Shown in pieces: positions 1 through 64,000 of a stretch of DNA of 64,000 bases. The notes beneath the pieces are model-generated. The model was given only the letters and a program-made list of their open reading frames with translations. It did not search any database and was not told the origin of the DNA. A program made the position numbers and the translations under genes. Numbering within the stretch: position 1 is the first letter of the stretch; each line of letters starts with the position of its first letter. This stretch comes from Thermoplasmatales archaeon (GTDB lineage: Archaea; Thermoplasmatota; Thermoplasmata; Thermoplasmatales; Thermoplasmataceae): the NCBI GenBank assembly GCA_026127925.1, contig JAJSLM010000001.1, positions 372,001 to 436,000 on the forward strand, given 5' to 3'.

Positions 1-725
1 ATGCTCATAGCGTCATTGTGGTCGGAAAAACTCATTTCAATATCTATAGAAGTGAATTCATTCAGATGTCGGGGTGTGTTATGTTCCTCGGCTCTAAAGG
101 CAGGTCCCACCTCAAACACTCGGTCAAATCCTGCGGACATGAGCATTTCTTTGTACAACTGTGGACTCTGGTTAAGATATGCATTTTTTTCAAAATACTT
201 TACGCCGAAGAGATCGGCTCCGCCTTCTGTTGCAGCAGCTACGATTTTAGGCGTGTGGACCTCAATGAAGTGCTCAGAATTCAGGAACTTCCTTATGCCC
301 CATAATAGCTCGCTTTCCAGGTGGAATATTTGCAATCTTTCAGGCTTGCGAAGGTCAAGAAATCTATTGTTAAACCTTGTGTCAAAATCAGCTTCAACTG
401 GATCTGCTATTCCCAAAGGAAGTGGGGTTAATGAACGATTAAGTAAGGAAAGATCGATTACCTGGACCTCCATTCCCCCTTTGGCTTGGGAGTGTTTATT
501 CAGTATACCTGTGAGCCTTATCACCGATTCTCTGGTAAGTTCATTGATCATTTCTCTTGTTGAATCATTGTCCAGCTTGAGTGTTGACTGAACGATACCA
601 GTGTTGTCTCTCACCATCAAAAAGGCAACGTTCTTTAGTTTCCTGATATCCTGAACCCATCCCGCTATATCAACTCGTTTTCCGTCTTCTGAACCAGATA
701 GTTCATAAATGTAGTTTCTAGACAT
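1..725 (-). CDS. aspS: Aspartyl-tRNA synthetase, N-terminal part (runs off the left edge)
   Basis: The minus strand reads from an ATG at 725 to the window edge, about 241 codons with no stop. The protein starts MSRNYIYELSG and carries an N-terminal OB-fold anticodon-binding domain (VDIAGWVQDIRKL, then FLMVRDNTGIVQ). Class II catalytic signatures follow: the EVHTPKIVAAATEGGADLF stretch of motif 1 and FRAEEHNTPRHLNEF of motif 2. This is the archaeal/eukaryotic AspRS type with the short N-terminus and no bacterial insertion; many archaeal members also charge tRNA-Asn, which cannot be judged here. The 3' half, including motif 3, lies outside the window. It is divergent from the NfeD gene across a 76-bp spacer. 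Confidence 0.95.
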   Translation of the reverse strand, partial: MSRNYIYELSGSEDGKRVDIAGWVQDIRKLKNVAFLMVRDNTGIVQSTLKLDNDSTREMINELTRESVIRLTGILNKHSQAKGGMEVQVIDLSLLNRSLTPLPLGIADPVEADFDTRFNNRFLDLRKPERLQIFHLESELLWGIRKFLNSEHFIEVHTPKIVAAATEGGADLFGVKYFEKNAYLNQSPQLYKEMLMSAGFDRVFEVGPAFRAEEHNTPRHLNEFTSIDIEMSFSDHNDAMS

Positions 726-801
726 TTATGGTTAATCTCATTGTATTAATTAAAATAATAGATGATCGAAAGACTAAATAATCAATATACAATAGTTAAG
801 T

Positions 802-2112
802 GTGAAGGCTTACAAGATTCTCCTGTTTGTTATTTTCGCGGCAACACTAGTGGCCATGGCTGGTGCTTCCCATGCGAGCGGCCAGAAGGTAGTCGTTGTC
901 TTGAATCTGGATGAAGAAATTGATCCAGGCTCTGGAAATTTCATAGCAAGTTCTCTCTCATCTTTAACCCCAAGCACAACTGAGGCGGTGATCATCAACA
1001 TGAACACCCCAGGCGGGATTCTCGAGAATATGCTTCAGATGGTTAACGCAATTAACAGTACCGAAGCAAAAGGGATCAACGTTTACACATATATACCGGC
1101 AGACGGAATGGGGGCATCGGCAGGCTCTTACGTCGCGATGGCTACAACTGGGATATATATGGGCTCTGGCTCCTATATCGGTCCATCAACGCCGATTGTT
1201 GAGGGTGGAACCGCCCTCGAAGAAAAGCATACAACCGATGCTATGGCTGCATTGATGGGAAGTATGGCGATAGCGCATAACAGGAATGCAACTGCCGCTG
1301 AGAATATGGTGTTCAACAACACAGCTTATACCGAAACACAAGCTGTATCAATCAATCTTGTAACCGGTTATTCTCCAAACCTTACGGCCCTCATCACGTC
1401 GCTTCATTTGTCATCTTATCCGGTAGAAACAGGTAATCCAAATTTCTATGATGATTTCCTCAGCTTTTTGAGTAACAGCACAGTAGATGGCATATTTATC
1501 CTTATAGGTGCTATCGCAATTCTAGCGGATCTGTTTCATGGAACTGCAATACTGTCTGCTGTCGGGATAATCCTTATTGCTCTTGGTCTTCTTGGTGCTG
1601 AGATCATTGGTGCCTCTCTTGTCGGAATTATACTCCTGCTGGTGGGTGCCGTTTTGATCATCGTTGAGGCGAAGACAGGCCACGGGATTTCACTTGTAGC
1701 AGGTGTCGTAACGGCGCTGATCGGCACATTTCTTCTGGCTTCGCCATATCTTTCTAGTAATGTTGGATACTCACCGGCCCCATATGGCGCCAACAGCTAC
1801 ATTGTTGCTATTGCGATTGGTGTTATCGCAGTATTCTTTGGGTTTATGATCAGAAGAATTGCCGTCACTTTTAAAGCAAGAAAATTTACAGGTGCAGAAG
1901 TGTTAATAGGACGGACAGCAAACGTAAAGGAATCCCTTTCGCCAAAAGGATGGATATCAATAGATGGTGTTCGATGGGAAGCAAAAACTGAGGATAATTC
2001 ATACATAGATAAGGGACAGAAGGTAACTGTAACCTCGCGCGATGGCTTGGTATTACTCGTTAAACCTGTGAGTAATGAACCGCCAAAAAGTGAATCGAAC
2101 AAAGATCAATGA
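802..2112 (+). CDS. NfeD-family membrane-bound serine protease (ClpP-like)
   Basis: 436 residues from a GTG start; a TATA-like ACTAAATAAT lies about 25 bp upstream, so the mRNA is probably leaderless. Order of parts: signal peptide/anchor (1-26), ClpP-class serine protease domain (about 30-200), four to five membrane segments (about 228-360) and a C-terminal OB-like NfeD domain (about 366-425). The likely nucleophile is Ser106 in GASAGS with Lys142 as its dyad partner, as in the Pyrococcus 1510-N protease, which cleaves the hydrophobic C-terminus of stomatin-like proteins. No stomatin/SPFH gene is next to it here, which is unusual for the family. Its active site should face the outside of the membrane. 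Confidence 0.88.
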   Translation: MKAYKILLFVIFAATLVAMAGASHASGQKVVVVLNLDEEIDPGSGNFIASSLSSLTPSTTEAVIINMNTPGGILENMLQMVNAINSTEAKGINVYTYIPADGMGASAGSYVAMATTGIYMGSGSYIGPSTPIVEGGTALEEKHTTDAMAALMGSMAIAHNRNATAAENMVFNNTAYTETQAVSINLVTGYSPNLTALITSLHLSSYPVETGNPNFYDDFLSFLSNSTVDGIFILIGAIAILADLFHGTAILSAVGIILIALGLLGAEIIGASLVGIILLLVGAVLIIVEAKTGHGISLVAGVVTALIGTFLLASPYLSSNVGYSPAPYGANSYIVAIAIGVIAVFFGFMIRRIAVTFKARKFTGAEVLIGRTANVKESLSPKGWISIDGVRWEAKTEDNSYIDKGQKVTVTSRDGLVLLVKPVSNEPPKSESNKDQ

Positions 2113-2372
2113 CGGGGTGAGATAGTTGTATCTAAAGGAAACTGCCGCTTGAAAAATTTGGTGATACGGTTAGAGGTTCATATTTTTCTCTCTCATCCGG
2201 AATAGTTGTATTTTTCAAGATCTATGGCATAAATCATGGGAAAAAGTTAAACTTTGGATGCATTGATAATCTAAAACTTACTTGGTGATTACCATAGTAT
2301 TAGGTGAGCGAACTTAAGATGTTCAGTAAAACATGCGCATTTAATTTATAACTATATTGTATTAAGTCTCCT

Positions 2373-3356
2373 ATGCCAAAATTCATTTTAGGATACGATG
2401 TTGGTGGAACCAAGGTATCCGCGGTGTTGGGTGATGAAAATGGAAGAATACTGTCTGTTGTAAGGAAACCCACGGTTAGGCACCTCGGACCAAAAAAACT
2501 TCGAGACGATCTAATAAATATGGGCTGGGAGGTAATGGAACGCAGTGGCATAAAACAGCCAGACAGCATTGGTGTAATTTTTGCTGGTCTTGTTGACCAG
2601 AAGAGGGGGTTAGTCATATCATCTCCAAACATTCTCGGTCTAAGGAATTTCAACATTACAAAGATGCTTGAAGACGAATTCGGGACTAAGGCTTACCTTG
2701 AAAATGATGCAACCGCAGCCACTATTGCTGAAAAACTATTCGGATCTGCCAAGAATATGGACAATTTCGTATACATGACAATAAGCACGGGAATAGGAGG
2801 AGGTGCATTTGTCAACGGACAGCTTTACAGGGGAGCTCACGGAATGGCTGGAGAGTTTGGACACATGGTTATAATGTCCAATGGGCCAATATGCGGATGC
2901 GGACGACGTGGCTGTCTTGAAGCAGTGGCCGGTGGGAAAGGAATTGCCCGCCGAGCTTCTGAAAATATTACTGCAATACATGAGTCACATCTTTTCTCTA
3001 AGCTAAAGCCTTCCGAAATTGATGCAAAAAAGGTGTTTGAATTTAAGAGGAAGGGGGATATGTTTTCGCAGCTGATCGTTGAAGAAACTATATACTACTT
3101 AGCTGTTGGCATAGTCAATGTGATAAATATCATGGATCCGGAGGCAGTCATAATAGGCGGTGGAATCGCAGATGCTGGAAATGACCTTTTTGTTCCATTG
3201 AGAATGGCAATAAGGGAAGAGTTTAAAAGCATGTACAGACCGGTAAAGATTCTGCGTGGCCTTAAGAACGGGCATGATTTGGCTCCAGTATCTATACCGA
3301 TATTCAATGAAACGGAGACGAGCATGCATAATAGCCCGGTAGCAAAATCAACGTAA
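2373..3356 (+). CDS. ROK-family sugar kinase (glucokinase-like)
   Basis: 327 residues. The N-terminal phosphate-binding loop GYDVGGTKVSAVLG (about 7-20), the GTGIGGG turn and the ROK zinc motif CGCGRRGCLE with Cys174, Cys176 and Cys181 are intact, and a second phosphate motif (IIGGGIADAG) lies near the C-terminus. ROK kinases phosphorylate glucose, N-acetylglucosamine or related hexoses with ATP; the exact sugar cannot be read from sequence. A TATA-like TTTATAAC about 25 bp before the ATG fits a single leaderless gene. Length is normal for archaeal glucokinases. The C-terminal serine/threonine-rich tail (about 20 residues) looks unstructured. Confidence 0.88.
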   Translation: MPKFILGYDVGGTKVSAVLGDENGRILSVVRKPTVRHLGPKKLRDDLINMGWEVMERSGIKQPDSIGVIFAGLVDQKRGLVISSPNILGLRNFNITKMLEDEFGTKAYLENDATAATIAEKLFGSAKNMDNFVYMTISTGIGGGAFVNGQLYRGAHGMAGEFGHMVIMSNGPICGCGRRGCLEAVAGGKGIARRASENITAIHESHLFSKLKPSEIDAKKVFEFKRKGDMFSQLIVEETIYYLAVGIVNVINIMDPEAVIIGGGIADAGNDLFVPLRMAIREEFKSMYRPVKILRGLKNGHDLAPVSIPIFNETETSMHNSPVAKST

Positions 3357-3458
3357 TCCCTGGAATTGCCGTTCAAATATACCAGTCACTTTGAGGGCAT
3401 TCCCAAAATGATTCCAAAAATTATTCTCTTCTGTTAAGAATCAAAATAACCTCTGTTT

Positions 3459-4154
3459 TCACAAATTTTCCAGAAGTTTAATGATCGCTTTTCTTTCTAT
3501 TCTCTTTAAAATTCTGTGTGTTGACGCTAATGATATACCAAGTTTTATTGAAAATTGTTTCATTGTCAGTTTCCTCGGTATATCGAAATACCCGAAATCA
3601 TATGCTTTTTTCAATATTATCACTTGTTTTTTGGTCAACCTAGCAGATTTAGCAGGAGACGATACAGACATCCCTCCATTGGAAAAAACATCCGATGTTT
3701 TCTTTATAGTATACGGGACATCAAGTTCTTTCAACAGTTCCATGAATTTTTTGGATTCATGTTTTATAATGAGGAAATTGAATTTCATAGATTCCTGTGA
3801 AATCTTAATTGGAGGTACTAAAAAGATGGTCTCGTAATACCTTTCTATTAATTTTTTCAAGACAGGCGGGACTCTTTGAGATATGAGTATTGTATATTCA
3901 CCAGATCTGTTTCCCGTTGATAATATTTCAAAACTCTCCAAGTTATATAATTTCAATAGTTCTTCTTTTTTAGATAAGAGGGTGAGACTGCTTTTCTTGA
4001 TATCTTTGCCCTCAAGAGAAGCAATATACACTATTTGATCTGGTCCATAATTTATTATGTCGTGCACTAGTAGTTCCTTTTCATGAACATAGAAATGCGG
4101 ATTTATTATTCCTAGTTTTTTTAAGTCAAGTTCAATTGTTATACTCTTTGCCAT
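3459..4154 (-). CDS. HTH_10-type (bacterio-opsin-activator-like) transcription regulator
   Basis: 231 residues. The last 60 residues form an HTH_10 domain: LTKKQVIILKKAYDFGYFDIPR followed by a second helix pair around KLGISLASTHRILKRIERK, the hallmark of the archaeal Bat-type regulators. The first 165 residues resemble the poorly conserved effector part common in Thermoplasmatales members and carry no recognised sensor domain. The gene stands alone with its own spacer on both sides, so no target can be inferred from an operon. Ligand and targets unknown. Confidence 0.8.
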   Translation of the reverse strand: MAKSITIELDLKKLGIINPHFYVHEKELLVHDIINYGPDQIVYIASLEGKDIKKSSLTLLSKKEELLKLYNLESFEILSTGNRSGEYTILISQRVPPVLKKLIERYYETIFLVPPIKISQESMKFNFLIIKHESKKFMELLKELDVPYTIKKTSDVFSNGGMSVSSPAKSARLTKKQVIILKKAYDFGYFDIPRKLTMKQFSIKLGISLASTHRILKRIERKAIIKLLENL

Positions 4155-4287
4155 TATGAAAAAGGTAATATGTTCCCTATATTTGTTTTAATCTTAATCA
4201 AACTTATGAAACCCCAAGACAATTGAATCAATCAGGCTGAGAGATTTCCTGGTCTCTATATAGCAAAAACTCCTCATTATAAAAGTA

Positions 4288-4361
4288 AGCCGCCGACGGG
4301 GTTTGAACACGCGACCTCGTGCTTACCAAGCACGCGCTCTACCATGCTGAGCTACGGCGGC
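4288..4361 (-). tRNA. tRNA-Thr (GGT)
   Basis: Minus strand folds as a 74-nt cloverleaf: acceptor GCCGCCG/CGGCGGC, D-stem GCTC/GAGC, anticodon stem CGTGC/GCACG with loop TTGGTAA (anticodon GGT, codon ACC), five-base variable loop, T-loop TTCAAAC and discriminator T, the archaeal threonine identity base. No CCA is encoded and no intron is present. The T-stem GCGTG/CCCGT contains one U-C mismatch plus a G-U pair. Confidence 0.9.
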
Positions 4362-4712
4362 ATTAGAAGGGTCATTGCCTATATGATTATTTAATTTACG
4401 CGAAAAATCTATTTAGATTATGAACCAGCGATCTGTAAGTTAAAGGCACAACCAAAAGACATTTATTAATTTGCAGACGGTTAATGGGGAGGAAAAATTT
4501 CTTCTATACCCAAAGAGAAATGATGGAGATCGAGTATATAGTGTACGAATAGTAAAATATGCAGATTTACCGTACAGGTGATTGAAAAATAGGTTGCACC
4601 TGTTGTGTGAATAACACAATATGAGCACATATTAATACGGGAGATTTAAACTTAAATTATGCTTTGGTATGACAGAAAAGTTATTTCACATGTTATAGAT
4701 TTGCATGTAGAA

Positions 4713-6827
4713 ATGATCCCGATAGGAATTGAGGAAGAAGATCGATTGAGAGAATCCTGGCTCAGGATTTACTCCGAATACGGATATATGGATACAATTA
4801 ACAGGGTAAGCAGTGTTTATCCGGACGAAAAGTCAATTTACGTTTCATTTAAGGATCTTTCTGATTTTGGACGGCATAATTCATCGTTTGAATCCGCCAT
4901 TCTGGATAATCCGGAGCATCTACTTGCACTCGGAGAAGAAGTCTTGCGCAGTCTCATACATACCGATCGGGTAAATGTTAATCGAGTTAACCTCAGAATA
5001 TCAGGTCTTAGTGAGGATCAAAGCTTCAGAAAAGAGATAAGGCAGATAAGGAGCGAGGATATTGAGAAGCTGCTCTCTATAAACGGCATAGTCCGAAAGA
5101 ATACGGAAGTTCTCCCTCGCCTTCAGGACGCAGCTTTTGAGTGTTCTGTATGTGGAGCCATAACGAAGGTCAAGCAGTCAAAAGGTAAAATGGAAGAACC
5201 TGCTAAATGCTCAAACGAACTTGAAAGTGGAATCGAGCATAACAAGGCAAAGTTCAAACTTGTTCCTGAACTTTCGGAATTTGTAGATACTCAGAAGATT
5301 GAGCTTCAGGAAAATCCAGAAACACTTGAGGGCGGAACCCAACCACAGCGAATTACCGTGATTATTGAGGACGATCTCACTGGCAGGCTCTATCCTGGGG
5401 ATCGGGTAACCATCGATGGGATTGTTAGGGCAGAACAGAAACGTATTGGAATAGTAACTTTGACTGAGTTCGAGATATACTTTTATTGTGTAAATTACAA
5501 GAAATCCAAAGAGCTAGAGGAAATAACAATTTCTTCAGAAGACGAGGAAAAAATAATCGCCCTTTCCAAAACCCCGTCTTTGATCGACAAACTGTCATCA
5601 TCCATTGCTCCAACAATATTCGGGCTCGACATGATAAAGACGGCACTGGTCCTCCAGATGTTTGGCGGGGTAAGAAAAGTCATGAAGGACGGGACAACGA
5701 TAAGAGGGGATATCCACATACTGATGGTTGGAGACCCGGGAACCGCTAAGTCTCAATTGCTGAAGTATATGACTGAAATATCGCCAAGAGGAGTTTTTAC
5801 TTTCGGCAGAGGCTCAAGTGCTGCTGGATTGACCGCTGCCGCGGTTCATGATGAGTTTGGTGAAGGCCGATGGACGCTTGAGGCAGGTGCTCTTGTCCTT
5901 GCAGACAACGGTTTCTGTGCAATCGACGAAATGGATAAGATGGATGACAGAGATACAGCCGCTATGCATGAAGCGATGGAACAGCAGACAATAACTATTT
6001 CCAAAGCTGGAATAATGGCCACGCTGAAATCCAGGTGCTCTATTCTTGGTGCGGCAAATCCAAAATGGGGAAGGTATGATCCTAACAGGTCCATAGTCGA
6101 TCAGATCGATTTCCCGCCTCCTCTGCTCTCTCGTTTCGATGTAATTTTTAAGATTATTGATCGTCCTGAAAAGTCTTCCGATGAGCGTTTGGCGGATCAC
6201 GTTCTCAGAGCACATCGCGTCGGTGAAATATATCGCAGTCTCGAGGAAAACGAGATCGTTGATTACGAGATACCGGATGAAGAGTATTTTGCGCCCATCG
6301 TTGAGAAGGAGTTAATCAGAAAATATGTGTCTTACTCAAGAACTCGCGTGTTTCCAAGACTCTCCGATGAAGCCATAAAACTGCTGAAAGATGAATATGT
6401 GAAAACGAGAGGCGGGAACACAGAATCAATACCCATTACAGCAAGGCAGCTTGAATCAACAATCAGGCTTGCTGAAGCGGCTGCTAGAACAAAACTATCT
6501 CCGCTCGTTACCGCAGAAGATGCAATGCTTGCAAAGAAGATTGTCGATTATTATCTCAGAGATGTGTCAATGACTGACGGTGGTGTAGATATAGATATCC
6601 TGTTGAGTGGAACAAGTTCCAAACAGAGGAACGATTTGGAAACAGTTTTTGATATAATCAAAGAGCTAAAGGCTGAAAGCAAACATGCAGCTGAGATCAA
6701 CGAGGTTATATCTTTGTCTGTTTCGAAAGGCCTCACCGAAGAGCGAGCACGAGATGCGATTGAACATCTCAAGCGTTCAGGACAGATATATGAGCCTTCA
6801 TACAAAAAGTTGGACGTGATTCGTTGA
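4713..6827 (+). CDS. mcm: MCM replicative helicase
   Basis: Replicative DNA helicase that unwinds the fork as a hexamer. Numbering from the upstream ATG at 4659: N-terminal domain, a zinc-finger region starting CSVCG (C162, C165, then C184), Walker A GDPGTAKS (358-365), Walker B with CAIDEMDKMD, sensor 1 GAANPKWGRYD, arginine finger LLSRFDVIF and a C-terminal winged helix. No intein interrupts the Walker A site. The reading frame is open back to ATG 4659 (722 residues), but a TATA-like TTTAAACTTAAA sits right against that codon, so ATG 4713 (704 residues, closer to relatives) is preferred. A DUF424 gene follows at once. Confidence 0.93.
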   Translation: MIPIGIEEEDRLRESWLRIYSEYGYMDTINRVSSVYPDEKSIYVSFKDLSDFGRHNSSFESAILDNPEHLLALGEEVLRSLIHTDRVNVNRVNLRISGLSEDQSFRKEIRQIRSEDIEKLLSINGIVRKNTEVLPRLQDAAFECSVCGAITKVKQSKGKMEEPAKCSNELESGIEHNKAKFKLVPELSEFVDTQKIELQENPETLEGGTQPQRITVIIEDDLTGRLYPGDRVTIDGIVRAEQKRIGIVTLTEFEIYFYCVNYKKSKELEEITISSEDEEKIIALSKTPSLIDKLSSSIAPTIFGLDMIKTALVLQMFGGVRKVMKDGTTIRGDIHILMVGDPGTAKSQLLKYMTEISPRGVFTFGRGSSAAGLTAAAVHDEFGEGRWTLEAGALVLADNGFCAIDEMDKMDDRDTAAMHEAMEQQTITISKAGIMATLKSRCSILGAANPKWGRYDPNRSIVDQIDFPPPLLSRFDVIFKIIDRPEKSSDERLADHVLRAHRVGEIYRSLEENEIVDYEIPDEEYFAPIVEKELIRKYVSYSRTRVFPRLSDEAIKLLKDEYVKTRGGNTESIPITARQLESTIRLAEAAARTKLSPLVTAEDAMLAKKIVDYYLRDVSMTDGGVDIDILLSGTSSKQRNDLETVFDIIKELKAESKHAAEINEVISLSVSKGLTEERARDAIEHLKRSGQIYEPSYKKLDVIR

Positions 6828-6838
6828 ATCAGATCACT

Positions 6839-7129
6839 ATGAAAATTACCGAGGCTCAGAATGAGGTAATCTTGGCTGCTGCGGATTCCAATCTTATAGA
6901 CAAGGAATTCAGGGAAGGAAAATTCCACATTAAGGTTTTATCTGGATTTTATGGCAACATGCGTGTATCGGACGAAACCTTTACCTCGTCCCTTGGTATT
7001 TGTACAATCGCAAATCTGGTCGGCAAACACGTTGTAGGACTAGCAATCGATATGGATTTTATAGATTCAGAAAACGTAATTTACATTGACGGAATACCTT
7101 ATGCGCAGCTCGCTAAAATAATAGAGTGA
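6839..7129 (+). CDS. DUF424 domain protein
   Basis: 96 residues from the ATG at 6839; the frame also has a TTG at 6824 overlapping the mcm stop, but the ATG gives the usual family length. The sequence matches the archaeal DUF424 pattern: an EVILAAADSNLIDKEFREG start, FYG in the middle and the terminal NVIYIDGIPYAQ stretch. The biochemical function of DUF424 is not established. It lies between mcm and a methyltransferase, with a 4-nt overlap (GTGA) to the latter, so the three genes are probably co-transcribed. Confidence 0.82.
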   Translation: MKITEAQNEVILAAADSNLIDKEFREGKFHIKVLSGFYGNMRVSDETFTSSLGICTIANLVGKHVVGLAIDMDFIDSENVIYIDGIPYAQLAKIIE

Positions 7130-7824
7130 AACATTTGCAAGAAACATACGAGAATAAAAGTAAGGTGGTAGAAGAGATTTTTAACACTATCAGCGAAAAA
7201 TACGATCTTGTAGATTCAATAATTTCGATGGGGCAGGACAACCGGTGGAGAAAGGGCATGATTCGTTCACTTCATCTCCAGGGCGGAGCCTCTGTTCTTG
7301 ATTGTGGAGCCGGCACTGGAAAGCTAACTGAACTCGCTCTTAAAGAATGCCCAACCTGTCACGTGGTGCCAATGGACGTTAATGAGAGCATGGCTAGGAA
7401 AGTCACCTTGAAGAACGTTAAATTCGTGATCGGGAGTGCCGAGGAAATACCTTTCCCCTCAAATTCATTTGAGGCGGTTGTTTCAGCATATATGACAAGA
7501 AATCTTACCCACGTCGATGCATTCTTTAGGGAATCGTACAGGGTCTTGAAGCCCGGTGGAACCCTTGCAAATCTTGACGCATACAACCCTACCCAGCAGG
7601 GTTTTTCACAGCTCTTTTCATTATACTTTTACAAGTTTGTTCCCAAGCTGGGCAATCTGATCACGCGCTCCACGGCATATTCTTATCTCGCCAGTTCGGT
7701 GAAACATTTTTACAGTCAGGAAGAGATAAGAAAGATGATACTTGACGCAGGATTTGAGACCTGTTCTGCAAAAAGTCTCATGTTTGGAGCCGTAAACATT
7801 CATATTGCCAAAAAGAAGGCATGA
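7126..7824 (+). CDS. UbiE/MenG-like SAM-dependent methyltransferase
   Basis: 232 residues, GTG start overlapping the previous stop. The class I methyltransferase core shows motif I VLDCGAGTGK (57-66), an acidic post-I strand (VVPMDVN), the AEEIPFPSNSFEAVVS motif and the RVLKPGG motif typical of UbiE/MenG C-methyltransferases. In archaea with menaquinone-type quinones the enzyme would methylate the demethylated quinone ring at the membrane; the Thermoplasmatales make menaquinones, so this role is reasonable but inferred. Another small-molecule substrate cannot be excluded. Confidence 0.82.
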   Translation: MKHLQETYENKSKVVEEIFNTISEKYDLVDSIISMGQDNRWRKGMIRSLHLQGGASVLDCGAGTGKLTELALKECPTCHVVPMDVNESMARKVTLKNVKFVIGSAEEIPFPSNSFEAVVSAYMTRNLTHVDAFFRESYRVLKPGGTLANLDAYNPTQQGFSQLFSLYFYKFVPKLGNLITRSTAYSYLASSVKHFYSQEEIRKMILDAGFETCSAKSLMFGAVNIHIAKKKA

Positions 7825-7952
7825 TTTGCGAGTTGTTTTGCGTGGTAGACCTTTTTTAGCAGGCGCATCAGAATTTGCAGCGTTATGACCAGACAGAGTT
7901 TTTATCTTTTGCAATTGCTCTCGGTTAAATATAAATTTTTCATACCTTATTT

Positions 7953-9623
7953 ATGCCACGAACAAAGATTGTATCTACGATAGGGCCGGCAAGTTTCAAG
8001 AGATCGCTTTTGAAAACAATGTTCAAAAATAACCTGTCGGCAATAAGAATAAACACAGCGCATATAGAGCCCGGGTACATACAAAAGGTCAAAACGGTTG
8101 TCGATGAGATAAATTCTGATGTTCACAAGCACGTTGGCATAATGGTAGATCTAAAAGGCCCTGAATTAAGAACTGGCGCTTTTAAAAACGGTTCACTTCA
8201 GGTGAATAGGGGTAAAGAATACACGGTTGGGAAAGGTGGCGACATAGAACTTAATCATGATAGTGCACTAGCTTCTCTTCACGAAGGCGATCAGATACTG
8301 CTCAGTGACGGAAAGATCCGGATGAGGGTCACAAAGGCAAAGGGAGGAAAAATTTCCGTAAGGTCCCGGGATTCGGGTGCGTTAAGAGATCGAAGCAGGG
8401 TGAATATCCCAGGCAAATTCATAGAACTTGGCACACTCACAGATCGTGACATTTCCTTTATGGAGGAAGGCATCAGAGCCGGAGTTAATTTCTTCGCCCA
8501 GTCATTTGTACAGAGAGACCAGGATGTGATCGATCTCCAGAAAATGATAAACGAAAAGGGAGGCAATCAATATGTCATATCCAAAATCGAGACCAAGAGC
8601 GGAATGCAGAACCTGAAAGAGATTGTCAGAAATTCAGACTTGGTAATGGTCGCGCGTGGAGATCTTGGCGTTGAGCTTCCGCTGAGGGAGGTCTCGGTTG
8701 CGCAGAAAGAAATCATCAAGATCGCGCACAAAGTCGGTGTTCCCGCTATCGTTGCAACTCAGATGCTTGAGTCTATGGTAAAATCAAGTAGTCCAACAAG
8801 AGCGGAGATATCGGATGTAACGAACGCAATTCTCGACAACGCGGACGCAGTCATGCTCTCCGAGGAAACCGCAATTGGTGAATTCCCCGTAGCTGCCGTC
8901 CGGTACCTCAGGATGATTTCTGATTATGTGGAATCTGAGCGCGAAGAGATGCCTGAACCTGCAGAATTTTTTGGAAACCCTGTTGCTTATTCGATCGCGA
9001 AGGCATCCAAGGTTGTGTCGCAGGAAATCAGAGCTGATGCAATATTGGCATTCACCAAAACTGGAAACACGGCAAAGATGATTTCTGCAATCAGGCCTCA
9101 TGCACCACTAATTGCTGCTGTTGAATCTGAGGGCGTTGCTAGGAAATTGAACCTTTACTGGGGCGTGGAGCCAACGGTTCTTGATTTAGCAAATCTGGAG
9201 GATCTGGATTTCAATAACGTTCTAAATATAATCTTGAAGAATTCATCCCTGAAGAAGGGCAACAGGATTGTTATAACTTCAGGAGCCCCATATTTTGTCT
9301 TTGGCGGAACGAATGAAGTACGAGTCGCTACAGTTGGGAACTTTGTAGGTCGCGGTTACCCCCTAGGAAAGTCCATTAACGGAAAAATAACATTGAAACA
9401 GTCTGGAAAGGGAGACATTCTTGTTGTTTCAGGCAACACAGTAAATGAATCCGCAGCATCAAGATTTCGGGGAATAATATTTACTGAAGATATAGCCCAA
9501 AAACTTAAGAACGATCTCATCTCGAAGAAAACAACAATACTTTACAGGACCAGACTTGCGGGCGGAATAGATGAGGGGCAGATGGTGCACATCGATGGGT
9601 TCACTGGTGTAATAATATCCTGA
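7953..9623 (+). CDS. pyk: Pyruvate kinase with a C-terminal PEP-utiliser-like domain
   Basis: 556 residues. It makes pyruvate and ATP from phosphoenolpyruvate and ADP. The conserved segments are all present: TKIVSTIGPAS at the start, VDLKGPELRTG, SKIETKSGMQNL, DLVMVARGDLGVELP with the metal ligands, and ATQMLESM/PTRAEISDVTNAILDNADAVMLSEETAIG. The protein is about 80 residues longer than standard pyruvate kinases. The tail (about 470-556: GDILVVSGNTVN, RGIIFTEDI, HIDGFTGVI) looks like the extra PEP-utiliser mobile domain known from Bacillus-type pyruvate kinase, but lacks the GGLTSH phosphohistidine segment. A TATA box lies about 22 bp before the ATG. Confidence 0.92.
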   Translation: MPRTKIVSTIGPASFKRSLLKTMFKNNLSAIRINTAHIEPGYIQKVKTVVDEINSDVHKHVGIMVDLKGPELRTGAFKNGSLQVNRGKEYTVGKGGDIELNHDSALASLHEGDQILLSDGKIRMRVTKAKGGKISVRSRDSGALRDRSRVNIPGKFIELGTLTDRDISFMEEGIRAGVNFFAQSFVQRDQDVIDLQKMINEKGGNQYVISKIETKSGMQNLKEIVRNSDLVMVARGDLGVELPLREVSVAQKEIIKIAHKVGVPAIVATQMLESMVKSSSPTRAEISDVTNAILDNADAVMLSEETAIGEFPVAAVRYLRMISDYVESEREEMPEPAEFFGNPVAYSIAKASKVVSQEIRADAILAFTKTGNTAKMISAIRPHAPLIAAVESEGVARKLNLYWGVEPTVLDLANLEDLDFNNVLNIILKNSSLKKGNRIVITSGAPYFVFGGTNEVRVATVGNFVGRGYPLGKSINGKITLKQSGKGDILVVSGNTVNESAASRFRGIIFTEDIAQKLKNDLISKKTTILYRTRLAGGIDEGQMVHIDGFTGVIIS

Positions 9624-9707
9624 TACTCTGCTAATCATGGGAATCTATCTCGATAGCTATAAATACGTTCTTGAGCTTTGGGCGTATTCGAAATTTGGTG
9701 AAACCTG

Positions 9708-10502
9708 ATGAATGATGGCGATTTCATAAAGATTAGTTACGAAATGTATGTCGGCGACGAAAGAAAACTGGTTCTGACAAGTGATGAAAAACTTGCCAGG
9801 GAAAGCAATATCTACCAGGATGGGGCAAAATATGAGGATCAGATTTTGATAGTTGGTTCTGATAAACCCATTAAGGAAATAAGCGAAGCACTGAACAAAT
9901 CGTTTCGCGAGGCCGTTATTGGAACGGATTACGAGATAAGGATAGAGCCCGAGAACGGCTTCGGAAAGAGAGATCCGAAGAACATTCAGCTGCACACATT
10001 TCGCGAACTGCAGAAGGAAAAAATAAATCCGGAGCTTGGCATGGAAGTTACACTGAAGGGCAGAACTGGAAAGATTATTTCTCTTACGCCAGGAAGAACT
10101 CTGATAGATTTCAATCATAAGTGGGCCGGAAAGGTAGTATTTTATAAATACAGAGTCAACGCGGTTATCTCTTCCCCAACAGATAAAATCTTGGCACTCC
10201 TGGATCTGGATTATCCGAACGGATCAAATGGTTTCAGTGTTAGCGAGAACAATGAAATCTTAGAAATACTCGTTCCCGATGATGCAAAGTTCAACAATGA
10301 ATGGCTTGAATCTAAGTTCAATTTTGTAACGGATGTTAGAAAGTACGTCAGCACAAATGAACTGAAACTTGTCGAAACGTATCCGAAACCTGAAGGTTCA
10401 GAGGCAAATGCCGAAACTGGAAAGACGGAAGAAGAAAAGGAACAGAAATCTGAAGTCGATAATAAACCAGTAGAGGAAAACATTGAGCAAGGAAAATCCT
10501 AG
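9708..10502 (+). CDS. FKBP-type peptidyl-prolyl isomerase, long archaeal type
   Basis: 264 residues. The start MNDGDFIKISYEMYV, the IGTDYEIRIEPENGFGKRDP segment and the later KAGKVVFYKYRV-like strand follow the SlyD/archaeal FKBP layout in which an insert-in-flap chaperone domain sits inside the isomerase domain. The C-terminal extension (about 165-235) is the one found in 26-30 kDa archaeal FKBPs and ends in a charged glutamate/lysine-rich tail. Expected role: proline isomerisation and cytosolic chaperone activity. A TATA box (GCTATAAATA near 9654) and a GGTGA ribosome-binding site precede the ATG. The 3' end overlaps trmJ by 20 nt. Confidence 0.87.
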   Translation: MNDGDFIKISYEMYVGDERKLVLTSDEKLARESNIYQDGAKYEDQILIVGSDKPIKEISEALNKSFREAVIGTDYEIRIEPENGFGKRDPKNIQLHTFRELQKEKINPELGMEVTLKGRTGKIISLTPGRTLIDFNHKWAGKVVFYKYRVNAVISSPTDKILALLDLDYPNGSNGFSVSENNEILEILVPDDAKFNNEWLESKFNFVTDVRKYVSTNELKLVETYPKPEGSEANAETGKTEEEKEQKSEVDNKPVEENIEQGKS

Positions 10503-11289
10503 ACCGCTGAAAAGAAAGAAGGACAAATTCAACGAGGAAGATCTCGCGGACAGACTGTCTGAGCTCTCATCCCGAGTTTCAGTTGTTTTGGTGAGTCCAA
10601 AAAATGAAGGGAATATTGGCGCAGTTGCGAGGATATTGAAAAATACTGGTTTAAGCGATCTGCGCCTCGTAAATCCGCCTGCATTAGGCGATGAAGCCTT
10701 TGCCAGATCTATGGGTGGAAGAGAGATTCTTGAAAATGCAAAAATTTTTTACGATTTTGAGGAATCGATAAAAGACTTTACAATTGTGGCAGGAACATCA
10801 AATGTTAAAACGGATGATGAGAGAAAATTCCTGAGAATACCTGTATCTCCTGAAACATTTTGGAAAAGTATTCTCCCAAAGAAGGGTCGGATTGCAATTG
10901 TATTCGGGAGGGAATCTGATGGATTGCGAAACGAAGAACTAGCAAAATGCAACTTTTTCATCAATATACCAGGGAATCCAGAATACAACGTCTATAATCT
11001 TTCCCATGCGGTTGGTATACTCCTTTACGAAATGATCAGGCAGGTTCCCTATAGCCAACTGCGTGGATCGGAGCTTATTTCTCCCAGAAATTTCGAACTT
11101 CTTGTGGGGCGCGTTGAGCGGCTGATATCCGATTCGAGTTATCCGGACTATAAGAAGGATAAATCGATGGTAATGATTCGCAGAATACTTTCAAGGGCGA
11201 ATATTACACAGAGTGAGTATTACAAGATTATGGGCGTCTTAAAATACATAGGTGGCCCGCGTTACGATAACGACGAGGAGAGAGATTGA
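10483..11289 (+). CDS. trmJ: TrmJ-like tRNA 2'-O-methyltransferase (SpoU/SPOUT)
   Basis: 268 residues from a TTG inside the end of the FKBP gene. All three SpoU motifs are visible: NEGNIGAVAR (motif 1), IVFGRESDGLRNEEL (motif 2) and IPGNPEYNVYNLSHAVGILLYE (motif 3), so the trefoil-knot SAM site is intact. The arrangement matches archaeal TrmJ, which methylates the ribose of tRNA position 32; the C-terminal helical extension (about 190-268) also fits. The first 25 residues are basic and poorly conserved, and the ATG-less start is the only one upstream of the core. Overlap with the FKBP gene suggests one transcript. Confidence 0.87.
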   Translation: MSKENPRPLKRKKDKFNEEDLADRLSELSSRVSVVLVSPKNEGNIGAVARILKNTGLSDLRLVNPPALGDEAFARSMGGREILENAKIFYDFEESIKDFTIVAGTSNVKTDDERKFLRIPVSPETFWKSILPKKGRIAIVFGRESDGLRNEELAKCNFFINIPGNPEYNVYNLSHAVGILLYEMIRQVPYSQLRGSELISPRNFELLVGRVERLISDSSYPDYKKDKSMVMIRRILSRANITQSEYYKIMGVLKYIGGPRYDNDEERD

Positions 11290-11418
11290 GAACAATATGC
11301 ATCTCATTTGTTCGTCAAGTTGAAAAGTTACAACAACTATTTTATCTATAATCCGTAATTTTGAAATTTAAAAATTTCCCATTGTGGAGCATGCTAAATT
11401 GGTGATTTTCGTCAAAAA

Positions 11419-11464
11419 CTTTTATTACCGGTAAACTATGAGGTTTACCGGTCGGTAGAATCAA
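11419..11464 (+). promoter_or_regulatory. rpl18e promoter with two ACCGGT palindromes
   Basis: A TATA-like CTTTTATTA (11419-11427) precedes the ribosomal operon. Between it and the ATG at 11465 lies a perfect 10-bp inverted repeat, ACCGGTAAAC (11427-11436) and GTTTACCGGT (11443-11452), with a 6-nt spacer. Each arm contains the self-complementary ACCGGT, centres 20 bp apart (two helical turns). The repeat covers the expected transcription start, so it could be an operator or, if transcribed, an mRNA hairpin. The function is inferred only. Confidence 0.6.
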
Positions 11465-11833
11465 ATGTCGATAAGATCAACTAAAAAGGAAAATCCATAT
11501 CTACGAGATACAATAGATACGTTACTGCAGATTTCAAGAGAGAATAATTCGAGCCTATGGAGGACTATTGCTGATAAGATGAGTTCTTCCCGTTCTAGGT
11601 ATGCAGATGTCAATCTCTCGAAGATCGATAAGGTGGCAAAGGATGGCGAGACACTCGTTGTTCCAGGAGCAGTCCTTGGCTCCGGTCACCTGAATAAGAA
11701 TGTCACGATAGCAGCATTAAAATTCTCTAAAAAGGCTGCTGAAAAGGCAAAAACTAGCGGATCAACAATTAAGTCTCTTGTAGAGCTGGCTAAAGATAAC
11801 CCGAAAGGAACAAATGTAAGAATCATGAGGTGA
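11465..11833 (+). CDS. rpl18e: 50S ribosomal protein L18e
   Basis: 122 residues, full length for the archaeal/eukaryotic L18e family, which shares its fold with bacterial L15. Typical segments are NPYLRDTIDTLLQISRE, the VNLSKIDKVAKDGETLVVPGAVLGSG core and the FSKKAAEKAK helix. First gene of the archaeal rpl18e-rpl13-rps9-rpoN cluster; it overlaps rpl13 by four bases. Confidence 0.95.
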   Translation: MSIRSTKKENPYLRDTIDTLLQISRENNSSLWRTIADKMSSSRSRYADVNLSKIDKVAKDGETLVVPGAVLGSGHLNKNVTIAALKFSKKAAEKAKTSGSTIKSLVELAKDNPKGTNVRIMR

Positions 11834-12252
11834 ATAATTTGCAATTGATAGACGGAACTAATCTCATTTATGGGCGATTGTCATCGTATGTTGCAAAGCA
11901 ACTTTTAAACGGCGAGGAAATTGTTATAGTGAATGCAAACAAGGTAGCTATAACCGGTTCCAAGGATAACATTTTCAAGAAGTTTGAGGCTCTCCGTGAC
12001 ATAGGCAGCGTAAGAAAAGGGCCATATTATCCGAGAACATCAAATCAGATACTTAGAAGGACTATTGGAGATATGCTCCCAAAGACCAAGACCAGAGGAG
12101 CGGAAGCATTAAAGAGATGCAAAGTTTACAGTGGATTTCCCGAGGATTTGAAAAAACTGGAGCCTAAGTCTCTGGATGAAGTGAAAAATAATAAATCCAC
12201 GGGATACCTTACTCTAGGTGAAATATCCAAACATCTTGGAGGAAAATATTAA
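11830..12252 (+). CDS. rpl13: 50S ribosomal protein L13
   Basis: 140 residues, GTG start overlapping the L18e stop (GGTGAATAA). The family core is clear: LIDGTNLIYGRLSSYVAKQL, IVIVNANKVAITGSK and the KGPYYPRTSNQILRRTIGDMLP segment that contacts 23S rRNA. Short archaeal form of the protein, in its usual place between L18e and S9, two bases from rps9. Confidence 0.95.
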   Translation: MNNLQLIDGTNLIYGRLSSYVAKQLLNGEEIVIVNANKVAITGSKDNIFKKFEALRDIGSVRKGPYYPRTSNQILRRTIGDMLPKTKTRGAEALKRCKVYSGFPEDLKKLEPKSLDEVKNNKSTGYLTLGEISKHLGGKY

Positions 12253-12254
12253 TT

Positions 12255-12665
12255 ATGGCAACAAAAAATGAGGTTGTGTTAACCTCTGGTAAAAGAAAGA
12301 CGGCCGTTGCAAGGGCACGTGTGAAGGTTGGAAATGGTAGAGTTACAATTAACGGTTTTCCGGTAGAATTGCATCCGGTTGAGATCCTCAGGGAGAAGAT
12401 AATGGAGCCTCTAACGCTCCTTGGTGATAAACTCAACACTATTGACATAAGCGTTGAGGTTTCCGGTGGCGGGACGACAGGTCAGGCAGATGCCTCGAGA
12501 ACCGCAATAGCCAAAGGTATAGTCGAGTATTTTAAGGATGATGCAATTGAATCTACGTTCAGACAGTATGATAGAACCTTGCTTGTAAACGATATCCGAA
12601 GAAAATTAGCGAAAAAACCAGCAGGCAGGGGTGCTAGAGCAAGGACCCAGAAATCATACAGGTGA
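12255..12665 (+). CDS. rps9: 30S ribosomal protein S9
   Basis: 136 residues. The VLTSGKRKTAVARARV start, the central GGGTTGQADASRTAIAKG motif and the basic tail ending in KSYR, which reaches the P-site tRNA in known ribosomes, identify S9. It follows rpl13 with a two-base gap and overlaps nothing; rpoN begins seven bases after its stop. Confidence 0.96.
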   Translation: MATKNEVVLTSGKRKTAVARARVKVGNGRVTINGFPVELHPVEILREKIMEPLTLLGDKLNTIDISVEVSGGGTTGQADASRTAIAKGIVEYFKDDAIESTFRQYDRTLLVNDIRRKLAKKPAGRGARARTQKSYR

Positions 12666-12672
12666 TTTAAAA

Positions 12673-12891
12673 ATGATGATTCCAGTGAGATGTTTTAGTT
12701 GCGGGCGCGTAATTGCTTCTGATTACCAGAAATTCAACCAGAAAATAAAAGAAATACGTTCTGATGGAAGAGAACCGACCCCACAAGAAATTTCTGCAAT
12801 AATGGACGATCTTGGCTTAAAGAGATATTGCTGCAGAAGAATGGTGCTATCCCACACGGACTTGATTGACGAAATACTGCCATTCTCATAA
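12673..12891 (+). CDS. rpoN: DNA-directed RNA polymerase subunit N (Rpo10)
   Basis: 72 residues from the ATG at 12673, preceded by AGGTGAT as ribosome-binding site. The zinc-bundle signature is complete: CFSCGR near the N-terminus and RYCCRRM near position 45-50. It is a small structural subunit that stabilises the Rpo3/Rpo11 assembly platform of archaeal RNA polymerase. The frame is open further upstream within rps9, but the ATG with its ribosome-binding site gives the standard length. A tRNA-Pro gene starts four bases after the stop and may be part of the same transcript. Confidence 0.95.
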   Translation: MMIPVRCFSCGRVIASDYQKFNQKIKEIRSDGREPTPQEISAIMDDLGLKRYCCRRMVLSHTDLIDEILPFS

Positions 12892-12894
12892 TCT

Positions 12895-12967
12895 GGGACC
12901 GTGGGGTAGTTTGGTATCCTACCAGCTTGGGGTGTTGGTAACTTGAGTTCAAATCTCAACGGTCCCA
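12895..12967 (+). tRNA. tRNA-Pro (GGG)
   Basis: Cloverleaf of 73 nt: acceptor GGGACCG/CGGTCCC, anticodon stem CCAGC/GTTGG (one G-U) with loop TTGGGGT giving anticodon GGG, T-stem TTGAG/CTCAA with loop TTCAAAT, discriminator A. No intron and no encoded CCA. It is directly downstream of rpoN in the same direction. Confidence 0.9.
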
Positions 12968-13605
12968 TTACTGATAAAATTCATGCATTATTTTCTTGAC
13001 ATATTTCTTTTAACTTGGATTATTTATACTCTATTATGGCCTGTTTAAATATATTTATACTTAGGAAAATCTAGCTGCCATCCTACACCTTCATTCAGTG
13101 TATAGTGACACCCCAATTTCCATTCCTTTATTTAAGGCGGGAGGACGGTAGAGGGATATTATCCATGTTACTTAATAAGACTAATGAAAGATCATCATTA
13201 ACTCTCAGAGTACTAGTAAGAATTTTCCGTGGTGATAGCACTATCAACATTCTATTGTAATATGTCGCAATAGCGTTTAAGAAGTCCAAGAGCGTGGACC
13301 AGAATTAATTGACAGTACATTTAGCTTTGAACGTTGACGATGAGGTGTACGTTGAATATGAGAATCCCAGGAAATCTTACAACCGAATTTTCAACGAAGT
13401 CTAAAGATAGCAGAAAAAAAGGATGCTCAGGGATTGAATCACCTGAAGATTTATCAAGCCACGAGATATGATTCATTCATTTTGAATGCATCTCTGATTT
13501 GAATCTGGAAATACTATGCTAAACTCTTTGTTATCTAAAATATCACTAAACCCATTTGAGTCAAGTCCAACTCGAAATTACGATAGTCAAATTAGAGCGA
13601 ATATT
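12968..13605. other. Gene-poor spacer with a decayed reading frame
   Basis: No intact gene is seen in these 638 bases. The minus strand holds a 57-codon open frame at 13128-13301 (FWSTLLDFLNAIATYYNR, later LSNMDNIPLPSSRLK then stop) that continues past its stop in transposase-like fashion but cannot be assigned to a family. Plus-strand frames near 13320-13470 are short and unrecognised. It probably contains decayed mobile DNA. Confidence 0.4.
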
Positions 13606-13821
13606 CTAACTATTTCCCATGGTTAAAGTAGTCTTCCGTTTCTTAATTCTAACTAGCATCAAAATGGCTATTGCAAAGAAAATCAGACCTAATACGTATC
13701 CGAGATTGAAAACCGTGCCACCACCCATGGGTATTTCCAAATAATTAATAGAGTTCATTACCCATAGCACCATTCCAACAACTATGAGCATAATTAGCAA
13801 AGTGGCCTCATCTCTAATCAT
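13606..13821 (-). CDS. Small two-helix membrane protein, unknown function
   Basis: 71 residues from the ATG at 13821. The frame is open to 13866, but a TATA-like GTTTATATAC at 13851-13860 makes the inner ATG (MIRDEATLL) the likely start. Two hydrophobic segments (about 6-26 and 37-59) enclose a short glycine-rich loop (IPMGGG), and the C-terminus is basic (VRIKKRK), which suggests it faces the cytoplasm. No family is recognised. It lies downstream of the S27ae gene but appears to have its own promoter. Confidence 0.55.
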   Translation of the reverse strand: MIRDEATLLIMLIVVGMVLWVMNSINYLEIPMGGGTVFNLGYVLGLIFFAIAILMLVRIKKRKTTLTMGNS

Positions 13822-13920
13822 TTTCACATCGTGAAATATAACACTTTTTTGTATATAAACGTTCACAATTGATGAAATTTTAATGTGTATGAGAAATCAT
13901 TTAAGTAATTTTGTCTCTTA

Positions 13921-14109
13921 TTACGCTTTTTTTCTCGTTGTTTTAGGTTTTTCAGAAGCTTCTTTTCGAAATTCGGTATAACCGCACTTTCCGCACGTAA
14001 ATCTGTCCTTGTGCTCAGCAAGGAATACACCTGGTCCGCATCTGGGGCAAAATCTTCTCTTCCTCTCAACTTTGTTGTCGGTAACAGAATAAAGTTCTCT
14101 TTTCATCAT
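13921..14109 (-). CDS. rps27ae: 30S ribosomal protein S27ae
   Basis: 62 residues. A four-cysteine zinc ribbon, [17 protein letters not shown] then [11 protein letters not shown], with a basic tail is the archaeal S27ae pattern; in eukaryotes this protein is made as a ubiquitin fusion, here it stands alone. The start uses ATGATG overlapping the stop of the S24e gene, so the two are translationally coupled. Either ATG may be used. Confidence 0.93.
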
Positions 14110-14411
14110 TGAGTCGCTGTCTCCTTTGTTTTCAACCCGTTCCTGAACAATTCATAGTCCGGTTCATACAGTAATGCATTCTCTTTTGTGTCATAAATCT
14201 TTGAATATCCAATAACCTCATTTTTTCCCGTTTCTTGGATATTCCTATCAACAATGACAAGCTCTTTTGGAGCACCTGTATTTTTGGCAATTAAATCCTT
14301 TATCTTTTCCCGACTGGGAGTTGGTTCTCCAGCAAATACTATTCTATAGCGTATCTCCTTTCTATGAAGTAACTTATTTTCGGCCTGTTTTTCTATTTTT
14401 AATTCTTGCAT
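14106..14411 (-). CDS. rps24e: 30S ribosomal protein S24e
   Basis: 101 residues matching S24e: [16 protein letters not shown] at the start, [21 protein letters not shown] in the centre and the [17 protein letters not shown] segment. Usual length. It overlaps the dephospho-CoA kinase gene by 13 bases upstream and S27ae downstream, so the run rpo7, spt4, kinase, rps24e, rps27ae behaves as one archaeal operon. Confidence 0.95.
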
Positions 14412-14908
14412 CTTATCTCCATCCTGGACAAAATATGATCAACTAATTTCTTAATGTTTTCATTAATTTCTATGCATGCCATTCCCACATCCGGAATGCC
14501 GTAAGCAATTACTGTATTTTGATCTGAATAAAAAATTATTGGTATGACAGACAGATCTTCCTCTCCTTCAATCTCTATCCTTCCTCCGTTTCCTTTCATC
14601 AGTCTCTCAATGAGAAAGAACAAATCATGACTTATGACGCCTGGGGCATTTTTTATACTTTCAGATCCTGAACGATGCGTGAAATAACCATCACTGGTTC
14701 TTTTTGTCTTTAGATCGACGACTTCGAGAAAAGGTTTTATCCCGTTTTGTTCAAGTCTCTCGGTGGTAACGTCGCCAACAGAAACAATCCTTTTCTCGGA
14801 GAATTTAGTCTTAAAAACCTCTGGGTTGCAGAGTTCCCCATTGTTGAGCGTAATCAACCTCCTGGCATCATCGCTCAGTACGAATTCACTGCCTGACTCT
14901 AATTGCAT
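14399..14908 (-). CDS. GTP-dependent dephospho-CoA kinase (DUF359)
   Basis: 169 residues from ATG 14908 (a GTG six bases earlier is also possible). Family marks: [22 protein letters not shown], and the [17 protein letters not shown] segment followed by [11 protein letters not shown]. These are the conserved acidic motifs of the archaeal DUF359 enzymes, shown in Thermococcus to phosphorylate dephospho-CoA with GTP, the last step of CoA synthesis and unrelated to bacterial CoaE. Its place between Spt4 and S24e is the common archaeal gene order. Activity here is inferred from the family. Confidence 0.87.
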
Positions 14909-15080
14909 AAGCACCTGGTTCTACAATATTGGCCCTCTTCGCTATCTCCGATCTTGCAGGGTCAATAATTATTAGAAAGCCATACCATTCGGTAGTTGTT
15001 TTCTCGTTTGCATGCACCGGACAGGTTTTCTCCGTTGTTAGAATCTTGCATTTTTTACATGCCCTGTATTCCTGTTTCAT
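14886..15080 (-). CDS. spt4: Transcription elongation factor Spt4 (RNAP subunit E'')
   Basis: 64 residues with a four-cysteine zinc site: YRACKKCKILT and TCPVH in the first 25 residues (the last ligand is replaced by the His/Cys arrangement CPVH), then the FLIIIDPARSEIAKRANI core typical of archaeal Spt4/RpoE2. It partners Spt5 to form the processivity clamp of RNA polymerase. It sits downstream of rpo7 and overlaps the kinase gene, as in many archaea. Confidence 0.92.
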   Translation of the reverse strand: MKQEYRACKKCKILTTEKTCPVHANEKTTTEWYGFLIIIDPARSEIAKRANIVEPGAYAIRVRQ

Positions 15081-15182
15081 TTCTCCACCTTTCTTGTAAA
15101 TTCACCTTGATCTTCTAACGATATATAATGCATATTTTCACCGTTTACGAAATTGCCAGTTGCTTATTTCCCTCACAGGCGA

Positions 15183-15764
15183 TTAACTTTCGACCTTCTT
15201 GATCAGCCATTCTGGTTTACCCAAACCTACTTGCTTCATGGTAAGACCGATCTTGCTATCCTTTGCAGAGAGGGAACTAAGATTTAGAGATACTACGCGA
15301 ACCCTGAGCTTGTCTCCTATTTTGATTTCCTTTTTTGTATCCTTTCCAATAAGTCTCTGGCTTCCAGCATCAATGTCGATTCTGTCGTCCATTACCTGGC
15401 TCTTATGAAGTAATCCTTCGAAAGGACCAAATCTTACAAAGAGACCGAATGGTTGAACAGAGACAACAAGGCCTTCAACGATCTCCTGCATCTCCAAATA
15501 GTATCCCAGTGCATTGTATCTGACTGTTTGATAAACTCCGCCATCTCCGTGCACTATTACGCCATCGCCTATTGGTTCAACATTCATTATTGATATTACA
15601 AAGTATTTTCCCGGTGAATTATTCTCGTTCCCTTCACTCTTGAAATCAACAAGTTTCCCCTCCAACGATGCCTTTGTAACCTCAAGCATCGCCCTGTCAT
15701 AATCTTCAGATAGCTTATCCGGAGGTATCCTCGCAACATATTCTTCTTCAACTTCTACATACAT
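15183..15764 (-). CDS. rpoE1: DNA-directed RNA polymerase subunit Rpo7 (E')
   Basis: 193 residues. N-terminal tip domain (MYVEVEEEYVARIPPDKL), a central VEPIGDGVIVHGDGGVYQTVRYNAL segment, and an S1 RNA-binding domain at about 80-170 (GLVVSVQPFGLFVRFGPFEGLLHKSQV). With Rpo4 it forms the stalk of archaeal RNA polymerase that binds emerging RNA and helps open promoters. First gene of the operon reaching to S27ae, with 100 bases between it and spt4. Confidence 0.95.
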   Translation of the reverse strand: MYVEVEEEYVARIPPDKLSEDYDRAMLEVTKASLEGKLVDFKSEGNENNSPGKYFVISIMNVEPIGDGVIVHGDGGVYQTVRYNALGYYLEMQEIVEGLVVSVQPFGLFVRFGPFEGLLHKSQVMDDRIDIDAGSQRLIGKDTKKEIKIGDKLRVRVVSLNLSSLSAKDSKIGLTMKQVGLGKPEWLIKKVES

Positions 15765-16016
15765 AGTTCATCCTCTTAACAGAATTAACCTTGATCTTTG
15801 CGGATATTATCTATGATTACTTTAAATTATCTAATTCAATTTTTCGTCTGTTTCGTATTTCAATCAAATTCATCTCATGAACCACTTATAAACTTCTTCT
15901 GACGTCTGTATGCTCATCCAAGCAATTGGTCTCAATTGATAAAGTAGCGGATCACTTCAAAAGTACAATAAGAGTTAATGGGACCATAGTTTTGAAATGT
16001 TTGTTCCAGTCCTTCT

Positions 16017-17504
16017 TCAATGAAAGATTGAATTGTAAAGGTCCTCACCGTAACTTGTAGGAAGCGGTTTGCCTTCTACGATCTTGAAAGATGGGCTTTC
16101 AGTTTCAAGCCTATTCGCCCTGACGAACATCATCCCATTTCCTCTCTTATCATAATAGGCTGCTGCAAGATCGTATAAATGCGTGACAAAGAATACCTTA
16201 ATATTTTTCTCAATAAGTGCATTGATGATCTGTTTTGCAATCTCCGAACCTTCGATAGAGTTTGTTGCCGCGAAAGATTCATTAAAACAGACAAGACTCC
16301 TTGACATAAGGTGGTCAACAATGAGATTCATCCTGCTCAATTCTTCGTCAAATTTACCTTTATCCATTCCCGCGTCTTCTTCTCTCTTGAAATGAGTAAA
16401 TATAGCGTGCACTATCGGAATTTTTGCATATTCGGCGGAAACAAAGAGTCCGCTTTGCATTAATAATTGAGCCTGGCCCAAGCTTCTTAAGAAAGTCGAT
16501 TTTCCACCTCCGTTTGCTCCGGTTATCACCAGGAGTCTTAGCTTATCTGTACTGAGGTTGTTGCCCACCGGCTTTTTCTGCAACTTTATACCGAGGGATA
16601 TGTCGCAAAGTTCCCTGAATTCCGTAGCGCCGTCAAAGTCCTGTGCTATGGGAAAGACTATGGGCATAGAGGTCTTTTCAATAGCATCGTACAGATTTAT
16701 GCTTGCAACACAAAATCCGATCTCCATCTCAATTTCATTTATGAATCCAAGGACGTTTTCAGCAGAATCCTGTAGTGCATTAGTTACGTCTATTATGGCT
16801 TTTCTTCTCATTGCAGATAATGCCTGCGCACCGGCCTCATCCCTTTCAGGTAAGACATATGTGTAATGGCGATTCCTATGCCTCAATGATATCCTTGGAA
16901 GAGCGTGCTTAATCTCTTTTGGCTTCAGCAGCATATAGTCAGATATCGAATTTGCTTTGCCAATTTTTCCTCTCACACTGATACCGCGCTCGAAGCTTAA
17001 ATTAGCCAAGTGTCTTCTAATATCTCTTATATACTCTGAGCTAAAATTTTTCTGCATAAATTCTACGAGAGAACGGAAACCGTTTGAACTAAACTGATTA
17101 GAATTCCTAATTAATGTGCCCCTAACGTATTCTATCGTATCGATATAGATAGATAATATTGATATGGATTCGTTGAGAATGTATTCCGGGTTGGAACTTC
17201 CCATCCAGAAATGGTGCTCCCTAGCCTTTGAAACCGATTTAAAAAATCGGTCATATATGTCCCTTATAATTTCCGAATTTTTAAGAGAATCCTCGATTAC
17301 TTTTTGGCGATATTTTATAGTATCCTGCTCCATGATAGGATTCAAGACAATCTCCATAGCTATTTTCTTTAGCTCTTTGTCGCCACCAGACATAGCATTA
17401 AACACACGTTCAAGCTCAAAATCTTTCACAAGGTCATTGCTACTCCATGGAAGCTCGTCGAAAACGCGATCACTCTCTTTATTAAACAGTAAAGATGGTC
17501 TCAT
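16017..17504 (-). CDS. MutS-like ATPase A (lacks mismatch-binding domain)
   Basis: 495 residues: a helical MutS lever/core region (about 30-300) and the C-terminal MutS domain V ATPase. Walker A GANGGGKS (329-336) is intact; Walker B reads LVCFNE (404-409), so the usual DE is NE (Asn408-Glu409). The switch histidine is kept in VTHLYD (Thr441-His442). The N-terminal mismatch-recognition domain of bacterial MutS is absent. It overlaps the upstream MutS-like gene by four bases (ATGA), so the two products probably form a heterodimer. DNA repair, recombination or structure recognition is possible; the role is unknown. Confidence 0.85.
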   Translation of the reverse strand: MRPSLLFNKESDRVFDELPWSSNDLVKDFELERVFNAMSGGDKELKKIAMEIVLNPIMEQDTIKYRQKVIEDSLKNSEIIRDIYDRFFKSVSKAREHHFWMGSSNPEYILNESISILSIYIDTIEYVRGTLIRNSNQFSSNGFRSLVEFMQKNFSSEYIRDIRRHLANLSFERGISVRGKIGKANSISDYMLLKPKEIKHALPRISLRHRNRHYTYVLPERDEAGAQALSAMRRKAIIDVTNALQDSAENVLGFINEIEMEIGFCVASINLYDAIEKTSMPIVFPIAQDFDGATEFRELCDISLGIKLQKKPVGNNLSTDKLRLLVITGANGGGKSTFLRSLGQAQLLMQSGLFVSAEYAKIPIVHAIFTHFKREEDAGMDKGKFDEELSRMNLIVDHLMSRSLVCFNESFAATNSIEGSEIAKQIINALIEKNIKVFFVTHLYDLAAAYYDKRGNGMMFVRANRLETESPSFKIVEGKPLPTSYGEDLYNSIFH

Positions 17505-19024
17505 AATTTTATCCGCTCCGATATTCTCTCATAGGTCAGTCCATACTTATCTGCGAGCGCATTGGCATAGGCCAACCCATTTGACTCTTGTCTTAAGATT
17601 TTGAATGTTCTTATTGCAGGATTATCCGGATCAACCTGACTTACCATGCTCACTGTGCCATTAAGTCTGGTCAAGTGATCGATGAAAGTAACGTAAACAC
17701 ACAGCGATCCTCTATCCCTCACTGTTTTTATGATCTTTGTTCCTATGGAAACGGCGTCCATCACGGAAGCAGAACTAAGCATTTCGTTTATTATAACAAT
17801 ACTGTTGGAGGTCGACCTGTTCAGTATTTCTTTTATGCGATGAAGATCATCCTCAAGTTTACTTCTGAGATTTTCAAGGTCTTCGCTTTTTTCAAAATGT
17901 GTGTATATTCCGTCACAAAGAAATAGTTTTGCTTCCGTCCCGGGGACCGGAACGCCCAGCAACCCGAAAAAATGCAGTTGACCAAACGTCCGTGCAAATG
18001 TAGTCTTACCACCATTGTTCGGGCCAGTTACGACAACGATCCTCTCTTTCTCTGACAGGTAAAAATCATTGGTTATGGTTTCTTTTTTTTCCGATGCTAA
18101 TTTGGCTGCAAGTGAAATATCAAAGGTTTCCTTAGCCGTCACTGCTTTACTGTTGGATATTTCAGGAATGCAGAAATGAAGGCCCATATCTTTCATAGGT
18201 CTGAGGAAATCACAGTACGAGATGTAGAATTGCAAATCATTGTAAAAATTTGATACTGTTGCATTCAAAAAATTCTCATTTGATTCATAAAAATTCTTCA
18301 ACTTATTAAACGGTTCATGGAATATCTTTGCAACCAGAGCAAGAATGGCTGCCTCGACGTGAGACATTCCATTGTTTTCTTTTATCCTAAGGCTTTCCTT
18401 GTGTGCGGCATACTCACCGAATCTTTGGAATGATTCAATAATTTCCTTGCTATAATCCTCGCCACCTGAGAATCCAGATACAGTAATTTTTCCACTTCCT
18501 ATAACCATGAGGTATTGCAATTTGGAAAGATCGTAATGTATTTCTTTCGCTGTTTGGGCCAGCGTCTTATAGGCTTCAGAATCTATGTAGTCAAGGAGAA
18601 AATCACGAAAAGAAGCTAGTCCAACCGATCTTATCTTAAGCTTGGAGAATTCATTTGACAAATTTTCAATAGATGAGGAATAGAGCATTACTGCCTCAAG
18701 GAACCATCCTTCTCTCTGATATTCGTAAAGCTTCTCTAGGGCTGATAGGTGTCCATTAACAGTTTTTAGATCAGATGAGAATTTCTTCAAAAGGCCCAAT
18801 AATTTGTCATCCTCGAGATCTCTGAATATAGCCTGCCGAAACTCAATCGCGCTTACGTCATGGAGTGGAGATAGAAACAAAGTCCTCAGTTTAAATTTTT
18901 CAAAGGGCTTAATTATCCTGGAAATGACAGGAGCAAGATTCAAATCCTTGAAGAAATCAGGTTCCGACGCATATTCCTCATAAAAATTTTCCGTAGATGT
19001 TCCAAGCAGACCTTTAAACTCCAT
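17501..19024 (-). CDS. MutS-like ATPase B (partner of ATPase A)
   Basis: 507 residues with the same plan as its neighbour: helical core then MutS domain V. Walker A GPNNGGKT (334-341); Walker B IVIINE (Asn413-Glu414), again NE instead of DE. The switch segment reads VTFIDHL, so the TH histidine kept in ATPase A is missing here. It also lacks domain I and the C-terminal Smr nuclease of MutS2. The start ATG lies exactly where a decayed transposase frame on the other strand begins, so the 5' boundary may have been shaped by an insertion. Full-length by comparison with its partner. Confidence 0.84.
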   Translation of the reverse strand: MEFKGLLGTSTENFYEEYASEPDFFKDLNLAPVISRIIKPFEKFKLRTLFLSPLHDVSAIEFRQAIFRDLEDDKLLGLLKKFSSDLKTVNGHLSALEKLYEYQREGWFLEAVMLYSSSIENLSNEFSKLKIRSVGLASFRDFLLDYIDSEAYKTLAQTAKEIHYDLSKLQYLMVIGSGKITVSGFSGGEDYSKEIIESFQRFGEYAAHKESLRIKENNGMSHVEAAILALVAKIFHEPFNKLKNFYESNENFLNATVSNFYNDLQFYISYCDFLRPMKDMGLHFCIPEISNSKAVTAKETFDISLAAKLASEKKETITNDFYLSEKERIVVVTGPNNGGKTTFARTFGQLHFFGLLGVPVPGTEAKLFLCDGIYTHFEKSEDLENLRSKLEDDLHRIKEILNRSTSNSIVIINEMLSSASVMDAVSIGTKIIKTVRDRGSLCVYVTFIDHLTRLNGTVSMVSQVDPDNPAIRTFKILRQESNGLAYANALADKYGLTYERISERIKL

Positions 19025-19224
19025 ACAAATCGCCTAACCTAAATCCTATAGGATCAGTTAAAGGAGTTATCAGTCACGTCTGGACAATTAACGGGAACTC
19101 CATCCCACCACAACGTATTCGTGAAGACAATTTAACATTTACGATCGTTTATTATGCTCTCAGAAAGGAAGTAAACGCCAAGAATATTAGAGAAACACCC
19201 GCTATTGAATGCGTTCTATCTTAA
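19018..19224 (+). pseudogene. IS630/Tc1-like transposase C-terminal remnant
   Basis: The plus strand is open for 68 codons and ends in TAA at 19222-19224. It begins PYKSPNLNPIGSVKGVI, close to the SPxLNPIExxW block that carries the last acidic residue of IS630-type DDE transposases; the Glu is Gly here. There is no start codon and no upstream catalytic part, so it is a dead end fragment. It fills much of the spacer before the acyl-CoA dehydrogenase and overlaps the start codon of the MutS-like gene on the other strand. Confidence 0.5.
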
Positions 19225-19445
19225 TCACGCTCTACAGCGTATTATGCACGAAAATCGTTGGCCTTACTTAAGGTTCAAATTATAATATCTTAAATAGAAA
19301 ATAAACTTCGCACAACAAAAGTAATGAGTATTATTCCTAAATCAGGTCCGCGGAAAAACTATGACCTGCACCAAAAAGGAAAGATTATAGCATTCAGGTC
19401 ACTAATCCGGGGCTTTCATTCTCGTACCATGGAGAGTTTATAAGG

Positions 19446-19478
19446 GATAAAATATAAACTATACAGTAATCCTCAACA
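19446..19478 (+). promoter_or_regulatory. TATA box for leaderless acyl-CoA dehydrogenase mRNA
   Basis: AAAATATAAA at about 19449-19458 is centred 25 bp before the ATG at 19479, the spacing of a leaderless archaeal transcript. No ribosome-binding sequence is present between them. The rest of the 19225-19445 spacer holds no recognisable gene. Confidence 0.55.
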
Positions 19479-20642
19479 ATGCCTTTCGAACCAGATGACG
19501 AGACGTTAAGCATGCTGAAAAATTCGGTTAAAGAATTCGTTTTAAGAGAAGTTGAACCTATGGCTTCGCGAATCGACAATGAGGATTATTTCCCAGAATC
19601 TGTTTTCAAAAAAATGGGGAAAATGGGATATCTTGGAATAACTGTTCCCGCAGAATATGGAGGTTCAGGTTTGAACATCGCGGCACAGGCAATAATAGAA
19701 GAAGAGCTTGGTTATTCATCGCCTTCTCTGGCACTCTCGTATGGTGCCCACAGCAATTTATGCCTAGACAACTTATATAGGAATGGATCGGAACTGATTC
19801 GAAGGGATTATGTTCCAAAACTTGCATCTGGAGAATGGATAGGTTCTCTAGCTTTAACGGAACCCGGTTCAGGTTCAGATGCATTGGGCATGAAATCCGA
19901 AGCCTGGAAAGATGGTGATAAGATTATCTTGAATGGCTCAAAAACGCTTATCACAAATGCTCCATTTTCTGACCTGTTTCTTGTTTATGCTAGGACAGGC
20001 GATAGTTACTCTGCGTTTGTAGTTCTTAGTTCGGATAAAGGTTTCTCACGGGGGAAAAAGTTCAACAAAATGGGAATGAGGGGATCCCCGACAGGCGAAA
20101 TTTATTTTGATAACATAGTTCTCGGAAAGGATCGGGTCGTAGGGGAATACGGCAACGGTAAAGATATTATCCTATCTGGACTTAATTCTGAGAGAGTCGT
20201 ACTCTCATTCATTTTCATAGGATTAGCGAGAAGAGCGCTGGAAACTGCGATAGAATACTCAACACAAAGAAAACAATTCAATACACATCTCTATCGTTTT
20301 GAACTGATAGAGGAAAAACTTGCTTATATGTATACAAAATATGAGACCAGCAAACTTTTAGCCGAGAAAGCTCTGCGTAATCTTGAGCGGAATCGTATGG
20401 ATTCTCTGAGCGCGGCTGCCGCCATAATGCATTCAACAGAGTCTGCGGAATATATATCGAGAGAAGCCATACAGATCTTGGGTGGTCTCGGATATACAAA
20501 GGACATGGTCGTGGAAAGATTGATGCGAGATGCCATCCTGGGTCAGATAGGAGCGGGCACAACAGAAATCAGGAAGCATCTAATTGCCTCCGCTCTTGTT
20601 AAATCGTTTAAGAAAGATCCAGAAATTCTAGGCAAGGCCTAA
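19479..20642 (+). CDS. Acyl-CoA dehydrogenase, isovaleryl-CoA-dehydrogenase-like
   Basis: 387 residues, normal for the family. FAD-dependent alpha,beta-oxidation of acyl-CoA thioesters. Visible parts: N-terminal helical domain, ALTEPGSGSDALGMKS and the FNKMGMRGSPTGEIYFDN beta-domain, and the C-terminal ILGGLGYTKD and IGAGTTEIRKHLI helices. The residue at the medium-chain catalytic Glu site (before GAGTTEIR) is not Glu; instead Glu238 in LNSERVV aligns with the catalytic Glu of isovaleryl- and long-chain dehydrogenases, which suggests branched-chain substrates. No ETF genes are nearby. Probably leaderless. Confidence 0.9.
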   Translation: MPFEPDDETLSMLKNSVKEFVLREVEPMASRIDNEDYFPESVFKKMGKMGYLGITVPAEYGGSGLNIAAQAIIEEELGYSSPSLALSYGAHSNLCLDNLYRNGSELIRRDYVPKLASGEWIGSLALTEPGSGSDALGMKSEAWKDGDKIILNGSKTLITNAPFSDLFLVYARTGDSYSAFVVLSSDKGFSRGKKFNKMGMRGSPTGEIYFDNIVLGKDRVVGEYGNGKDIILSGLNSERVVLSFIFIGLARRALETAIEYSTQRKQFNTHLYRFELIEEKLAYMYTKYETSKLLAEKALRNLERNRMDSLSAAAAIMHSTESAEYISREAIQILGGLGYTKDMVVERLMRDAILGQIGAGTTEIRKHLIASALVKSFKKDPEILGKA

Positions 20643-20659
20643 GATAATGCAGTGATTTA

Positions 20660-21688
20660 ATGTCTAAGGGAATGAAATGTATAGTTTGTGGTAAAAACGA
20701 CGCACAGATCGGTGCATTATGTACAGAATGTTTTATCGATGCACTGAAAATAGATACGAGGGATTCTATACCGCTGACTCAATGTCCAAAATGTGGTGCA
20801 ATCAAAATAGGAAACAGGTGGGTGTATAGCGACTTCAAACACTACTTGGGAAGACTCATTAAAGATGCCGTTAAATCTGATCAAGGTGGTGTGGAATTAA
20901 TCATCCCTGCAAGCGATATAAAGTTGGATTTTGACAATCAATCGATTTCTTTCCGCTTGGTAGTAAAGAAAGGTGAGACTGTTATTCAAGACAAGATGTT
21001 ATCCGTGAAAATAAAGTCTGCAAAGGAGAGTTGCCCGAGGTGTAATAAACTCACGGGATCGTATTATGAAGCAATCATACAGATAAGATCATACACCACT
21101 CGAAAAACACGGCAACTTGAGCAGGCAGTTAATTTGATCAAGGAATATACGAAAAAAGGTACCGGTAAAGAAGGTTTCATGATCACGAAAACTGTAAGCC
21201 TACCTGAAGGATACGATATTTACCTTATGTCGAAATCCGACGGAAACAACGCTTCACAGTTAATCCATGACAATTTCTTTTCGTACGTTCTGGCAACAAA
21301 GAAGTTAGCCGGAAGGGAGGGCGGAAGCGATCTATATAGATACACATATCTTGTACGTATACTCGATCTTTTGCCAGGTGAAATAATTTCAAATTCAGAA
21401 GGCAAGTTCATCGTCGTGGAGACAACGCCTTCAAAACTGACAATCGTGAGTCCAGAATATTCTACGAAAAAGTATCTTTCAACAAGAGACTTCTTCAGCA
21501 ACAATTACATTTTCCAGGGAGAAAAAGCAGTATTAAGGAAATTTGTACTACTCTCAACATCGGGTGATGAGAGTGAAGTCATGGACACAACGGACTTCAA
21601 GATGTTCACCGTAAGGGAACGCTTAAGTCACGACTTCGACGCATACATTTTTGATGGAAAAATATTTCCTGTACCTACAGCAAATTAA
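20660..21688 (+). CDS. NMD3-family ribosome-associated protein
   Basis: 342 residues. The N-terminal third has the paired zinc sites of NMD3: CIVCG with CTECF, CPKCG, and the later CPRCNKLTGSYYEAIIQIR signature, which is diagnostic. In eukaryotes NMD3 exports the 60S subunit; archaeal homologues keep the N-terminal fold and probably act in large-subunit maturation or quality control, but this is inferred. The C-terminal part (about 235-342) forms a predicted beta-rich domain. It follows the acyl-CoA dehydrogenase with a 17-base gap in the same direction. Confidence 0.87.
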   Translation: MSKGMKCIVCGKNDAQIGALCTECFIDALKIDTRDSIPLTQCPKCGAIKIGNRWVYSDFKHYLGRLIKDAVKSDQGGVELIIPASDIKLDFDNQSISFRLVVKKGETVIQDKMLSVKIKSAKESCPRCNKLTGSYYEAIIQIRSYTTRKTRQLEQAVNLIKEYTKKGTGKEGFMITKTVSLPEGYDIYLMSKSDGNNASQLIHDNFFSYVLATKKLAGREGGSDLYRYTYLVRILDLLPGEIISNSEGKFIVVETTPSKLTIVSPEYSTKKYLSTRDFFSNNYIFQGEKAVLRKFVLLSTSGDESEVMDTTDFKMFTVRERLSHDFDAYIFDGKIFPVPTAN

Positions 21689-21722
21689 TTCAACTCCACA
21701 GAAATAAGGTAATGGAATTCTT

Positions 21723-22985
21723 ATGAAAGCGAAGGCAGAATGGCACACATTGAGAAAAGTTATGATACATAGGCCTGGGACTGAAGTTGACTATGCAATG
21801 TTGGCTCCCTCACCTTTCCTTTTCGAAAGACCATTCAGGGTTAGAGATGCTATAAAGGAGCATGAAAACCTTGAAGAAGTAATGAAAGCGAATGGGGTAA
21901 AAGTCGAGCTTTTAAGCGATATTGTTTCTAGGAAAGGCGATACGAACAAGGCATTTAGAAGACTTTTAGAAGATAAAATTCTTAAATCCGTTGTTTTTTA
22001 CGGGAATAAAGAAGATACAGTCGCTGCTAAAACAGAGCTCAAACGGAATTTACCTTCACTCGATTCACTGACCCTCTTTAACATATTAACACTTGAACCC
22101 TCCATCGATTTGAAGCGTGAAACACCAGGGTTCACGAAATACCCGACAATTTACTCCAACATACCTCTTGCAAACCTTTATTTTATGAGGGATCAACAGG
22201 CCGTAGGATCGAAAGGCGTAGTTGTCGGCCGTATGAAAAAGGAACAGAGAATGAGAGAAACTGAGATAACGGAATTTGTGATAAGATATGCCTTCGGTGA
22301 AAAGAACGTCGCAAAGATTGATGAAAATGGATTTTTTGAAGGCGGAGATTTTATTCCCGCAGGTGACTTTTGCCTTATAGGAACTGGGCAGAGAACGGAT
22401 GAGAATGGTGCTTTTCAGGCGATAAATTCAGATGTTCTTGACTACGAAGAATATTGTGTTGTAGAAAACCCAGAATATAGTATTTCTAAATCATCGAAAT
22501 CAAACAGCATGATAAATATGCATCTCGATACGTACTTCAATATCGCAGGTAACGGTGTTGCTGTAGGGTCTGTGGAATCAATGAAAAAATCAATTGCCAG
22601 AGTTTACACAAAGGATAACGGAAAAAAAACTTTGCAGGAAAAGACTACGCTTTACGATTACATTCTGTCAAAAGATTTCAACATAATCGATCTTACCTTG
22701 AGTGAGCAGTTGAGTTATTCGTCAAATTTCCTGACAATTTCGGACAATAAGATTATTGTCGCAAATGTTTCAGATATTCTTAAACTCCTTATGAAGGGCC
22801 ACCGCTTCCCGGTTGATATTGAAAGGAGAATATCTAAGGAACTTAATGTTAATGGAAAGAACAAATTGTTCCCAAATAGAAAGGAAGTAAGTGATCTAGG
22901 GATAGACTATCAGCAGGTTGAATTAAGTCAACTCACTGGAGGATATGGTGGTGCGCACTGCATGACGGCTTCTTTGGAGCGTTAA
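21723..22985 (+). CDS. arcA: Arginine deiminase
   Basis: 420 residues. Hydrolyses arginine to citrulline and ammonia. The guanidino-group-modifying fold is complete: FMRDQQAVG with substrate-binding Asp, FFEGGDFI, the catalytic histidine in MHLDTYFNI and the nucleophile Cys413 in GGAHCMTASLER at the C-terminus. Length agrees with the family. No ornithine carbamoyltransferase, carbamate kinase or arginine/ornithine antiporter gene is beside it in this window, so the rest of an energy-yielding pathway, if present, is elsewhere. Confidence 0.92.
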   Translation: MKAKAEWHTLRKVMIHRPGTEVDYAMLAPSPFLFERPFRVRDAIKEHENLEEVMKANGVKVELLSDIVSRKGDTNKAFRRLLEDKILKSVVFYGNKEDTVAAKTELKRNLPSLDSLTLFNILTLEPSIDLKRETPGFTKYPTIYSNIPLANLYFMRDQQAVGSKGVVVGRMKKEQRMRETEITEFVIRYAFGEKNVAKIDENGFFEGGDFIPAGDFCLIGTGQRTDENGAFQAINSDVLDYEEYCVVENPEYSISKSSKSNSMINMHLDTYFNIAGNGVAVGSVESMKKSIARVYTKDNGKKTLQEKTTLYDYILSKDFNIIDLTLSEQLSYSSNFLTISDNKIIVANVSDILKLLMKGHRFPVDIERRISKELNVNGKNKLFPNRKEVSDLGIDYQQVELSQLTGGYGGAHCMTASLER

Positions 22986-23127
22986 ATCCTATTTTCTGAA
23001 TAAGTGCCGAAAACCTAGGTATTTATGAAACTCAACAATATTATTGAGAAAAATTTGCGAAACATTTAATTCTGCGTTACCATTAGGAGGAAGCTTCAAT
23101 TAATATTAATTTAATTAGAGGGATTTA

Positions 23128-23784
23128 ATGGCAAAGGATAGAGCTCAAAAAAAGAGTAAGGATAAGTGGAAAGAGAAAACATGGTATAGTATACTCGCTC
23201 CAGAGTATTTTGGAAGCAAAGAGATAGCGGTAAGCTTAGGATCCTCACCGGAATTAATGGTAGGAAGGAATGTTGAATATTCCGTATCAGATTTAACTGG
23301 GAATCTTAAGAAGTCAAATTCAAAGATCGTATTTCGGATCAGATCATGCGCAGGAACAAAGTGCTCCACTGCGTTTGTTGGTCATTCCGTTAGCGATGAT
23401 TACATAAAGAGAATGGTTAGAAGGCGAAAGGAGCGTTTGGACATTGTACAAACCATCTATTCAGCAGATAATAGTGGAATGGTTTGTAAACTCGTTATTG
23501 TTACAGACGGTAAACTGACAAACACGAAGAAGCTTGAGATTAGAAAATGCGCAGAAAATTTCCTTCAGGAAAAGGCAAAAACATTAAATTACGGTGATTT
23601 GGTTAAATATGTTATAGGCGACGAAATCCATAACGATCTTGCTGAAGCTGCTAGGGACATTTACCCAATCAGAAAGATAGAAATAAGAAAAACCGAGGCC
23701 ATAGGATTACCTCCGAGTGTACAGGAAACATACAGCGAACCTCCGAGCACCGATGAGCCTGAAAAGCTCGAAGAAGCCTCATAA
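23128..23784 (+). CDS. rps3ae: 30S ribosomal protein S3Ae (eS1)
   Basis: 218 residues. The WYSILAPEYFGSKEI start, the DLTGNLKKSNSKIVFRI segment and DYIKRMVRRRKERLD are the conserved blocks of the archaeal/eukaryotic S3Ae family. The C-terminal 25 residues are acidic and variable. An AT-rich stretch (TTAATATTAATTTAATT near 23098-23115) supplies the promoter. A tRNA-Met gene starts nine bases after the stop. Confidence 0.95.
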   Translation: MAKDRAQKKSKDKWKEKTWYSILAPEYFGSKEIAVSLGSSPELMVGRNVEYSVSDLTGNLKKSNSKIVFRIRSCAGTKCSTAFVGHSVSDDYIKRMVRRRKERLDIVQTIYSADNSGMVCKLVIVTDGKLTNTKKLEIRKCAENFLQEKAKTLNYGDLVKYVIGDEIHNDLAEAARDIYPIRKIEIRKTEAIGLPPSVQETYSEPPSTDEPEKLEEAS

Positions 23785-23793
23785 ATCATCGAT

Positions 23794-23887
23794 GCCGGGA
23801 TAGCTCAGTTGGTGGAGCGCCGGACTCATAAGAATTTGATTGTTCTGGGAAATCCGGAGGTCTCGGGTTCGACCCCCGATCCCGGCA
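23794..23887 (+). tRNA. tRNA-Met (CAT) with a 21-nt intron
   Basis: Acceptor GCCGGGA/TCCCGGC, D-stem GCTC/GAGC, anticodon stem CCGGA/TCCGG, T-loop TTCGACC, discriminator A. The anticodon loop CTCATA is interrupted after position 37 by about 23831-23851 (boundary uncertain by one or two A residues); the intron pairs AGAA with TTCT and would be removed by the archaeal splicing endonuclease. Removing it gives a 73-nt elongator-type tRNA. Without experiment the CAT anticodon could also belong to a tRNA-Ile modified at C34, but the body looks like elongator Met. Confidence 0.85.
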
Positions 23888-24159
23888 TAAAATCGTATCT
23901 GATATTTCACTATAGTCGAATTGACTGATGCTCTCTGACATTGAGGGCGCAATATAATTTCATTGCTGGTACGTTTAAAAAACGTTGGAAGAAGTAGGCT
24001 ATGATCCAGGATTAAAAGTCTGAATTATAAGTGGTTAACGATAGTGTTGTAGGCTACACGTCGTTTATCTCTTAAATTTCAGGGTTCTAAATAGATTACA
24101 TTGAGAAACCCCTTTTCCGATTTCCTATAATTCTGTTCTTGAAAATTGTAGCAATCGTA

Positions 24160-24195
24160 GTTACAATATATATATATCAAAGTATTTTGATTCAT
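24160..24195 (+). promoter_or_regulatory. Strong TATA box, leaderless start of secreted-protein gene
   Basis: AATATATATATA at 24166-24177 is centred 25 bp before ATG 24196. This decides the start of the next gene: the frame is open to 24139 but the upstream part would precede the promoter. The spacer 23888-24159 shows no gene. Confidence 0.6.
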
Positions 24196-25350
24196 ATGAA
24201 CAAAAAAATAAAGTATTTAGGTGTTGTTTTTATGGCGACTGTGATGGTGTTTCTAGTTTTTTCCGGAATTACACATGCTGCTGTAGTAAATAATAAGAGC
24301 CCTGTAGTGAATGGCGATTCTCAGGCAATAGTTAAAACTTCTAGCCAAAATGCAACTGTTATATTTGCTAAAGAATTTGATTCCTGGTATCTTACTAATT
24401 TCCCAGGAAGTACTATAAACGAATTCAAAAGTATGAGTACAGTGGAAAGAGATACGATTGTTAAGAAATTTCTTGAGAAAGAACCAAGCTCTATTGAACT
24501 TTTACGATGGAATAGAAATCAAGAATTGTTACGTTTTAACTCTTTGGATGCAAAATTAGCTAACAAAACTTTCTCATCTTTGAGAAATGAGAAATTCCCA
24601 CCTGGTTTCTCTAAGCATTTGGTTGGTGCCAATGTCTTTTATGAAAAACAGACAGGTAGCGTCTCATCTATACTTTTGAAAATATCACCAGACTCATTGC
24701 CAAAAGGAGTCTATTTTGATAGTGGAATGTGGGTAATGGTAACAGTGAATTATTTTGTTTATCATGCTCCATGGTGGCTCGGGGGATGGTCTGTTACTTA
24801 TGGTGAACATGACGTAATCAACTCCCTGTATGCCGGAAACAGCGCCCAAAGATATTATAATCACGTAACTAGCGAAACCAATGACTACAGTATACTTGCT
24901 AGCATTGCTCTAGCCGTTTTGGGCGCAACGGTAGCTCTTGCCCCTGCTACGATTGGTTTAAACGCATTAGCTGGAGCAATAATAGGGGCGGCACTTATTG
25001 CTGCTGGAGCGGTCATTCAGGTTCTCCAAGTAGTGTGGGATAACGACTTCACATCTCTCTACGAGTCTACCTATGCGAATGAACACAGCGGGGATAAATA
25101 TATATGGATGTTTGATAGCGTCGATTATTACTATCCATGGGTAACTGTTGTTGGTTCCCTTGTATCATCTATTGGGATGTACGGGTATTTGAGCAACATG
25201 AACACTATAACTTTTATTCCTAATGTCCCTATGGTAGCATATGAATCTTTCTCAGGTGTAGCCATAGTTGCTTCTATAAGTGATTTAGCTCATGAAATAG
25301 CAAACAAGATAGGGTGGAACACGTGGGGATATGGAGGATCATATTCCTGA
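24196..25350 (+). CDS. Secreted or membrane-attached protein, unknown function
   Basis: 384 residues from the ATG that fits the TATA box. A clear signal peptide (MNKKIKYLGVVFMATVMVFL to about residue 28, cleaved near THAA) leads a helical, charged region (about 45-145) and a Trp/Tyr-rich stretch (WVMVTVNYFVYHAPWWLGGW). Then comes a long Gly/Ala-rich hydrophobic hairpin at about 230-275 (LAVLGATVALAPATIG, LAGAIIGAALIAAGAVI), like membrane-inserting segments of bacteriocins or porins. No homologue is recognised. The next gene codes for a small membrane protein 15 bases downstream, so toxin-plus-immunity is one reading, but it is only a hypothesis. Confidence 0.6.
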   Translation: MNKKIKYLGVVFMATVMVFLVFSGITHAAVVNNKSPVVNGDSQAIVKTSSQNATVIFAKEFDSWYLTNFPGSTINEFKSMSTVERDTIVKKFLEKEPSSIELLRWNRNQELLRFNSLDAKLANKTFSSLRNEKFPPGFSKHLVGANVFYEKQTGSVSSILLKISPDSLPKGVYFDSGMWVMVTVNYFVYHAPWWLGGWSVTYGEHDVINSLYAGNSAQRYYNHVTSETNDYSILASIALAVLGATVALAPATIGLNALAGAIIGAALIAAGAVIQVLQVVWDNDFTSLYESTYANEHSGDKYIWMFDSVDYYYPWVTVVGSLVSSIGMYGYLSNMNTITFIPNVPMVAYESFSGVAIVASISDLAHEIANKIGWNTWGYGGSYS

Positions 25351-25365
25351 AGATTTAGTGGGAGA

Positions 25366-25698
25366 GTGAAAAAAACGAATTTGGATGAAGTATTCACGTA
25401 TGCGTTGATTGGCTTTTCGGTATCTTTTTTACTTATCTTTTTCTACTCGGTAAAAGCTTACAAATGGTCCAAAGGAAAGAACGCACCAATCTTGTATGGG
25501 AGAATGCTATTATCTGCTTTATTGTCTTTATACTTTATACCAGTTACGATTTTTTTCTTAATGAATCAAGAAAGTATAAGGTTCCCTCTAGTAGATTTAG
25601 TATTTCTGCTAGGGCCGTTAATTGCTATTTGGGTATCCTTATTATTTGTGTATTTAAAATATGGGTACGAGGGTATTAAACAAAAACCTGTCAAGTAA
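25366..25698 (+). CDS. Small three-helix membrane protein, unknown function
   Basis: 110 residues from a GTG preceded by GTGGGAG. Three hydrophobic segments (about 10-30, 46-67, 78-100), the last followed by a basic tail (KYGYEGIKQKPVK). It follows the secreted-protein gene with a 15-base gap and almost certainly shares its transcript. Size and topology resemble immunity proteins of archaeal and bacterial peptide toxins, but no family match is visible, so function stays unknown. Confidence 0.55.
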   Translation: MKKTNLDEVFTYALIGFSVSFLLIFFYSVKAYKWSKGKNAPILYGRMLLSALLSLYFIPVTIFFLMNQESIRFPLVDLVFLLGPLIAIWVSLLFVYLKYGYEGIKQKPVK

Positions 25699-26172
25699 AC
25701 TGACAGCTTAACTGAGCCTTTATTTGTTTATTCGAAACAATTGTTTACAACTTATCAATTTAGGCACTTGATTGATGTTCACCTCAACCTTACTAAATTA
25801 TCAAACAGAATCTCACATGGCTTTGGTATCCTAGATATCTTAATTGCCGAGAGCTTTGTTCTATTGTTTCGACTATTGTTCGCACTAATGATAGATAACG
25901 CCAGACTATGCTGTAATTAAGGTTGTTACAGGCGCAGTATTAGCGACGATATTGAGTATAGACACTAATTTTATAACTTCCGATAATAACTCGTATTGCG
26001 GTTCAATACAAACTAAATTTTTATATTTCACTAAATAATATAACAGTGATGATGCACCATTGAGAGCTGTCATACACAGATGGATAACCAACGTGCGAAT
26101 TGAATAGTTTCCCCATGGGAAACCAAACGTTAAGGAACTCAGATTCAGTGGGCAATTATTGAGGTAAGTTCC
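25699..26172. other. Spacer with a decayed reading frame
   Basis: No intact gene. On the plus strand one frame from about 25898 reads ITPDYAVIKVVTGAVL to TAA (26037), then YNSDDAPLRAVIHRWITNVRIE to TAG (26106), then FPHGKPNVKELRFSGQLLR to TAA (26166). Three segments in one frame separated by stops suggest a dead gene of unknown identity, though chance cannot be ruled out in AT-rich DNA. The minus-strand frame here is its shadow. Confidence 0.3.
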
Positions 26173-26607
26173 ATGATAATGAAGGAAAAGACAAAGTGGT
26201 ATCTTGGAATATTCGGGTTTGTAGCTTTTGTTTGGCAATTAATTTTTTTCTTTATACTCCCTAACAATTTATTCTTCTTGCTCATAGCTGACTCACATTT
26301 TATTGGTGTTTCATTTATTATTCTATTCAATGTGGTGCTTCCGTGGATCTTTTTCAGTTTTTTGGCTTCAAGTGAATCGACCTCGTTAATAAAGAGGAGA
26401 GCCGGTTATCTCTACGTTATCGCGTTTTTGCTATTTACATTTGCAATCTATGGTGCGCTTTTACTTGTGATTCCGCGATACGGCGTTGGTCGGGCACTTT
26501 TTGCGGTCGGTGTAGCAATTCTGGATGCGGTAGTTCTTGTATTAGTAACTATTGCATCAAAATATAGGATCGTAGGAAGGCGGTCGAGAGCGGAGCTAGA
26601 GCATTAG
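26173..26607 (+). CDS. Four-helix membrane protein, unknown function
   Basis: 144 residues, four hydrophobic helices (about 10-30, 34-62, 76-98, 104-126) joined by very short loops; Lys/Arg-rich ends (MKEKTKWY at the start, RRSRAELEH at the end). No catalytic motif or family signature is seen. It lies alone between AT-rich spacers in the accessory patch after tRNA-Met. The start could be either of the first two Met codons (MIMKEK). Confidence 0.5.
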   Translation: MIMKEKTKWYLGIFGFVAFVWQLIFFFILPNNLFFLLIADSHFIGVSFIILFNVVLPWIFFSFLASSESTSLIKRRAGYLYVIAFLLFTFAIYGALLLVIPRYGVGRALFAVGVAILDAVVLVLVTIASKYRIVGRRSRAELEH

Positions 26608-26741
26608 TATTTTCCTATTTTTAACCATCGTATTATGAATAATTCGAGATGTTAGGTTTTCAACCATCAAATATTGGTCTTATTTGAGCATCAAAACATT
26701 GATAATCTATTTCAACGTAATAATACAGTTTGGTAGGTTAT

Positions 26742-27056
26742 ATGATTTCTAATCATAGCGCCTTTCGTCGAAGAGGGAATCATTTAAAGACCACTTCCTT
26801 AATTTGCTTAATTGTTACTATCGCAATTGCAGTATGCACAACTGCCTTAATAATTCAGAATAGCGTTATCAGCGACGAGATCCAGATGTTATTTATATTT
26901 GCACTAGCGATTATATACCGTAAGCACATCAAGCCCATATTACTCGTGATAATCTTCATTGTGTCTGGTGTTATAATTTATATAGGTTTCGACGCTAATT
27001 TGTTGTTTATCATTCCGTTCTTATATGATCTTGGCTTGACGTATAATCTGGATTAA
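26742..27056 (+). CDS. Small membrane protein, unknown function
   Basis: 104 residues from ATG 26742 (a TTG 12 bases earlier is less likely). A basic N-terminus (FRRRGNHLK) leads into three hydrophobic segments (about 17-38, 46-58, 66-96). No recognised domain. Together with the preceding gene it forms a run of small orphan membrane proteins of high AT content, typical of recently acquired or fast-evolving DNA. Confidence 0.42.
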   Translation: MISNHSAFRRRGNHLKTTSLICLIVTIAIAVCTTALIIQNSVISDEIQMLFIFALAIIYRKHIKPILLVIIFIVSGVIIYIGFDANLLFIIPFLYDLGLTYNLD

Positions 27057-27310
27057 TGGTCTGAGTAACCGATGACAATGTTATCCGGAAAGCACGAAAA
27101 TCTGATGGCTCGAATCATGTTCTCTCTAAAAGTCTAAAAAGCTATCGGATTAGCACTTGCGAAATGCTTCGATAAGGTCATTTTATTCCAAATCCTTTCA
27201 AGATGAAATCTTGATTCATGAAACGATGGCTATAGCGTAAGTAAGTAACACAACCACCATCTGCTTTTCCTTGCATTAACGTTATATTAGATAAATCAAT
27301 TGCTCTCGCT

Positions 27311-27652
27311 ATGAAAAAAGTTTTGTTTTTGCTAACATCTGGATCAGATTCACCAGAAAAAGCTAATTTGAGTCTAATTACGGCTGCCAGGCAGTTGAAA
27401 TCAAACCGATATGCAGACGTAAAGGTACTCTTGTATGGTCCTATGGAGAAATTTGTTACTAAGCTTGAAGGATTTGCTCTTGATTCTTTTAAGGAACTTG
27501 TAGCAGCAAATGCCATTGATTCTGCCTGCGTGGCTATTGCTAAAAACTACAACGTGAGTGACGAATTACTAAAAATTGGAATAAAATTAGAACCTTTCGG
27601 GGAACGGCTTGCTCGGTTCATAAACGAAGATTATGAAGTAATCACGTTCTAG
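27311..27652 (+). CDS. DsrE-like protein
   Basis: 113 residues with the fold pattern of DsrE/DsrF proteins: KKVLFLLTSGSDSPEKANLSLITAARQLK, a second strand DVKVLLYGPMEKFV and a terminal VITF strand. DsrE relatives shuttle sulfur as persulfides on a conserved Cys, but the only Cys here is in IDSACVAIAKNY, where the catalytic Cys of DsrE lies in some members; activity is uncertain. The MFS permease gene starts ten bases downstream and is likely co-transcribed. Confidence 0.65.
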   Translation: MKKVLFLLTSGSDSPEKANLSLITAARQLKSNRYADVKVLLYGPMEKFVTKLEGFALDSFKELVAANAIDSACVAIAKNYNVSDELLKIGIKLEPFGERLARFINEDYEVITF

Positions 27653-27661
27653 ATAATATAA

Positions 27662-28843
27662 ATGAAAGAATTAAGGGACCATTCAAAACTGTTAGTCGTA
27701 GAAGCGGCTTTCATAATTCTGGTCATGACCTTCATGATCAGGGCCAGTAACAACATGCTTATGACAACAGTGCCTCTTCTCACAAAGTATTCCTTCGGAT
27801 TCAGTGAAACGGAAGTAGGGATAATTGAGGCTTTGATGTCGGCAGCAGGTTTCTTGACCACCGCTTTTTTGAATACAAGGCTGAATCCAGGACAGAGAAG
27901 ATTCGCATTTATTACTTCGACTTTTGTGTATACGTTGATCTTGATAGGATTCTGGCTTTCGAATACTTTTTCCGTATGGATCCTTGGTGTAGCCAGTGGG
28001 GCTGTTCTGGGTATGATTATGCCAAATATCATCACCTCTGCCAGTCTTTTCAGCGACATCAGGACACGCGAAAGGATATTATCACTGTATACCGTCGCGC
28101 TTAGTGTAAGCCTCATAGCAGGTCCGGCAGTAGAATCATATATCCTGAAATTAGTTCCGCTTAAGGAAGCGTTCCTCTTATTCAGCTTATTTGGGGTTGC
28201 TGCAACAATTATTTCGCCAATGATCCGTTTTCCAAAGGAACCTATAACTGGAGAAAAAACAAAGGTCTGGTCTAATTCTGGATTCCAGGCCTCGGTATAC
28301 AATAATCTGGCGTACGGTATTCCTTTCTATGTCCTGATAACTTTCGGGGGAATTTATGAAGTAGAGCAATTTCATATTTCTCTGTCACTTGTGAGCCTAT
28401 TGTTCTCCTTATTCTTCCTTACATCTTTCCTTGGTCGACTGTACTATTCATTTAGGCCACCGAAGAGCATAAAGCAACACATGACACTTGCAGTATCCCT
28501 GACATTAATTGGCATAATTTTTATGATAGAGGCAAGGAGTCTCCCAGTATTCATGATCTCCCTGATGGTGCTTGGTGTTCCGCATGGGCTGACTTATCCA
28601 CTTTCTGTACTATCACTGAGCAGGGCATTTAAACCCCAGCAGAGAAACGTAGCTAACAGCTGGTTCTTTTCACTGAATATGCTTATAGGAATTATACTGC
28701 CTCTGGTTTCGGGCTTCTTTATAGAACGCGTAGGTTTCAAGGATTCATTTCTCGGTATCCTCGCCGTAGTTGTCATAATAATGATTCTTATGTTCGATAG
28801 TTTTAGGCGATGGAAAATATCAGATAGCCGAACTGTCAGCTAG
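27662..28843 (+). CDS. MFS permease
   Basis: 393 residues, 11-12 predicted membrane helices in two halves separated by a loop near 190-215 (FPKEPITGEKTKVW). The motif-A-like loop between helices 2 and 3 is reduced (NTRLNPGQRR) and a second (RPPKSIKQ) lies between helices 8 and 9, as in major-facilitator exporters. Substrate unknown. It converges on the small membrane protein gene on the other strand with an 8-base overlap. Confidence 0.8.
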   Translation: MKELRDHSKLLVVEAAFIILVMTFMIRASNNMLMTTVPLLTKYSFGFSETEVGIIEALMSAAGFLTTAFLNTRLNPGQRRFAFITSTFVYTLILIGFWLSNTFSVWILGVASGAVLGMIMPNIITSASLFSDIRTRERILSLYTVALSVSLIAGPAVESYILKLVPLKEAFLLFSLFGVAATIISPMIRFPKEPITGEKTKVWSNSGFQASVYNNLAYGIPFYVLITFGGIYEVEQFHISLSLVSLLFSLFFLTSFLGRLYYSFRPPKSIKQHMTLAVSLTLIGIIFMIEARSLPVFMISLMVLGVPHGLTYPLSVLSLSRAFKPQQRNVANSWFFSLNMLIGIILPLVSGFFIERVGFKDSFLGILAVVVIIMILMFDSFRRWKISDSRTVS

Positions 28844-29210
28844 CCTTTTTCTCCTCGTGTGCGAATCGTAATGTAAAAGCCGAACCAATCATTCCACCTG
28901 CCCATGATATAATGAATGAAATTATAAGGAGCATAAAAAGGAGTGGCAGAAAGCTTCCCAACCCCATGATCTGGCCAGCTAGTGACGCATATGTGAGAGA
29001 GAGCATGCCATTCCGGAAAAAAACGGAAATTAGAGTGCCTAATACGCCTCCAACTCCCAGCGAGGCTGATGTGAGCAGACCAAAATTTAGAAATAAGCCA
29101 AGTACTGCGGCAGTTACGAACTGCAGATACCAGTAACCAAATGCAGATAATGCCAGCGACAGCACGGCCTGGAGGGTTATAGCAATGCCTATCTCGTATA
29201 CTGTTTTCAA
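28836..29210 (-). CDS. Four-helix membrane protein coupled to the acylase gene
   Basis: 124 residues with four hydrophobic helices (about 6-24, 26-50, 50-70, 82-112), glycine-rich turns (SLGVGGVLGT, WAGGMIGS) and a charged cytoplasmic end (RFAHEEKKAS). It starts with a 4-base ATGA overlap at the stop of the penicillin-acylase-like gene, so it is translated with it and may hold or export the enzyme. No family name can be given. Confidence 0.6.
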   Translation of the reverse strand: MKTVYEIGIAITLQAVLSLALSAFGYWYLQFVTAAVLGLFLNFGLLTSASLGVGGVLGTLISVFFRNGMLSLTYASLAGQIMGLGSFLPLLFMLLIISFIISWAGGMIGSAFTLRFAHEEKKAS

Positions 29211-31762
29211 GGGCTCACCCCGCTTTCGTATTGGTAAAAGAATTGTTTCGGTGCGTCCTTCGGAATCAAGAGGTAATAAACGCCGTTATTCCACGGAATG
29301 AACGTATTGCTGTAATACTGGCTCAATGGATTTTCGGATATGCCACCGGGATATATTCCTACAGAGCTGGCAGGATGCGACATGTTAACTACCATTCTCC
29401 AAGAAGGGCCAAAATTAGAGATGAGGCCGTAGGCTGCATTTATGGTATTCGAATCTCCCGCAGCTGGGATTTCCTTCGTATTCATAACGGACACACCGAA
29501 AAGGCTGGAGAGATATCTTTTATGGAAATTACCCCAGGCCCATTTGGTAGAATATACTCCAGTACTCCTTGTTAGTTGGCTTATGGTCTGGTTGTAGCTC
29601 AACAGCATAACCGTAGTTGCGTTTCTGTGCTGTCCATTTAGAGGATTGTTGAACCAAGATATATTGGGAGCATTGGAAGTCCAGTTCTCCAGATCCTCAA
29701 TAAGTGGGCCATGATAAGTGGCGTCGCTGCCCATGTAAAAGGCAGTAGAGTTTAGTCCCTCAGCAAGGGTTATGCCATAGTGTTCAAGGTAAGGGCGGAA
29801 CGTATCGTTAACATAGTTTGTAAGCCAGAAGTAATATATCGTTTCTGCAGTAGAGTTTATCGATGCATCGCCGTTCCAAGTAGAGAGACTCGTGTATTCT
29901 GGAGTCCCAGAAAATCCGTACGATTTCAGTGCACTTAACAGCGGCTTCAAAAACAGATTAGTGGTGTAGTCGTGAACGGTAAGCTGAATTTTTTCCATCT
30001 TTGAAGTATCGATTCCACTAGTTGTGTTCAGAAGTTGATATATCTCGTCAGCGCGGTAGCCAGACTCATAGTCCCAGCCAAGATAGTATGAATAGTTCTC
30101 GGACACAGATACCTGATTCGCAGAAAAAACGAAGCCTCTCGCGGGGTCGTAAACGTGAGGGAGCAGGCTTGTGTTTACGAAGCCTACCCAGTTATACGAT
30201 CCATTTCCTGGTAACACCGCTCTGGGATTCCCTCTGCTGATTATTGGAACATATCCTAATGAAAATATCCCTATATTTCCCTTAGAATCTGCCACGGCCC
30301 AGTTCTGTATTCCCACCTTGAAGAATTCTGTTTCGTTCTGCTCGAATCCAATAACCGAATTTGTCCTATCGATTCTCAGGAAGAATGCTAGTTCGTCGGT
30401 GGGAATAAATCCGGTCCAATTCATTGCGATCACATTTGGCGCGTTCTCAATAACTACGCCGTTGTTCGCCAGTTTTACCATTAGTTTTGTTGGGACCGAA
30501 CCTTTAACGTTTATGGTCTCGTTGAACACCTGAAACTTTGTCCAGTGTCCATCGGACATATACTCCAGGTGATTGGAGGGGTTCACTGTTTCGTTGTAGA
30601 AATATACCTCCTGGATCTGACCATTTGTGGCACCCCATGCGACATTTGAGTTATGTCCGAGAATTATTCCTGGAAAACCGGGAAAAGAAACGCCGACGAC
30701 ATTCATTCCAGGTGAAACAAGCTGGAAACCCATCCATACAGAGGGAACTGTTGTAGTTAGATGGGGATCATTTGCCAGCAATGCCACATAGGACCCGTTA
30801 ACCTCAGTCCTTATAGCCCAGTCGTTGCTTCCAAAATCCTTAAGGCTTAAAGACAGATTCAAATCCTGTCCAGTAGCGTCTGAAATTATCTGTGAAATTT
30901 GCTGGGGGGAGTCGAATACCGTTGCCACGTTAGGGATTACGAGGCTTGCAGTCTTACTCAGGTTAACAAACGGTTTATAGAAAGATAAGTTGTTAACGTC
31001 TCCCTGCTTGGTATAAATCGATGGATTCACGCTATATGGCACAATCGGATTCTGTACTCCCGCAGGATATTCTGGATAGAGAGCTTCTATTACGCTTGTT
31101 GGCATCTGTTGCAGTGCATAATTGAAAAGTATTGGATCGAAGTTACCGTTAGAGTTTACCCAGAGGAAGTACTGCATCAAGGAAAAAAGATCGGTGAGAT
31201 TCCAGTCCGTCGGCTTGAAATCAAGCAACTTGAAAAGTATGGGATAATTTGCATAGTTCAGATTGTTAACGTAATCGTTGATTCCCTGTATAAATTCAGA
31301 GCCAGCTTTATATGTGAAACTGTTCTTACTTAAGTTAGAGACCTCTTCATGAGCAACCTGACAATCCATTAGAAGCCTGGAAAGAGTGTCCGAGGAGATA
31401 GCGGAAGGGCCAACAACAGAAGCTAGATTGCCGTTTGCCGTTCTTTCAAGAATCGTTAATTGTTCCAATCTATACTGTGCTTCCAGGTATCCCTGTTCAT
31501 AAAAAAGAGCCCACGTGTGGTTAGATGCTATGCCAGTAAATCCATCAGGTTCCCTATAAACGATAACATTAGCTGTGCTGTCGTTCTGGGTAAGATTAAA
31601 TTCGGAAACGACTGTAGAATTTTTTGGGATCGGTGGAACCCATACGCCCTGTGTAGGGTTCAAAAGTCTAGCAAGAGGAGGAAGAGGACCCAGGGGGATA
31701 TTGATGACAACCATCAAGACAATAACTATGGATACACCTGCAATTAAAGCAGATTTTTTCAT
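29207..31762 (-). CDS. Penicillin acylase (S45) family secreted amidohydrolase
   Basis: 851 residues. An N-terminal membrane anchor (about 4-24) places the rest outside the cell, where many Asn-X-Ser/Thr sites could be glycosylated. The S45 Ntn-hydrolase layout is clear: alpha part (about 55-311), then Gly311-Ser312-Asn-Asp-Trp, where autocleavage would free Ser312 as nucleophile, followed by ANDPHL (330-335) and WGATNGQIQEVYFY. Family members hydrolyse penicillin G, acyl-homoserine lactones or other amides; the natural substrate here is unknown. The cleavage spacer appears short. The gene is first of a two-gene unit. Confidence 0.86.
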   Translation of the reverse strand: MKKSALIAGVSIVIVLMVVINIPLGPLPPLARLLNPTQGVWVPPIPKNSTVVSEFNLTQNDSTANVIVYREPDGFTGIASNHTWALFYEQGYLEAQYRLEQLTILERTANGNLASVVGPSAISSDTLSRLLMDCQVAHEEVSNLSKNSFTYKAGSEFIQGINDYVNNLNYANYPILFKLLDFKPTDWNLTDLFSLMQYFLWVNSNGNFDPILFNYALQQMPTSVIEALYPEYPAGVQNPIVPYSVNPSIYTKQGDVNNLSFYKPFVNLSKTASLVIPNVATVFDSPQQISQIISDATGQDLNLSLSLKDFGSNDWAIRTEVNGSYVALLANDPHLTTTVPSVWMGFQLVSPGMNVVGVSFPGFPGIILGHNSNVAWGATNGQIQEVYFYNETVNPSNHLEYMSDGHWTKFQVFNETINVKGSVPTKLMVKLANNGVVIENAPNVIAMNWTGFIPTDELAFFLRIDRTNSVIGFEQNETEFFKVGIQNWAVADSKGNIGIFSLGYVPIISRGNPRAVLPGNGSYNWVGFVNTSLLPHVYDPARGFVFSANQVSVSENYSYYLGWDYESGYRADEIYQLLNTTSGIDTSKMEKIQLTVHDYTTNLFLKPLLSALKSYGFSGTPEYTSLSTWNGDASINSTAETIYYFWLTNYVNDTFRPYLEHYGITLAEGLNSTAFYMGSDATYHGPLIEDLENWTSNAPNISWFNNPLNGQHRNATTVMLLSYNQTISQLTRSTGVYSTKWAWGNFHKRYLSSLFGVSVMNTKEIPAAGDSNTINAAYGLISNFGPSWRMVVNMSHPASSVGIYPGGISENPLSQYYSNTFIPWNNGVYYLLIPKDAPKQFFYQYESGVSP

Positions 31763-31894
31763 GAGTGGTTATGCTAATAGCAATTTATAATTTTTTCATT
31801 AACAATTTTCTTGATGGATATTTCCTTTGGGTATCCATCGATAGAGCAAAATAATCACTGCATTAAGCCGATTATGCATCGAACTAAATTTAGA

Positions 31895-31931
31895 CAAAAC
31901 TTATTTTAATGTGGGATTATACCGCTTTATA
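31895..31931 (+). promoter_or_regulatory. TATA box deciding the start of the APC permease gene
   Basis: ACTTATTTTAAT at 31899-31910 is centred about 27 bp before ATG 31932. The frame is open to ATG 31911, but that codon abuts the TATA box, so 31932 (MTEKSETKG) is the likely start and the mRNA is leaderless. Confidence 0.5.
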
Positions 31932-33761
31932 ATGACAGAGAAAAGCGAGACGAAGGGCGAGCTTAGCAGGCATTTAACCTTCAAAGACGTCTTTTTTCTA
32001 TCGTTCGGCGGTATGTCGCCCCTTCTCAGTATACTTACATACGGGGCATTCGCGATTACGCTCGCAGGCTTTAACGCGCCGGTTGTAATGATAATCGGCA
32101 CTTTACTGGTACTGATAAACGGGCTTGTTGTTACTCAATTGTCAAAGAGATTTGCAACCTCCGGTGGCTATTACAGTTATGCATTTCAGGGCTTATCTGA
32201 AAGATTAGGATTTGATACTGGGTGGATGTACATATTTTATTCAATTCTTTATGGATTGGCCTATCTTGCTGGTTCAATCTTTATAATAGATACAGTTTTT
32301 AATATTCCACTCTTTTACACATTTCTCCTGATAATGGTGCCGTCAGTTGCTTTTCTCATAATTGGCGTGAAAGCATCATCAAAGTACGCATTATACGCGG
32401 TTATACTCGAAATAAGTCTGATGCTGGCAATTGTGGCTATATCATTTCTTGTCACCAAGGGAAAAGCGTACATACCCAATCCGATCGTTTTTCATACATC
32501 CGGAGGCGATTTCGCATTAGGGATACTATTCGCAATGGGTATACCGACCGGTTACGGAGCTATAGCTCCGCTTTCAGGGGAAATCAGAAATCCAAAAAGG
32601 ATCGTTGGCCGAAGCGTAATCACGGTCATACTTTTCGGGGGGCTTCTTGCCACTCTCATGATCTATGCCTTTGCTAACCTTGTATACCAGAATCATATTG
32701 AGATACCGGTACTGGACAAGCTTCCTATAATAAGCATACTCAAGAACAACTTCGGGGAATTTGGTATATATCTTTACTATGCCGCAGCAATAGCGACTGT
32801 CAATGATGGTATCCTGGCAGTTCTGTCTTTCGGTTCAGCTGCCTCTAGGACAATATTCAGAATGGGTTACGACAGAACATTTCCGCACGTATTTTCGCTA
32901 AATTGGAAGGATAGGCCAATCGTTGCAACAACTTTCGTTGGTGTCGTCATGGTTGCACTACCTTTATTCATGCTGAAATATATGGACGCCGAGACTATGT
33001 TTATTTTCTTGGGGACTGTGTCTGCGCTTGGAGGTCTTTTCATCCATGTGAGTTCAGATTTTTCACTTCTGCATGTGGGGATAAGAAGCGGTCGGAGGTT
33101 TATGTTGCGGGCAAAAGCCGGTATAATAAACTCTTTCAGGGCTTTCAAGGAACCCCTGTTAGCTGCGGTTGGTGCCATTATCAGTACGATCGTGCTTATC
33201 TACTCTGCAGTTTCGACGGTGACAGATTACACTACTCTTTTCCTTGCCTGGATCGTCATAGGTTTTGTCCTGTCTGAGGTAAAGAGTATATCGTCGAAAA
33301 CACATTACCGGATTGATCTTTCAGATGAAGACAAAATCGTGGTGGAAAATTTAGTATCAATGAGGGTTAAAGATGCAATCGACCCAAATCTTGGTGTGGT
33401 TGTTACCATGGGAGATACCATAAGATCTGTTATGGATAAACTGAGGAGTATGAATATTCCCAAGGCCATTGTCGTCGATCATAAAGGCGTTCCGTTAGGC
33501 ACAGTGGATATAATTGATATGTTGCTTCTCCCCAAGAGCGCATTAGAAAACAGCAGAATTTCACAAATGCCGCTTGACAAAGTTACCACAGTTGATTCAG
33601 AAGATGAAGTCACCGATGCCATGCGAATTCTAAGAGGAAGCAATATAGGGGTACTGGCTGTCATAGACTCCTTAGGGAAGTGTATCGGCACTTTAACCGA
33701 GCGACAAGTTTTGATGAAAATTGATTCTGCAGTTGATAATAAAACAGCCAAAAAGGCTTAA
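31932..33761 (+). CDS. APC-family amino-acid permease with C-terminal CBS pair
   Basis: 609 residues. The first 430 form about 12 membrane helices of the amino acid-polyamine-organocation superfamily, with the FLSFGGMSPLLSILTYGAF helix 1 and the GIPTGYGAIAPLSGEIRNPKR signature in helix 6/7 region. The last 150 residues form two CBS motifs (VKDAIDPNLGVVVTMGDTIR, then MPLDKVTTVDSEDEVTDAM) that normally bind adenine nucleotides, so transport is probably tuned by energy state. Substrate unknown. Confidence 0.85.
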   Translation: MTEKSETKGELSRHLTFKDVFFLSFGGMSPLLSILTYGAFAITLAGFNAPVVMIIGTLLVLINGLVVTQLSKRFATSGGYYSYAFQGLSERLGFDTGWMYIFYSILYGLAYLAGSIFIIDTVFNIPLFYTFLLIMVPSVAFLIIGVKASSKYALYAVILEISLMLAIVAISFLVTKGKAYIPNPIVFHTSGGDFALGILFAMGIPTGYGAIAPLSGEIRNPKRIVGRSVITVILFGGLLATLMIYAFANLVYQNHIEIPVLDKLPIISILKNNFGEFGIYLYYAAAIATVNDGILAVLSFGSAASRTIFRMGYDRTFPHVFSLNWKDRPIVATTFVGVVMVALPLFMLKYMDAETMFIFLGTVSALGGLFIHVSSDFSLLHVGIRSGRRFMLRAKAGIINSFRAFKEPLLAAVGAIISTIVLIYSAVSTVTDYTTLFLAWIVIGFVLSEVKSISSKTHYRIDLSDEDKIVVENLVSMRVKDAIDPNLGVVVTMGDTIRSVMDKLRSMNIPKAIVVDHKGVPLGTVDIIDMLLLPKSALENSRISQMPLDKVTTVDSEDEVTDAMRILRGSNIGVLAVIDSLGKCIGTLTERQVLMKIDSAVDNKTAKKA

Positions 33762-33907
33762 CTTTAAGCATGAAGATTTTCCACTCCTTATGTCTGCAGT
33801 GCAATTTAAGCTGAATGACTGATTGCCATATATTATCCCTGTCGAGGCTGAGAATAATACTGGGAAAGCATTATTAATAATGTATAAGGTATTATCTACA
33901 GGATAAA

Positions 33908-35020
33908 ATGCCGAGAACCGGTATGTCAGTACTTCCGCTTCATTATGGACATCCTCCCGAATATTTATACAAAAGGATGATAAGGTTAAGCGGATTAATT
34001 TCAGACCTCATAATAGAGAAATTTGGTTCGGAGCATCTTCTTCAAAATTTTGCCGATCCATTCTGGTTCCATTCTTTATCACTTGCAACGGGATTTGATT
34101 GGAATTCAAGCGGAACTACTACTGCAACCTTAAGCGCCCTTAAAGAGTACTATTCAAAAAAAAGTGAGAATATTGTCATAATAGGTGGAAAGGGCAGGCA
34201 AATGGGAAAAATTGCGGAGGACTTGAACTCAGCTGTAGATACAGGTTTTATAAGCGATCATAAAGCGCAGTCTCTAAGGAGAAACGCTAAAGAACTTGCA
34301 AAAGTCGATAATAATCTATTACAAGATACATATGATCTTTATCTTCAGTTCATAGTACTTGATGGAAAAGGAAAGTGGTCTCTTGTCCAACAGGGCATGA
34401 ATTCATCATTGCGGATGGCCCGCAGATATCACTGGATATACAGCACTGTATCCGAAAGACTTAATGATGGTCGTAACGGTATTTCCACAGAAAAGACTGT
34501 CGAAGACGTACTTGATCTTACTACAAAGTTGAGTGAAAGGAACAGGAGTGATATGGTTGAACTAGCGAGGGAAGGTGCGCACAAATTTTATTATGGCGTT
34601 GTAACCGATAAACAGAGGACGCTCGATAGCTTCAGCAAAGACGAACCAGTACTAAGGATGGATTACAAGATCAACTGGAAAAAGATGAGGGAACTTTATG
34701 AATATCAGCCAAAGGATTTTGACGAGCTATCGAATTTGAGCGGAATAGGAAAATCAACCATCCGAGCCTTGTCATATCTTGCAGAGGTCATATACGGTGA
34801 TCAACCGTCCTTTGTCGATCCAGTAAAATTTTCCTTTGGACTCGGTGGAAAGGACGGAGTACCAAAACCGATTAATGTTAGCGACTATGATAAAGCAATA
34901 GAGTTCTATGATGAATTATTGCACGGATCGGATCAGAGAAAGATCATACTTGATAACATTGCAAGAGGAATGGCACGTGATAGTTATATCTCAACAAGTA
35001 GTCTTCGCAATAGCACGTAG
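33908..35020 (+). CDS. DUF763 domain protein
   Basis: 370 residues. The start MPRTGMSVLPLHYGHPPEYLYKRM and the FADPFWFHSLSLATGFDWNSSGTTT block match DUF763, a family shared by archaea and some bacteria. A helix-hairpin-helix-like stretch (FDELSNLSGIGKSTIRALSYLAEVIYG, about 277-303) suggests nucleic-acid contact. The C-terminal half is charged and helical. The biochemical role of DUF763 is not established. An AT-rich promoter region precedes the ATG; the gene is monocistronic. Confidence 0.8.
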   Translation: MPRTGMSVLPLHYGHPPEYLYKRMIRLSGLISDLIIEKFGSEHLLQNFADPFWFHSLSLATGFDWNSSGTTTATLSALKEYYSKKSENIVIIGGKGRQMGKIAEDLNSAVDTGFISDHKAQSLRRNAKELAKVDNNLLQDTYDLYLQFIVLDGKGKWSLVQQGMNSSLRMARRYHWIYSTVSERLNDGRNGISTEKTVEDVLDLTTKLSERNRSDMVELAREGAHKFYYGVVTDKQRTLDSFSKDEPVLRMDYKINWKKMRELYEYQPKDFDELSNLSGIGKSTIRALSYLAEVIYGDQPSFVDPVKFSFGLGGKDGVPKPINVSDYDKAIEFYDELLHGSDQRKIILDNIARGMARDSYISTSSLRNST

Positions 35021-35635
35021 GTAAAACATAAAACTGTCCTGAATAAATAGCTATATTAGTGCAGTGAAAGATCTGAAACTTACGCCCGGATTAATAATTG
35101 TATGTGGTGCGTGAGCTCAACTGGATATGTAACAAATATAAGTTCATGCATTCCCTGAGGCGGGAGATGGAGGGGGCTTTTCAGTTCTGGCGGAGATCAT
35201 GATGAATGCAGAAAACATCTCGTATAACCGGAACGGATTCCGTGACACTGTAATTGGCCTGAAAATCCTTGCGTACAATCTCAAGGTCATAAAAACACAG
35301 ATCATGGGAAAAAGTCTGGAGAGTTAATAAAAATCGACAGTTGCTAAAAGTTGAGACACATCGAATGATTATAAACAAATCTGTTGAATAGCATTATCGT
35401 CAGGGTGAGATTACTGATCATCTGCTCAGGCATGTTCGGTTATGAAACAGCATATGTTTAGCCTTGACTCAACCATCTACTGCTGAAAACCACGCGCTTT
35501 GGCAAACGCAGAAAGATACAAACGGATGAAAAAAAGAACGATATTTAAGTTAAGAAAAATGGTTTTTGCTTTCATGTCTAATTTATCTTATAAACTATTA
35601 TATACTTTTTTAAACTTAGCTTCAAGTTATAGCAA
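35021..35635. other. Spacer with a transposase-like remnant
   Basis: No intact gene. The plus strand is open at 35142-35323 without a start codon: VHAFPEAGDGGGFSVLAEI, then NAENISYNRNGFRDTVIGLK and ILAYNLKVIKTQIMGK to TAA at 35324-35326. The closing ILAYNLKVIK helix resembles the C-terminal end of DDE transposases, so this is probably IS debris. The last 60 bases carry a TATA-like TTATATAC (about 35597-35604) for the helicase gene. Confidence 0.4.
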
Positions 35636-38600
35636 ATGGAAACCGAACTTTCTGAATTCAAAGTAGAGGACTATCTCCCATTCCTGGATCCAATTATCTC
35701 TAAATGGTTCAATACAAAATATGAAGGGTTGACGGATCCACAGCGTAGGGCGATACCTATAATTCACTCTGGGCAAAACGTTTTGGTTTCCAGCCCGACC
35801 GGCACGGGAAAAACACTCACCGGTTTCCTGTCTATCATAAACGAGCTGTTCAAACTTGGAAACGAAGGAAAACTTGAAGATCGCATTTACTGCATCTATA
35901 TAAGCCCATTAAAAGCCCTGGCAAACGATATAAATAAAAATCTCAACGAACCTCTTCATGAAATTTACGATCTCTCTACAAAGGAGGAAGAAAAGGTTCC
36001 AAAAATACGTGTAGCTGTTCGATCTGGTGACACTCCACAGTCTGAAAGACAGAAGATGTTACGTACTCCACCGCATATACTCATTACCACGCCAGAATCC
36101 TTTGCCTTAATTCTCTCGTCCTTGAAGTTCGCGGAAAAGATTCGTGACGTCAAATGGGTCATAGTCGACGAGATACACGAGATATCGTCGACGAAAAGAG
36201 GTGCTCTGCTTTCCGTAAACCTTGAACGTCTCCAGAGTGTTGTAGGTAACTTTGTAAGAATCGGCCTTTCAGCCACTCAGGCACCGTTAGATCTTATAGC
36301 CAGTTACCTCTGTGGATACGATGGCGAAAGCAGAAGGCCCTGTGAGATTGTTGATGTTGACGCAAAGAAGTTTCTCGATCTTAAAACGATAACGCCTGTT
36401 GCTGATTTAACGAAGAGTAACTACGAGGTCGCAAACGACAGGATGTACGAGATACTTGCAGACTTAATCGAGTCTCATAAGACAACACTGGTATTCACTA
36501 ATACCAGGAGCGGGACTGAACACGTAGCCATGCGCCTAAAAGCAAGAGGAATAGAAAGTATAGAGGCACATCATGCCTCTCTTGGAAAGGAAAGCCGGCT
36601 GAATGTTGAGAACAAATTGAAGAACGGAGAGTTGAAATGCGTAATAACTTCGACGTCTCTGGAACTCGGTATTGACATAGGTTACATAGATCTTGTAGTT
36701 CAGATTGGCAGTCCTAAATCCGTTTCCAAAGGTATCCAAAGGATTGGGCGGTCCGGTCATGGCATTAATGATATGTCTGTGGGGCGTTTTCTCGTTTTCG
36801 ATCTCGATGATCTCATGGAGTGCGCCGTGCTTACAAAAGCAGCATATGACAAGGAAATTGACAAGGTAGTTATTCCTTCGAATCCCCTGGATATACTATC
36901 ACAGGCGATAGTTGGCATGTCAGTAGAGAAGGTATGGGGGGTGGAAGAGGCATATAGAATAATTCGAAACTCACACTGTTTCCACACGCTGTCTCACGAA
37001 GATTACATGAATACTCTTGACTATCTCTCAGGAAAAATCGAAGACAACGTGATTTACTCAAAGATATGGTACGATGCCGAAGAAGGTTCTTTTGGGAAGA
37101 AGAAAGGCAGCCGTATGATATACTTCATGAATATAGGCACGATACCGGAGGAATCTGATTATCAGGTAATGGACCAGAACGGTAGGCACCTGGGCCAGCT
37201 TAGCGACAAATTTGTGGAGCGCCTACGCCAGGGTGACATATTTGTTCTTGGTGCCAGGACATACATGTTCCTCAAAACACAGAGAAACCGCGTGAACGTA
37301 AAGGACGCGACGGGTCTGAGACCAACGGTTCCTTCATGGACCGGCGAGATGTTGCCCCGAAGTTATGACCTGGGAGTTCTTATAGGAAAATTCCGAGAAG
37401 AAGCTGCAGACAGGATCAAAAATGGTGAGGATATAAGGGACTGGCTCAAGACAGGATATCATCTGGACGATAATAGTGCAAACAGTTTGATTTCCTACAT
37501 CAAGGCACAGATGAATTTTGGGATTCCAACGGAAAATAAACTTCTCGTGGAGGGATACAAAGACAATTCCGGGCTCTACAATATCATCTTTCATGTCCCT
37601 CTTGGGAGAAGAGTTAACGATGCACTCTCACGCGTTTATGCCCTGGCCGTTTCAAACGCACTTGAAGTTAATACCAGAGTAACCGTCACAGACAATGGAT
37701 TCATACTTGCCTCGGAAAAGGAGATACCTATTTTGAAAACGCTTGAAATGGTGTCTCACGATAGCTTTGTGGATTACGCGCGAAGATCTATTTCCAACTC
37801 GGAGGTTTTCAAGCAGAGATTCCGTCACTGTGCTGCAAGATCGCTGATGGTTTTGAGGAAATACAAAGGTTATGATATCTCTGTAGCGAGGCAACAGCTT
37901 CGAAGTGATAAGCTGCTTAGAACACTTGAAGAGATCAAAGGTTTCCCGGTGGTAAAGGAGACTTACAGGGAGGTCATGGAAGACATGATGGACGTTCCAC
38001 GAGCTGCAGATTATGTACGGGATGTAATTGAAAAAAAATCATTCATAGTCCGTAAATATTCTTCTGAAACCAGCCCATTTTCCTATGGGATGATCCTCGC
38101 AGGGATATCCGATATGGTATTGATGGAAGATCGCTCAAAGCTCCTGAGAGAACTCCAGTCTAAGATACTGGACAAGGTCTATGGCCCAGATGAGATAAGA
38201 TTTCTGATCAAGGACCAGAAATCGGTTGAAAAGTATTACGAATCCAAAGTCCCTCGAATAACTGATTATGATTCATACATGGAGATGTGCAATCACTTCC
38301 TCACGATCGATCCTTTTAAAAATCGTGTAAACAGCCCTTTCCCATATGCTTCTGTCGGTACCCTTGACCTCACGGCAAAAGCGATGGAAAACGGCGATAT
38401 ACTATCGGCTTATGTGAGAGGTCCGGTCTGGGCATCGAAAGACAATTACGAAATTGTTAGACGACTATTTTCCACGGAAAAGCCATCAGATCCGGCATCG
38501 CAAAAAATATTGCAAAATTGCAATAGTGTAACCTTTAGTGAACTTAAGAGAAAGACCGAACTCCCAGAAGAAGAATTACGCGATCGCATTATGAAGTTAG

Positions 38601-40777
38601 AATCATCGTATCTCATTCGAAGGAACCAGATAGAGGGTGTTACAGTCTATATATCGAATGATATTGAAGAAAGTGCGATCGATTATGCTGAGGCTTTGTC
38701 AATAGCTTTATTAAAAACCATTTCGAGTTACGGCCCTTTGACGCTGGATGAAATCGTCATAAAGTTACCAGTCAGTGAAAAATCTCTGGTCAATGCTCTT
38801 GATGAATTATGCAAGAATGAAACCGTAGTTTATGATTACATCACTCCTGTCTTTGCAAAGCAATACATCCTCAAGGATGACCTAAATGTCCTTCTGGGGA
38901 GTGGTCCACATAATTTGCTGGAGCTCAGGATCGGTAAGTTCTCCTCGGACGTTACTAACGTTCATGAGTATTTTGATCGCTACGGGTATGCATACAGTGT
39001 TGAAAACATAAAGGCAAGAGTTAAAAAGTTCAATCCTGCCGAATTTGACTCCATGATCTCCAAGAACGAAATACTTTATGGAAAGTTCATGAAGCACAAG
39101 TGGACATTTATGGCCAGGTGGCTTGCAGAATCACTGCATGACCTGCGTTTTGAGGCGTTGGAGAATGACGAAGAGCAAATATACGAATTAATCAATTCAG
39201 GAGAAGACACAGAATCAAAAATTATATCCTCTTCCGGTCTCCCGGCGAAACTTGTAAGGCAGGTGCTGCGAGATCTGGAATATCGTATCGCAATATCGCG
39301 GGACAAGACGAAAAAGATAAGGACCCAATTTGGAATAAATGGGCCTATCAATCCCTCTAGGTCGCTCAAAATATTTCTGGAGAAAATGGGGCCGCTATCG
39401 AAGCACGAGATCGGACGCAATTTTTGGTTCTATCCGGACAAACCGCTGGCGGAGGCTAACGCGAAACCAGTTTTTGTTCAAGATGATTTTTATTATGGTG
39501 GTTTAAAGATCGATGTTGCTGGAAGAAACTATGCAATACTGCCTATAGTGGATCCGCTTGAGATATATCTGCCACGGAGATACTTAAACGAAATAGACTA
39601 CAATTATGTCTTTGTTGAAAACGGAAAAGAATCTGTTAATATGAACCTTGACGTGTCTGATAATGCGTTATGGATCAGCAATATATCAGGGGACACAAAG
39701 CATAGTGCTGAATTCCTCCAATGTGCTCTTGATATTGAACAGAAATTCGGATGCGACAGCATGATCATAGCTAATCCACCCGAGAGTTTGCTCACAGGCC
39801 CCACACATCCTGCTATCAAGACCGAGGGCAATTCACTTATAAGTGGTAATTTCAGTGTGGCCGAAATGGAGGATGAAGAATTATTCATCAGATCTGCAAC
39901 ATTCCAAAGTTCTATGAGTGTCAAAAATCCGTATGATGCCCTAAGAAGGGCTATTTTTGGTATCAGGTCAGAATCGGAGAGTTCACTGATAGGGTTGAAG
40001 GGAAACCTTATAACGGACTATTTTGTCTCGAAACTGCTCTATTCCTTCTCCGGTCCATTCATGGTTCCTGCTCTTGCGACAATGGAATCCATATCCGTAT
40101 ACAGGGCATTAAGAAAAAAGGAGCTGTCCGAACTTGATCAGGTCGTGATCAGAACTGTGATGGAACTTGGAAGTGCATCATTATCAGATATTTATATCAA
40201 AAATGATATGATCAAAAGCAAAGCCTCCCAAATCATCAGGAAACTGTTCAGTGATTGTATATTAGCAAAGGATTTTTATGGGAAATATGTTTTTGTTCCT
40301 GAAATATACTCATATGAGGAAGCCGTGAATATAATCTTGCGCTCGCTAATCAACACCATCGGGTTCGCTGATTCTGAATTAATCAATTCAGTGGTTGGTT
40401 CACCAGTTGCATATGATCCGAATAAAGCAATAAAAAGCCTTCAAAAGGATATGAAAGTCTTTACGGTCGCAATTCCTGGAAAACAAAAGATCCTTTTCAC
40501 GACAAGAGACTACTTAAACTCCAAAGATTATAAAGATAACTCACGTATTCTAATGCCAAAAGACATGGTAATATTGTGTTTTTCGGATTACCTCAAGAGA
40601 AAACTGGGAACGATTAACGTTTATGTTCTAATTCACGACGGCGAAATGAAGGCAGCCTTCAAGGGAAGGAAGTTTATCAAAAACATATTCGTGGATAAAC
40701 TCTACGCAGACGAAAAGGAAAAGGCACATCTGGTATCTGAATTCAAGAAACTTGGATATTCTTTGTCTTTTCCATAG
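35636..40777 (+). CDS. Giant Lhr-like superfamily 2 helicase
   Basis: 1713 residues, about twice the usual archaeal Lhr. N-terminal RecA core: Q-motif region LTDPQRRAIP, Walker A SPTGTGKT (53-60), Asp-Glu-Ile-His box at 178-181, SAT motif at 212, motif VI QRIGRSGH (368-375). Winged-helix and Lhr-core domains (about 450-900) follow, with RPTVPSWTGEMLPRSYDLG typical of Lhr. The remaining 800 residues contain several more predicted winged-helix segments and a beta-rich domain near 1260-1400 with no named family visible; bacterial Lhr (about 1500 residues) also has a long C-terminal extension. Expected role: 3'-5' DNA translocation in repair. The gene is monocistronic. Confidence 0.85.
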   Translation: METELSEFKVEDYLPFLDPIISKWFNTKYEGLTDPQRRAIPIIHSGQNVLVSSPTGTGKTLTGFLSIINELFKLGNEGKLEDRIYCIYISPLKALANDINKNLNEPLHEIYDLSTKEEEKVPKIRVAVRSGDTPQSERQKMLRTPPHILITTPESFALILSSLKFAEKIRDVKWVIVDEIHEISSTKRGALLSVNLERLQSVVGNFVRIGLSATQAPLDLIASYLCGYDGESRRPCEIVDVDAKKFLDLKTITPVADLTKSNYEVANDRMYEILADLIESHKTTLVFTNTRSGTEHVAMRLKARGIESIEAHHASLGKESRLNVENKLKNGELKCVITSTSLELGIDIGYIDLVVQIGSPKSVSKGIQRIGRSGHGINDMSVGRFLVFDLDDLMECAVLTKAAYDKEIDKVVIPSNPLDILSQAIVGMSVEKVWGVEEAYRIIRNSHCFHTLSHEDYMNTLDYLSGKIEDNVIYSKIWYDAEEGSFGKKKGSRMIYFMNIGTIPEESDYQVMDQNGRHLGQLSDKFVERLRQGDIFVLGARTYMFLKTQRNRVNVKDATGLRPTVPSWTGEMLPRSYDLGVLIGKFREEAADRIKNGEDIRDWLKTGYHLDDNSANSLISYIKAQMNFGIPTENKLLVEGYKDNSGLYNIIFHVPLGRRVNDALSRVYALAVSNALEVNTRVTVTDNGFILASEKEIPILKTLEMVSHDSFVDYARRSISNSEVFKQRFRHCAARSLMVLRKYKGYDISVARQQLRSDKLLRTLEEIKGFPVVKETYREVMEDMMDVPRAADYVRDVIEKKSFIVRKYSSETSPFSYGMILAGISDMVLMEDRSKLLRELQSKILDKVYGPDEIRFLIKDQKSVEKYYESKVPRITDYDSYMEMCNHFLTIDPFKNRVNSPFPYASVGTLDLTAKAMENGDILSAYVRGPVWASKDNYEIVRRLFSTEKPSDPASQKILQNCNSVTFSELKRKTELPEEELRDRIMKLESSYLIRRNQIEGVTVYISNDIEESAIDYAEALSIALLKTISSYGPLTLDEIVIKLPVSEKSLVNALDELCKNETVVYDYITPVFAKQYILKDDLNVLLGSGPHNLLELRIGKFSSDVTNVHEYFDRYGYAYSVENIKARVKKFNPAEFDSMISKNEILYGKFMKHKWTFMARWLAESLHDLRFEALENDEEQIYELINSGEDTESKIISSSGLPAKLVRQVLRDLEYRIAISRDKTKKIRTQFGINGPINPSRSLKIFLEKMGPLSKHEIGRNFWFYPDKPLAEANAKPVFVQDDFYYGGLKIDVAGRNYAILPIVDPLEIYLPRRYLNEIDYNYVFVENGKESVNMNLDVSDNALWISNISGDTKHSAEFLQCALDIEQKFGCDSMIIANPPESLLTGPTHPAIKTEGNSLISGNFSVAEMEDEELFIRSATFQSSMSVKNPYDALRRAIFGIRSESESSLIGLKGNLITDYFVSKLLYSFSGPFMVPALATMESISVYRALRKKELSELDQVVIRTVMELGSASLSDIYIKNDMIKSKASQIIRKLFSDCILAKDFYGKYVFVPEIYSYEEAVNIILRSLINTIGFADSELINSVVGSPVAYDPNKAIKSLQKDMKVFTVAIPGKQKILFTTRDYLNSKDYKDNSRILMPKDMVILCFSDYLKRKLGTINVYVLIHDGEMKAAFKGRKFIKNIFVDKLYADEKEKAHLVSEFKKLGYSLSFP

Positions 40778-40839
40778 ATTTAACGTGAATGGAGTTTTTA
40801 GGTTGAATAATTTATTTACTTGGCATCTATCAAGTTCAG

Positions 40840-41109
40840 ATGAATGATCCATATTATTACCTATCTGGAATCGCGATTGTGCTGTCAATTTTTCTTCTCG
40901 TAGTGGGTCTAAAAGCCTATAAAAAAAGCAAAATAAAGTTGTTACTTTTTCTGAACGTTACATTCCTGATCATACTCATTGATTCCTTTTTAGCGCTTCT
41001 AGTTGGTTTCAACATAATTCCTGTTCCATATTCAATGAGTGATCTGTTCCTTGCCTCTGAGATTGTCGTAATGATTCTGTTCTACGTTGGTGTCGTTCGA
41101 GGTAATTGA
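40840..41109 (+). CDS. Small three-helix membrane protein
   Basis: 89 residues: helices at about 6-24, 32-54 and 63-84 with a basic first loop (KAYKKSKIK). No family signature. It is followed after three bases by a winged-helix regulator gene, a pairing common in archaea for membrane sensors or transporters with their regulators. The 3' two-thirds of the spacer from the helicase stop contains a TATA-like TAATTTATTTA near 40806. Confidence 0.6.
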   Translation: MNDPYYYLSGIAIVLSIFLLVVGLKAYKKSKIKLLLFLNVTFLIILIDSFLALLVGFNIIPVPYSMSDLFLASEIVVMILFYVGVVRGN

Positions 41110-41112
41110 GAC

Positions 41113-41616
41113 TTGGATAGGATTTCTGAAGCTAGGGAGTTGATAACTTCAACAGTACGTTCCAATCCTGGAATCCATTTTAGGGAACTTCAAAGAATAA
41201 CCGGTTTAGCCAATGGTCAGATACAATATCACCTGTACCAGATGGAAAAAAGCGGTTTAATCAGCGTAAGATCCGATGGGAAATTAAAAAGGTACTTTCT
41301 CATAGAATCTACGGGATATGATGAACGAAACTTGATCCTTTATTTGAGGAGCAGTGGAACAAGGCCTCTGATATTCAGGTTGGTAATCGAAAAGGAGATC
41401 GATTTAGGGAAGTTATTGAAAAGTAAGAAAAGCCCAAAAGGAAACAATGAAGTTGTTGATTTACTTACAAAGGAGCAAATTGCAGCCATAAGAGAGGAAG
41501 GAGAAAAGCGCTACCTCTATCTCAAAAATCCTGAACAGGTGATCGATACGATGCGAAAGTACAAAGAGAGTTTCCTTGATTCACTTTCCATGAATCTATT
41601 GTCGCTGCTTGAGTAA
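41113..41616 (+). CDS. Winged-helix transcription regulator
   Basis: 167 residues from a TTG codon three bases after the previous stop. The first 75 residues form a winged helix: ARELITSTVRSNPGIHFRELQRITGLANGQIQYHLYQMEKSGLI, the wing SVRSDGKLKRYFL, as in MarR/ArsR-like archaeal regulators. A second helical half (about 80-165) has no known domain. It ends one base before the end of the oppositely oriented surface-protein gene. Probable control of this small locus is inferred from position. Confidence 0.72.
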   Translation: MDRISEARELITSTVRSNPGIHFRELQRITGLANGQIQYHLYQMEKSGLISVRSDGKLKRYFLIESTGYDERNLILYLRSSGTRPLIFRLVIEKEIDLGKLLKSKKSPKGNNEVVDLLTKEQIAAIREEGEKRYLYLKNPEQVIDTMRKYKESFLDSLSMNLLSLLE

Positions 41617-41617
41617 T

Positions 41618-42565
41618 TTAGATGTGTTTTTTTCTATAATACCCGTAAGATGTTCCAAGTAACGCAAAACCGGTAGCAAGCCCTGCTCCAAGAAACTCTA
41701 TGTGTTCGTATAGAAATTCCCTAATATTATTTAGCGCATTATAAATGACTGTATGATTTAAGAGATTAAATGTTGGCACAGAAAAGAACGGGTCCTGAAC
41801 AATACTGAATGAGTGGTTACGGTTTGTAGCGTTGAACTGGTAAGTGAATACAACTGCAGGGAACAGCTTCAAAGGAATAAATCTACTTCTATCGTGTCCC
41901 AAAACTTCTGGTTTATCATTCATAGTATAGTTGGTATTCCACCAGTAATACGCATTGACGTTCTTCTCTCCAGTAATGTTCAAATAGTAATTTCGTTCTT
42001 TGGAATAATTGCTAAATTTATAGTGATTAAGTGAAAAATAGGTATGATTCAGTGTTCCAGCCCCTAGAAATTGGTAAAGTGAAACATTTCCACTGCCTTG
42101 GAAACTGCTGCTTGATATTTCTATCGTTATCTCAAGTGTGGTCACTTTCTCTGTGGAATTTGGAAGATACCCAGTGGTTCTATTCGTAATTATATTCACA
42201 TTTACAGTTTTTTCAAAGGAGAAATTTGGAAGTTGGCCAGTAATATTCTGATCAGTTATGTTCATCATTCCACTCAGTACTGGAATTGAGTCAACCGTTG
42301 CAGAGTACTCGTTCTGATATCCGTTTATCTTTTTGAAGTCCCATTTTGCAAAATTAAATGGAAAATGATATGTTGTACCGTCGTTTGTTACAGTAATGGA
42401 CGAATAGGAAACATTGAAGCTCTGATTATTTGTGGTATTTATGTAAACTTCCGGCAAATTTCCAAAAACCATCTGCCCACGATCCTGAAAAGGACTTGCA
42501 AGTGAAACTGAGGTGAGTGCAAGACTTAGTGAAACAACCAGAACTAAAATGAATATTTTCTTCAA
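41618..42565 (-). CDS. Membrane-anchored, probably glycosylated surface protein
   Basis: 315 residues: signal peptide (1-23), a beta-rich extracellular part with about 20 Asn-X-Ser/Thr sites, a C-terminal helix (about 287-309) and a short basic tail (YYRKKHI). The plan fits an archaeal cell-surface glycoprotein. No catalytic motif is visible. It converges with the winged-helix regulator gene. Confidence 0.62.
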   Translation of the reverse strand: MKKIFILVLVVSLSLALTSVSLASPFQDRGQMVFGNLPEVYINTTNNQSFNVSYSSITVTNDGTTYHFPFNFAKWDFKKINGYQNEYSATVDSIPVLSGMMNITDQNITGQLPNFSFEKTVNVNIITNRTTGYLPNSTEKVTTLEITIEISSSSFQGSGNVSLYQFLGAGTLNHTYFSLNHYKFSNYSKERNYYLNITGEKNVNAYYWWNTNYTMNDKPEVLGHDRSRFIPLKLFPAVVFTYQFNATNRNHSFSIVQDPFFSVPTFNLLNHTVIYNALNNIREFLYEHIEFLGAGLATGFALLGTSYGYYRKKHI

Positions 42566-43430
42566 GTTAATTGTTAATTTAACACTATTTAAAATCTTTT
42601 CTGGTACAATATATCTTTTTTAATCATTTTCCGGCCATAGTGTGTGTTATATACGGACCACTAACTTTAAATCTTCCAGATCACGATACAGCACCGAAGT
42701 CCCGGTGTTCTAAGATATTTACTGCTCCGAATCGCCTTATGCAGAAATGTGTGTTTGATAAGATTTCTAATTTGAAATCTTGTGATCTTCTCTTTATAAA
42801 ATTTTAAAATTCCAGCGGAGTGTCTACTCTATTTATACTCGATTTAATATCGTCTATTCTCTCTTTTATTTACCGGATTCAGGAGAATTCTTCTTGAAGT
42901 TCTAGCATGATCATATTGAGCACTTCTTCGAAAGTTTCTGCATTATATTCTCGCAATCCCCCCATCTCAGTCCGAAGTTTTGCCAAGAATTGTTCACCGT
43001 CTTTATCAAATTCAATGTTACATATTAGTTCCTGCACACTATCACCCCACCCCGATTTTCTAGAACTATAAACATTTTCTTATTATTCTGGAGCTAACTA
43101 CGCCATTACCGAATTTGCGCGTTATTCTGATATTTTGGTTGTGTATACGCCAATTTTTAAAAAAATTCCAATAGGTAAGCTGTTAAAACAAAAGCGTAAA
43201 ATTTTTCTTTTCGAGACGGTCAAAAACTTGGTCTATCTTTGTAGTCTATTCTGTACAATTTAATTTCTCAAACAGCTGCAGACTCTTTCATTTACTGCTC
43301 TGAGAGTGCATTCCACCGTCGAAATGATTGTTACTTGTGAACTCCATCAATCAAAATTTGTCAATGCCTTTCAGGATCATACAAACGCAAATTTCATGAA
43401 AACTCATTCGGCCATTTCTTTCAATTTTTT
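42566..43430. other. Long AT-rich spacer holding one small gene
   Basis: Apart from the 52-codon frame at 42879-43037 (listed separately) no gene is seen. The spacer carries several AT-rich runs and no recognisable RNA gene. The segment 43038-43430, ahead of the dehydrogenase stop codon, shows only chance open frames. Confidence 0.4.
42879..43037 (-). CDS. Small acidic protein, unknown function (52 residues)
   Basis: Minus-strand frame from GTG 43037 to TGA. A ribosome-binding sequence GGGGTGAT ends three bases before the GTG, matching the 16S 3' end, and a TATA-like TTTATA lies about 35 bp upstream, so the frame is probably real. The protein reads MQELICNIEFDKDGEQFLAKL to a C-terminal helix ETFEEVLNMIMLELQEEFS; acidic, predicted beta-beta-alpha, with no signal. 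Function unknown. Confidence 0.5.
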   Translation of the reverse strand: MQELICNIEFDKDGEQFLAKLRTEMGGLREYNAETFEEVLNMIMLELQEEFS

Positions 43431-44441
43431 TCAAAGTTTGAGCATTATTCTGCCAACTGATCTCTTTGCTAGCATATCCTCATATGCCTCATTTACCTCC
43501 GTGAGACCTACGGTTTTGTAAACAACAGAGTGCACTTTACCAGTTTTATTTAGCTCTAGTGCCTTCAACACGTCTTCTTTCGTGGAACTTATGCTTCCTT
43601 TGATAGTATTCCCCTTAAGAATAATCAATCCGAGTGGCAGTGGTACTGCGGTCGGATCTACGTTCCCTATGACTATCATTCTCCCTCCGACTCGAAGAGA
43701 ACGAAGAGACCTTTCAAATGTAGGCAACCCAACAGACTCGAGTACAACGTGCACACCATCACCCGTTAGATCTTTTACTTCCTTGTTGAAATCTTTCCCC
43801 GTGACCACGTGATCGGCACCCAGTTGGTACAGCTGCTCAGATTTCCATGGAGAGCTTGTTTCTGCAATAACGTGTCCCCCCAAAGCTTTCGCAACCTGTA
43901 TCGCGTGCGTACCCACGCCGCCGCCTGCGCCGGTTATCAAAATGTTTTGCCCTTCCTGTAGTTTTCCTAATCTGGAAATAGCATGAATAATCATCCCTGT
44001 CACGCAAGCAGCTATCGAAGCGTCAGGAGCTGGAACGCCATCGGGAACCTTTACCAGTGAAATTTCCGGAATGTTTAGGTACTTCTCATAGGCGCCATTG
44101 ATCATCTCCCCAAACGTTCTTTTGTAGGGACACAGATTCTCACTCCCAGAGAGACAAAATTCGCATTTTCCACAAGGCACATAGATTAAGCTTGAAACTC
44201 TGTCTCCAACCTTGAAACCTTTAACGTCGTCGCCTTTCTTCACAATACGCCCCGCTATTTCGTGCCCAGGAACTATGGGAAGAGAAACTCTTGGGAAAAA
44301 TCCTTTTTGCGTAAGGATGTCTCGGTAGCAAATGCCGGTTGTGTCCTGCTCTACAAGGACTTCATTGGACAAAATCTCAGGTTGTTTCAGTTCTTTTACT
44401 TCAAGTGGCTTGTTGAGTTCAGAGAGAACCACAGCTTTCAT
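43431..44441 (-). CDS. Zinc-dependent MDR dehydrogenase/reductase (acryloyl-CoA-reductase-like)
   Basis: 336 residues of the zinc alcohol dehydrogenase superfamily. Catalytic zinc ligands Cys38 (GICYRD), His60-Glu61 (PGHE) and Cys146; structural zinc Cys90, Cys93, Cys96 and Cys104; NAD(P) fold GAGGGVG near 172. Segments such as CYRDILTQKGFFPRV and IGNVDPTAVPLPLG closely follow the Metallosphaera acryloyl-CoA reductase, so a short-chain enoyl-CoA or aldehyde substrate is as likely as an alcohol. Monocistronic; divergent from the ThiF-like gene. Confidence 0.85.
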   Translation of the reverse strand: MKAVVLSELNKPLEVKELKQPEILSNEVLVEQDTTGICYRDILTQKGFFPRVSLPIVPGHEIAGRIVKKGDDVKGFKVGDRVSSLIYVPCGKCEFCLSGSENLCPYKRTFGEMINGAYEKYLNIPEISLVKVPDGVPAPDASIAACVTGMIIHAISRLGKLQEGQNILITGAGGGVGTHAIQVAKALGGHVIAETSSPWKSEQLYQLGADHVVTGKDFNKEVKDLTGDGVHVVLESVGLPTFERSLRSLRVGGRMIVIGNVDPTAVPLPLGLIILKGNTIKGSISSTKEDVLKALELNKTGKVHSVVYKTVGLTEVNEAYEDMLAKRSVGRIMLKL

Positions 44442-44542
44442 AACATGTGATTGCGCGGGTACGTAAAATGATTACGAATCGGTCCAAAGAGTGTCTCAAG
44501 ACTTGAATATCCTTATTAACGATTTTCAATTTCTGTTAATGC

Positions 44543-45268
44543 ATGAATTTTGGGATTCGCTACTCACGGGAAATCGCCCTCAAAGAGATATCTATAGATG
44601 GTTATATTGCTCTGAAGAAATCTAAAGTGAGTGTCATAGGTCTGGGATCTACCGGGTCTGTTTCCGCTGATCTGTTCGTTAGAGCCGGGATATCAAAGAT
44701 CGCGTTAGTAGATGGAGATAACGTGGATATTACGAATCTGCACCGGCAGATACTATACGACGAATTGGATGTTGGAAAGAACAAAGCCGAAATGGCAGCA
44801 TTTCATTTAAAGAAGATTAACTCGGATACTGAAATTGCGAGTTTTCCAGTTAATCTTGATGCAGAGAACATTTCGGAATTACTCGATGGAACCGATTTGG
44901 TTATGGATGGCACAGATAACATGCGGTCGAGGCGAGTTATAAATGAGTACTGTGTTAAGAATAGTATACCATGGGTTTTCACTTCTTCCATTGGCACTGT
45001 AGCTGAAGTGAAAGCCATAATACCAGGGAAAACTGCGTGTCTATCATGTTTCATAAGAGACACCGATGAAATGGACATGAGCTGTGAACAGTTAGGCGTA
45101 CTTGCCTCTGCTCCTCTAATAGCCTCCTCTATCGCCTGGACTACAGCGGTGCGTATACTGAAAGGAGAAGATGTTTCGGGAAATTTAGTTTTCATAGACG
45201 CGTGGAATCTGGATGTAAGAGAGATCAGCATTGCAAGGAATCCAGAATGTCCAGTATGTGGCAATTAG
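44543..45268 (+). CDS. ThiF/MoeB/HesA-type E1-like adenylyltransferase
   Basis: 241 residues. Rossmann loop VIGLGSTGS (about 31-39), DGDNVDITNLHRQILY with the adenylation Asp and Arg, DGTDNMRSRRVIN, and a zinc site made of CLSC and the terminal CPVCGN. It activates the C-terminal Gly of a ubiquitin-like sulfur carrier (MoaD/ThiS/SAMP) by adenylation. MoaB, MoaC and MobA genes lie within 2 kb, so molybdopterin synthase carrier activation is the likeliest role; tRNA thiolation or protein sampylation are alternatives. Confidence 0.87.
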   Translation: MNFGIRYSREIALKEISIDGYIALKKSKVSVIGLGSTGSVSADLFVRAGISKIALVDGDNVDITNLHRQILYDELDVGKNKAEMAAFHLKKINSDTEIASFPVNLDAENISELLDGTDLVMDGTDNMRSRRVINEYCVKNSIPWVFTSSIGTVAEVKAIIPGKTACLSCFIRDTDEMDMSCEQLGVLASAPLIASSIAWTTAVRILKGEDVSGNLVFIDAWNLDVREISIARNPECPVCGN

Positions 45269-45462
45269 GCAGATTCTGAGCATTTAAAGCTCTATCATGT
45301 GTATTAGCAGGTTGGTCGTGAAGGAGAGAAGGTTCATAATTCCCTTAAGTGATTTTAAGGCTATTTGTTGTCGCGTTGAAGAGTACCAAAGTTAAAGGTG
45401 AATGGCTAAATTTTGCTGATCTTCGAAATACCCAATTCACATGGCGATGCATTTCTGTGAGA

Positions 45463-45951
45463 TCACCTATTTAGTTCATGGTGCATATGATCGATCTGTT
45501 CAAGTATGATCTTATTTACTCCAAGCTCAGCGGCCTTTGGTGAACCGGGAAGGCAAAAAACAGGTTTCCTGTCGATCACAAATGCGGATGATCTGGACAT
45601 CACGGCAGAAGTTCCAATTTGCTCATAGGAAAGGAGTGAAAAAATGGTTGAGAATGCAGTAATTTCGAACTCTGAAATCGAAGATATGGCCTCTATTGTC
45701 ACATCATTCTGCGTTAGTCCGGTTCCTCCAGAAATCACAAGGGCGTCGCTATTTGCCAGAAAATCTTTTGCTTTATCAATTATGCTTTTCTTATCGTCTT
45801 TTACGACTGCATAGTTGACTACGGAATGCTCTGTTCCGTTAATAAGTTCCTTTATAATCCTGCCAGATTCGTCGTTCTCTTCAGTTCTGGAACTACTGCA
45901 CGTAATGACAGAAAATCTGGCCCTAAATTCCTTTTCTCTGTGCGCTTCCAT
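45463..45951 (-). CDS. moaB: MoaB/MogA-type molybdopterin adenylyltransferase
   Basis: 162 residues. The molybdopterin-binding motif VISGGTGLTQNDVTIEAI and the later RSSAFVIDRKPVFCLPGSPKA are clear. The enzyme adenylates molybdopterin (or stabilises it) before metal insertion. The start overlaps the 3' end of moaC by 29 bases, so they form one unit. Confidence 0.9.
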   Translation of the reverse strand: MEAHREKEFRARFSVITCSSSRTEENDESGRIIKELINGTEHSVVNYAVVKDDKKSIIDKAKDFLANSDALVISGGTGLTQNDVTIEAISSISEFEITAFSTIFSLLSYEQIGTSAVMSRSSAFVIDRKPVFCLPGSPKAAELGVNKIILEQIDHMHHELNR

Positions 45952-46375
45952 GTCCCTTCACCTTTTGGTCTACTTTTATGTCGTAAATAATTGTGGATGG
46001 ATAATTTCCGGTTTCGTCTTTTTCCATATATTTTACCATATCCCATATTGTCAGTAGAGACGAACTTACGCCACTTAGTGCATCCATTTCAACCCCAGTT
46101 TTCCATTCAGCTTCCACTGAGCACCTCACGGTAACATGATCGGTTTGTAGCTCCATATCAAAATCTATCGCCTCAATAGGGATCTGATGACAGTACGGCA
46201 TTCTTTGCCACGCTTCCTTCACGCCCTCAAGGGCAGAAATTTTAGCTGATGTAAAAACATCTCCTTTCTTAACTCGGCCCTCCTTTATGGCCTTAATTGT
46301 TTCATCCTTGAGTTTAATCTTCCCCGAGGCAACGGCTTCTCTTCTTACTATTTCCTTTCCCGAGATGTTTATCAT
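45923..46375 (-). CDS. moaC: Cyclic pyranopterin monophosphate synthase MoaC
   Basis: 150 residues from ATG 46375 (a TTG two codons earlier is open but less likely); a TATA-like TTTATTTAG about 30 bp upstream fits. With MoaA it turns GTP into cyclic pyranopterin monophosphate, the first step of molybdopterin synthesis. Catalytic marks are MPYCHQIPI with the active His, and WKTGVEMDALSGV with the Lys and Asp. Length is standard. First gene of moaC-moaB, divergent from mobA. No MoaA is in the window. Confidence 0.92.
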   Translation of the reverse strand: MINISGKEIVRREAVASGKIKLKDETIKAIKEGRVKKGDVFTSAKISALEGVKEAWQRMPYCHQIPIEAIDFDMELQTDHVTVRCSVEAEWKTGVEMDALSGVSSSLLTIWDMVKYMEKDETGNYPSTIIYDIKVDQKVKGHGSAQRKGI

Positions 46376-46459
46376 TGGCAATTAATGGCGTTTTATCTAA
46401 ATAAATTTCCCTTGGCGTAACCGTAAATCTATAAACAACGTTCAATATTTGGTAGATTA

Positions 46460-46972
46460 ATGATTGGAATCATACCGGTAAAGAAACCAGCAAGGTTGAA
46501 CGACAAACACTTCCTGAAACTTGGAGATTATAGTATATTGAAAATAATCTATGATAAGGTATCTTCAGTAATGGACGCTGTAATATATTCAAAAATTGAA
46601 CTTTCTCTCCCTTATGTTCCGGATGAGTCAGATAATATCATTGATCTGGTTTTGAAATTGTCTAAAAAATATAATGAATTTTTTCTTATCGGGGGAGACA
46701 TGCCTTTTTTCACGACTGATGATCTGAAATTGATGATAAAGAACTTTAGCGGAAACATAGTGGTACCGGTGCACAATGATCATTCTTTTGAACCATTATT
46801 TTGTATTTATTCCGGAAATTTGAAAAGCGGTAAGAGTCTCAAAGAAGTTATACTGAAGGCTGATTATTTTGGCCTAAGTGACAATTTATTTTCCAAATAC
46901 GCATTCTTCAACGTTAATACTGAGGACGATTATCAACGTGCGATATCTATATACGCCTCCCTGAATAAATAA
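46460..46972 (+). CDS. mobA: MobA-like molybdenum cofactor nucleotidyltransferase
   Basis: 170 residues, a short archaeal form. It follows the nucleotidyltransferase plan: an N-terminal IPVKKP loop in place of the usual LAGGxS/RMG signature, LIGGDMPFFTTDDL with the metal-binding Asp, and SFEPLFCIYS plus FFNVNTEDDY, all typical of MobA. The degenerate N-terminal loop is a notable departure and could mean weak or altered nucleotide use. Head-to-head with moaC across an 84-bp spacer. Confidence 0.75.
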   Translation: MIGIIPVKKPARLNDKHFLKLGDYSILKIIYDKVSSVMDAVIYSKIELSLPYVPDESDNIIDLVLKLSKKYNEFFLIGGDMPFFTTDDLKLMIKNFSGNIVVPVHNDHSFEPLFCIYSGNLKSGKSLKEVILKADYFGLSDNLFSKYAFFNVNTEDDYQRAISIYASLNK

Positions 46973-47141
46973 CGCTGATCACTGGACTGTTCCTAAATCT
47001 AATTTTAAAAAAAAATCATAAAACGATGACATGTTCCGCGACATATCAGATTCTCACGCAAAAATGCCAGAATCTTAACACAAACGAATAGAAAAAATAA
47101 TAGTGCTGCGACAATTTTATTATCTATAAATATTTTAAAAA

Positions 47142-48299
47142 TTAGTCCATATCTCTCGTGGTTATGCCCAAGTTCTTTTTCCTAACAGCTCCTTCGATAG
47201 GCTCGAACTGTCCTTTGTATTTTTCAAGAACATGTGGCAAAGTCGTATACTCCATTTCGTCTTCAGGAAGGCGGTGTGGTTCAAATGGACCCATGCGTCT
47301 AATGTAATCGACAATTTCCATAGCTGTCTTTCTCGAGCCATCGAAAGCCGGATCATCGAACATGTCCACAGGTCCAGAAAGTTTTCCGTCCTTAAGAACG
47401 AATCCTAGTGCAACGACACGTGGTGGTCCATCAAAGCGGGTCATTTTAGAATCCTTTTGGGAAACAGGCATAAGTGGTCCATTAAAGGATCCTCTCATCC
47501 ACCCAGAAACTAGATATGGGAATGAGAAGGCTTCCAACGATTCTCCGGAAGCCGGAAGCCCTGACTGTATTCGAACGATGCCTGCAGGATCATCCTTGCC
47601 GACATACTCCCCTGCAATAAACGAGAGCTTGTCCGTGGTTATAACAGCGACATTTTCGTCTGGAATCTTTTCATGTGAAGGCTTTGTAAATATACGTTTT
47701 ATGACATATCTGCTCTTCGACCCAATAAGGCCCAATATGTCGTAAAGGTTTTCCGGGGTACCAAGGAATATCTTCTTAGATTCTATTATATCCCAAATCT
47801 CGAAAACAAAACCATCGTGCATGTTCTGATCAATAACTAGTCCTGGTGTATTGAACGGATCTGCGAACATCTTATAAATGGGGTAATTGAACGCACCAGG
47901 TTCCGTTTTATCCATCATGTAAACAATGAATGGTTCTGATTTTCGAGGAGTAATTTCCATCTCAGCCACTCCCGGGCCCATTCCCTTGATATTTCCTGAA
48001 AATGCATCCTTGAGAAGGTCTTGGCCCGCACCGTATAGCCCATATCTCTTGGCCACTGCTGTCCCGGACTTAAAAGCATTCCAGGCAAGTTCATGTATCT
48101 CTGGGTTGTCTATGCCTTTGTCATGAATCATGGTTATCTGTATATCGTCTCCAATACTTGAGACATGGAAGTCGCTGATCAATGATTTTCCGTTCTCCTT
48201 GACAAATGTCCTGACCTCGTCAACAACGGGCTGAAATACAACCGTGTGGCCGGGCAAACTACCTATATCTGCCTTTATATGCGATATTGTTACTTTCAT
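47142..48299 (-). CDS. fbp: Bifunctional FBP aldolase/phosphatase (archaeal type V)
   Basis: 385 residues. The enzyme condenses dihydroxyacetone phosphate and glyceraldehyde 3-phosphate and then dephosphorylates fructose 1,6-bisphosphate, committing carbon to gluconeogenesis. Family blocks: ISHIKADIGSLPGHT, IHDKGIDNPEIHELAW, YGLYGAGQDLLKDAF, GPGVAEMEI and SGWMRGSFNGPLMPV, plus RFDGPPRVVALGF and DDPAFD. It is highly conserved and full length, with acidic metal ligands present. Monocistronic with a TATA-like TTTTAAA about 20-30 bp before the ATG. Thermoplasmatales pair it with glycolytic enzymes such as the pyruvate kinase at 8-9.6 kb. Confidence 0.93.
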   Translation of the reverse strand: MKVTISHIKADIGSLPGHTVVFQPVVDEVRTFVKENGKSLISDFHVSSIGDDIQITMIHDKGIDNPEIHELAWNAFKSGTAVAKRYGLYGAGQDLLKDAFSGNIKGMGPGVAEMEITPRKSEPFIVYMMDKTEPGAFNYPIYKMFADPFNTPGLVIDQNMHDGFVFEIWDIIESKKIFLGTPENLYDILGLIGSKSRYVIKRIFTKPSHEKIPDENVAVITTDKLSFIAGEYVGKDDPAGIVRIQSGLPASGESLEAFSFPYLVSGWMRGSFNGPLMPVSQKDSKMTRFDGPPRVVALGFVLKDGKLSGPVDMFDDPAFDGSRKTAMEIVDYIRRMGPFEPHRLPEDEMEYTTLPHVLEKYKGQFEPIEGAVRKKNLGITTRDMD

Positions 48300-48734
48300 A
48301 AATAGTATTTTAAAAGTAGGTATTTTAAATTTTCGCTAGAACATTTTTGTATACGTGTAATGACGAAGTAATTTATGTATTGGTTCGGCAATATGTGTAT
48401 AATTTTCAAGCTAATTGTAATACTGGACCAGGTCGCACTTTTTCTGGTTGAATTACGGAAAATAAGCAAGAACGCTCCGATCTTTAGAGAGGAGAGGATG
48501 TCAGAAAAACAGCAAACCAGAAGAAAAACAAATTAAACGTTAAGTGTGGATAGCATCCTGCACGATCCACCTCGTAAATCTATCCGTCGTTACCTATAAA
48601 CCTGTCTGAAATTGGTATATTGGGAAATAAAGTTAAGAGACGACCATTTAATTTCACATAACTGTGAAAACTGCAGGCAACAGTAAAATTTTCATAAAAA
48701 AACATTAGTATAATCATTTCGTATAGGGGGTGGA
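48300..48734. other. Spacer with a doubtful 53-codon frame
   Basis: No clear gene. A frame at 48375-48536 (plus) could code for 53 residues starting MYWFGNMCIIFKLIVIL and ending in a charged tail (SEKQQTRRKTN), i.e. one membrane segment and a basic end, but no TATA box or ribosome-binding site supports it. The rest is AT-rich promoter DNA for the flanking genes. Confidence 0.3.
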
Positions 48735-50288
48735 ATGATCAGTGGACTTGAGATTGCAATTTTACTAATTTTTGCGTGGATAATCGTAGTGATATATCTC
48801 GGGCCGAGGATCTCAAAAACCAAACATTTCTCACTGTTTGGTCCAGCTATTATGATAAAGATCACCAAGAATCGCGGCGTTATTGAACGATTTACAAAAA
48901 AATTCCCTGGTAGGTCGTTCGGAAAAATTTCCGTTATTATTGTTTTTGTTAGTGCTATTTTAGCTGTCGTGATACTTGTTTACGGTGCAGTTCTTTCTTT
49001 TGCGATTAAACCATCGCATCCGGCAGGTCTTTCGTTACTCCTTGCCATACCCGGAGTCAATCCGGTGATACCGATCGGATTCGGGACTGTAACTTTGATA
49101 CTTGCTGTTGTAATTCATGAATTCTTTCACGGTGTAGTTGCAAAGAAACAGGGCATAAAACTTTCATCAGTAGGGGTACTCTGGTTTGTCGTTCCGGTCG
49201 GTGCCTTCGTAGAGCCAGACGAACAGGAAATAACTAAATCCGACCCAGTTGTCAGGAGGCGAATAGTTGCCGCTGGTCCCGGCATTAACATTGTTTTGGC
49301 CGTTATATGCTTCCTTCTAGTCGCCTTACTGGTGGTCCCCGTTGCGTCTCCTACACATGACGGTTTATACGTCGAGGCTACAGTTTCAGGCTCCCAGGCA
49401 TCGCATGTGATATCCAATGGTGAAGAGGTGGTATCGCTTGGCCATTACACTGGCAATGTTATCCAGAATCTTACTACTATCTCAAATTTGACACCAGGGC
49501 AATATTATCCTGCATCCGTTTATTATGGCGGGGCCATTCATTCTGTTAAAGTTATGGCAGGATTGACTATTTATTCAACCATAAGTGGCTTGCCGGCAGC
49601 GAATATTTCGATCCCTGTTGGCTCTGTTTTAGTTAAGAGTAATGGTTTAACAATTTACAACGCAACAGTGCTAACTACCCAATTAAATAAACTCCCTCCA
49701 GGTTCTAAAGATTATCTGGAAATGATGGTGCCGATGAACGGAGGAATGATAAAGAAGAATTTCACGCTTATAACTACATCTGAATATTATTATTATGCAA
49801 AATATGATCCATCTCAGAACAGCAATGCTTACAAGAATTATAGCTTCATAGGCATTACAAGCGTTTATTCTGGATTTGGGGGATATACGTTAGGTTACAT
49901 GCAGTCAATGTTATCTGGTAGGCAGGTTTTCACATCACCTTGGTCTGGAATGTTAGAATACATAGCACTCCCGTTCTTATATCTCTCACCAATTCCCAGC
50001 TCTTTAGCTTCTATGTATTCTACGCCATTCTCTCCGCTCTTATTCTGGGGTATATTCGACATGCTGTACTGGTTATTCTGGTGGAATTTCCTCCTCGCGA
50101 TAATGAACGCGCTTCCGGTTGTAGTTTTCGATGGTGGACAGTTTTTCAGAGATAGTATGCTGATCGTCGGCAGACACAAAGCACTCTCTTGGCTCAGCAA
50201 GGAAAACAACGTCAGATCCGTAATGATCGCGTCAAGTCTTTTTGTTCTGTTTTTGTTTGCAATAGAAATATACTTTTTGGTCGTTTGA
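48735..50288 (+). CDS. Site-2 protease family (M50) membrane metalloprotease
   Basis: 517 residues, several membrane helices. HExxH in VIHEFFHG (His128, Glu129, His132) and the third zinc ligand region NALPVVVFDGGQ (Asp-Gly-Gly at about 466-468) are present. A long extracytoplasmic part between helices (about 210-370) resembles a PDZ-type domain. The family cuts membrane-spanning regulators inside the bilayer; the substrate here is unknown. The ATG follows GGGGGTG, a good ribosome-binding site. Confidence 0.86.
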   Translation: MISGLEIAILLIFAWIIVVIYLGPRISKTKHFSLFGPAIMIKITKNRGVIERFTKKFPGRSFGKISVIIVFVSAILAVVILVYGAVLSFAIKPSHPAGLSLLLAIPGVNPVIPIGFGTVTLILAVVIHEFFHGVVAKKQGIKLSSVGVLWFVVPVGAFVEPDEQEITKSDPVVRRRIVAAGPGINIVLAVICFLLVALLVVPVASPTHDGLYVEATVSGSQASHVISNGEEVVSLGHYTGNVIQNLTTISNLTPGQYYPASVYYGGAIHSVKVMAGLTIYSTISGLPAANISIPVGSVLVKSNGLTIYNATVLTTQLNKLPPGSKDYLEMMVPMNGGMIKKNFTLITTSEYYYYAKYDPSQNSNAYKNYSFIGITSVYSGFGGYTLGYMQSMLSGRQVFTSPWSGMLEYIALPFLYLSPIPSSLASMYSTPFSPLLFWGIFDMLYWLFWWNFLLAIMNALPVVVFDGGQFFRDSMLIVGRHKALSWLSKENNVRSVMIASSLFVLFLFAIEIYFLVV

Positions 50289-50689
50289 CATTAAATTACT
50301 TTATTTTGGCATAATACCTAAAAATTTTACATTTGATCACGTTCATCCTTGCAGTGAAATTTCTGTAAAACAAGGTAGTTTAGTGCAAAAAATTAGCTTA
50401 GATGAATCTAGAATGCTAATCCTTCATTTCCGAAAAATAGTTCATTCACGTTATTGTCTCTGAGTTTACGTCCGAAGATCTTTTCGCTTATCTTTTCAAT
50501 GTTCCGGAATACATTTCTATTATCGACCCAATACATCACCTTCCTTATCCTGCAATTCAGTTGTCTACGGAAATTAACGGCTACAAAGGCAGAGAAACAA
50601 TGAACGATCCTCAATTGGTATATCGGGTGTGCCGGTGGGACAAATGAGAATTGCTATATAGCCGGTGAATATCCCTAATTAGAATTCAT
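50289..50689. other. Spacer with a transposase-like remnant
   Basis: No intact gene. The minus strand at 50408-50614 reads MRIVHCFSAFVAVNFRRQ, later RNVFRNIEKISEKIFG, resembling the C-terminal cap of IS4/IS1634-type transposases, without a catalytic part. Region 50620-50689 is promoter DNA for rpl40e, with CTATATAG near 50654 about 35 bp before its ATG. Confidence 0.4.
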
Positions 50690-50839
50690 ATGGCATTCCC
50701 TGAAGCAGTTGAAAGAAGACTGAACAAAAAGATTTGCATGAGATGTAACGCTAGAAATTCACCAAATGCTACGAAATGCAGAAAATGTGGATACACTGGC
50801 CTTAGAATGAAAGCGAAGGAGAGAAGAGGTGGTCAGTAG
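50690..50839 (+). CDS. rpl40e: 50S ribosomal protein L40e
   Basis: 49 residues, too short for many gene finders: [14 protein letters not shown], a four-cysteine zinc ribbon (Cys16-x2-Cys19 and Cys30-x2-Cys33) and a basic tail ending GGQ. This is the stand-alone archaeal L40e. Its TAG stop sits inside a 12-bp hairpin and in the same frame as purQ. Confidence 0.93.
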
Positions 50840-50867
50840 ACGGATTCTAGCTTTCATCCGTCTGCTG
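50834..50867 (+). promoter_or_regulatory. 12-bp hairpin enclosing the rpl40e stop codon
   Basis: CAGTAGACGGAT (50834-50845) pairs with ATCCGTCTGCTG (50856-50867) through 12 bp (one G-U) around a 10-base loop. The UAG stop of rpl40e (50837-50839) is in the stem. Only 11 bases separate the hairpin from the purQ ATG. No T-run follows, so a terminator is unlikely; translational coupling or readthrough is possible. Confidence 0.65.
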
Positions 50868-50878
50868 CAATAGTACGG

Positions 50879-51631
50879 ATGGAAGGAACAAATTGTGAAT
50901 ACGAGGCTTATCAATCGTTCAAGCGAATTGGGTTCCTTCCTAGGTATGTTCATGTCAATGAATTAAAGAGAGACAAACTATCTCTTGAAGATTTTTCGGT
51001 GTTGTTTATTCCTGGCGGTTTTTCTGCTGGAGATTATATTAGGGCTGGGGTGATTTTTGCCCAACGCCTTGCCAGTTCCTCTTTGCCGGATCTCATAAAA
51101 TTTTCTGAAGCAGGGAAACCGATAATAGGGGTATGCAATGGTTTCCAGGTTTTATGTGAACTCGGTTTCCTACCCGGGTATGACTTCACGAGGCGCTTTG
51201 CCCTTTCACTCAATGATTCCAACAGGTACGAATGCCGTTACACTTATGTAAAAATGCATTCTAAGAATAGACTTCTTGCCGCAATTGATCTTGGGGAAAA
51301 CTATCTTGTCCCGGTGGCACATTCGGAAGGCAAGATCGTTGTTGACCACCAGCATAAGATACTTGAACGAATGGAGGAAGAGAGCCAGATAGTCATGAAA
51401 TATACTGATCCTTCCGGGAACGAAGCAGATTATCCTTGGAATCCCAACGGCTCTGAAGGAAATATAGCAGCCTTGTCCAATCCCTCTGGGAATGTTCTTG
51501 GCCTCATGCCTCATCCAGAGCGTCTTTATGATCTCCCGCTGAATTCCGATAGCAAACTAATTAAAAACCCTGTTCTTGGAAAGCTATTTTTCGAATCGCT
51601 CAGGAAATATGTGGTCTCAAAGTCATTTTGA
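50879..51631 (+). CDS. purQ: Phosphoribosylformylglycinamidine synthase, glutaminase subunit PurQ
   Basis: 250 residues from the only usual start codon. It supplies ammonia from glutamine to PurL in purine synthesis. Class I glutaminase residues are Cys86 (IGVCNGFQ), His212 and Glu214 (MPHPERL); PGGFSAGDYIRAG is typical. Relatives begin with a beta strand such as VAVLRMEGTNC; here the matching strand AAIVRM lies partly upstream of the ATG (SAAIVR is coded at 50861-50878) and no ATG, GTG or TTG precedes it. The frame continues back to the L40e stop. The true N-terminus is therefore uncertain. Confidence 0.9.
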   Translation: MEGTNCEYEAYQSFKRIGFLPRYVHVNELKRDKLSLEDFSVLFIPGGFSAGDYIRAGVIFAQRLASSSLPDLIKFSEAGKPIIGVCNGFQVLCELGFLPGYDFTRRFALSLNDSNRYECRYTYVKMHSKNRLLAAIDLGENYLVPVAHSEGKIVVDHQHKILERMEEESQIVMKYTDPSGNEADYPWNPNGSEGNIAALSNPSGNVLGLMPHPERLYDLPLNSDSKLIKNPVLGKLFFESLRKYVVSKSF

Positions 51632-52162
51632 TGCCGAAGTTATTGTCCTGAAGAACTCTCTGACATCCTCTTTGAATTCTTCCAGGCTTCGGTCGTTTAC
51701 TATCATGTAATCTGACAATGAAATAGTACGTCCGATACCCCAGCCCAACTCTCTATTATCGCGTTCATAGAATTCGGGTTCAGTCCTGACATCGTCCTGT
51801 CGCGCCCTTTTAATTATTCTCATAAAGCGTTCCTGTCTGTTCGTGTAAATTGCAACTACCTTGACATTGTCAAACTTATCCCGGAAGAATGCTAGTTCCT
51901 CATCGTTCCTCAGTCCATCGACCACTGTTTTATCAGGATCTTTAATTGATTCGGCGGTCCTTCTCGCCCATATATCCATGCCTTTAGCCTTCCTTTCTGA
52001 AGTCGCAAATTTACCAATCTCCGAATCGATTAACGGTATATTATTCAATGCGGCATGTTTTTTAACGGTATCTCCCATGTGAACATCAACGAACCCAAAT
52101 TCCTTGGCAACTTTCACGAATTCGTCTTTTCCAGCACCCGGCATTCCAGTTACAATAAGCAT
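51623..52162 (-). CDS. UPF0200-type nucleotide kinase
   Basis: 179 residues with Walker A GMPGAGKD (6-13), an HMGDTVKKH segment and VVDGLRNDEELAFF, matching the archaeal UPF0200 family of P-loop kinases related to adenylate and dephospho-CoA kinases. Substrate not established. It is convergent with purQ (9-base overlap) and lies five bases after a small gene of the same strand. A dephospho-CoA kinase (DUF359) exists elsewhere in the window, so that activity is less likely here. Confidence 0.82.
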   Translation of the reverse strand: MLIVTGMPGAGKDEFVKVAKEFGFVDVHMGDTVKKHAALNNIPLIDSEIGKFATSERKAKGMDIWARRTAESIKDPDKTVVDGLRNDEELAFFRDKFDNVKVVAIYTNRQERFMRIIKRARQDDVRTEPEFYERDNRELGWGIGRTISLSDYMIVNDRSLEEFKEDVREFFRTITSASK

Positions 52163-52167
52163 GGTGA

Positions 52168-52461
52168 TCAGGAGAAAAGGAAACCCATTCCTTCCTGGGC
52201 ATTATCATTCTCTCTGTCTATCTGGGTCAGGATATCCTCTTCCTGTTTTCCGGAAAGTAAGACAACTTTTCCACCCCACTGCTCTTTTATTTTAGAAAAT
52301 GCTTCCTCGGAACCGGAAAAAACAATAAGGACCTCATCAGTTTTCAGCTTATAGCCCACACCTTCCCTCTCGTAAATAGATTGTCTTCCCACCAAATCAT
52401 CAGAGAGCATCTCATTAATTATCGATCTATCCTTTTTGTTTACAACAAAAACTTTACGCAT
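52168..52461 (-). CDS. Small conserved-looking protein, unknown function
   Basis: 97 residues, mixed alpha/beta: MRKVFVVNKKDR, EREGVGYKLKTDEVLIVFSG, then a helix and VVLLSGKQEEDIL, with an acidic tail. No family is recognised. It shares a transcript with the UPF0200 kinase gene (5-base gap). Confidence 0.6.
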   Translation of the reverse strand: MRKVFVVNKKDRSIINEMLSDDLVGRQSIYEREGVGYKLKTDEVLIVFSGSEEAFSKIKEQWGGKVVLLSGKQEEDILTQIDRENDNAQEGMGFLFS

Positions 52462-52657
52462 ACCACACCATAATACTAACGATATTAAAAATACGATCGT
52501 GAGCCAAAATCATGTAGCTCTTTAACAATAATATAAATCTGTCCTTTACAAATTACTGTTGGGAGAGTACGAGCACTATTGACCAGATCATGAGTATGTC
52601 GCAAAAAAACTGCGCAAAACGTTTTTAATGATTTTTGAATACCCCCCCGGTCTTAAT

Positions 52658-54553
52658 ATGGATCTAAGTTTAACAATAGGAGGCCCGCAAGGCGGAGGTA
52701 TCGATACCTCTTCTAATATGATCAACCGGGCATTTGCTGAAGCCGGATACAACGTTTTTGCAGTAAGAGAATATCACTCAAACATAAAAGGGAGACACAG
52801 TTACAACCACATAAGGGTGAAAGAAGAACGCCCCAGGTCTCTCAGGTACCCAGTTGACATACTTGTAGCTTTAGATGCCGATACCCTGTATGAGCACATG
52901 GACGATGTAGTTGCTGGATCAAAAGTTATATACGACAAGAGTTTTGAATCTGGAGATCTATCTCAGGCAAGACTCATAATGAGGGACACGGCAAAGAGCA
53001 TTAAGGGAAGACTCCAGAGTGAGAATCTGCCACTTAATGTGATTGGTGCAATACAGCATATGAAGAATAATGGGGCAATAACAATCGCTGTCCCCTTCGA
53101 TGCCGTGGTCAATAGCGCTATAAGCGGTGGTACTCCAACACGATATTTTAACACTCTTGGTTCAGCTATAACACTTTCTATAGCAGGACTTCCTGTTAAT
53201 TTTACCAGTGAAGCAATAAAACAGGTTTTTGCCAGTAAGCCAAAGGTCGTTGAAGACAATGTGAAAGTTGTTGAAGCCGCCTATAAATACTGTGAGGAGA
53301 ACAAGCTTAGTGGCACTACCCTTAAATCATTCCCGAAGAAGCAGAGATTACTGCTAACGGGAAACGATGCCGCTGCTATAGGCAAAGTGATGGGGGGGCT
53401 TAGGTTCCAGACATACTATCCTATAACACCAGCCAGCGACGAAAGCACCGTTCTAGAAGAACACGAGACACTATCGTTAATTGAGAACGAAAAGAACAGT
53501 CTGGAGAAAGCCGGGGTCGTCGTGATACAAACTGAAGATGAGATTTCTGCAATAACCATGGCCATGGGTGCGGCTTTGACCGGAACGCGTTCCGCTACGG
53601 CCACAAGTGGTCCAGGTTTTTCACTTATGGCCGAGGGAATATCTTTCGCAGGTATGGATGAAGTTCCTGTAGTCATAACCCTTTACCAGAGGGGAGGACC
53701 AAGTACGGGTCTTCCGACGAGAAACGGTCAATCGGATCTGTTATTTGCGTTGAACACTGGTCACGGCGAATTTCCAAGAATAGTACTTTCTTCTGGGGAC
53801 ATCGAGGAGTGCGCATATGACGCAATGAAAGCTCTAAATTATGCACAGAGGTATCAACTTCCGGTCATACACCTTATAGACAAGAATCTTGCCACTACGT
53901 CCGATTTGATTCCGGAGATTGACAAATCTAGAGTTAAAATAATTCCGGCTCTTTCTGTGTCTGAAAAAGAAGATTTTCTTAGATACAATCTAAACACGGA
54001 GAACGGTATCTCTAAAGTCGGTTATTTCGGTAAGAATATATTCTGGATGACTGGAGACGAGCACGATGAGCTTGGCCATGTAACTGAAGACCCTGAGGTC
54101 AGGGACAGGCAGATGCGAAAGAGATTCCAGAAACTTGAGACAGCCGCACACGAGATCCCGCTTGAAGACAGGGTGCAGGTGTTTGGTGAGAAAGATGCAG
54201 ACCTAACCTTTGTCACTTGGGGTAGCCAGAAGGGTCCGATCCTTGATGTTATCGATGATCTCAAGAAGGAAGGGATAAAGGCAAATATGCTATACCTGAA
54301 GATGTTTGAGCCTTTTCCGTCCGAATTCGTAAAGAGCTTCCTTTCAAGAGCAAAACTTGTAGTTGATGTTGAAAGTAACCTCCTTGCACAGGCTTCCAGG
54401 GTGATAAGACTCGAGACAGGCATAGAGATAGAGAATGCTATCCTGAAGTATTCCGGGAGACACATGACGGAGGACGAGATCCTTTCGGTTGCGAAAAAGA
54501 TAATTAATAAAAAGGAGAAATTTGTTGTGGAGGTGCTTAAAAATGGCGCATAA
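52658..54553 (+). CDS. korA: 2-oxoacid:ferredoxin oxidoreductase, fused gamma-alpha subunit
   Basis: 631 residues from ATG 52658; the frame is open to 52628, but a TATA-like GTTTTTAATG at 52621-52630 fits the inner start. The first 190 residues are the gamma domain ([15 protein letters not shown]), followed by the alpha domain with [16 protein letters not shown] and [15 protein letters not shown], and [12 protein letters not shown]. The enzyme oxidises pyruvate or 2-oxoglutarate to acyl-CoA with ferredoxin reduction. The alpha domain ends in a transketolase C-terminal-like part. Overlaps the beta gene by 11 bases. Confidence 0.92.
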
Positions 54554-55469
54554 TTTTAAAAGCGATGTTGTAGTTGACTGGTGCCCTGGATGCGGGGATT
54601 TTGGTATACTCACGTCTATAACCCAGGCACTCACAGAGATGAATCTTGGCGGTGAAGATGTAGTAGCGGTTTCGGGCATCGGATGTTCCGGAAAAACACC
54701 CCATTATTTGAACATAGCTGGGGTTCATACCCTTCACGGAAGGGCAATTCCTTTTGCCACAGGTGTAAAACTTGCCAACCCGAATCTTAAGGTTATACTG
54801 CCGAGTGGAGACGGGGATCTTTTAAGCATAGGGGCAGGGCATTTTGTCGCTGAGGGAAGAAGGAACACGGGCCTGACTATAGTCCTTTTCGATAATGCTG
54901 TTTACGGTCTCACGAAAGGCCAGGCGGCACCGACGATGGCGCTGGGGGAGAAGACAAAAAGTCTTGCAAGGGAAAATATATTCGGTAAGGTCAATCCAAT
55001 AGCTTTGGCATTATCCTCGGGTTATTCATTCGTCGCCAGAGGATTTTCCTTTGACATGAAACAATTGAAGGGACTGATCAAGATGGCACTGAATCATAAG
55101 GGATCTGCAGTTATAGACGTCCTTCAACCATGCCCGACCTACAACGACGTAAACACAATGGACTGGTACAGGGAAAGAGTTTACAGGCTGGAAGATGAGC
55201 CATCGTGGGATCCTGTTGTAACCAAGGACAACGCAGATTCTGCAGCCATGAAATTCCAGCAGGCTTATCAGAAGGCACTTGAATGGGGAGAAAAAATCCC
55301 GACTGGTCTATTCTACCAAAACAAAACGATTCCGAGCTTTACTGAAAGACTCAGTCAATTCGTTCCGAACTATCTAACCAATCCGCCAGCAACTCAGGTG
55401 GTATTCAACAAGGATCATTATACGGTTGTAGACCCAGAAAAGACATTTAGTGATAAGATCATCGACTGA
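54543..55469 (+). CDS. korB: 2-oxoacid:ferredoxin oxidoreductase, beta subunit
   Basis: 308 residues from ATG 54543, preceded by GTGGAGGTG. Thiamine diphosphate and one 4Fe-4S cluster: Cys14 and Cys17 (WCPGCGDFG), Cys48 (GIGCSG) and a fourth Cys in QPCPTYN; thiamine motif GDGDLLSIG begins at 89. Works as a complex with the gamma-alpha subunit. The substrate range (pyruvate, 2-oxoglutarate or both) cannot be fixed from sequence. Confidence 0.93.
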
Positions 55470-55471
55470 TC

Positions 55472-56053
55472 TTAGGCAAAAGCTAAGTAAATAAACAAAA
55501 TTCCGAAAATCACGAGTGAAGCGACGCTGAATATCTTCACTCCAAACTCAACCTTTTTTCCATATTTTATTGATGTTTTATTAACAAATAATGATAGGAA
55601 TGATATCCATATCACTATACCAATGAAGAGGAATGCTATTGGAATTATGCCGAATTTTCCGTAAACGCTAAGGCCAGCAGTTAGCCACCACCCAATTTGC
55701 AAAGGGTTTATGAGACCAATTGTAAGGCCAATTATGTATCCGTTCCCACCTCTGCCTTTGTCGCTATCTGCGTTCACATTAGATCTCGAAGTCACAAAAG
55801 CAAGGTAAAGGAAAAAAAATGCTCCCGCAATGTATATGTACCTGCTGAATCTCAATATGCCTATCCCTGTTCCGAGGAATAATATAATTACCATAAGAGT
55901 AAAATCTGCAGTCATTGCACCTAAGCCTACAACAAAGCTCTTTGGCGCAGATCTTATGGCTCTCTGAATCATGATTGCCGTAACTGGGCCAGGTGGCCCT
56001 GCAAGCGAGACCCCTAATAAAAGACCCATAAGCGCGAGGATAATCTGATTCAT
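55472..56053 (-). CDS. LysE/RhtB-family exporter
   Basis: 193 residues, six predicted membrane helices. Family marks are LAGPPGPVTAIMIQRAI near the start and GLINPLQIGWWL near 110-125. These exporters move amino acids or small molecules out of the cell; substrate unknown. Converges with korB two bases after its stop. Confidence 0.82.
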   Translation of the reverse strand: MNQIILALMGLLLGVSLAGPPGPVTAIMIQRAIRSAPKSFVVGLGAMTADFTLMVIILFLGTGIGILRFSRYIYIAGAFFFLYLAFVTSRSNVNADSDKGRGGNGYIIGLTIGLINPLQIGWWLTAGLSVYGKFGIIPIAFLFIGIVIWISFLSLFVNKTSIKYGKKVEFGVKIFSVASLVIFGILFIYLAFA

Positions 56054-56471
56054 AAGTTAATGGTTAAATCTTTATGGTATAAATTTACTTCCCATTTATT
56101 GTAGGTGGGTAAATATTCAGGCTAATGTGCACAATCGTTCCTTTGTACGCAGAATCATGGGCCCAAAGATATCTACATTAAGCATGCTTTATATCTTCAT
56201 AATCGTGATGAAATATTCTGAAACTCAACACTGCTATAAAAAATGTAGGAATTTATGTAAGTACGCGAGGTTTTCAAACAGATTAGGCAGTTGTTGCAAT
56301 CAGATTATTTCGGAGAAAAAAGGAAGGGAAACAGACATAGAGTTCTTCGCCGGTATATTGTCCTTTACCAGTTGAGTAGAAAGAGAAATTTTGCAGGAAT
56401 AGATGACGTGTAATTAGTTCAAAATGCGAGTTTATGGGCAATATTTATAAATCATTGGCAGTTTTAGCGCC
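56054..56471. other. Spacer without a convincing gene
   Basis: A plus-strand frame at 56127-56375 is open (82 codons) but Cys/Lys-rich and without promoter or ribosome-binding site, so it is not called. The last 60 bases are promoter DNA for the methyltransferase gene (TATTTATAAATC near 56441). Confidence 0.4.
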
Positions 56472-57107
56472 ATGGTTTCACCCGATTTTAAAAGAAAAGA
56501 AGAACTGTTGCGATTTCTTAAGTGTTCGGAGGACGACATTTCAAAATTGTTTAGGAAGGCAGAAAGCATAATATCGTACGTAGATTCACAAATAGGGGGC
56601 AAGGATTACTGGCAGGTCTCATATTCAGAACTTTCCTGGCTTTATTCACTTGTTTGCCTAATGAGTGCAAAAAAGGTTGCAGAAACAGGCGTCGGCCCTG
56701 GTAGTACGTCATTTGCAATACTTTCTGTGCTGAAACTGGATAATGGAAAGTTATACAGTTTCGATAAGGGTGAAAGATACGGTGAAGCAGAACCTAAGCC
56801 CGTTGGTTTCCTTGTGCCAGAAAAACTCCGGAAAAATTGGTCCCTTGTTCTCGGTGATTCGAAGAACACTCTGAAGAACGTTCTTGAAAAAAACGCTCCG
56901 TTTGATATCTTCTTCCATGATTCTGAACACACCTATGAGCACGTAACTTTTGAGCTTGAAACAGCTTTACCTTACCTAAACAAAAGGTTCGCAATAGTGA
57001 TTGATAACTATGACTGGACTGAGGCACCAAAGGATTTTTCTAAGAAACATAATTTCCTGTTGTTGCCTATGGTGGATGATATGTGCTTTCTCTTGCCTAG
57101 GATCTGA
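56472..57107 (+). CDS. SAM-dependent methyltransferase (class I, O-methyltransferase-like)
   Basis: 211 residues. Motif I is KVAETGVGPGSTS (about 67-79), followed by LYSFDKGERYG, and DIFFHDSEHTYEHV near 138-151 with the acidic residues that would bind the metal or SAM ribose. The layout matches the Methyltransf_24/caffeoyl-CoA O-methyltransferase-like group. Substrate unknown. A TATA-like TATTTATAAA lies about 25 bp before the ATG, so it is likely leaderless and alone. Confidence 0.76.
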   Translation: MVSPDFKRKEELLRFLKCSEDDISKLFRKAESIISYVDSQIGGKDYWQVSYSELSWLYSLVCLMSAKKVAETGVGPGSTSFAILSVLKLDNGKLYSFDKGERYGEAEPKPVGFLVPEKLRKNWSLVLGDSKNTLKNVLEKNAPFDIFFHDSEHTYEHVTFELETALPYLNKRFAIVIDNYDWTEAPKDFSKKHNFLLLPMVDDMCFLLPRI

Positions 57108-57139
57108 GTAACAAGTTTCAAAAACCAGCTCTCCGTGGA

Positions 57140-58441
57140 TCAGCTATCATCATCGGATTGATCCATTTTATTGATGAACTCATCAAATCCTTCCTTTGTG
57201 AGCTTCTCTTCGCCAGATATGTTATCAAATCTCGCCTGACGTGTAACGTTCTTTCCTTTAAACAGAGAAAGGTTATCGTCTTCAAGAACGTATTTTTTGA
57301 AAACTGCTGGGTCCCCATTGATCCTGACAAATCGAGTGCGTCCGTACCTTCCAAGACTCTTCGTTGTTGTTATCACAAGACCCAGTTCCTCAAGTTCTGA
57401 GAGAATATCACTTGCACGTCTTGAGGTGAGAGCCTGAAATCCGAGTTCATTACATATGGCACGATAATTATCCATAATTTCCCCAGTTATGAGAAGTTTA
57501 TCGCTCAGTTCCTGTGTCACAATCGTGCTTAACAGAATTATCTTGTTATGGAGAGGAAGTGTAAGGATTGTCTCCTTTACCACATCCATTTCAAACTTAT
57601 CTCGGGCAGCATAGACTTCTTTTTCTGTTACCTTTTCACAGCTGTTCCTTTCGGCAATTTCTATGGCTATTCGCATGAGGTTGATAACCTTCCTGGCATC
57701 TCCATGTTCCTGTGCCCCTATGGCCGCGCAAAGGCTTATCGCCCCCTCATCCACGAGTCCCTCGTTTGTTACGCCATTTAGCCTGAATTTCAATATGTCT
57801 TTTAACTGTGTTGCGTTATATGGAGGAAAAATAAGGCTTTCCTGATTCATCCGACTCTTGATCCTTGGTTCCATCTGGCTCATTATGTTAGTATCATTCG
57901 TTATCCCTATTATAGAAACCTTGGATAGTGTAGGCTCTTCAAGGATTTTAAGAACAACATAAAGCGAGTCTCCGCCGCTCTTTTCCACGAGCTTGTCTAT
58001 TTCGTCAAGTATGATTATAACAAATCCAGAAAGGCCGTTTATTCTTGAAATAAGTTCACTGTAGATCCTGTCCGTGGTCCAGCCAAGCAGCGGTATCTTC
58101 TCATCTGCATCACTCAAGCCATTTACGAGTGTTGTCAGAACTGAATACGGTGTATCATTTACCTGGCAATTCAGGTAGCAGGTTGTTACCCTGTCTTTAG
58201 TTGCCTCCTTTAGAAGATTTATCACATGCCGGGTTGTTGAGGTCTTCCCTGTTCCGGTTTTTCCATAGATCAGTATATTTGAAGGCCTAGTATTCCTCAC
58301 AACACTACTGAGTATGTCTACAAGGTGCTGTATTTCCTCTTCTCTGTGAGGAAAGGAATCGGGAATAAAAGACTCATTAAGGAGTTCCAGATGGGCAGAA
58401 ACCTTGTTTTCCGAGTTAATGTATTTTGAAAATGGATTCAT
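57140..58441 (-). CDS. Orc1/Cdc6 replication initiator
   Basis: 433 residues: AAA+ domain with Walker A GKTGTGKT (60-67), Walker B ILDEIDK (near 144-150), sensor 1 IGITND, sensor 2 EHGDARKVINLMR (about 242-254), and a C-terminal winged helix. It binds origin repeats and recruits MCM. The short upstream region (58442-58517) holds no clear origin-recognition box by eye, but a single ACCGGTAAA lies at 58447-58455. One initiator gene in the window; other copies may exist. Start MNPFSKYINSENK is typical. Confidence 0.92.
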   Translation of the reverse strand: MNPFSKYINSENKVSAHLELLNESFIPDSFPHREEEIQHLVDILSSVVRNTRPSNILIYGKTGTGKTSTTRHVINLLKEATKDRVTTCYLNCQVNDTPYSVLTTLVNGLSDADEKIPLLGWTTDRIYSELISRINGLSGFVIIILDEIDKLVEKSGGDSLYVVLKILEEPTLSKVSIIGITNDTNIMSQMEPRIKSRMNQESLIFPPYNATQLKDILKFRLNGVTNEGLVDEGAISLCAAIGAQEHGDARKVINLMRIAIEIAERNSCEKVTEKEVYAARDKFEMDVVKETILTLPLHNKIILLSTIVTQELSDKLLITGEIMDNYRAICNELGFQALTSRRASDILSELEELGLVITTTKSLGRYGRTRFVRINGDPAVFKKYVLEDDNLSLFKGKNVTRQARFDNISGEEKLTKEGFDEFINKMDQSDDDS

Positions 58442-58517
58442 AATTCACCGGTAAAGGATCGATAAGTGTAGTTAGTACTAAAACCTTTTTTAGATCAGAA
58501 TAGTTAACAATTCAAGA

Positions 58518-59807
58518 TCATGCTTTCTGAAGAAATTCAATTTTTCCTTTGTTCTCGTATTCGATTATATCGCTTATGAGATAAATCGATCCTGTAACTA
58601 AAACGAAATCTGAAATCTCGCATGCCCTCCTATAGGCTTCCATTGGGTCCGGAATCACCTCAGAATGCTCGAATATACCATTAGAAATATTGCTCAGCGT
58701 CTGAGCGGGTAAAGATCTCAAAGGTTCGTTTGGTGTGGTGAATATAATCCTATCGGAAAGTCTCCTCAGTGCCCTGAGATATGAATATTGATCTTTGTCT
58801 GATAACATCCCTACCACAAGCAACGGTTTTAGTGGTGTCAACTTGCTAAGTGCGATCTGTAATGCATCTGCTGCGGGCGGATTATGGGCAGCATCAACCA
58901 TGACCATTGGATTTCTTCTGATTATGTTCATTCTTCCAGGCCATTTTGTCGAGAGGATTCCACGTTCTATGTCGGTCTTTTTTAATCCATCTGCCCCAGA
59001 ATTTTCCAATGAAAGCACAGCTGTTGCAATATTCTTGGCTTGAAATTGTCCTATTAGACGCGTCTCTATGTTATATTCTTCGTTTGTTGTTATGAGAGTG
59101 AAGCTTGTCCCGTTGAGGTTGCTTTCTAGATCTGTTATCTTGCTATTTGTTTCCACTGAAATATATTTAGAATCCTTTAGATCGCATATTCTTTTGAGGA
59201 CCTTTACGGCTTCAGGTTTTGTTTCTAGAACTACCGTGGGTTTCCTCTTCTTTATTATGCCCCCCTTTTCCATGGCGATCGAATCTATTGAGCAACCAAG
59301 TCGGTCAAAATGTTCGTACCCGATCTGGGTAATAACGGATACTTCCGGCATTACTATGTTCGTCGAATCAAGTCGGCCACCCAGTCCCACCTCAACCGCA
59401 GCATATTCTACGTTTTTCCTTGCAAATAGATCGAAGGCCATTAGGGTCGTCGTTTCGAAAAAAGTGGGGCGCATTTTTTTTGCGGCCATTGCATCTATGA
59501 AATTCCTATTCTTGGAGACAAAGTAATTGATCTCATCATCCGTTATCATCTCGTTATTCACAACAATCCGTTCGTTAAACTTTAGCAGATGCGGCGAGGT
59601 ATACAGTCCCGCTGAGTATTTCTGATGAAGTGTATTGTATACGAAGGCTGAAACTGATCCTTTGCCGTTTGTTCCTGCTATATGTATCGACTTGAATTTT
59701 TTCTCTGGGTATTCTAAATAGTTCGAAAATTCTCGTGTAACAGCTAAGCCAAGCTTGATACCATCACGGGTTAGACCATACAAATAGGACAGGTTATCGT
59801 CGGACAC
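58518..59807 (-). CDS. folC: Folylpolyglutamate/dihydrofolate synthase-type ligase
   Basis: 429 residues of the Mur ligase superfamily. Phosphate loop AGTNGKGSV (44-52), YTSPHLLKFNERI, EVGLGGRLDSTN and MVDAAHNPPAADAL are the FolC landmarks. It adds glutamate to folates or to the tetrahydrofolate analogues used by this group. Long protein, no truncation. The Orc1/Cdc6 gene follows on the same strand after 76 bases. Confidence 0.88.
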   Translation of the reverse strand: MSDDNLSYLYGLTRDGIKLGLAVTREFSNYLEYPEKKFKSIHIAGTNGKGSVSAFVYNTLHQKYSAGLYTSPHLLKFNERIVVNNEMITDDEINYFVSKNRNFIDAMAAKKMRPTFFETTTLMAFDLFARKNVEYAAVEVGLGGRLDSTNIVMPEVSVITQIGYEHFDRLGCSIDSIAMEKGGIIKKRKPTVVLETKPEAVKVLKRICDLKDSKYISVETNSKITDLESNLNGTSFTLITTNEEYNIETRLIGQFQAKNIATAVLSLENSGADGLKKTDIERGILSTKWPGRMNIIRRNPMVMVDAAHNPPAADALQIALSKLTPLKPLLVVGMLSDKDQYSYLRALRRLSDRIIFTTPNEPLRSLPAQTLSNISNGIFEHSEVIPDPMEAYRRACEISDFVLVTGSIYLISDIIEYENKGKIEFLQKA

Positions 59808-59914
59808 GATGGGGATATAGTGATGTGAATCATATACTTAACTTCAAAAATAAGAAGACAAATGTAACATGCAAATTACTTAAACACATTTAGTATTCAA
59901 GATACGGATATATT

Positions 59915-60631
59915 ATGGACACTAAGCAACTTTATTTGGACAACCAATATCTCAAGGAAGCCGATGGAACTGCACTTTGGTTTGAATTCACAGATTTAAT
60001 TTTGGATCAGACGATATTTTATCCAACCATGGATGGCCAGCCCAATGACAAGGGAAAGGTTCTGATCGATAACAAAGAATATCTTATAGTAGATACTTGG
60101 CAGGATGGTTCGAGTATACACCTGATGTCTCTTGACACGTTCCCTGCGGACACAAAAGGAAAGAAAGTGCATCAGATTATAGACTGGGATATACGCTATC
60201 TTCACATGAGATTCCGTACTGCTCTGAAGGTTCTCACAGCGTTAACGTACTCTATGCTTAAAGGTACGACAAGGATAAATCAGACCTACGATACTGAAGC
60301 ATGGTTCGACATCGAAGTTGAAACTTTGACTCAACAGGATGTAGAATCGCTTATTGCAGAGGCTAACAAGATAATGCAATCCGGAAAAGATGTAACATTC
60401 TCTTATGTAGAACGGGCGGATTTTCTAAAAGACCTAGATATGATGAAGATATGTAAAGAAAAGGTACCCGACGGAGATAAAATGAGAGTTATGCACATAG
60501 AAGGCCTCCCTTCGCAGATGGAATTCGGAACAAACGTTTCAAACACAGAGGAAGTTGGTACCATCAATTACAAGACCACACTTACCAAAGGTGTTCTTAA
60601 CAAGAGGATTAATATTACATTAAGTCCTTAA
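59915..60631 (+). CDS. AlaX-like protein lacking all four zinc ligands
   Basis: 238 residues with the order of the alanyl-tRNA editing domain: FYPTMDGQPNDKG, then IDWDIRYLHMRF and the LTKGVLNKRI end. In active AlaX the zinc is held by HxxxH and CxxxH. Here the first motif reads RTALK (Arg101, Lys105) and the second EFGTNV (Glu203, Asn207), so no ligand remains. The protein probably no longer hydrolyses misacylated tRNA by the known mechanism; it might be a regulator or bind tRNA only. ATG 59915 is the start (GATATATTATG). Confidence 0.72.
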   Translation: MDTKQLYLDNQYLKEADGTALWFEFTDLILDQTIFYPTMDGQPNDKGKVLIDNKEYLIVDTWQDGSSIHLMSLDTFPADTKGKKVHQIIDWDIRYLHMRFRTALKVLTALTYSMLKGTTRINQTYDTEAWFDIEVETLTQQDVESLIAEANKIMQSGKDVTFSYVERADFLKDLDMMKICKEKVPDGDKMRVMHIEGLPSQMEFGTNVSNTEEVGTINYKTTLTKGVLNKRINITLSP

Positions 60632-60644
60632 CATTTAAAGTATT

Positions 60645-61763
60645 ATGGACGCCGAACAAGACCCAAAAAAAGTACCGAGGACATTTGACACGGTTTTAGA
60701 AATCTTCAGTCTCGTTTTGATCGGCATAGCAATAATCTCTTTTTTCTACCTTTTGCCCTCAACAATTAGTGATTTTCAAATTATTAGGAGTATTCCAACA
60801 TATCTGTACCTGATCTTTAGTTTTACACTTTCCTCAAGTATTTTCCTCTTGATTATCACAGCTGTCGCACTTACCTCTGCTATAGCAATTGTGACATTTG
60901 TTGTGAAACTCAAAATGTTCTCGAAAGGTTTCACCGGTAGAAATTCCGCCATATATTTCCGTTATTTCTCTTTATACGTTCTTGTCCAGCTTATATTTTC
61001 GGCCTTTATTGATTATCTTATCCCTTCACTTGGTAAAGAGTTTCCATATAATATGTCATTTCCTGCTCAGAACTATTTTATATCCTCCTCTGTCCTCCTT
61101 TCTACCTTCCTTTTGGACTTTGTTCCCGTAGTTATTGCTCTCTGCGTTTATCTCATAATTATTGGAAAATTTAGCCTCAACAATCTATTGAATTACGATG
61201 TGAAAACAAACAGTTTACTACTTATTGCAATGATTCTGGCAATTATAATCGCAGCCATAGAGGGAGGTCCTATAATTATACTCATCTCCGATCTATTCAT
61301 AACATTTGTGTTGAATATCATAATCCTTAAGTTTGGGTTCTTCAAAGGTTTCCTTTCCTATTTCACTTTATCAATGGCAGGAATTGCCGAAAGTGCGATC
61401 TCCTCGTTTAATCCTGATTTGGCGTTAGTGATCTATATAATTCTCATGATCGTGGGATTCCTTGGAATTTATTCTCTGTTCTCAATGGAGAGGTTTGCAC
61501 TGAAGCCTCCGACAAACAATGACATTAATCAAGATCTAGGATCCGATCATCAGGAGATTAAAAAAGAGCGAAGCCCGAGAGCAAATAATGTACCGAGAAT
61601 AGACTTATTTGTGAGAAGCTCGTGTCCAAATTGTGGAAATACCAGTTTTCATGTTCTCAAAGACATGACCCTGAAGTGTTCGAAATGTGAATATGAATTG
61701 GGCAAAGAGGCAATGGGACCTCCCAATATATCAATAGAGTACAGGAGAAACCTTGGAATTTGA
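60645..61763 (+). CDS. Polytopic membrane protein with C-terminal zinc ribbon
   Basis: 372 residues: about eight membrane helices (from about 15 to 285), a linker rich in Asp/Lys (about 290-320), then a zinc ribbon CPNCGNTSFHVL with CSKCEYELG. No enzyme signature is seen. It follows the AlaX-like gene after 13 bases and shares its direction, so the pair is probably one transcript. Confidence 0.68.
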   Translation: MDAEQDPKKVPRTFDTVLEIFSLVLIGIAIISFFYLLPSTISDFQIIRSIPTYLYLIFSFTLSSSIFLLIITAVALTSAIAIVTFVVKLKMFSKGFTGRNSAIYFRYFSLYVLVQLIFSAFIDYLIPSLGKEFPYNMSFPAQNYFISSSVLLSTFLLDFVPVVIALCVYLIIIGKFSLNNLLNYDVKTNSLLLIAMILAIIIAAIEGGPIIILISDLFITFVLNIIILKFGFFKGFLSYFTLSMAGIAESAISSFNPDLALVIYIILMIVGFLGIYSLFSMERFALKPPTNNDINQDLGSDHQEIKKERSPRANNVPRIDLFVRSSCPNCGNTSFHVLKDMTLKCSKCEYELGKEAMGPPNISIEYRRNLGI

Positions 61764-61880
61764 GTTTGATCGGAGAGTTCCTACTAATAAATGCTTAGCC
61801 GCACGAACTTATGCCCATATAGTTTTCCCTTTAGCTTAAGTAATTTATATGGCGTGAATATCAAGAATGGCAAAACAAAC

Positions 61881-61952
61881 GGATAGGTGGCAGAGCGGTC
61901 ATGCGTGGGACTGCAGATCCCATCTAATAGGGTTCAACTCCCTACCTATCCT
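61881..61952 (+). tRNA. tRNA-Cys (GCA)
   Basis: Acceptor GGATAGG/CCTATCC, anticodon stem TGGGA/TCCCA with loop CTGCAGA (anticodon GCA), T-loop TTCAACT, discriminator T as usual for Cys. The T-arm stem is TAGGG/CCCTA. A recombinase gene starts 27 bases after it, so it is the probable attachment gene of an integrated element. Confidence 0.92.
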
Positions 61953-61978
61953 TTTAATTAAATAAACGGATACTTTTT

Positions 61979-63239
61979 ATGTTTGTTTGGATTATTACAG
62001 AGGGTAGCCCAGAGTTTAATCTACAATTGAAGAGATGGTATGAAAATCTAAAGGCACATTCAGTAATCACAGCAGAGACTTATTTTAGGCACTTACTCTT
62101 ATGGTGCGATAGGGATAACACCAATCCTATGGAACTTCTGGAACTTGCAAGACGTGAAGATTTCAGATATAAAATAATGGACGTTATAAGGGAAATGGAA
62201 AAGGAAGGCAAGGCAGGGTCATATATTTCGTATGCTGAAAAGCCCGTAATTTCTTGGCTTAGATTTAATGGAATTAATGTTAAGCTAAACATCAACATCA
62301 AGAACGAAAATCGTAATTTAAGGTCAGAGAATGAGAGAGTGCCAAGCAAGGAAGACTTGGGAAAGATATTAAGGATGGCTACCGCAAGAGCGAGGGTATC
62401 GGCTTCATTAATGGCGTATTCAGGTCTAAGACCAGAAACATTAGGAGATTATGAGGGGACAGATTGCCTTAAACTTTCAGACATAGAAGGAGTTAAACTA
62501 TCAACCACAGGAGTAGAATTTGAGAAAATTCCAGCAAAGATTAGAGTAAGGAGCAATCTGTCTAAGGCAAGGAATGAGTATTTTACATTTCTGAGCAAGG
62601 AAGGATTGGATTACTTAACAGAGTATTTGGGCAAGAGGGTATTGGAAGGAGAAAAACTAACGTTTAATTCCCCTATTCTGCAATTAGACCCAAAGGGAGA
62701 GAAAAAAAGAGGACAGGAGCGAAATGAACACCTAAGAACAGCGTTGGTAGCAAGAGACATTAAGAAGGCTATTGTTAATGCTGGTTTTGATTGGAGACCC
62801 TATGTATTGCGAGCTTATTTCCCCTTGGAGGCAGTTCATAATGGGTCATAAGGGAGACATTGAGGCGAGATACAGCACGAACAAGAGGCTACCGCCAGAT
62901 ATGATAGAGGAAATGCGAGAGAGTTATCGGAAGTGTTTGAAATTCCTTGAAACCAGAATATCCGAGGTATCGGAGGACAACGCCAAGCTATTCTTACAGC
63001 AACAGCTCTTATCGGCAGTGGGCTACAAGCAGGAAGAGATAGACAAGATAGACCTTACAAATGTGAGCAACGAGGACTTTCAGCAGTTGTTAAGGGACAA
63101 GGTAGCGGGAGCGATGAGCGACAACGGAGCGAAGCAGAAGGTCATACCCGTAAGCGACATAGAGCAGTATATTAGCGATGGATACGATTTTGAGGCAGTA
63201 TTGCCTAACGGCAAGGCAGTTATGAGGTTGAGGTTCTAG
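61979..63239 (+). pseudogene. Tyrosine recombinase (integrase) broken by a frameshift/deletion
   Basis: The 5' frame (61979-62851, ATG start) codes the N-terminal part and the box I arginine in YSGLRPETLG, then NAGFDWRPYVLRAYF, and ends wrongly in PLEAVHNGS. The 3' frame continues one base over from about 62820 with RQFIMGHKGDIEARYSTNK (active-site His and Tyr) to the stop at 63239. Between them about 15-18 residues expected in archaeal integrases are missing. So the gene looks dead, by an out-of-frame deletion, unless the two parts are joined in some unusual way. It adjoins tRNA-Cys. Confidence 0.75.
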
Positions 63240-63642
63240 AATGGCCCCTTAACCAATCATAATCAAACCACAATACATATCGCCTTCTCTGTCTTTTTTG
63301 ACTTCCTTCTATTATTTTCATCAATAACGTAAGGTCTCTTTCCTCCGTGAAATCAAGCATTCCTTTTCTAACGGGCTTTCCATATTCCGCATTTGACTTT
63401 TCCATAAATGTGTCTCGTATTTCATCAAAAAGAAGAAGTGGCGGATTACTGAAATCTACTAAGACTCCATTTTTTATTAGCTCGTCAATATGTCTTATGG
63501 TGGTTTTCTGATTCATCTTTCTTTTTAGAAGGGTAGTAAGCTGGTATTGAGTTAGAAATGTATCTTTCGATGATAGAACATTGATTATTTCTTCGCAGTA
63601 AGCACAAGGATAATATTCAATATGGCTATTATATTCACTCAT
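63220..63642 (-). CDS. Winged-helix-like protein of the integrated element
   Basis: 140 residues from ATG 63642 (a TTG at 63684 is open but a TATA-like AGAATAAATA near 63668-63677 favours the ATG). Residues about 25-70 form a helix-turn-helix: TQYQLTTLLKRKMNQKTTIRHIDELIKNGVLV. A CxxC pair (PCAYCEE) lies near 12-15. Probable regulator of the element. It is convergent with the integrase by 20 bases and divergent from the next small gene. Confidence 0.55.
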   Translation of the reverse strand: MSEYNSHIEYYPCAYCEEIINVLSSKDTFLTQYQLTTLLKRKMNQKTTIRHIDELIKNGVLVDFSNPPLLLFDEIRDTFMEKSNAEYGKPVRKGMLDFTEERDLTLLMKIIEGSQKRQRRRYVLWFDYDWLRGHSRTSTS

Positions 63643-63657
63643 CGTAATAGTTATGGT

Positions 63658-63731
63658 ATTAACCCTATTTATTCTTTCATTCAATTAGAAGTTAGATAAG
63701 AATGAATGACACAGGTAATACACGGGTTAAT
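63658..63731 (+). promoter_or_regulatory. Inverted repeat between divergent element genes
   Basis: ATTAACCC (63658-63665) and GGGTTAAT (63724-63731) are perfect 8-bp inverted copies 58 bases apart, one in the leader of the minus-strand winged-helix gene and the other in the 5' end of the 69-residue gene. They could be two operator copies for the element regulator. Evidence is by eye only. Confidence 0.35.
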
Positions 63732-63911
63732 CGGGTAAATATACAGATACCCAAGAACCGCTTCGCTATGAAATTCCCTAATTCAGCCATTCTTCAAATC
63801 ATACTTTCTATGCCTAACGAAGTGGAAGGCGAGGAACTAATCGGTGCGGTGGGCGTTTGGCTCAATATTCTGGATATAGAAAGGGCTAAATATATTGGAA
63901 GAGGTAAATAA
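63702..63911 (+). CDS. Small protein of the integrated element, unknown function
   Basis: 69 residues: a basic/polar start (MNDTGNTRVNRVNIQIPKNRF), then a predominantly helical part (AILQIILSMPNEVE, VWLNILDIERAKY). No family is seen. It lies next to a divergent winged-helix gene with an inverted repeat in the shared control region, and is followed by another reading frame two bases on. Confidence 0.45.
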   Translation: MNDTGNTRVNRVNIQIPKNRFAMKFPNSAILQIILSMPNEVEGEELIGAVGVWLNILDIERAKYIGRGK

Positions 63912-63913
63912 TT

Positions 63914-64000
63914 ATGACAATTAATAAACCGCCTATGCGAAAAGCTGGGCATAGTAAATTGACATTTTTTGCGGTAGTGATGGGTATTTTGGTATTTATT
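63914..64000 (+). CDS. Start of a small membrane protein gene (cut by the window end)
   Basis: From ATG 63914 the frame reads MTINKPPMRKAGHSKLTFFAVVMG onwards, open to the end of the window (29 codons). A basic N-terminus followed by a hydrophobic helix suggests a membrane protein. It is two bases after the previous stop, so it is probably co-transcribed. The rest is outside the window. Confidence 0.4.
   Translation, partial: MTINKPPMRKAGHSKLTFFAVVMGILVFI

Follow-up and report, generated by a model that had tools for sequence, protein, structure and literature searches.

A probable fluoride-responsive MutS4 heterodimer encoded by an asymmetric gene pair in a Thermoplasmatales archaeon

Two overlapping genes for MutS-like ATPases in a 64,000-nucleotide stretch of a Thermoplasmatales archaeon genome (hereafter the window) probably encode a fluoride-responsive obligate MutS4 heterodimer. 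A fluoride-sensing RNA ahead of the pair suggests a role in the fluoride response and not in ordinary mismatch repair.

Architecture and MutS4 identity of the gene pair

The two genes were located from ORF positions, and their domains from the ORFs and Pfam.

17501..19024, (-) strand: upstream gene, encoding the MutS4A-type ATPase B (507 aa), with a MutS core (III/IV) and domain V
16017..17504, (-) strand: downstream gene, encoding the MutS4B-type ATPase A (495 aa), with a MutS core (III/IV) and domain V
17501..17504, (-) strand: ATGA, 4-bp stop/start overlap of the B and A genes

A preliminary description of this DNA had read two overlapping full-length genes with a MutS core and domain V but neither a mismatch-recognition domain nor an Smr nuclease, and both the ORFs and the Pfam search agree with it. 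MutS_V was matched at 80.9 bits in ATPase A and 70.7 bits in ATPase B (cut-off 30.2); the MutS_III match was marginal (E 0.18 and 0.0095, respectively). The Pfam search found no MutS_I in either chain, that is, none of the mismatch recognition that marks MutS1. It found no Smr in either chain and both stop after domain V, which sets them apart from MutS2. ATPases A and B account for all MutS_V matches in their own genome, and the MutL domain PF01119 is absent from that genome and from 61 of 61 family genomes. With only two MutS_V matches and no PF01119, the host is without classical MutS/MutL, as had been supposed. An overlap of 4 bp is shared by 18 of the 22 pairs in the family and by 63 of 74 distant loci.

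By its gene arrangement and its homology to mycobacterial members, the pair belongs to the MutS4 subfamily (MutS4A/MutS4B), which is rare, has spread horizontally and is already known from the literature, where later papers cite Lin, Nei and Ma 2007 for it. According to the available text of PMC5742357, MutS4A and MutS4B are adjacent MutS-core genes in which the stop of the first overlaps the start of the second, and their spread is patchy and via transfer; MutS4 is treated there as acting in DNA repair or recombination. The same adjacency and overlap are seen here in the ATGA at 17501-17504. Relatives numbered 303 among 84,980 genomes and came from many bacterial phyla, so the pair is not specific to Thermoplasmatota. 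M. kyorinense (L187) and four further mycobacteria matched the A5 model at E <= 1.9e-188, and homology was full-length in this set of five mycobacteria, of which M. yongonense is not a member. In a tree from which L005 was left out and which did not include the Lin 2007 references, A rows and B rows each grouped apart from MutS1 (0.805 and 0.987); after rooting of the same tree MutS1 was not one group.

Asymmetric ATPase motifs and linkage of A and B

Walker A is kept in both proteins, as GANGGGKST in ATPase A and GPNNGGKTT in ATPase B. Walker B reads FNES in A and INEM in B, and the switch reads VTH in A and VTF, with no His, in B. The codons concerned have the following coordinates, computed from the ORFs.

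16278..16283, (-) strand: N408-E409 codons, Walker B, ATPase A
16179..16181, (-) strand: switch H442 codon, ATPase A
17783..17788, (-) strand: N413-E414 codons, Walker B, ATPase B
17684..17686, (-) strand: F447 codon, replacing the switch His, ATPase B

In an HMM alignment the Asn of NE in A and B aligns with the Walker B Asp of Taq MutS. The motif readings of the preliminary description were confirmed: Walker A is intact in both proteins, NE replaces the DE of MutS here and across orthologues, and a switch His only in ATPase A holds in every family and distant row. Same-family orthologues (22 A, 23 B) have NE, the His of A and the Phe of B with zero exceptions. When distant relatives were included, NE and His were present in 100/100 A rows, Phe in 98/98 B rows and NE in 96/96 among the B rows listed, with near-duplicate rows of the same archaea counted among the 100 A and 98 B rows. 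The NE plus His/Phe asymmetry of the pair exceeds chance.

Of 61 family genomes, 24 carry A, and these 24 are also the ones that carry B. A adjoins B in all 22 of the family genomes with both genes whole on one contig; in the other two the pair is cut by contig ends. In a distant set of 80 loci from many phyla, both were called as ORFs in 74 and were nearly always adjacent. A and B distances correlated with r = 0.94 over 79 loci, after removal of rows more than 95% identical (96 to 79), and 0 of 2000 permutations gave a value as high. Independent occurrence of the two genes, chosen beforehand as the observation that would count against their partnership, was looked for, and A and B were not found split in the family; L163, with A but no B on a contig of 5.6 kb, is a possible exception. 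Shared presence, adjacency, correlated distances and the invariant motif asymmetry uphold the obligate asymmetric partnership first proposed from the window. We infer from these sequence comparisons that A and B form an obligate heterodimer in which ATP turnover would be weaker in B.

The fluoride riboswitch-like element and the gene neighbourhood

Upstream of ATPase B lies a riboswitch-like element that had been missed in the preliminary description. It sits 30 nt ahead of this first gene.

19054..19116, (-) strand: fluoride riboswitch aptamer-like element (scored at 21.5 bits by Rfam model RF01734, whose gathering score is 34)
19097..19101, (-) strand: aptamer pseudoknot 5' strand, GGAGU, read from the sequence
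19063..19067, (-) strand: aptamer pseudoknot 3' strand, ACUCC, read from the sequence
19018..19022, (-) strand: second GGAGU, over the B start codon (AUGGAGU), which can pair with the pseudoknot 3' strand; proposed translational expression platform

At the gathering cut-off RF01734 has no match in the window (21.5 vs 34 bits). Because of this score we call the element riboswitch-like and rest it on orthologous elements that are at or above the gathering score in the same position, in genomes G398 (42.1 bits), G392 (42.1), G399 (37.6) and G104 (34.0). The low score would fit a decayed or chance element, but the window copy shares its position with these orthologues and keeps the aptamer core letters and the complete pseudoknot, which makes that explanation highly improbable.

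A further model was built solely from 34 riboswitches, none adjoining the pair. With it, a riboswitch was located immediately ahead of B at 21 of the 23 family loci. The model gave 24 matches (E <= 1) in the 413 kb searched, and 23 of them fell in that position; for family pairs G336 and G219 no riboswitch was found. Matches of our own model were combined with Rfam rows for the distant loci, 58 of 64 being evaluable (L125, L142, L163, L166, L186 and L195, with the B start cut or missing, were left out). The element was directly upstream of B in 36, further upstream in the same direction in 9 and ambiguous in 3, and none was found in 10. Two of the 36 direct cases, L144 and L193, have weak matches, and L162, L181, L190 and L196, weak in our own model, also rest on Rfam rows. 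All five mycobacterial loci have a riboswitch directly upstream, above the gathering score. The link between riboswitch and pair is thus strong but not universal, since G336, G219 and ten distant loci are without the element.

The aptamer alignment comprises 47 sequences, that of the window among them. Pairing was found in 96.3% of its cells, with P1, P2 and the pseudoknot all present and the pseudoknot paired in 47/47 (100%). Changes on both sides were found for 12 of 13 pairs, and covariation was 0.508 vs 0.206 for shuffled alignments. Local free-energy folding of the leader was no better than that of shuffles (z -0.94), and we take from this analysis no more than the possible pairing.

The regulon of the crcB motif, or fluoride riboswitch, is reportedly the subject of Baker 2012. 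The available text of Weinberg 2010 (PMC2864571) places crcB RNA in the 5' UTRs of genes for DNA repair (mutS) and for formate hydrogen lyase in bacteria and archaea; it says only 'mutS', whereas the identity as a MutS4 A-B pair with asymmetric motifs is drawn here.

Neighbours of the pair in 64 distant loci included enolase (15), DUF190 (11), Hyf-type proton-antiporter subunits (11), CrcB (9), Na/H exchanger (8), Usp (7) and pyrophosphatase (4), and any of these fluoride-set groups occurred at 38 of the 64. An Enterobacter plasmid has the order antiporter, Usp, A/B pair, CrcB, phosphoglycerate mutase and enolase, and closely resembles an operon of E. cloacae FRM that the available text of PMC5533749 describes as a functional fluoride operon. 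In the archaeal family, fluoride genes adjoin the pair in 0/16 loci and no family-specific neighbour gene was found; apart from the pair, no cluster occurs in more than 6 of 24 loci. CrcB was present in 1/61 family genomes, so a correlation of CrcB with the pair is unusable there. The M. yongonense island holds enolase, NADH-dehydrogenase/hydrogenase genes and MutS4 (PMC5742357, available text), a content that fits the fluoride set seen at the loci here, and the available text of that paper does not contain the word 'fluoride'. It reports that the M. yongonense MutS4 operon increased homologous recombination in M. smegmatis, a result that speaks for DNA as the substrate but could be an overexpression effect.

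Proposed mechanism and alternative roles

We propose that the fluoride riboswitch would control a MutS4A-MutS4B operon. Fluoride bound by the aptamer would allow the pseudoknot to form and the B start region to be released, and the overlapping B and A genes would then be translated together. The predicted product is an obligate A-B heterodimer, MutS-like and without mismatch-recognition and Smr domains. Both composite sites would bind ATP; the site of downstream subunit A, with the switch His kept, would hydrolyse it, and that of upstream subunit B (His to Phe) would mainly bind ATP and regulate. The Walker B Asp to Asn change in both subunits should loosen Mg2+ coordination, so that the ATPase could stay active even with the Mg2+ of nucleotide sites sequestered by fluoride. 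The job of the heterodimer would be survival through fluoride stress. Its preferred substrate would be DNA, as a clamp on branched or recombining DNA while fluoride poisons pyrophosphatase and the Mg-dependent enzymes of replication. Taken alone, this DNA-clamp step is tentative and falls a little short of an even chance; it is weakened because the clamp region is short and of low confidence. Net charge of the clamp region is positive in A (median +4) and near neutral in B (median +1).

A possible but fairly unlikely alternative is a fluoride 'reactivase', in which the heterodimer would remodel proteins and release fluoride-inhibited Mg enzymes (enolase, pyrophosphatase) from trapped Mg-fluoride-phosphate complexes, by analogy with KamC. 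In NCBIfam the aminomutase reactivase KamC (NF052383, lysine 5,6-aminomutase reactivase ATPase) is a MutS-like ATPase with a model 508 positions long; the protein has about 500 residues and an annotated non-DNA role. ATPase A matches this model at 82.5 bits (E 2.8e-23), with MutS2 equally good (84.6), and the pair lies outside the KamC family, far under the cut-off (82.5 and 58.6 vs 300 bits). MutS-like proteins of AdoCbl operons have been proposed to assemble metalloproteins (available text of the review PMC9164220). Fluoride-inhibited enzymes lie nearby at some loci (enolase 15/64, pyrophosphatase 4/64), and a MutL partner occurs in 0/61 family genomes. However, contact with these enzymes is argued from neighbourhood and analogy, the archaeal loci are without such neighbours, and a shared inducer alone can account for the neighbours elsewhere. 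A B12 reactivase role suggested by the KamC match was rejected, as B12-binding domains are found in 59/61 family genomes whether the pair is present or not and the inspected clusters of recurrent neighbours included no B12 gene; it is kept as an analogy only.

Also unlikely is a fluoride-hardened ATPase whose Walker B Asn would lower tight-Mg2+ dependence, and which would cycle under Mg-fluoride and reactivate trapped enzymes or stalled complexes. If this were true, a MutS relative would have moved from DNA to the rescue of enzymes, and what is described in mycobacteria as a 'recombination' island would in fact serve fluoride resistance.

Ribosome rescue, by a MutS2-like dimer that would split or recycle ribosomes stalled when fluoride poisons Mg-GTPases, is improbable. 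The pair shares with MutS2 the lever, clamp and ATPase and the lack of domains I and II (domain set from the available text of PMC10897456), and MutS2 chains align over almost the full length of the models (9kce_D with A, Z 28.5, rmsd 6.2, 397 aligned; 7vuk_B with B, Z 28.4, rmsd 3.6, 375 aligned). MutS and MSH chains, however, align equally well, and MutS, MSH and MutS2 cannot be told apart by fold. Unlike the pair, MutS2 is a single gene whose product is a homodimer with KOW and Smr domains, and these domains recruit MutS2 to ribosomes.

MSH4-MSH5 is an asymmetric MutS heterodimer without mismatch-recognition function; its proteins are larger than those of the pair, and it is not known to have a fluoride context. 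The pair, being asymmetric, obligate and without a mismatch domain, had at first been likened to it as an obligate heterodimer, and without a fluoride role it would be a constitutive recombination heterodimer of that kind. This reading, with its meiosis-like setting, gives way to a context of fluoride response and is very improbable, as most relatives have the riboswitch at the same place and many have fluoride genes nearby. A defence system was also rejected, with PADLOC matches at P-loop level only (best E 7.6e-05) and one phage record matching at 26% identity.

Fluoride-responsive mutS genes (2010) and the MutS4 recombination factor were noted separately. Once the two are joined, a MutS subfamily that had been an orphan would acquire a stress to which it belongs, an inducer and a test that is simple to make. 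On this view plasmid-borne MutS4 pairs, like the MutS4 island of mycobacteria, are likely fluoride-tolerance cargo, and a natural Walker B Asn pair may offer a handle on how P-loop ATPases cope with Mg-fluoride.

The MutS4A/MutS4B gene pair

The preliminary description had proposed two overlapping MutS-core genes with an Asn-Glu (NE) Walker B motif and unequal switch residues, and this was confirmed by ORF calls, Pfam matches and motif rows. The genes overlap, with an ATGA common to both:

17501-19024, minus strand, ATPase B (MutS4A-type), 507 aa
16017-17504, minus strand, ATPase A (MutS4B-type), 495 aa

Both products matched Pfam MutS_V far above the cut-off, and the Pfam search found neither a mismatch-recognition domain nor an Smr domain in either. 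Walker A was intact and Walker B read NE in both, while only ATPase A had a switch histidine. NE and the switch asymmetry were found without exception in the Thermoplasmataceae family (22 A and 23 B rows). When distant relatives were included, in rows containing near-duplicates of the same archaea, NE and His were present in 100/100 A rows, and B rows showed Phe in 98/98 and NE in at least 96 of 98. N408 of ATPase A aligned with position 693 of E. coli MutS in an equal-length local alignment; PDB 3k0s is, from its entry title, the D693N mutant of E. coli MutS.

The occurrence pattern supports the earlier suggestion that A and B may form a heterodimer. Within Thermoplasmatota, A and B matches each fell in the same 24 of 61 family genomes (22 intact adjacent pairs, 2 broken by contig ends). 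Strong B matches across the phylum were confined to 16 of 389 genomes, comprising 15 family genomes and one from a sister family. A scan of 84,980 genomes yielded 303 relatives of ATPase A. The best 80 of these 303 were retained for locus analysis; they span Thermoanaerobacterium, Acidobacteria, Chloroflexi, Rhizobiales, Bacteroidetes, Meiothermus, Mycobacterium, Bathyarchaeota and further lineages. Identities were 37-44%, with a single exception, a close relative of the window at 79%. Both A and B were called as ORFs in 74 of the 80 loci, and A and B distances were correlated over 79 loci (r 0.941, a value reached in 0/2000 permutations). One locus (L163) held a MutS4B-type gene without a partner on a 5.6-kb contig, with the upstream ORF on the opposite strand; this is possibly a solo copy or an assembly fault. 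Plasmid records matched A in 48 cases and B in 45, with 21 predicted conjugative in each search.

AlphaFold models of ATPase A (pLDDT 83.9, pTM 0.83) and ATPase B (pLDDT 88.1, pTM 0.85) matched MutS, MSH and MutS2 chains along almost their full length in structure alignments. Model A aligned with 8rz9_A (Z 30.6, rmsd 6.8, 409 aligned) and 7vuk_B (Z 27.6, rmsd 4.8, 355 aligned), and model B with 8omo_A (Z 29.9, rmsd 6.7, 459 aligned) and 7vuk_B (Z 28.4, rmsd 3.6, 375 aligned). The clamp region of A was short and predicted with low confidence (pLDDT <50 at 172-177 and 192-215).

A fluoride riboswitch-like element upstream of the pair

With permissive filters, an Rfam scan of 18900-19600 returned a single match, 30 nt from the ATPase B start codon:

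19054-19116, minus strand (that of the genes), fluoride riboswitch-like element (RF01734), 21.5 bits

This score fails the Rfam gathering score. RF01734 matches lay directly upstream of B in most family carriers, and 4 exceeded the cut-off. A model trained solely on 34 riboswitches located elsewhere in these genomes was run on 23 family loci and recovered the element upstream of B in 21, three of them weakly (L096, L111 and L112, E about 0.4). Across the 413 kb searched (25 loci, two of which were extra), this model gave 24 hits: 23 directly upstream of B and one elsewhere, in L108.

Of 64 distant loci, 58 could be evaluated, and in these the riboswitch was immediately upstream of B in 36, farther upstream with intervening same-strand genes in 9, ambiguous in position in 3 and not found in 10. 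In the genomes of the 64 distant loci, searched as two sets, 40/40 and 23/24 contained at least one fluoride riboswitch match (E <= 0.1). In the 47 elements next to the pair, 96.3% of cells in the two stems and pseudoknot were paired, and the pseudoknot itself was paired in 47/47; the covariation score was 0.508, against 0.206 when shuffled and <=0.175 when slid.

In the window, the pseudoknot 3' strand ACUCC could pair alternatively with GGAGU across the start codon (AUGGAGUU). The predicted ligand-free fold of the leader uses this pairing, in a fold no better than those of shuffles. Among the first 21 (archaeal) elements, 14 had an exact copy of the complement downstream, and this copy often coincided with the Shine-Dalgarno sequence. 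Because Shine-Dalgarno sequences are GGAG-like in any case, this recurrence is only suggestive of an expression platform.

Fluoride genes around the pair and in the family

Within about 8 kb of the pair at the 64 distant loci we found enolase (15), DUF190 (11), formate-hydrogenlyase-type proton-antiporter subunits (11), CrcB (9), Na/H exchanger (8), universal stress protein (7) and pyrophosphatase (4); 38/64 loci had a member of one or more of these seven groups. Enolase is encoded by roughly one in several thousand genes of a genome and the 64 loci contain 902 ORFs in total, and we therefore infer a chance expectation of about none. The same gene set has been tied to fluoride (PMC11139923; PMC5533749). 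An Enterobacter ludwigii plasmid carries, in order, antiporter, Usp, MutS4A, MutS4B, P-type ATPase, crcB, phosphoglycerate mutase and enolase; on plasmids of Alicyclobacillus and Rhodococcus, CrcB, MFS and further fluoride-type genes lie close to the pair. MFS transporter (19/64), dynamin-like GTPase (13/64) and calcineurin-like phosphoesterase (7/64) genes also recurred beside the pair and are candidate fluoride-response genes.

In the archaeal family, fluoride-gene neighbours were found at 0/16 loci. Among these acidophiles, a fluoride riboswitch (E <= 0.1) was present in 53/61 family genomes, yet the Fluc/CrcB exporter was detected in only 1/61. The genome of the window has a second element:

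Contig C7 73599-73669 (L257:3100-3170), minus strand, fluoride riboswitch-like element, 25.8 bits, below cut-off

It lies 14 nt upstream of a Hyf/complex-I-like operon (NADHdh, a 214-aa subunit and a proton-antiporter subunit); directly upstream of the element are an ArsB-family gene and a small ORF resembling a regulator. In three related genomes, below-cut-off matches to sR60/sR2/sR20-like C/D-box RNAs (L259:2082-2136, L264:2449-2503, L267:1497-1552) lay about 50-90 nt upstream of fluoride riboswitches.

Mycobacterial islands and the role of the pair

Weinberg 2010 (PMC2864571) had already placed crcB RNAs upstream of 'DNA repair (mutS)' genes, and the F. acidiphilum pair has been classed under mismatch repair (PMC5473848). 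In M. yongonense, MutS4A/B are adjacent overlapping genes on a transferred island that also carries enolase and NADH-dehydrogenase/hydrogenase genes, and the operon increased recombination in M. smegmatis (PMC5742357); the word 'fluoride' is not present in the text of that paper. Our literature search found no paper linking MutS4 to fluoride, which is not proof of absence. We examined 148 mycobacterial genomes; 5 carried the pair, with an above-threshold riboswitch immediately upstream of MutS4A in 5/5 (L278-L281, L187). Four of these stretches were longer, and 3 of the 4 had Hyf-like genes nearby. One of these pairs is on an 864-kb M. branderi plasmid, adjoining PE/PPE and WXG100 genes.

DNA is a tentative substrate for the pair, at slightly under an even chance. 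An inhibited enzyme is unlikely, and ribosomes are improbable; the fold matches of the predicted structures do not discriminate between a DNA and a ribosome function. The remaining probability falls to some other substrate. The function of the pair itself is best read as a fluoride response, and the M. yongonense 'recombination' island looks like a fluoride island.
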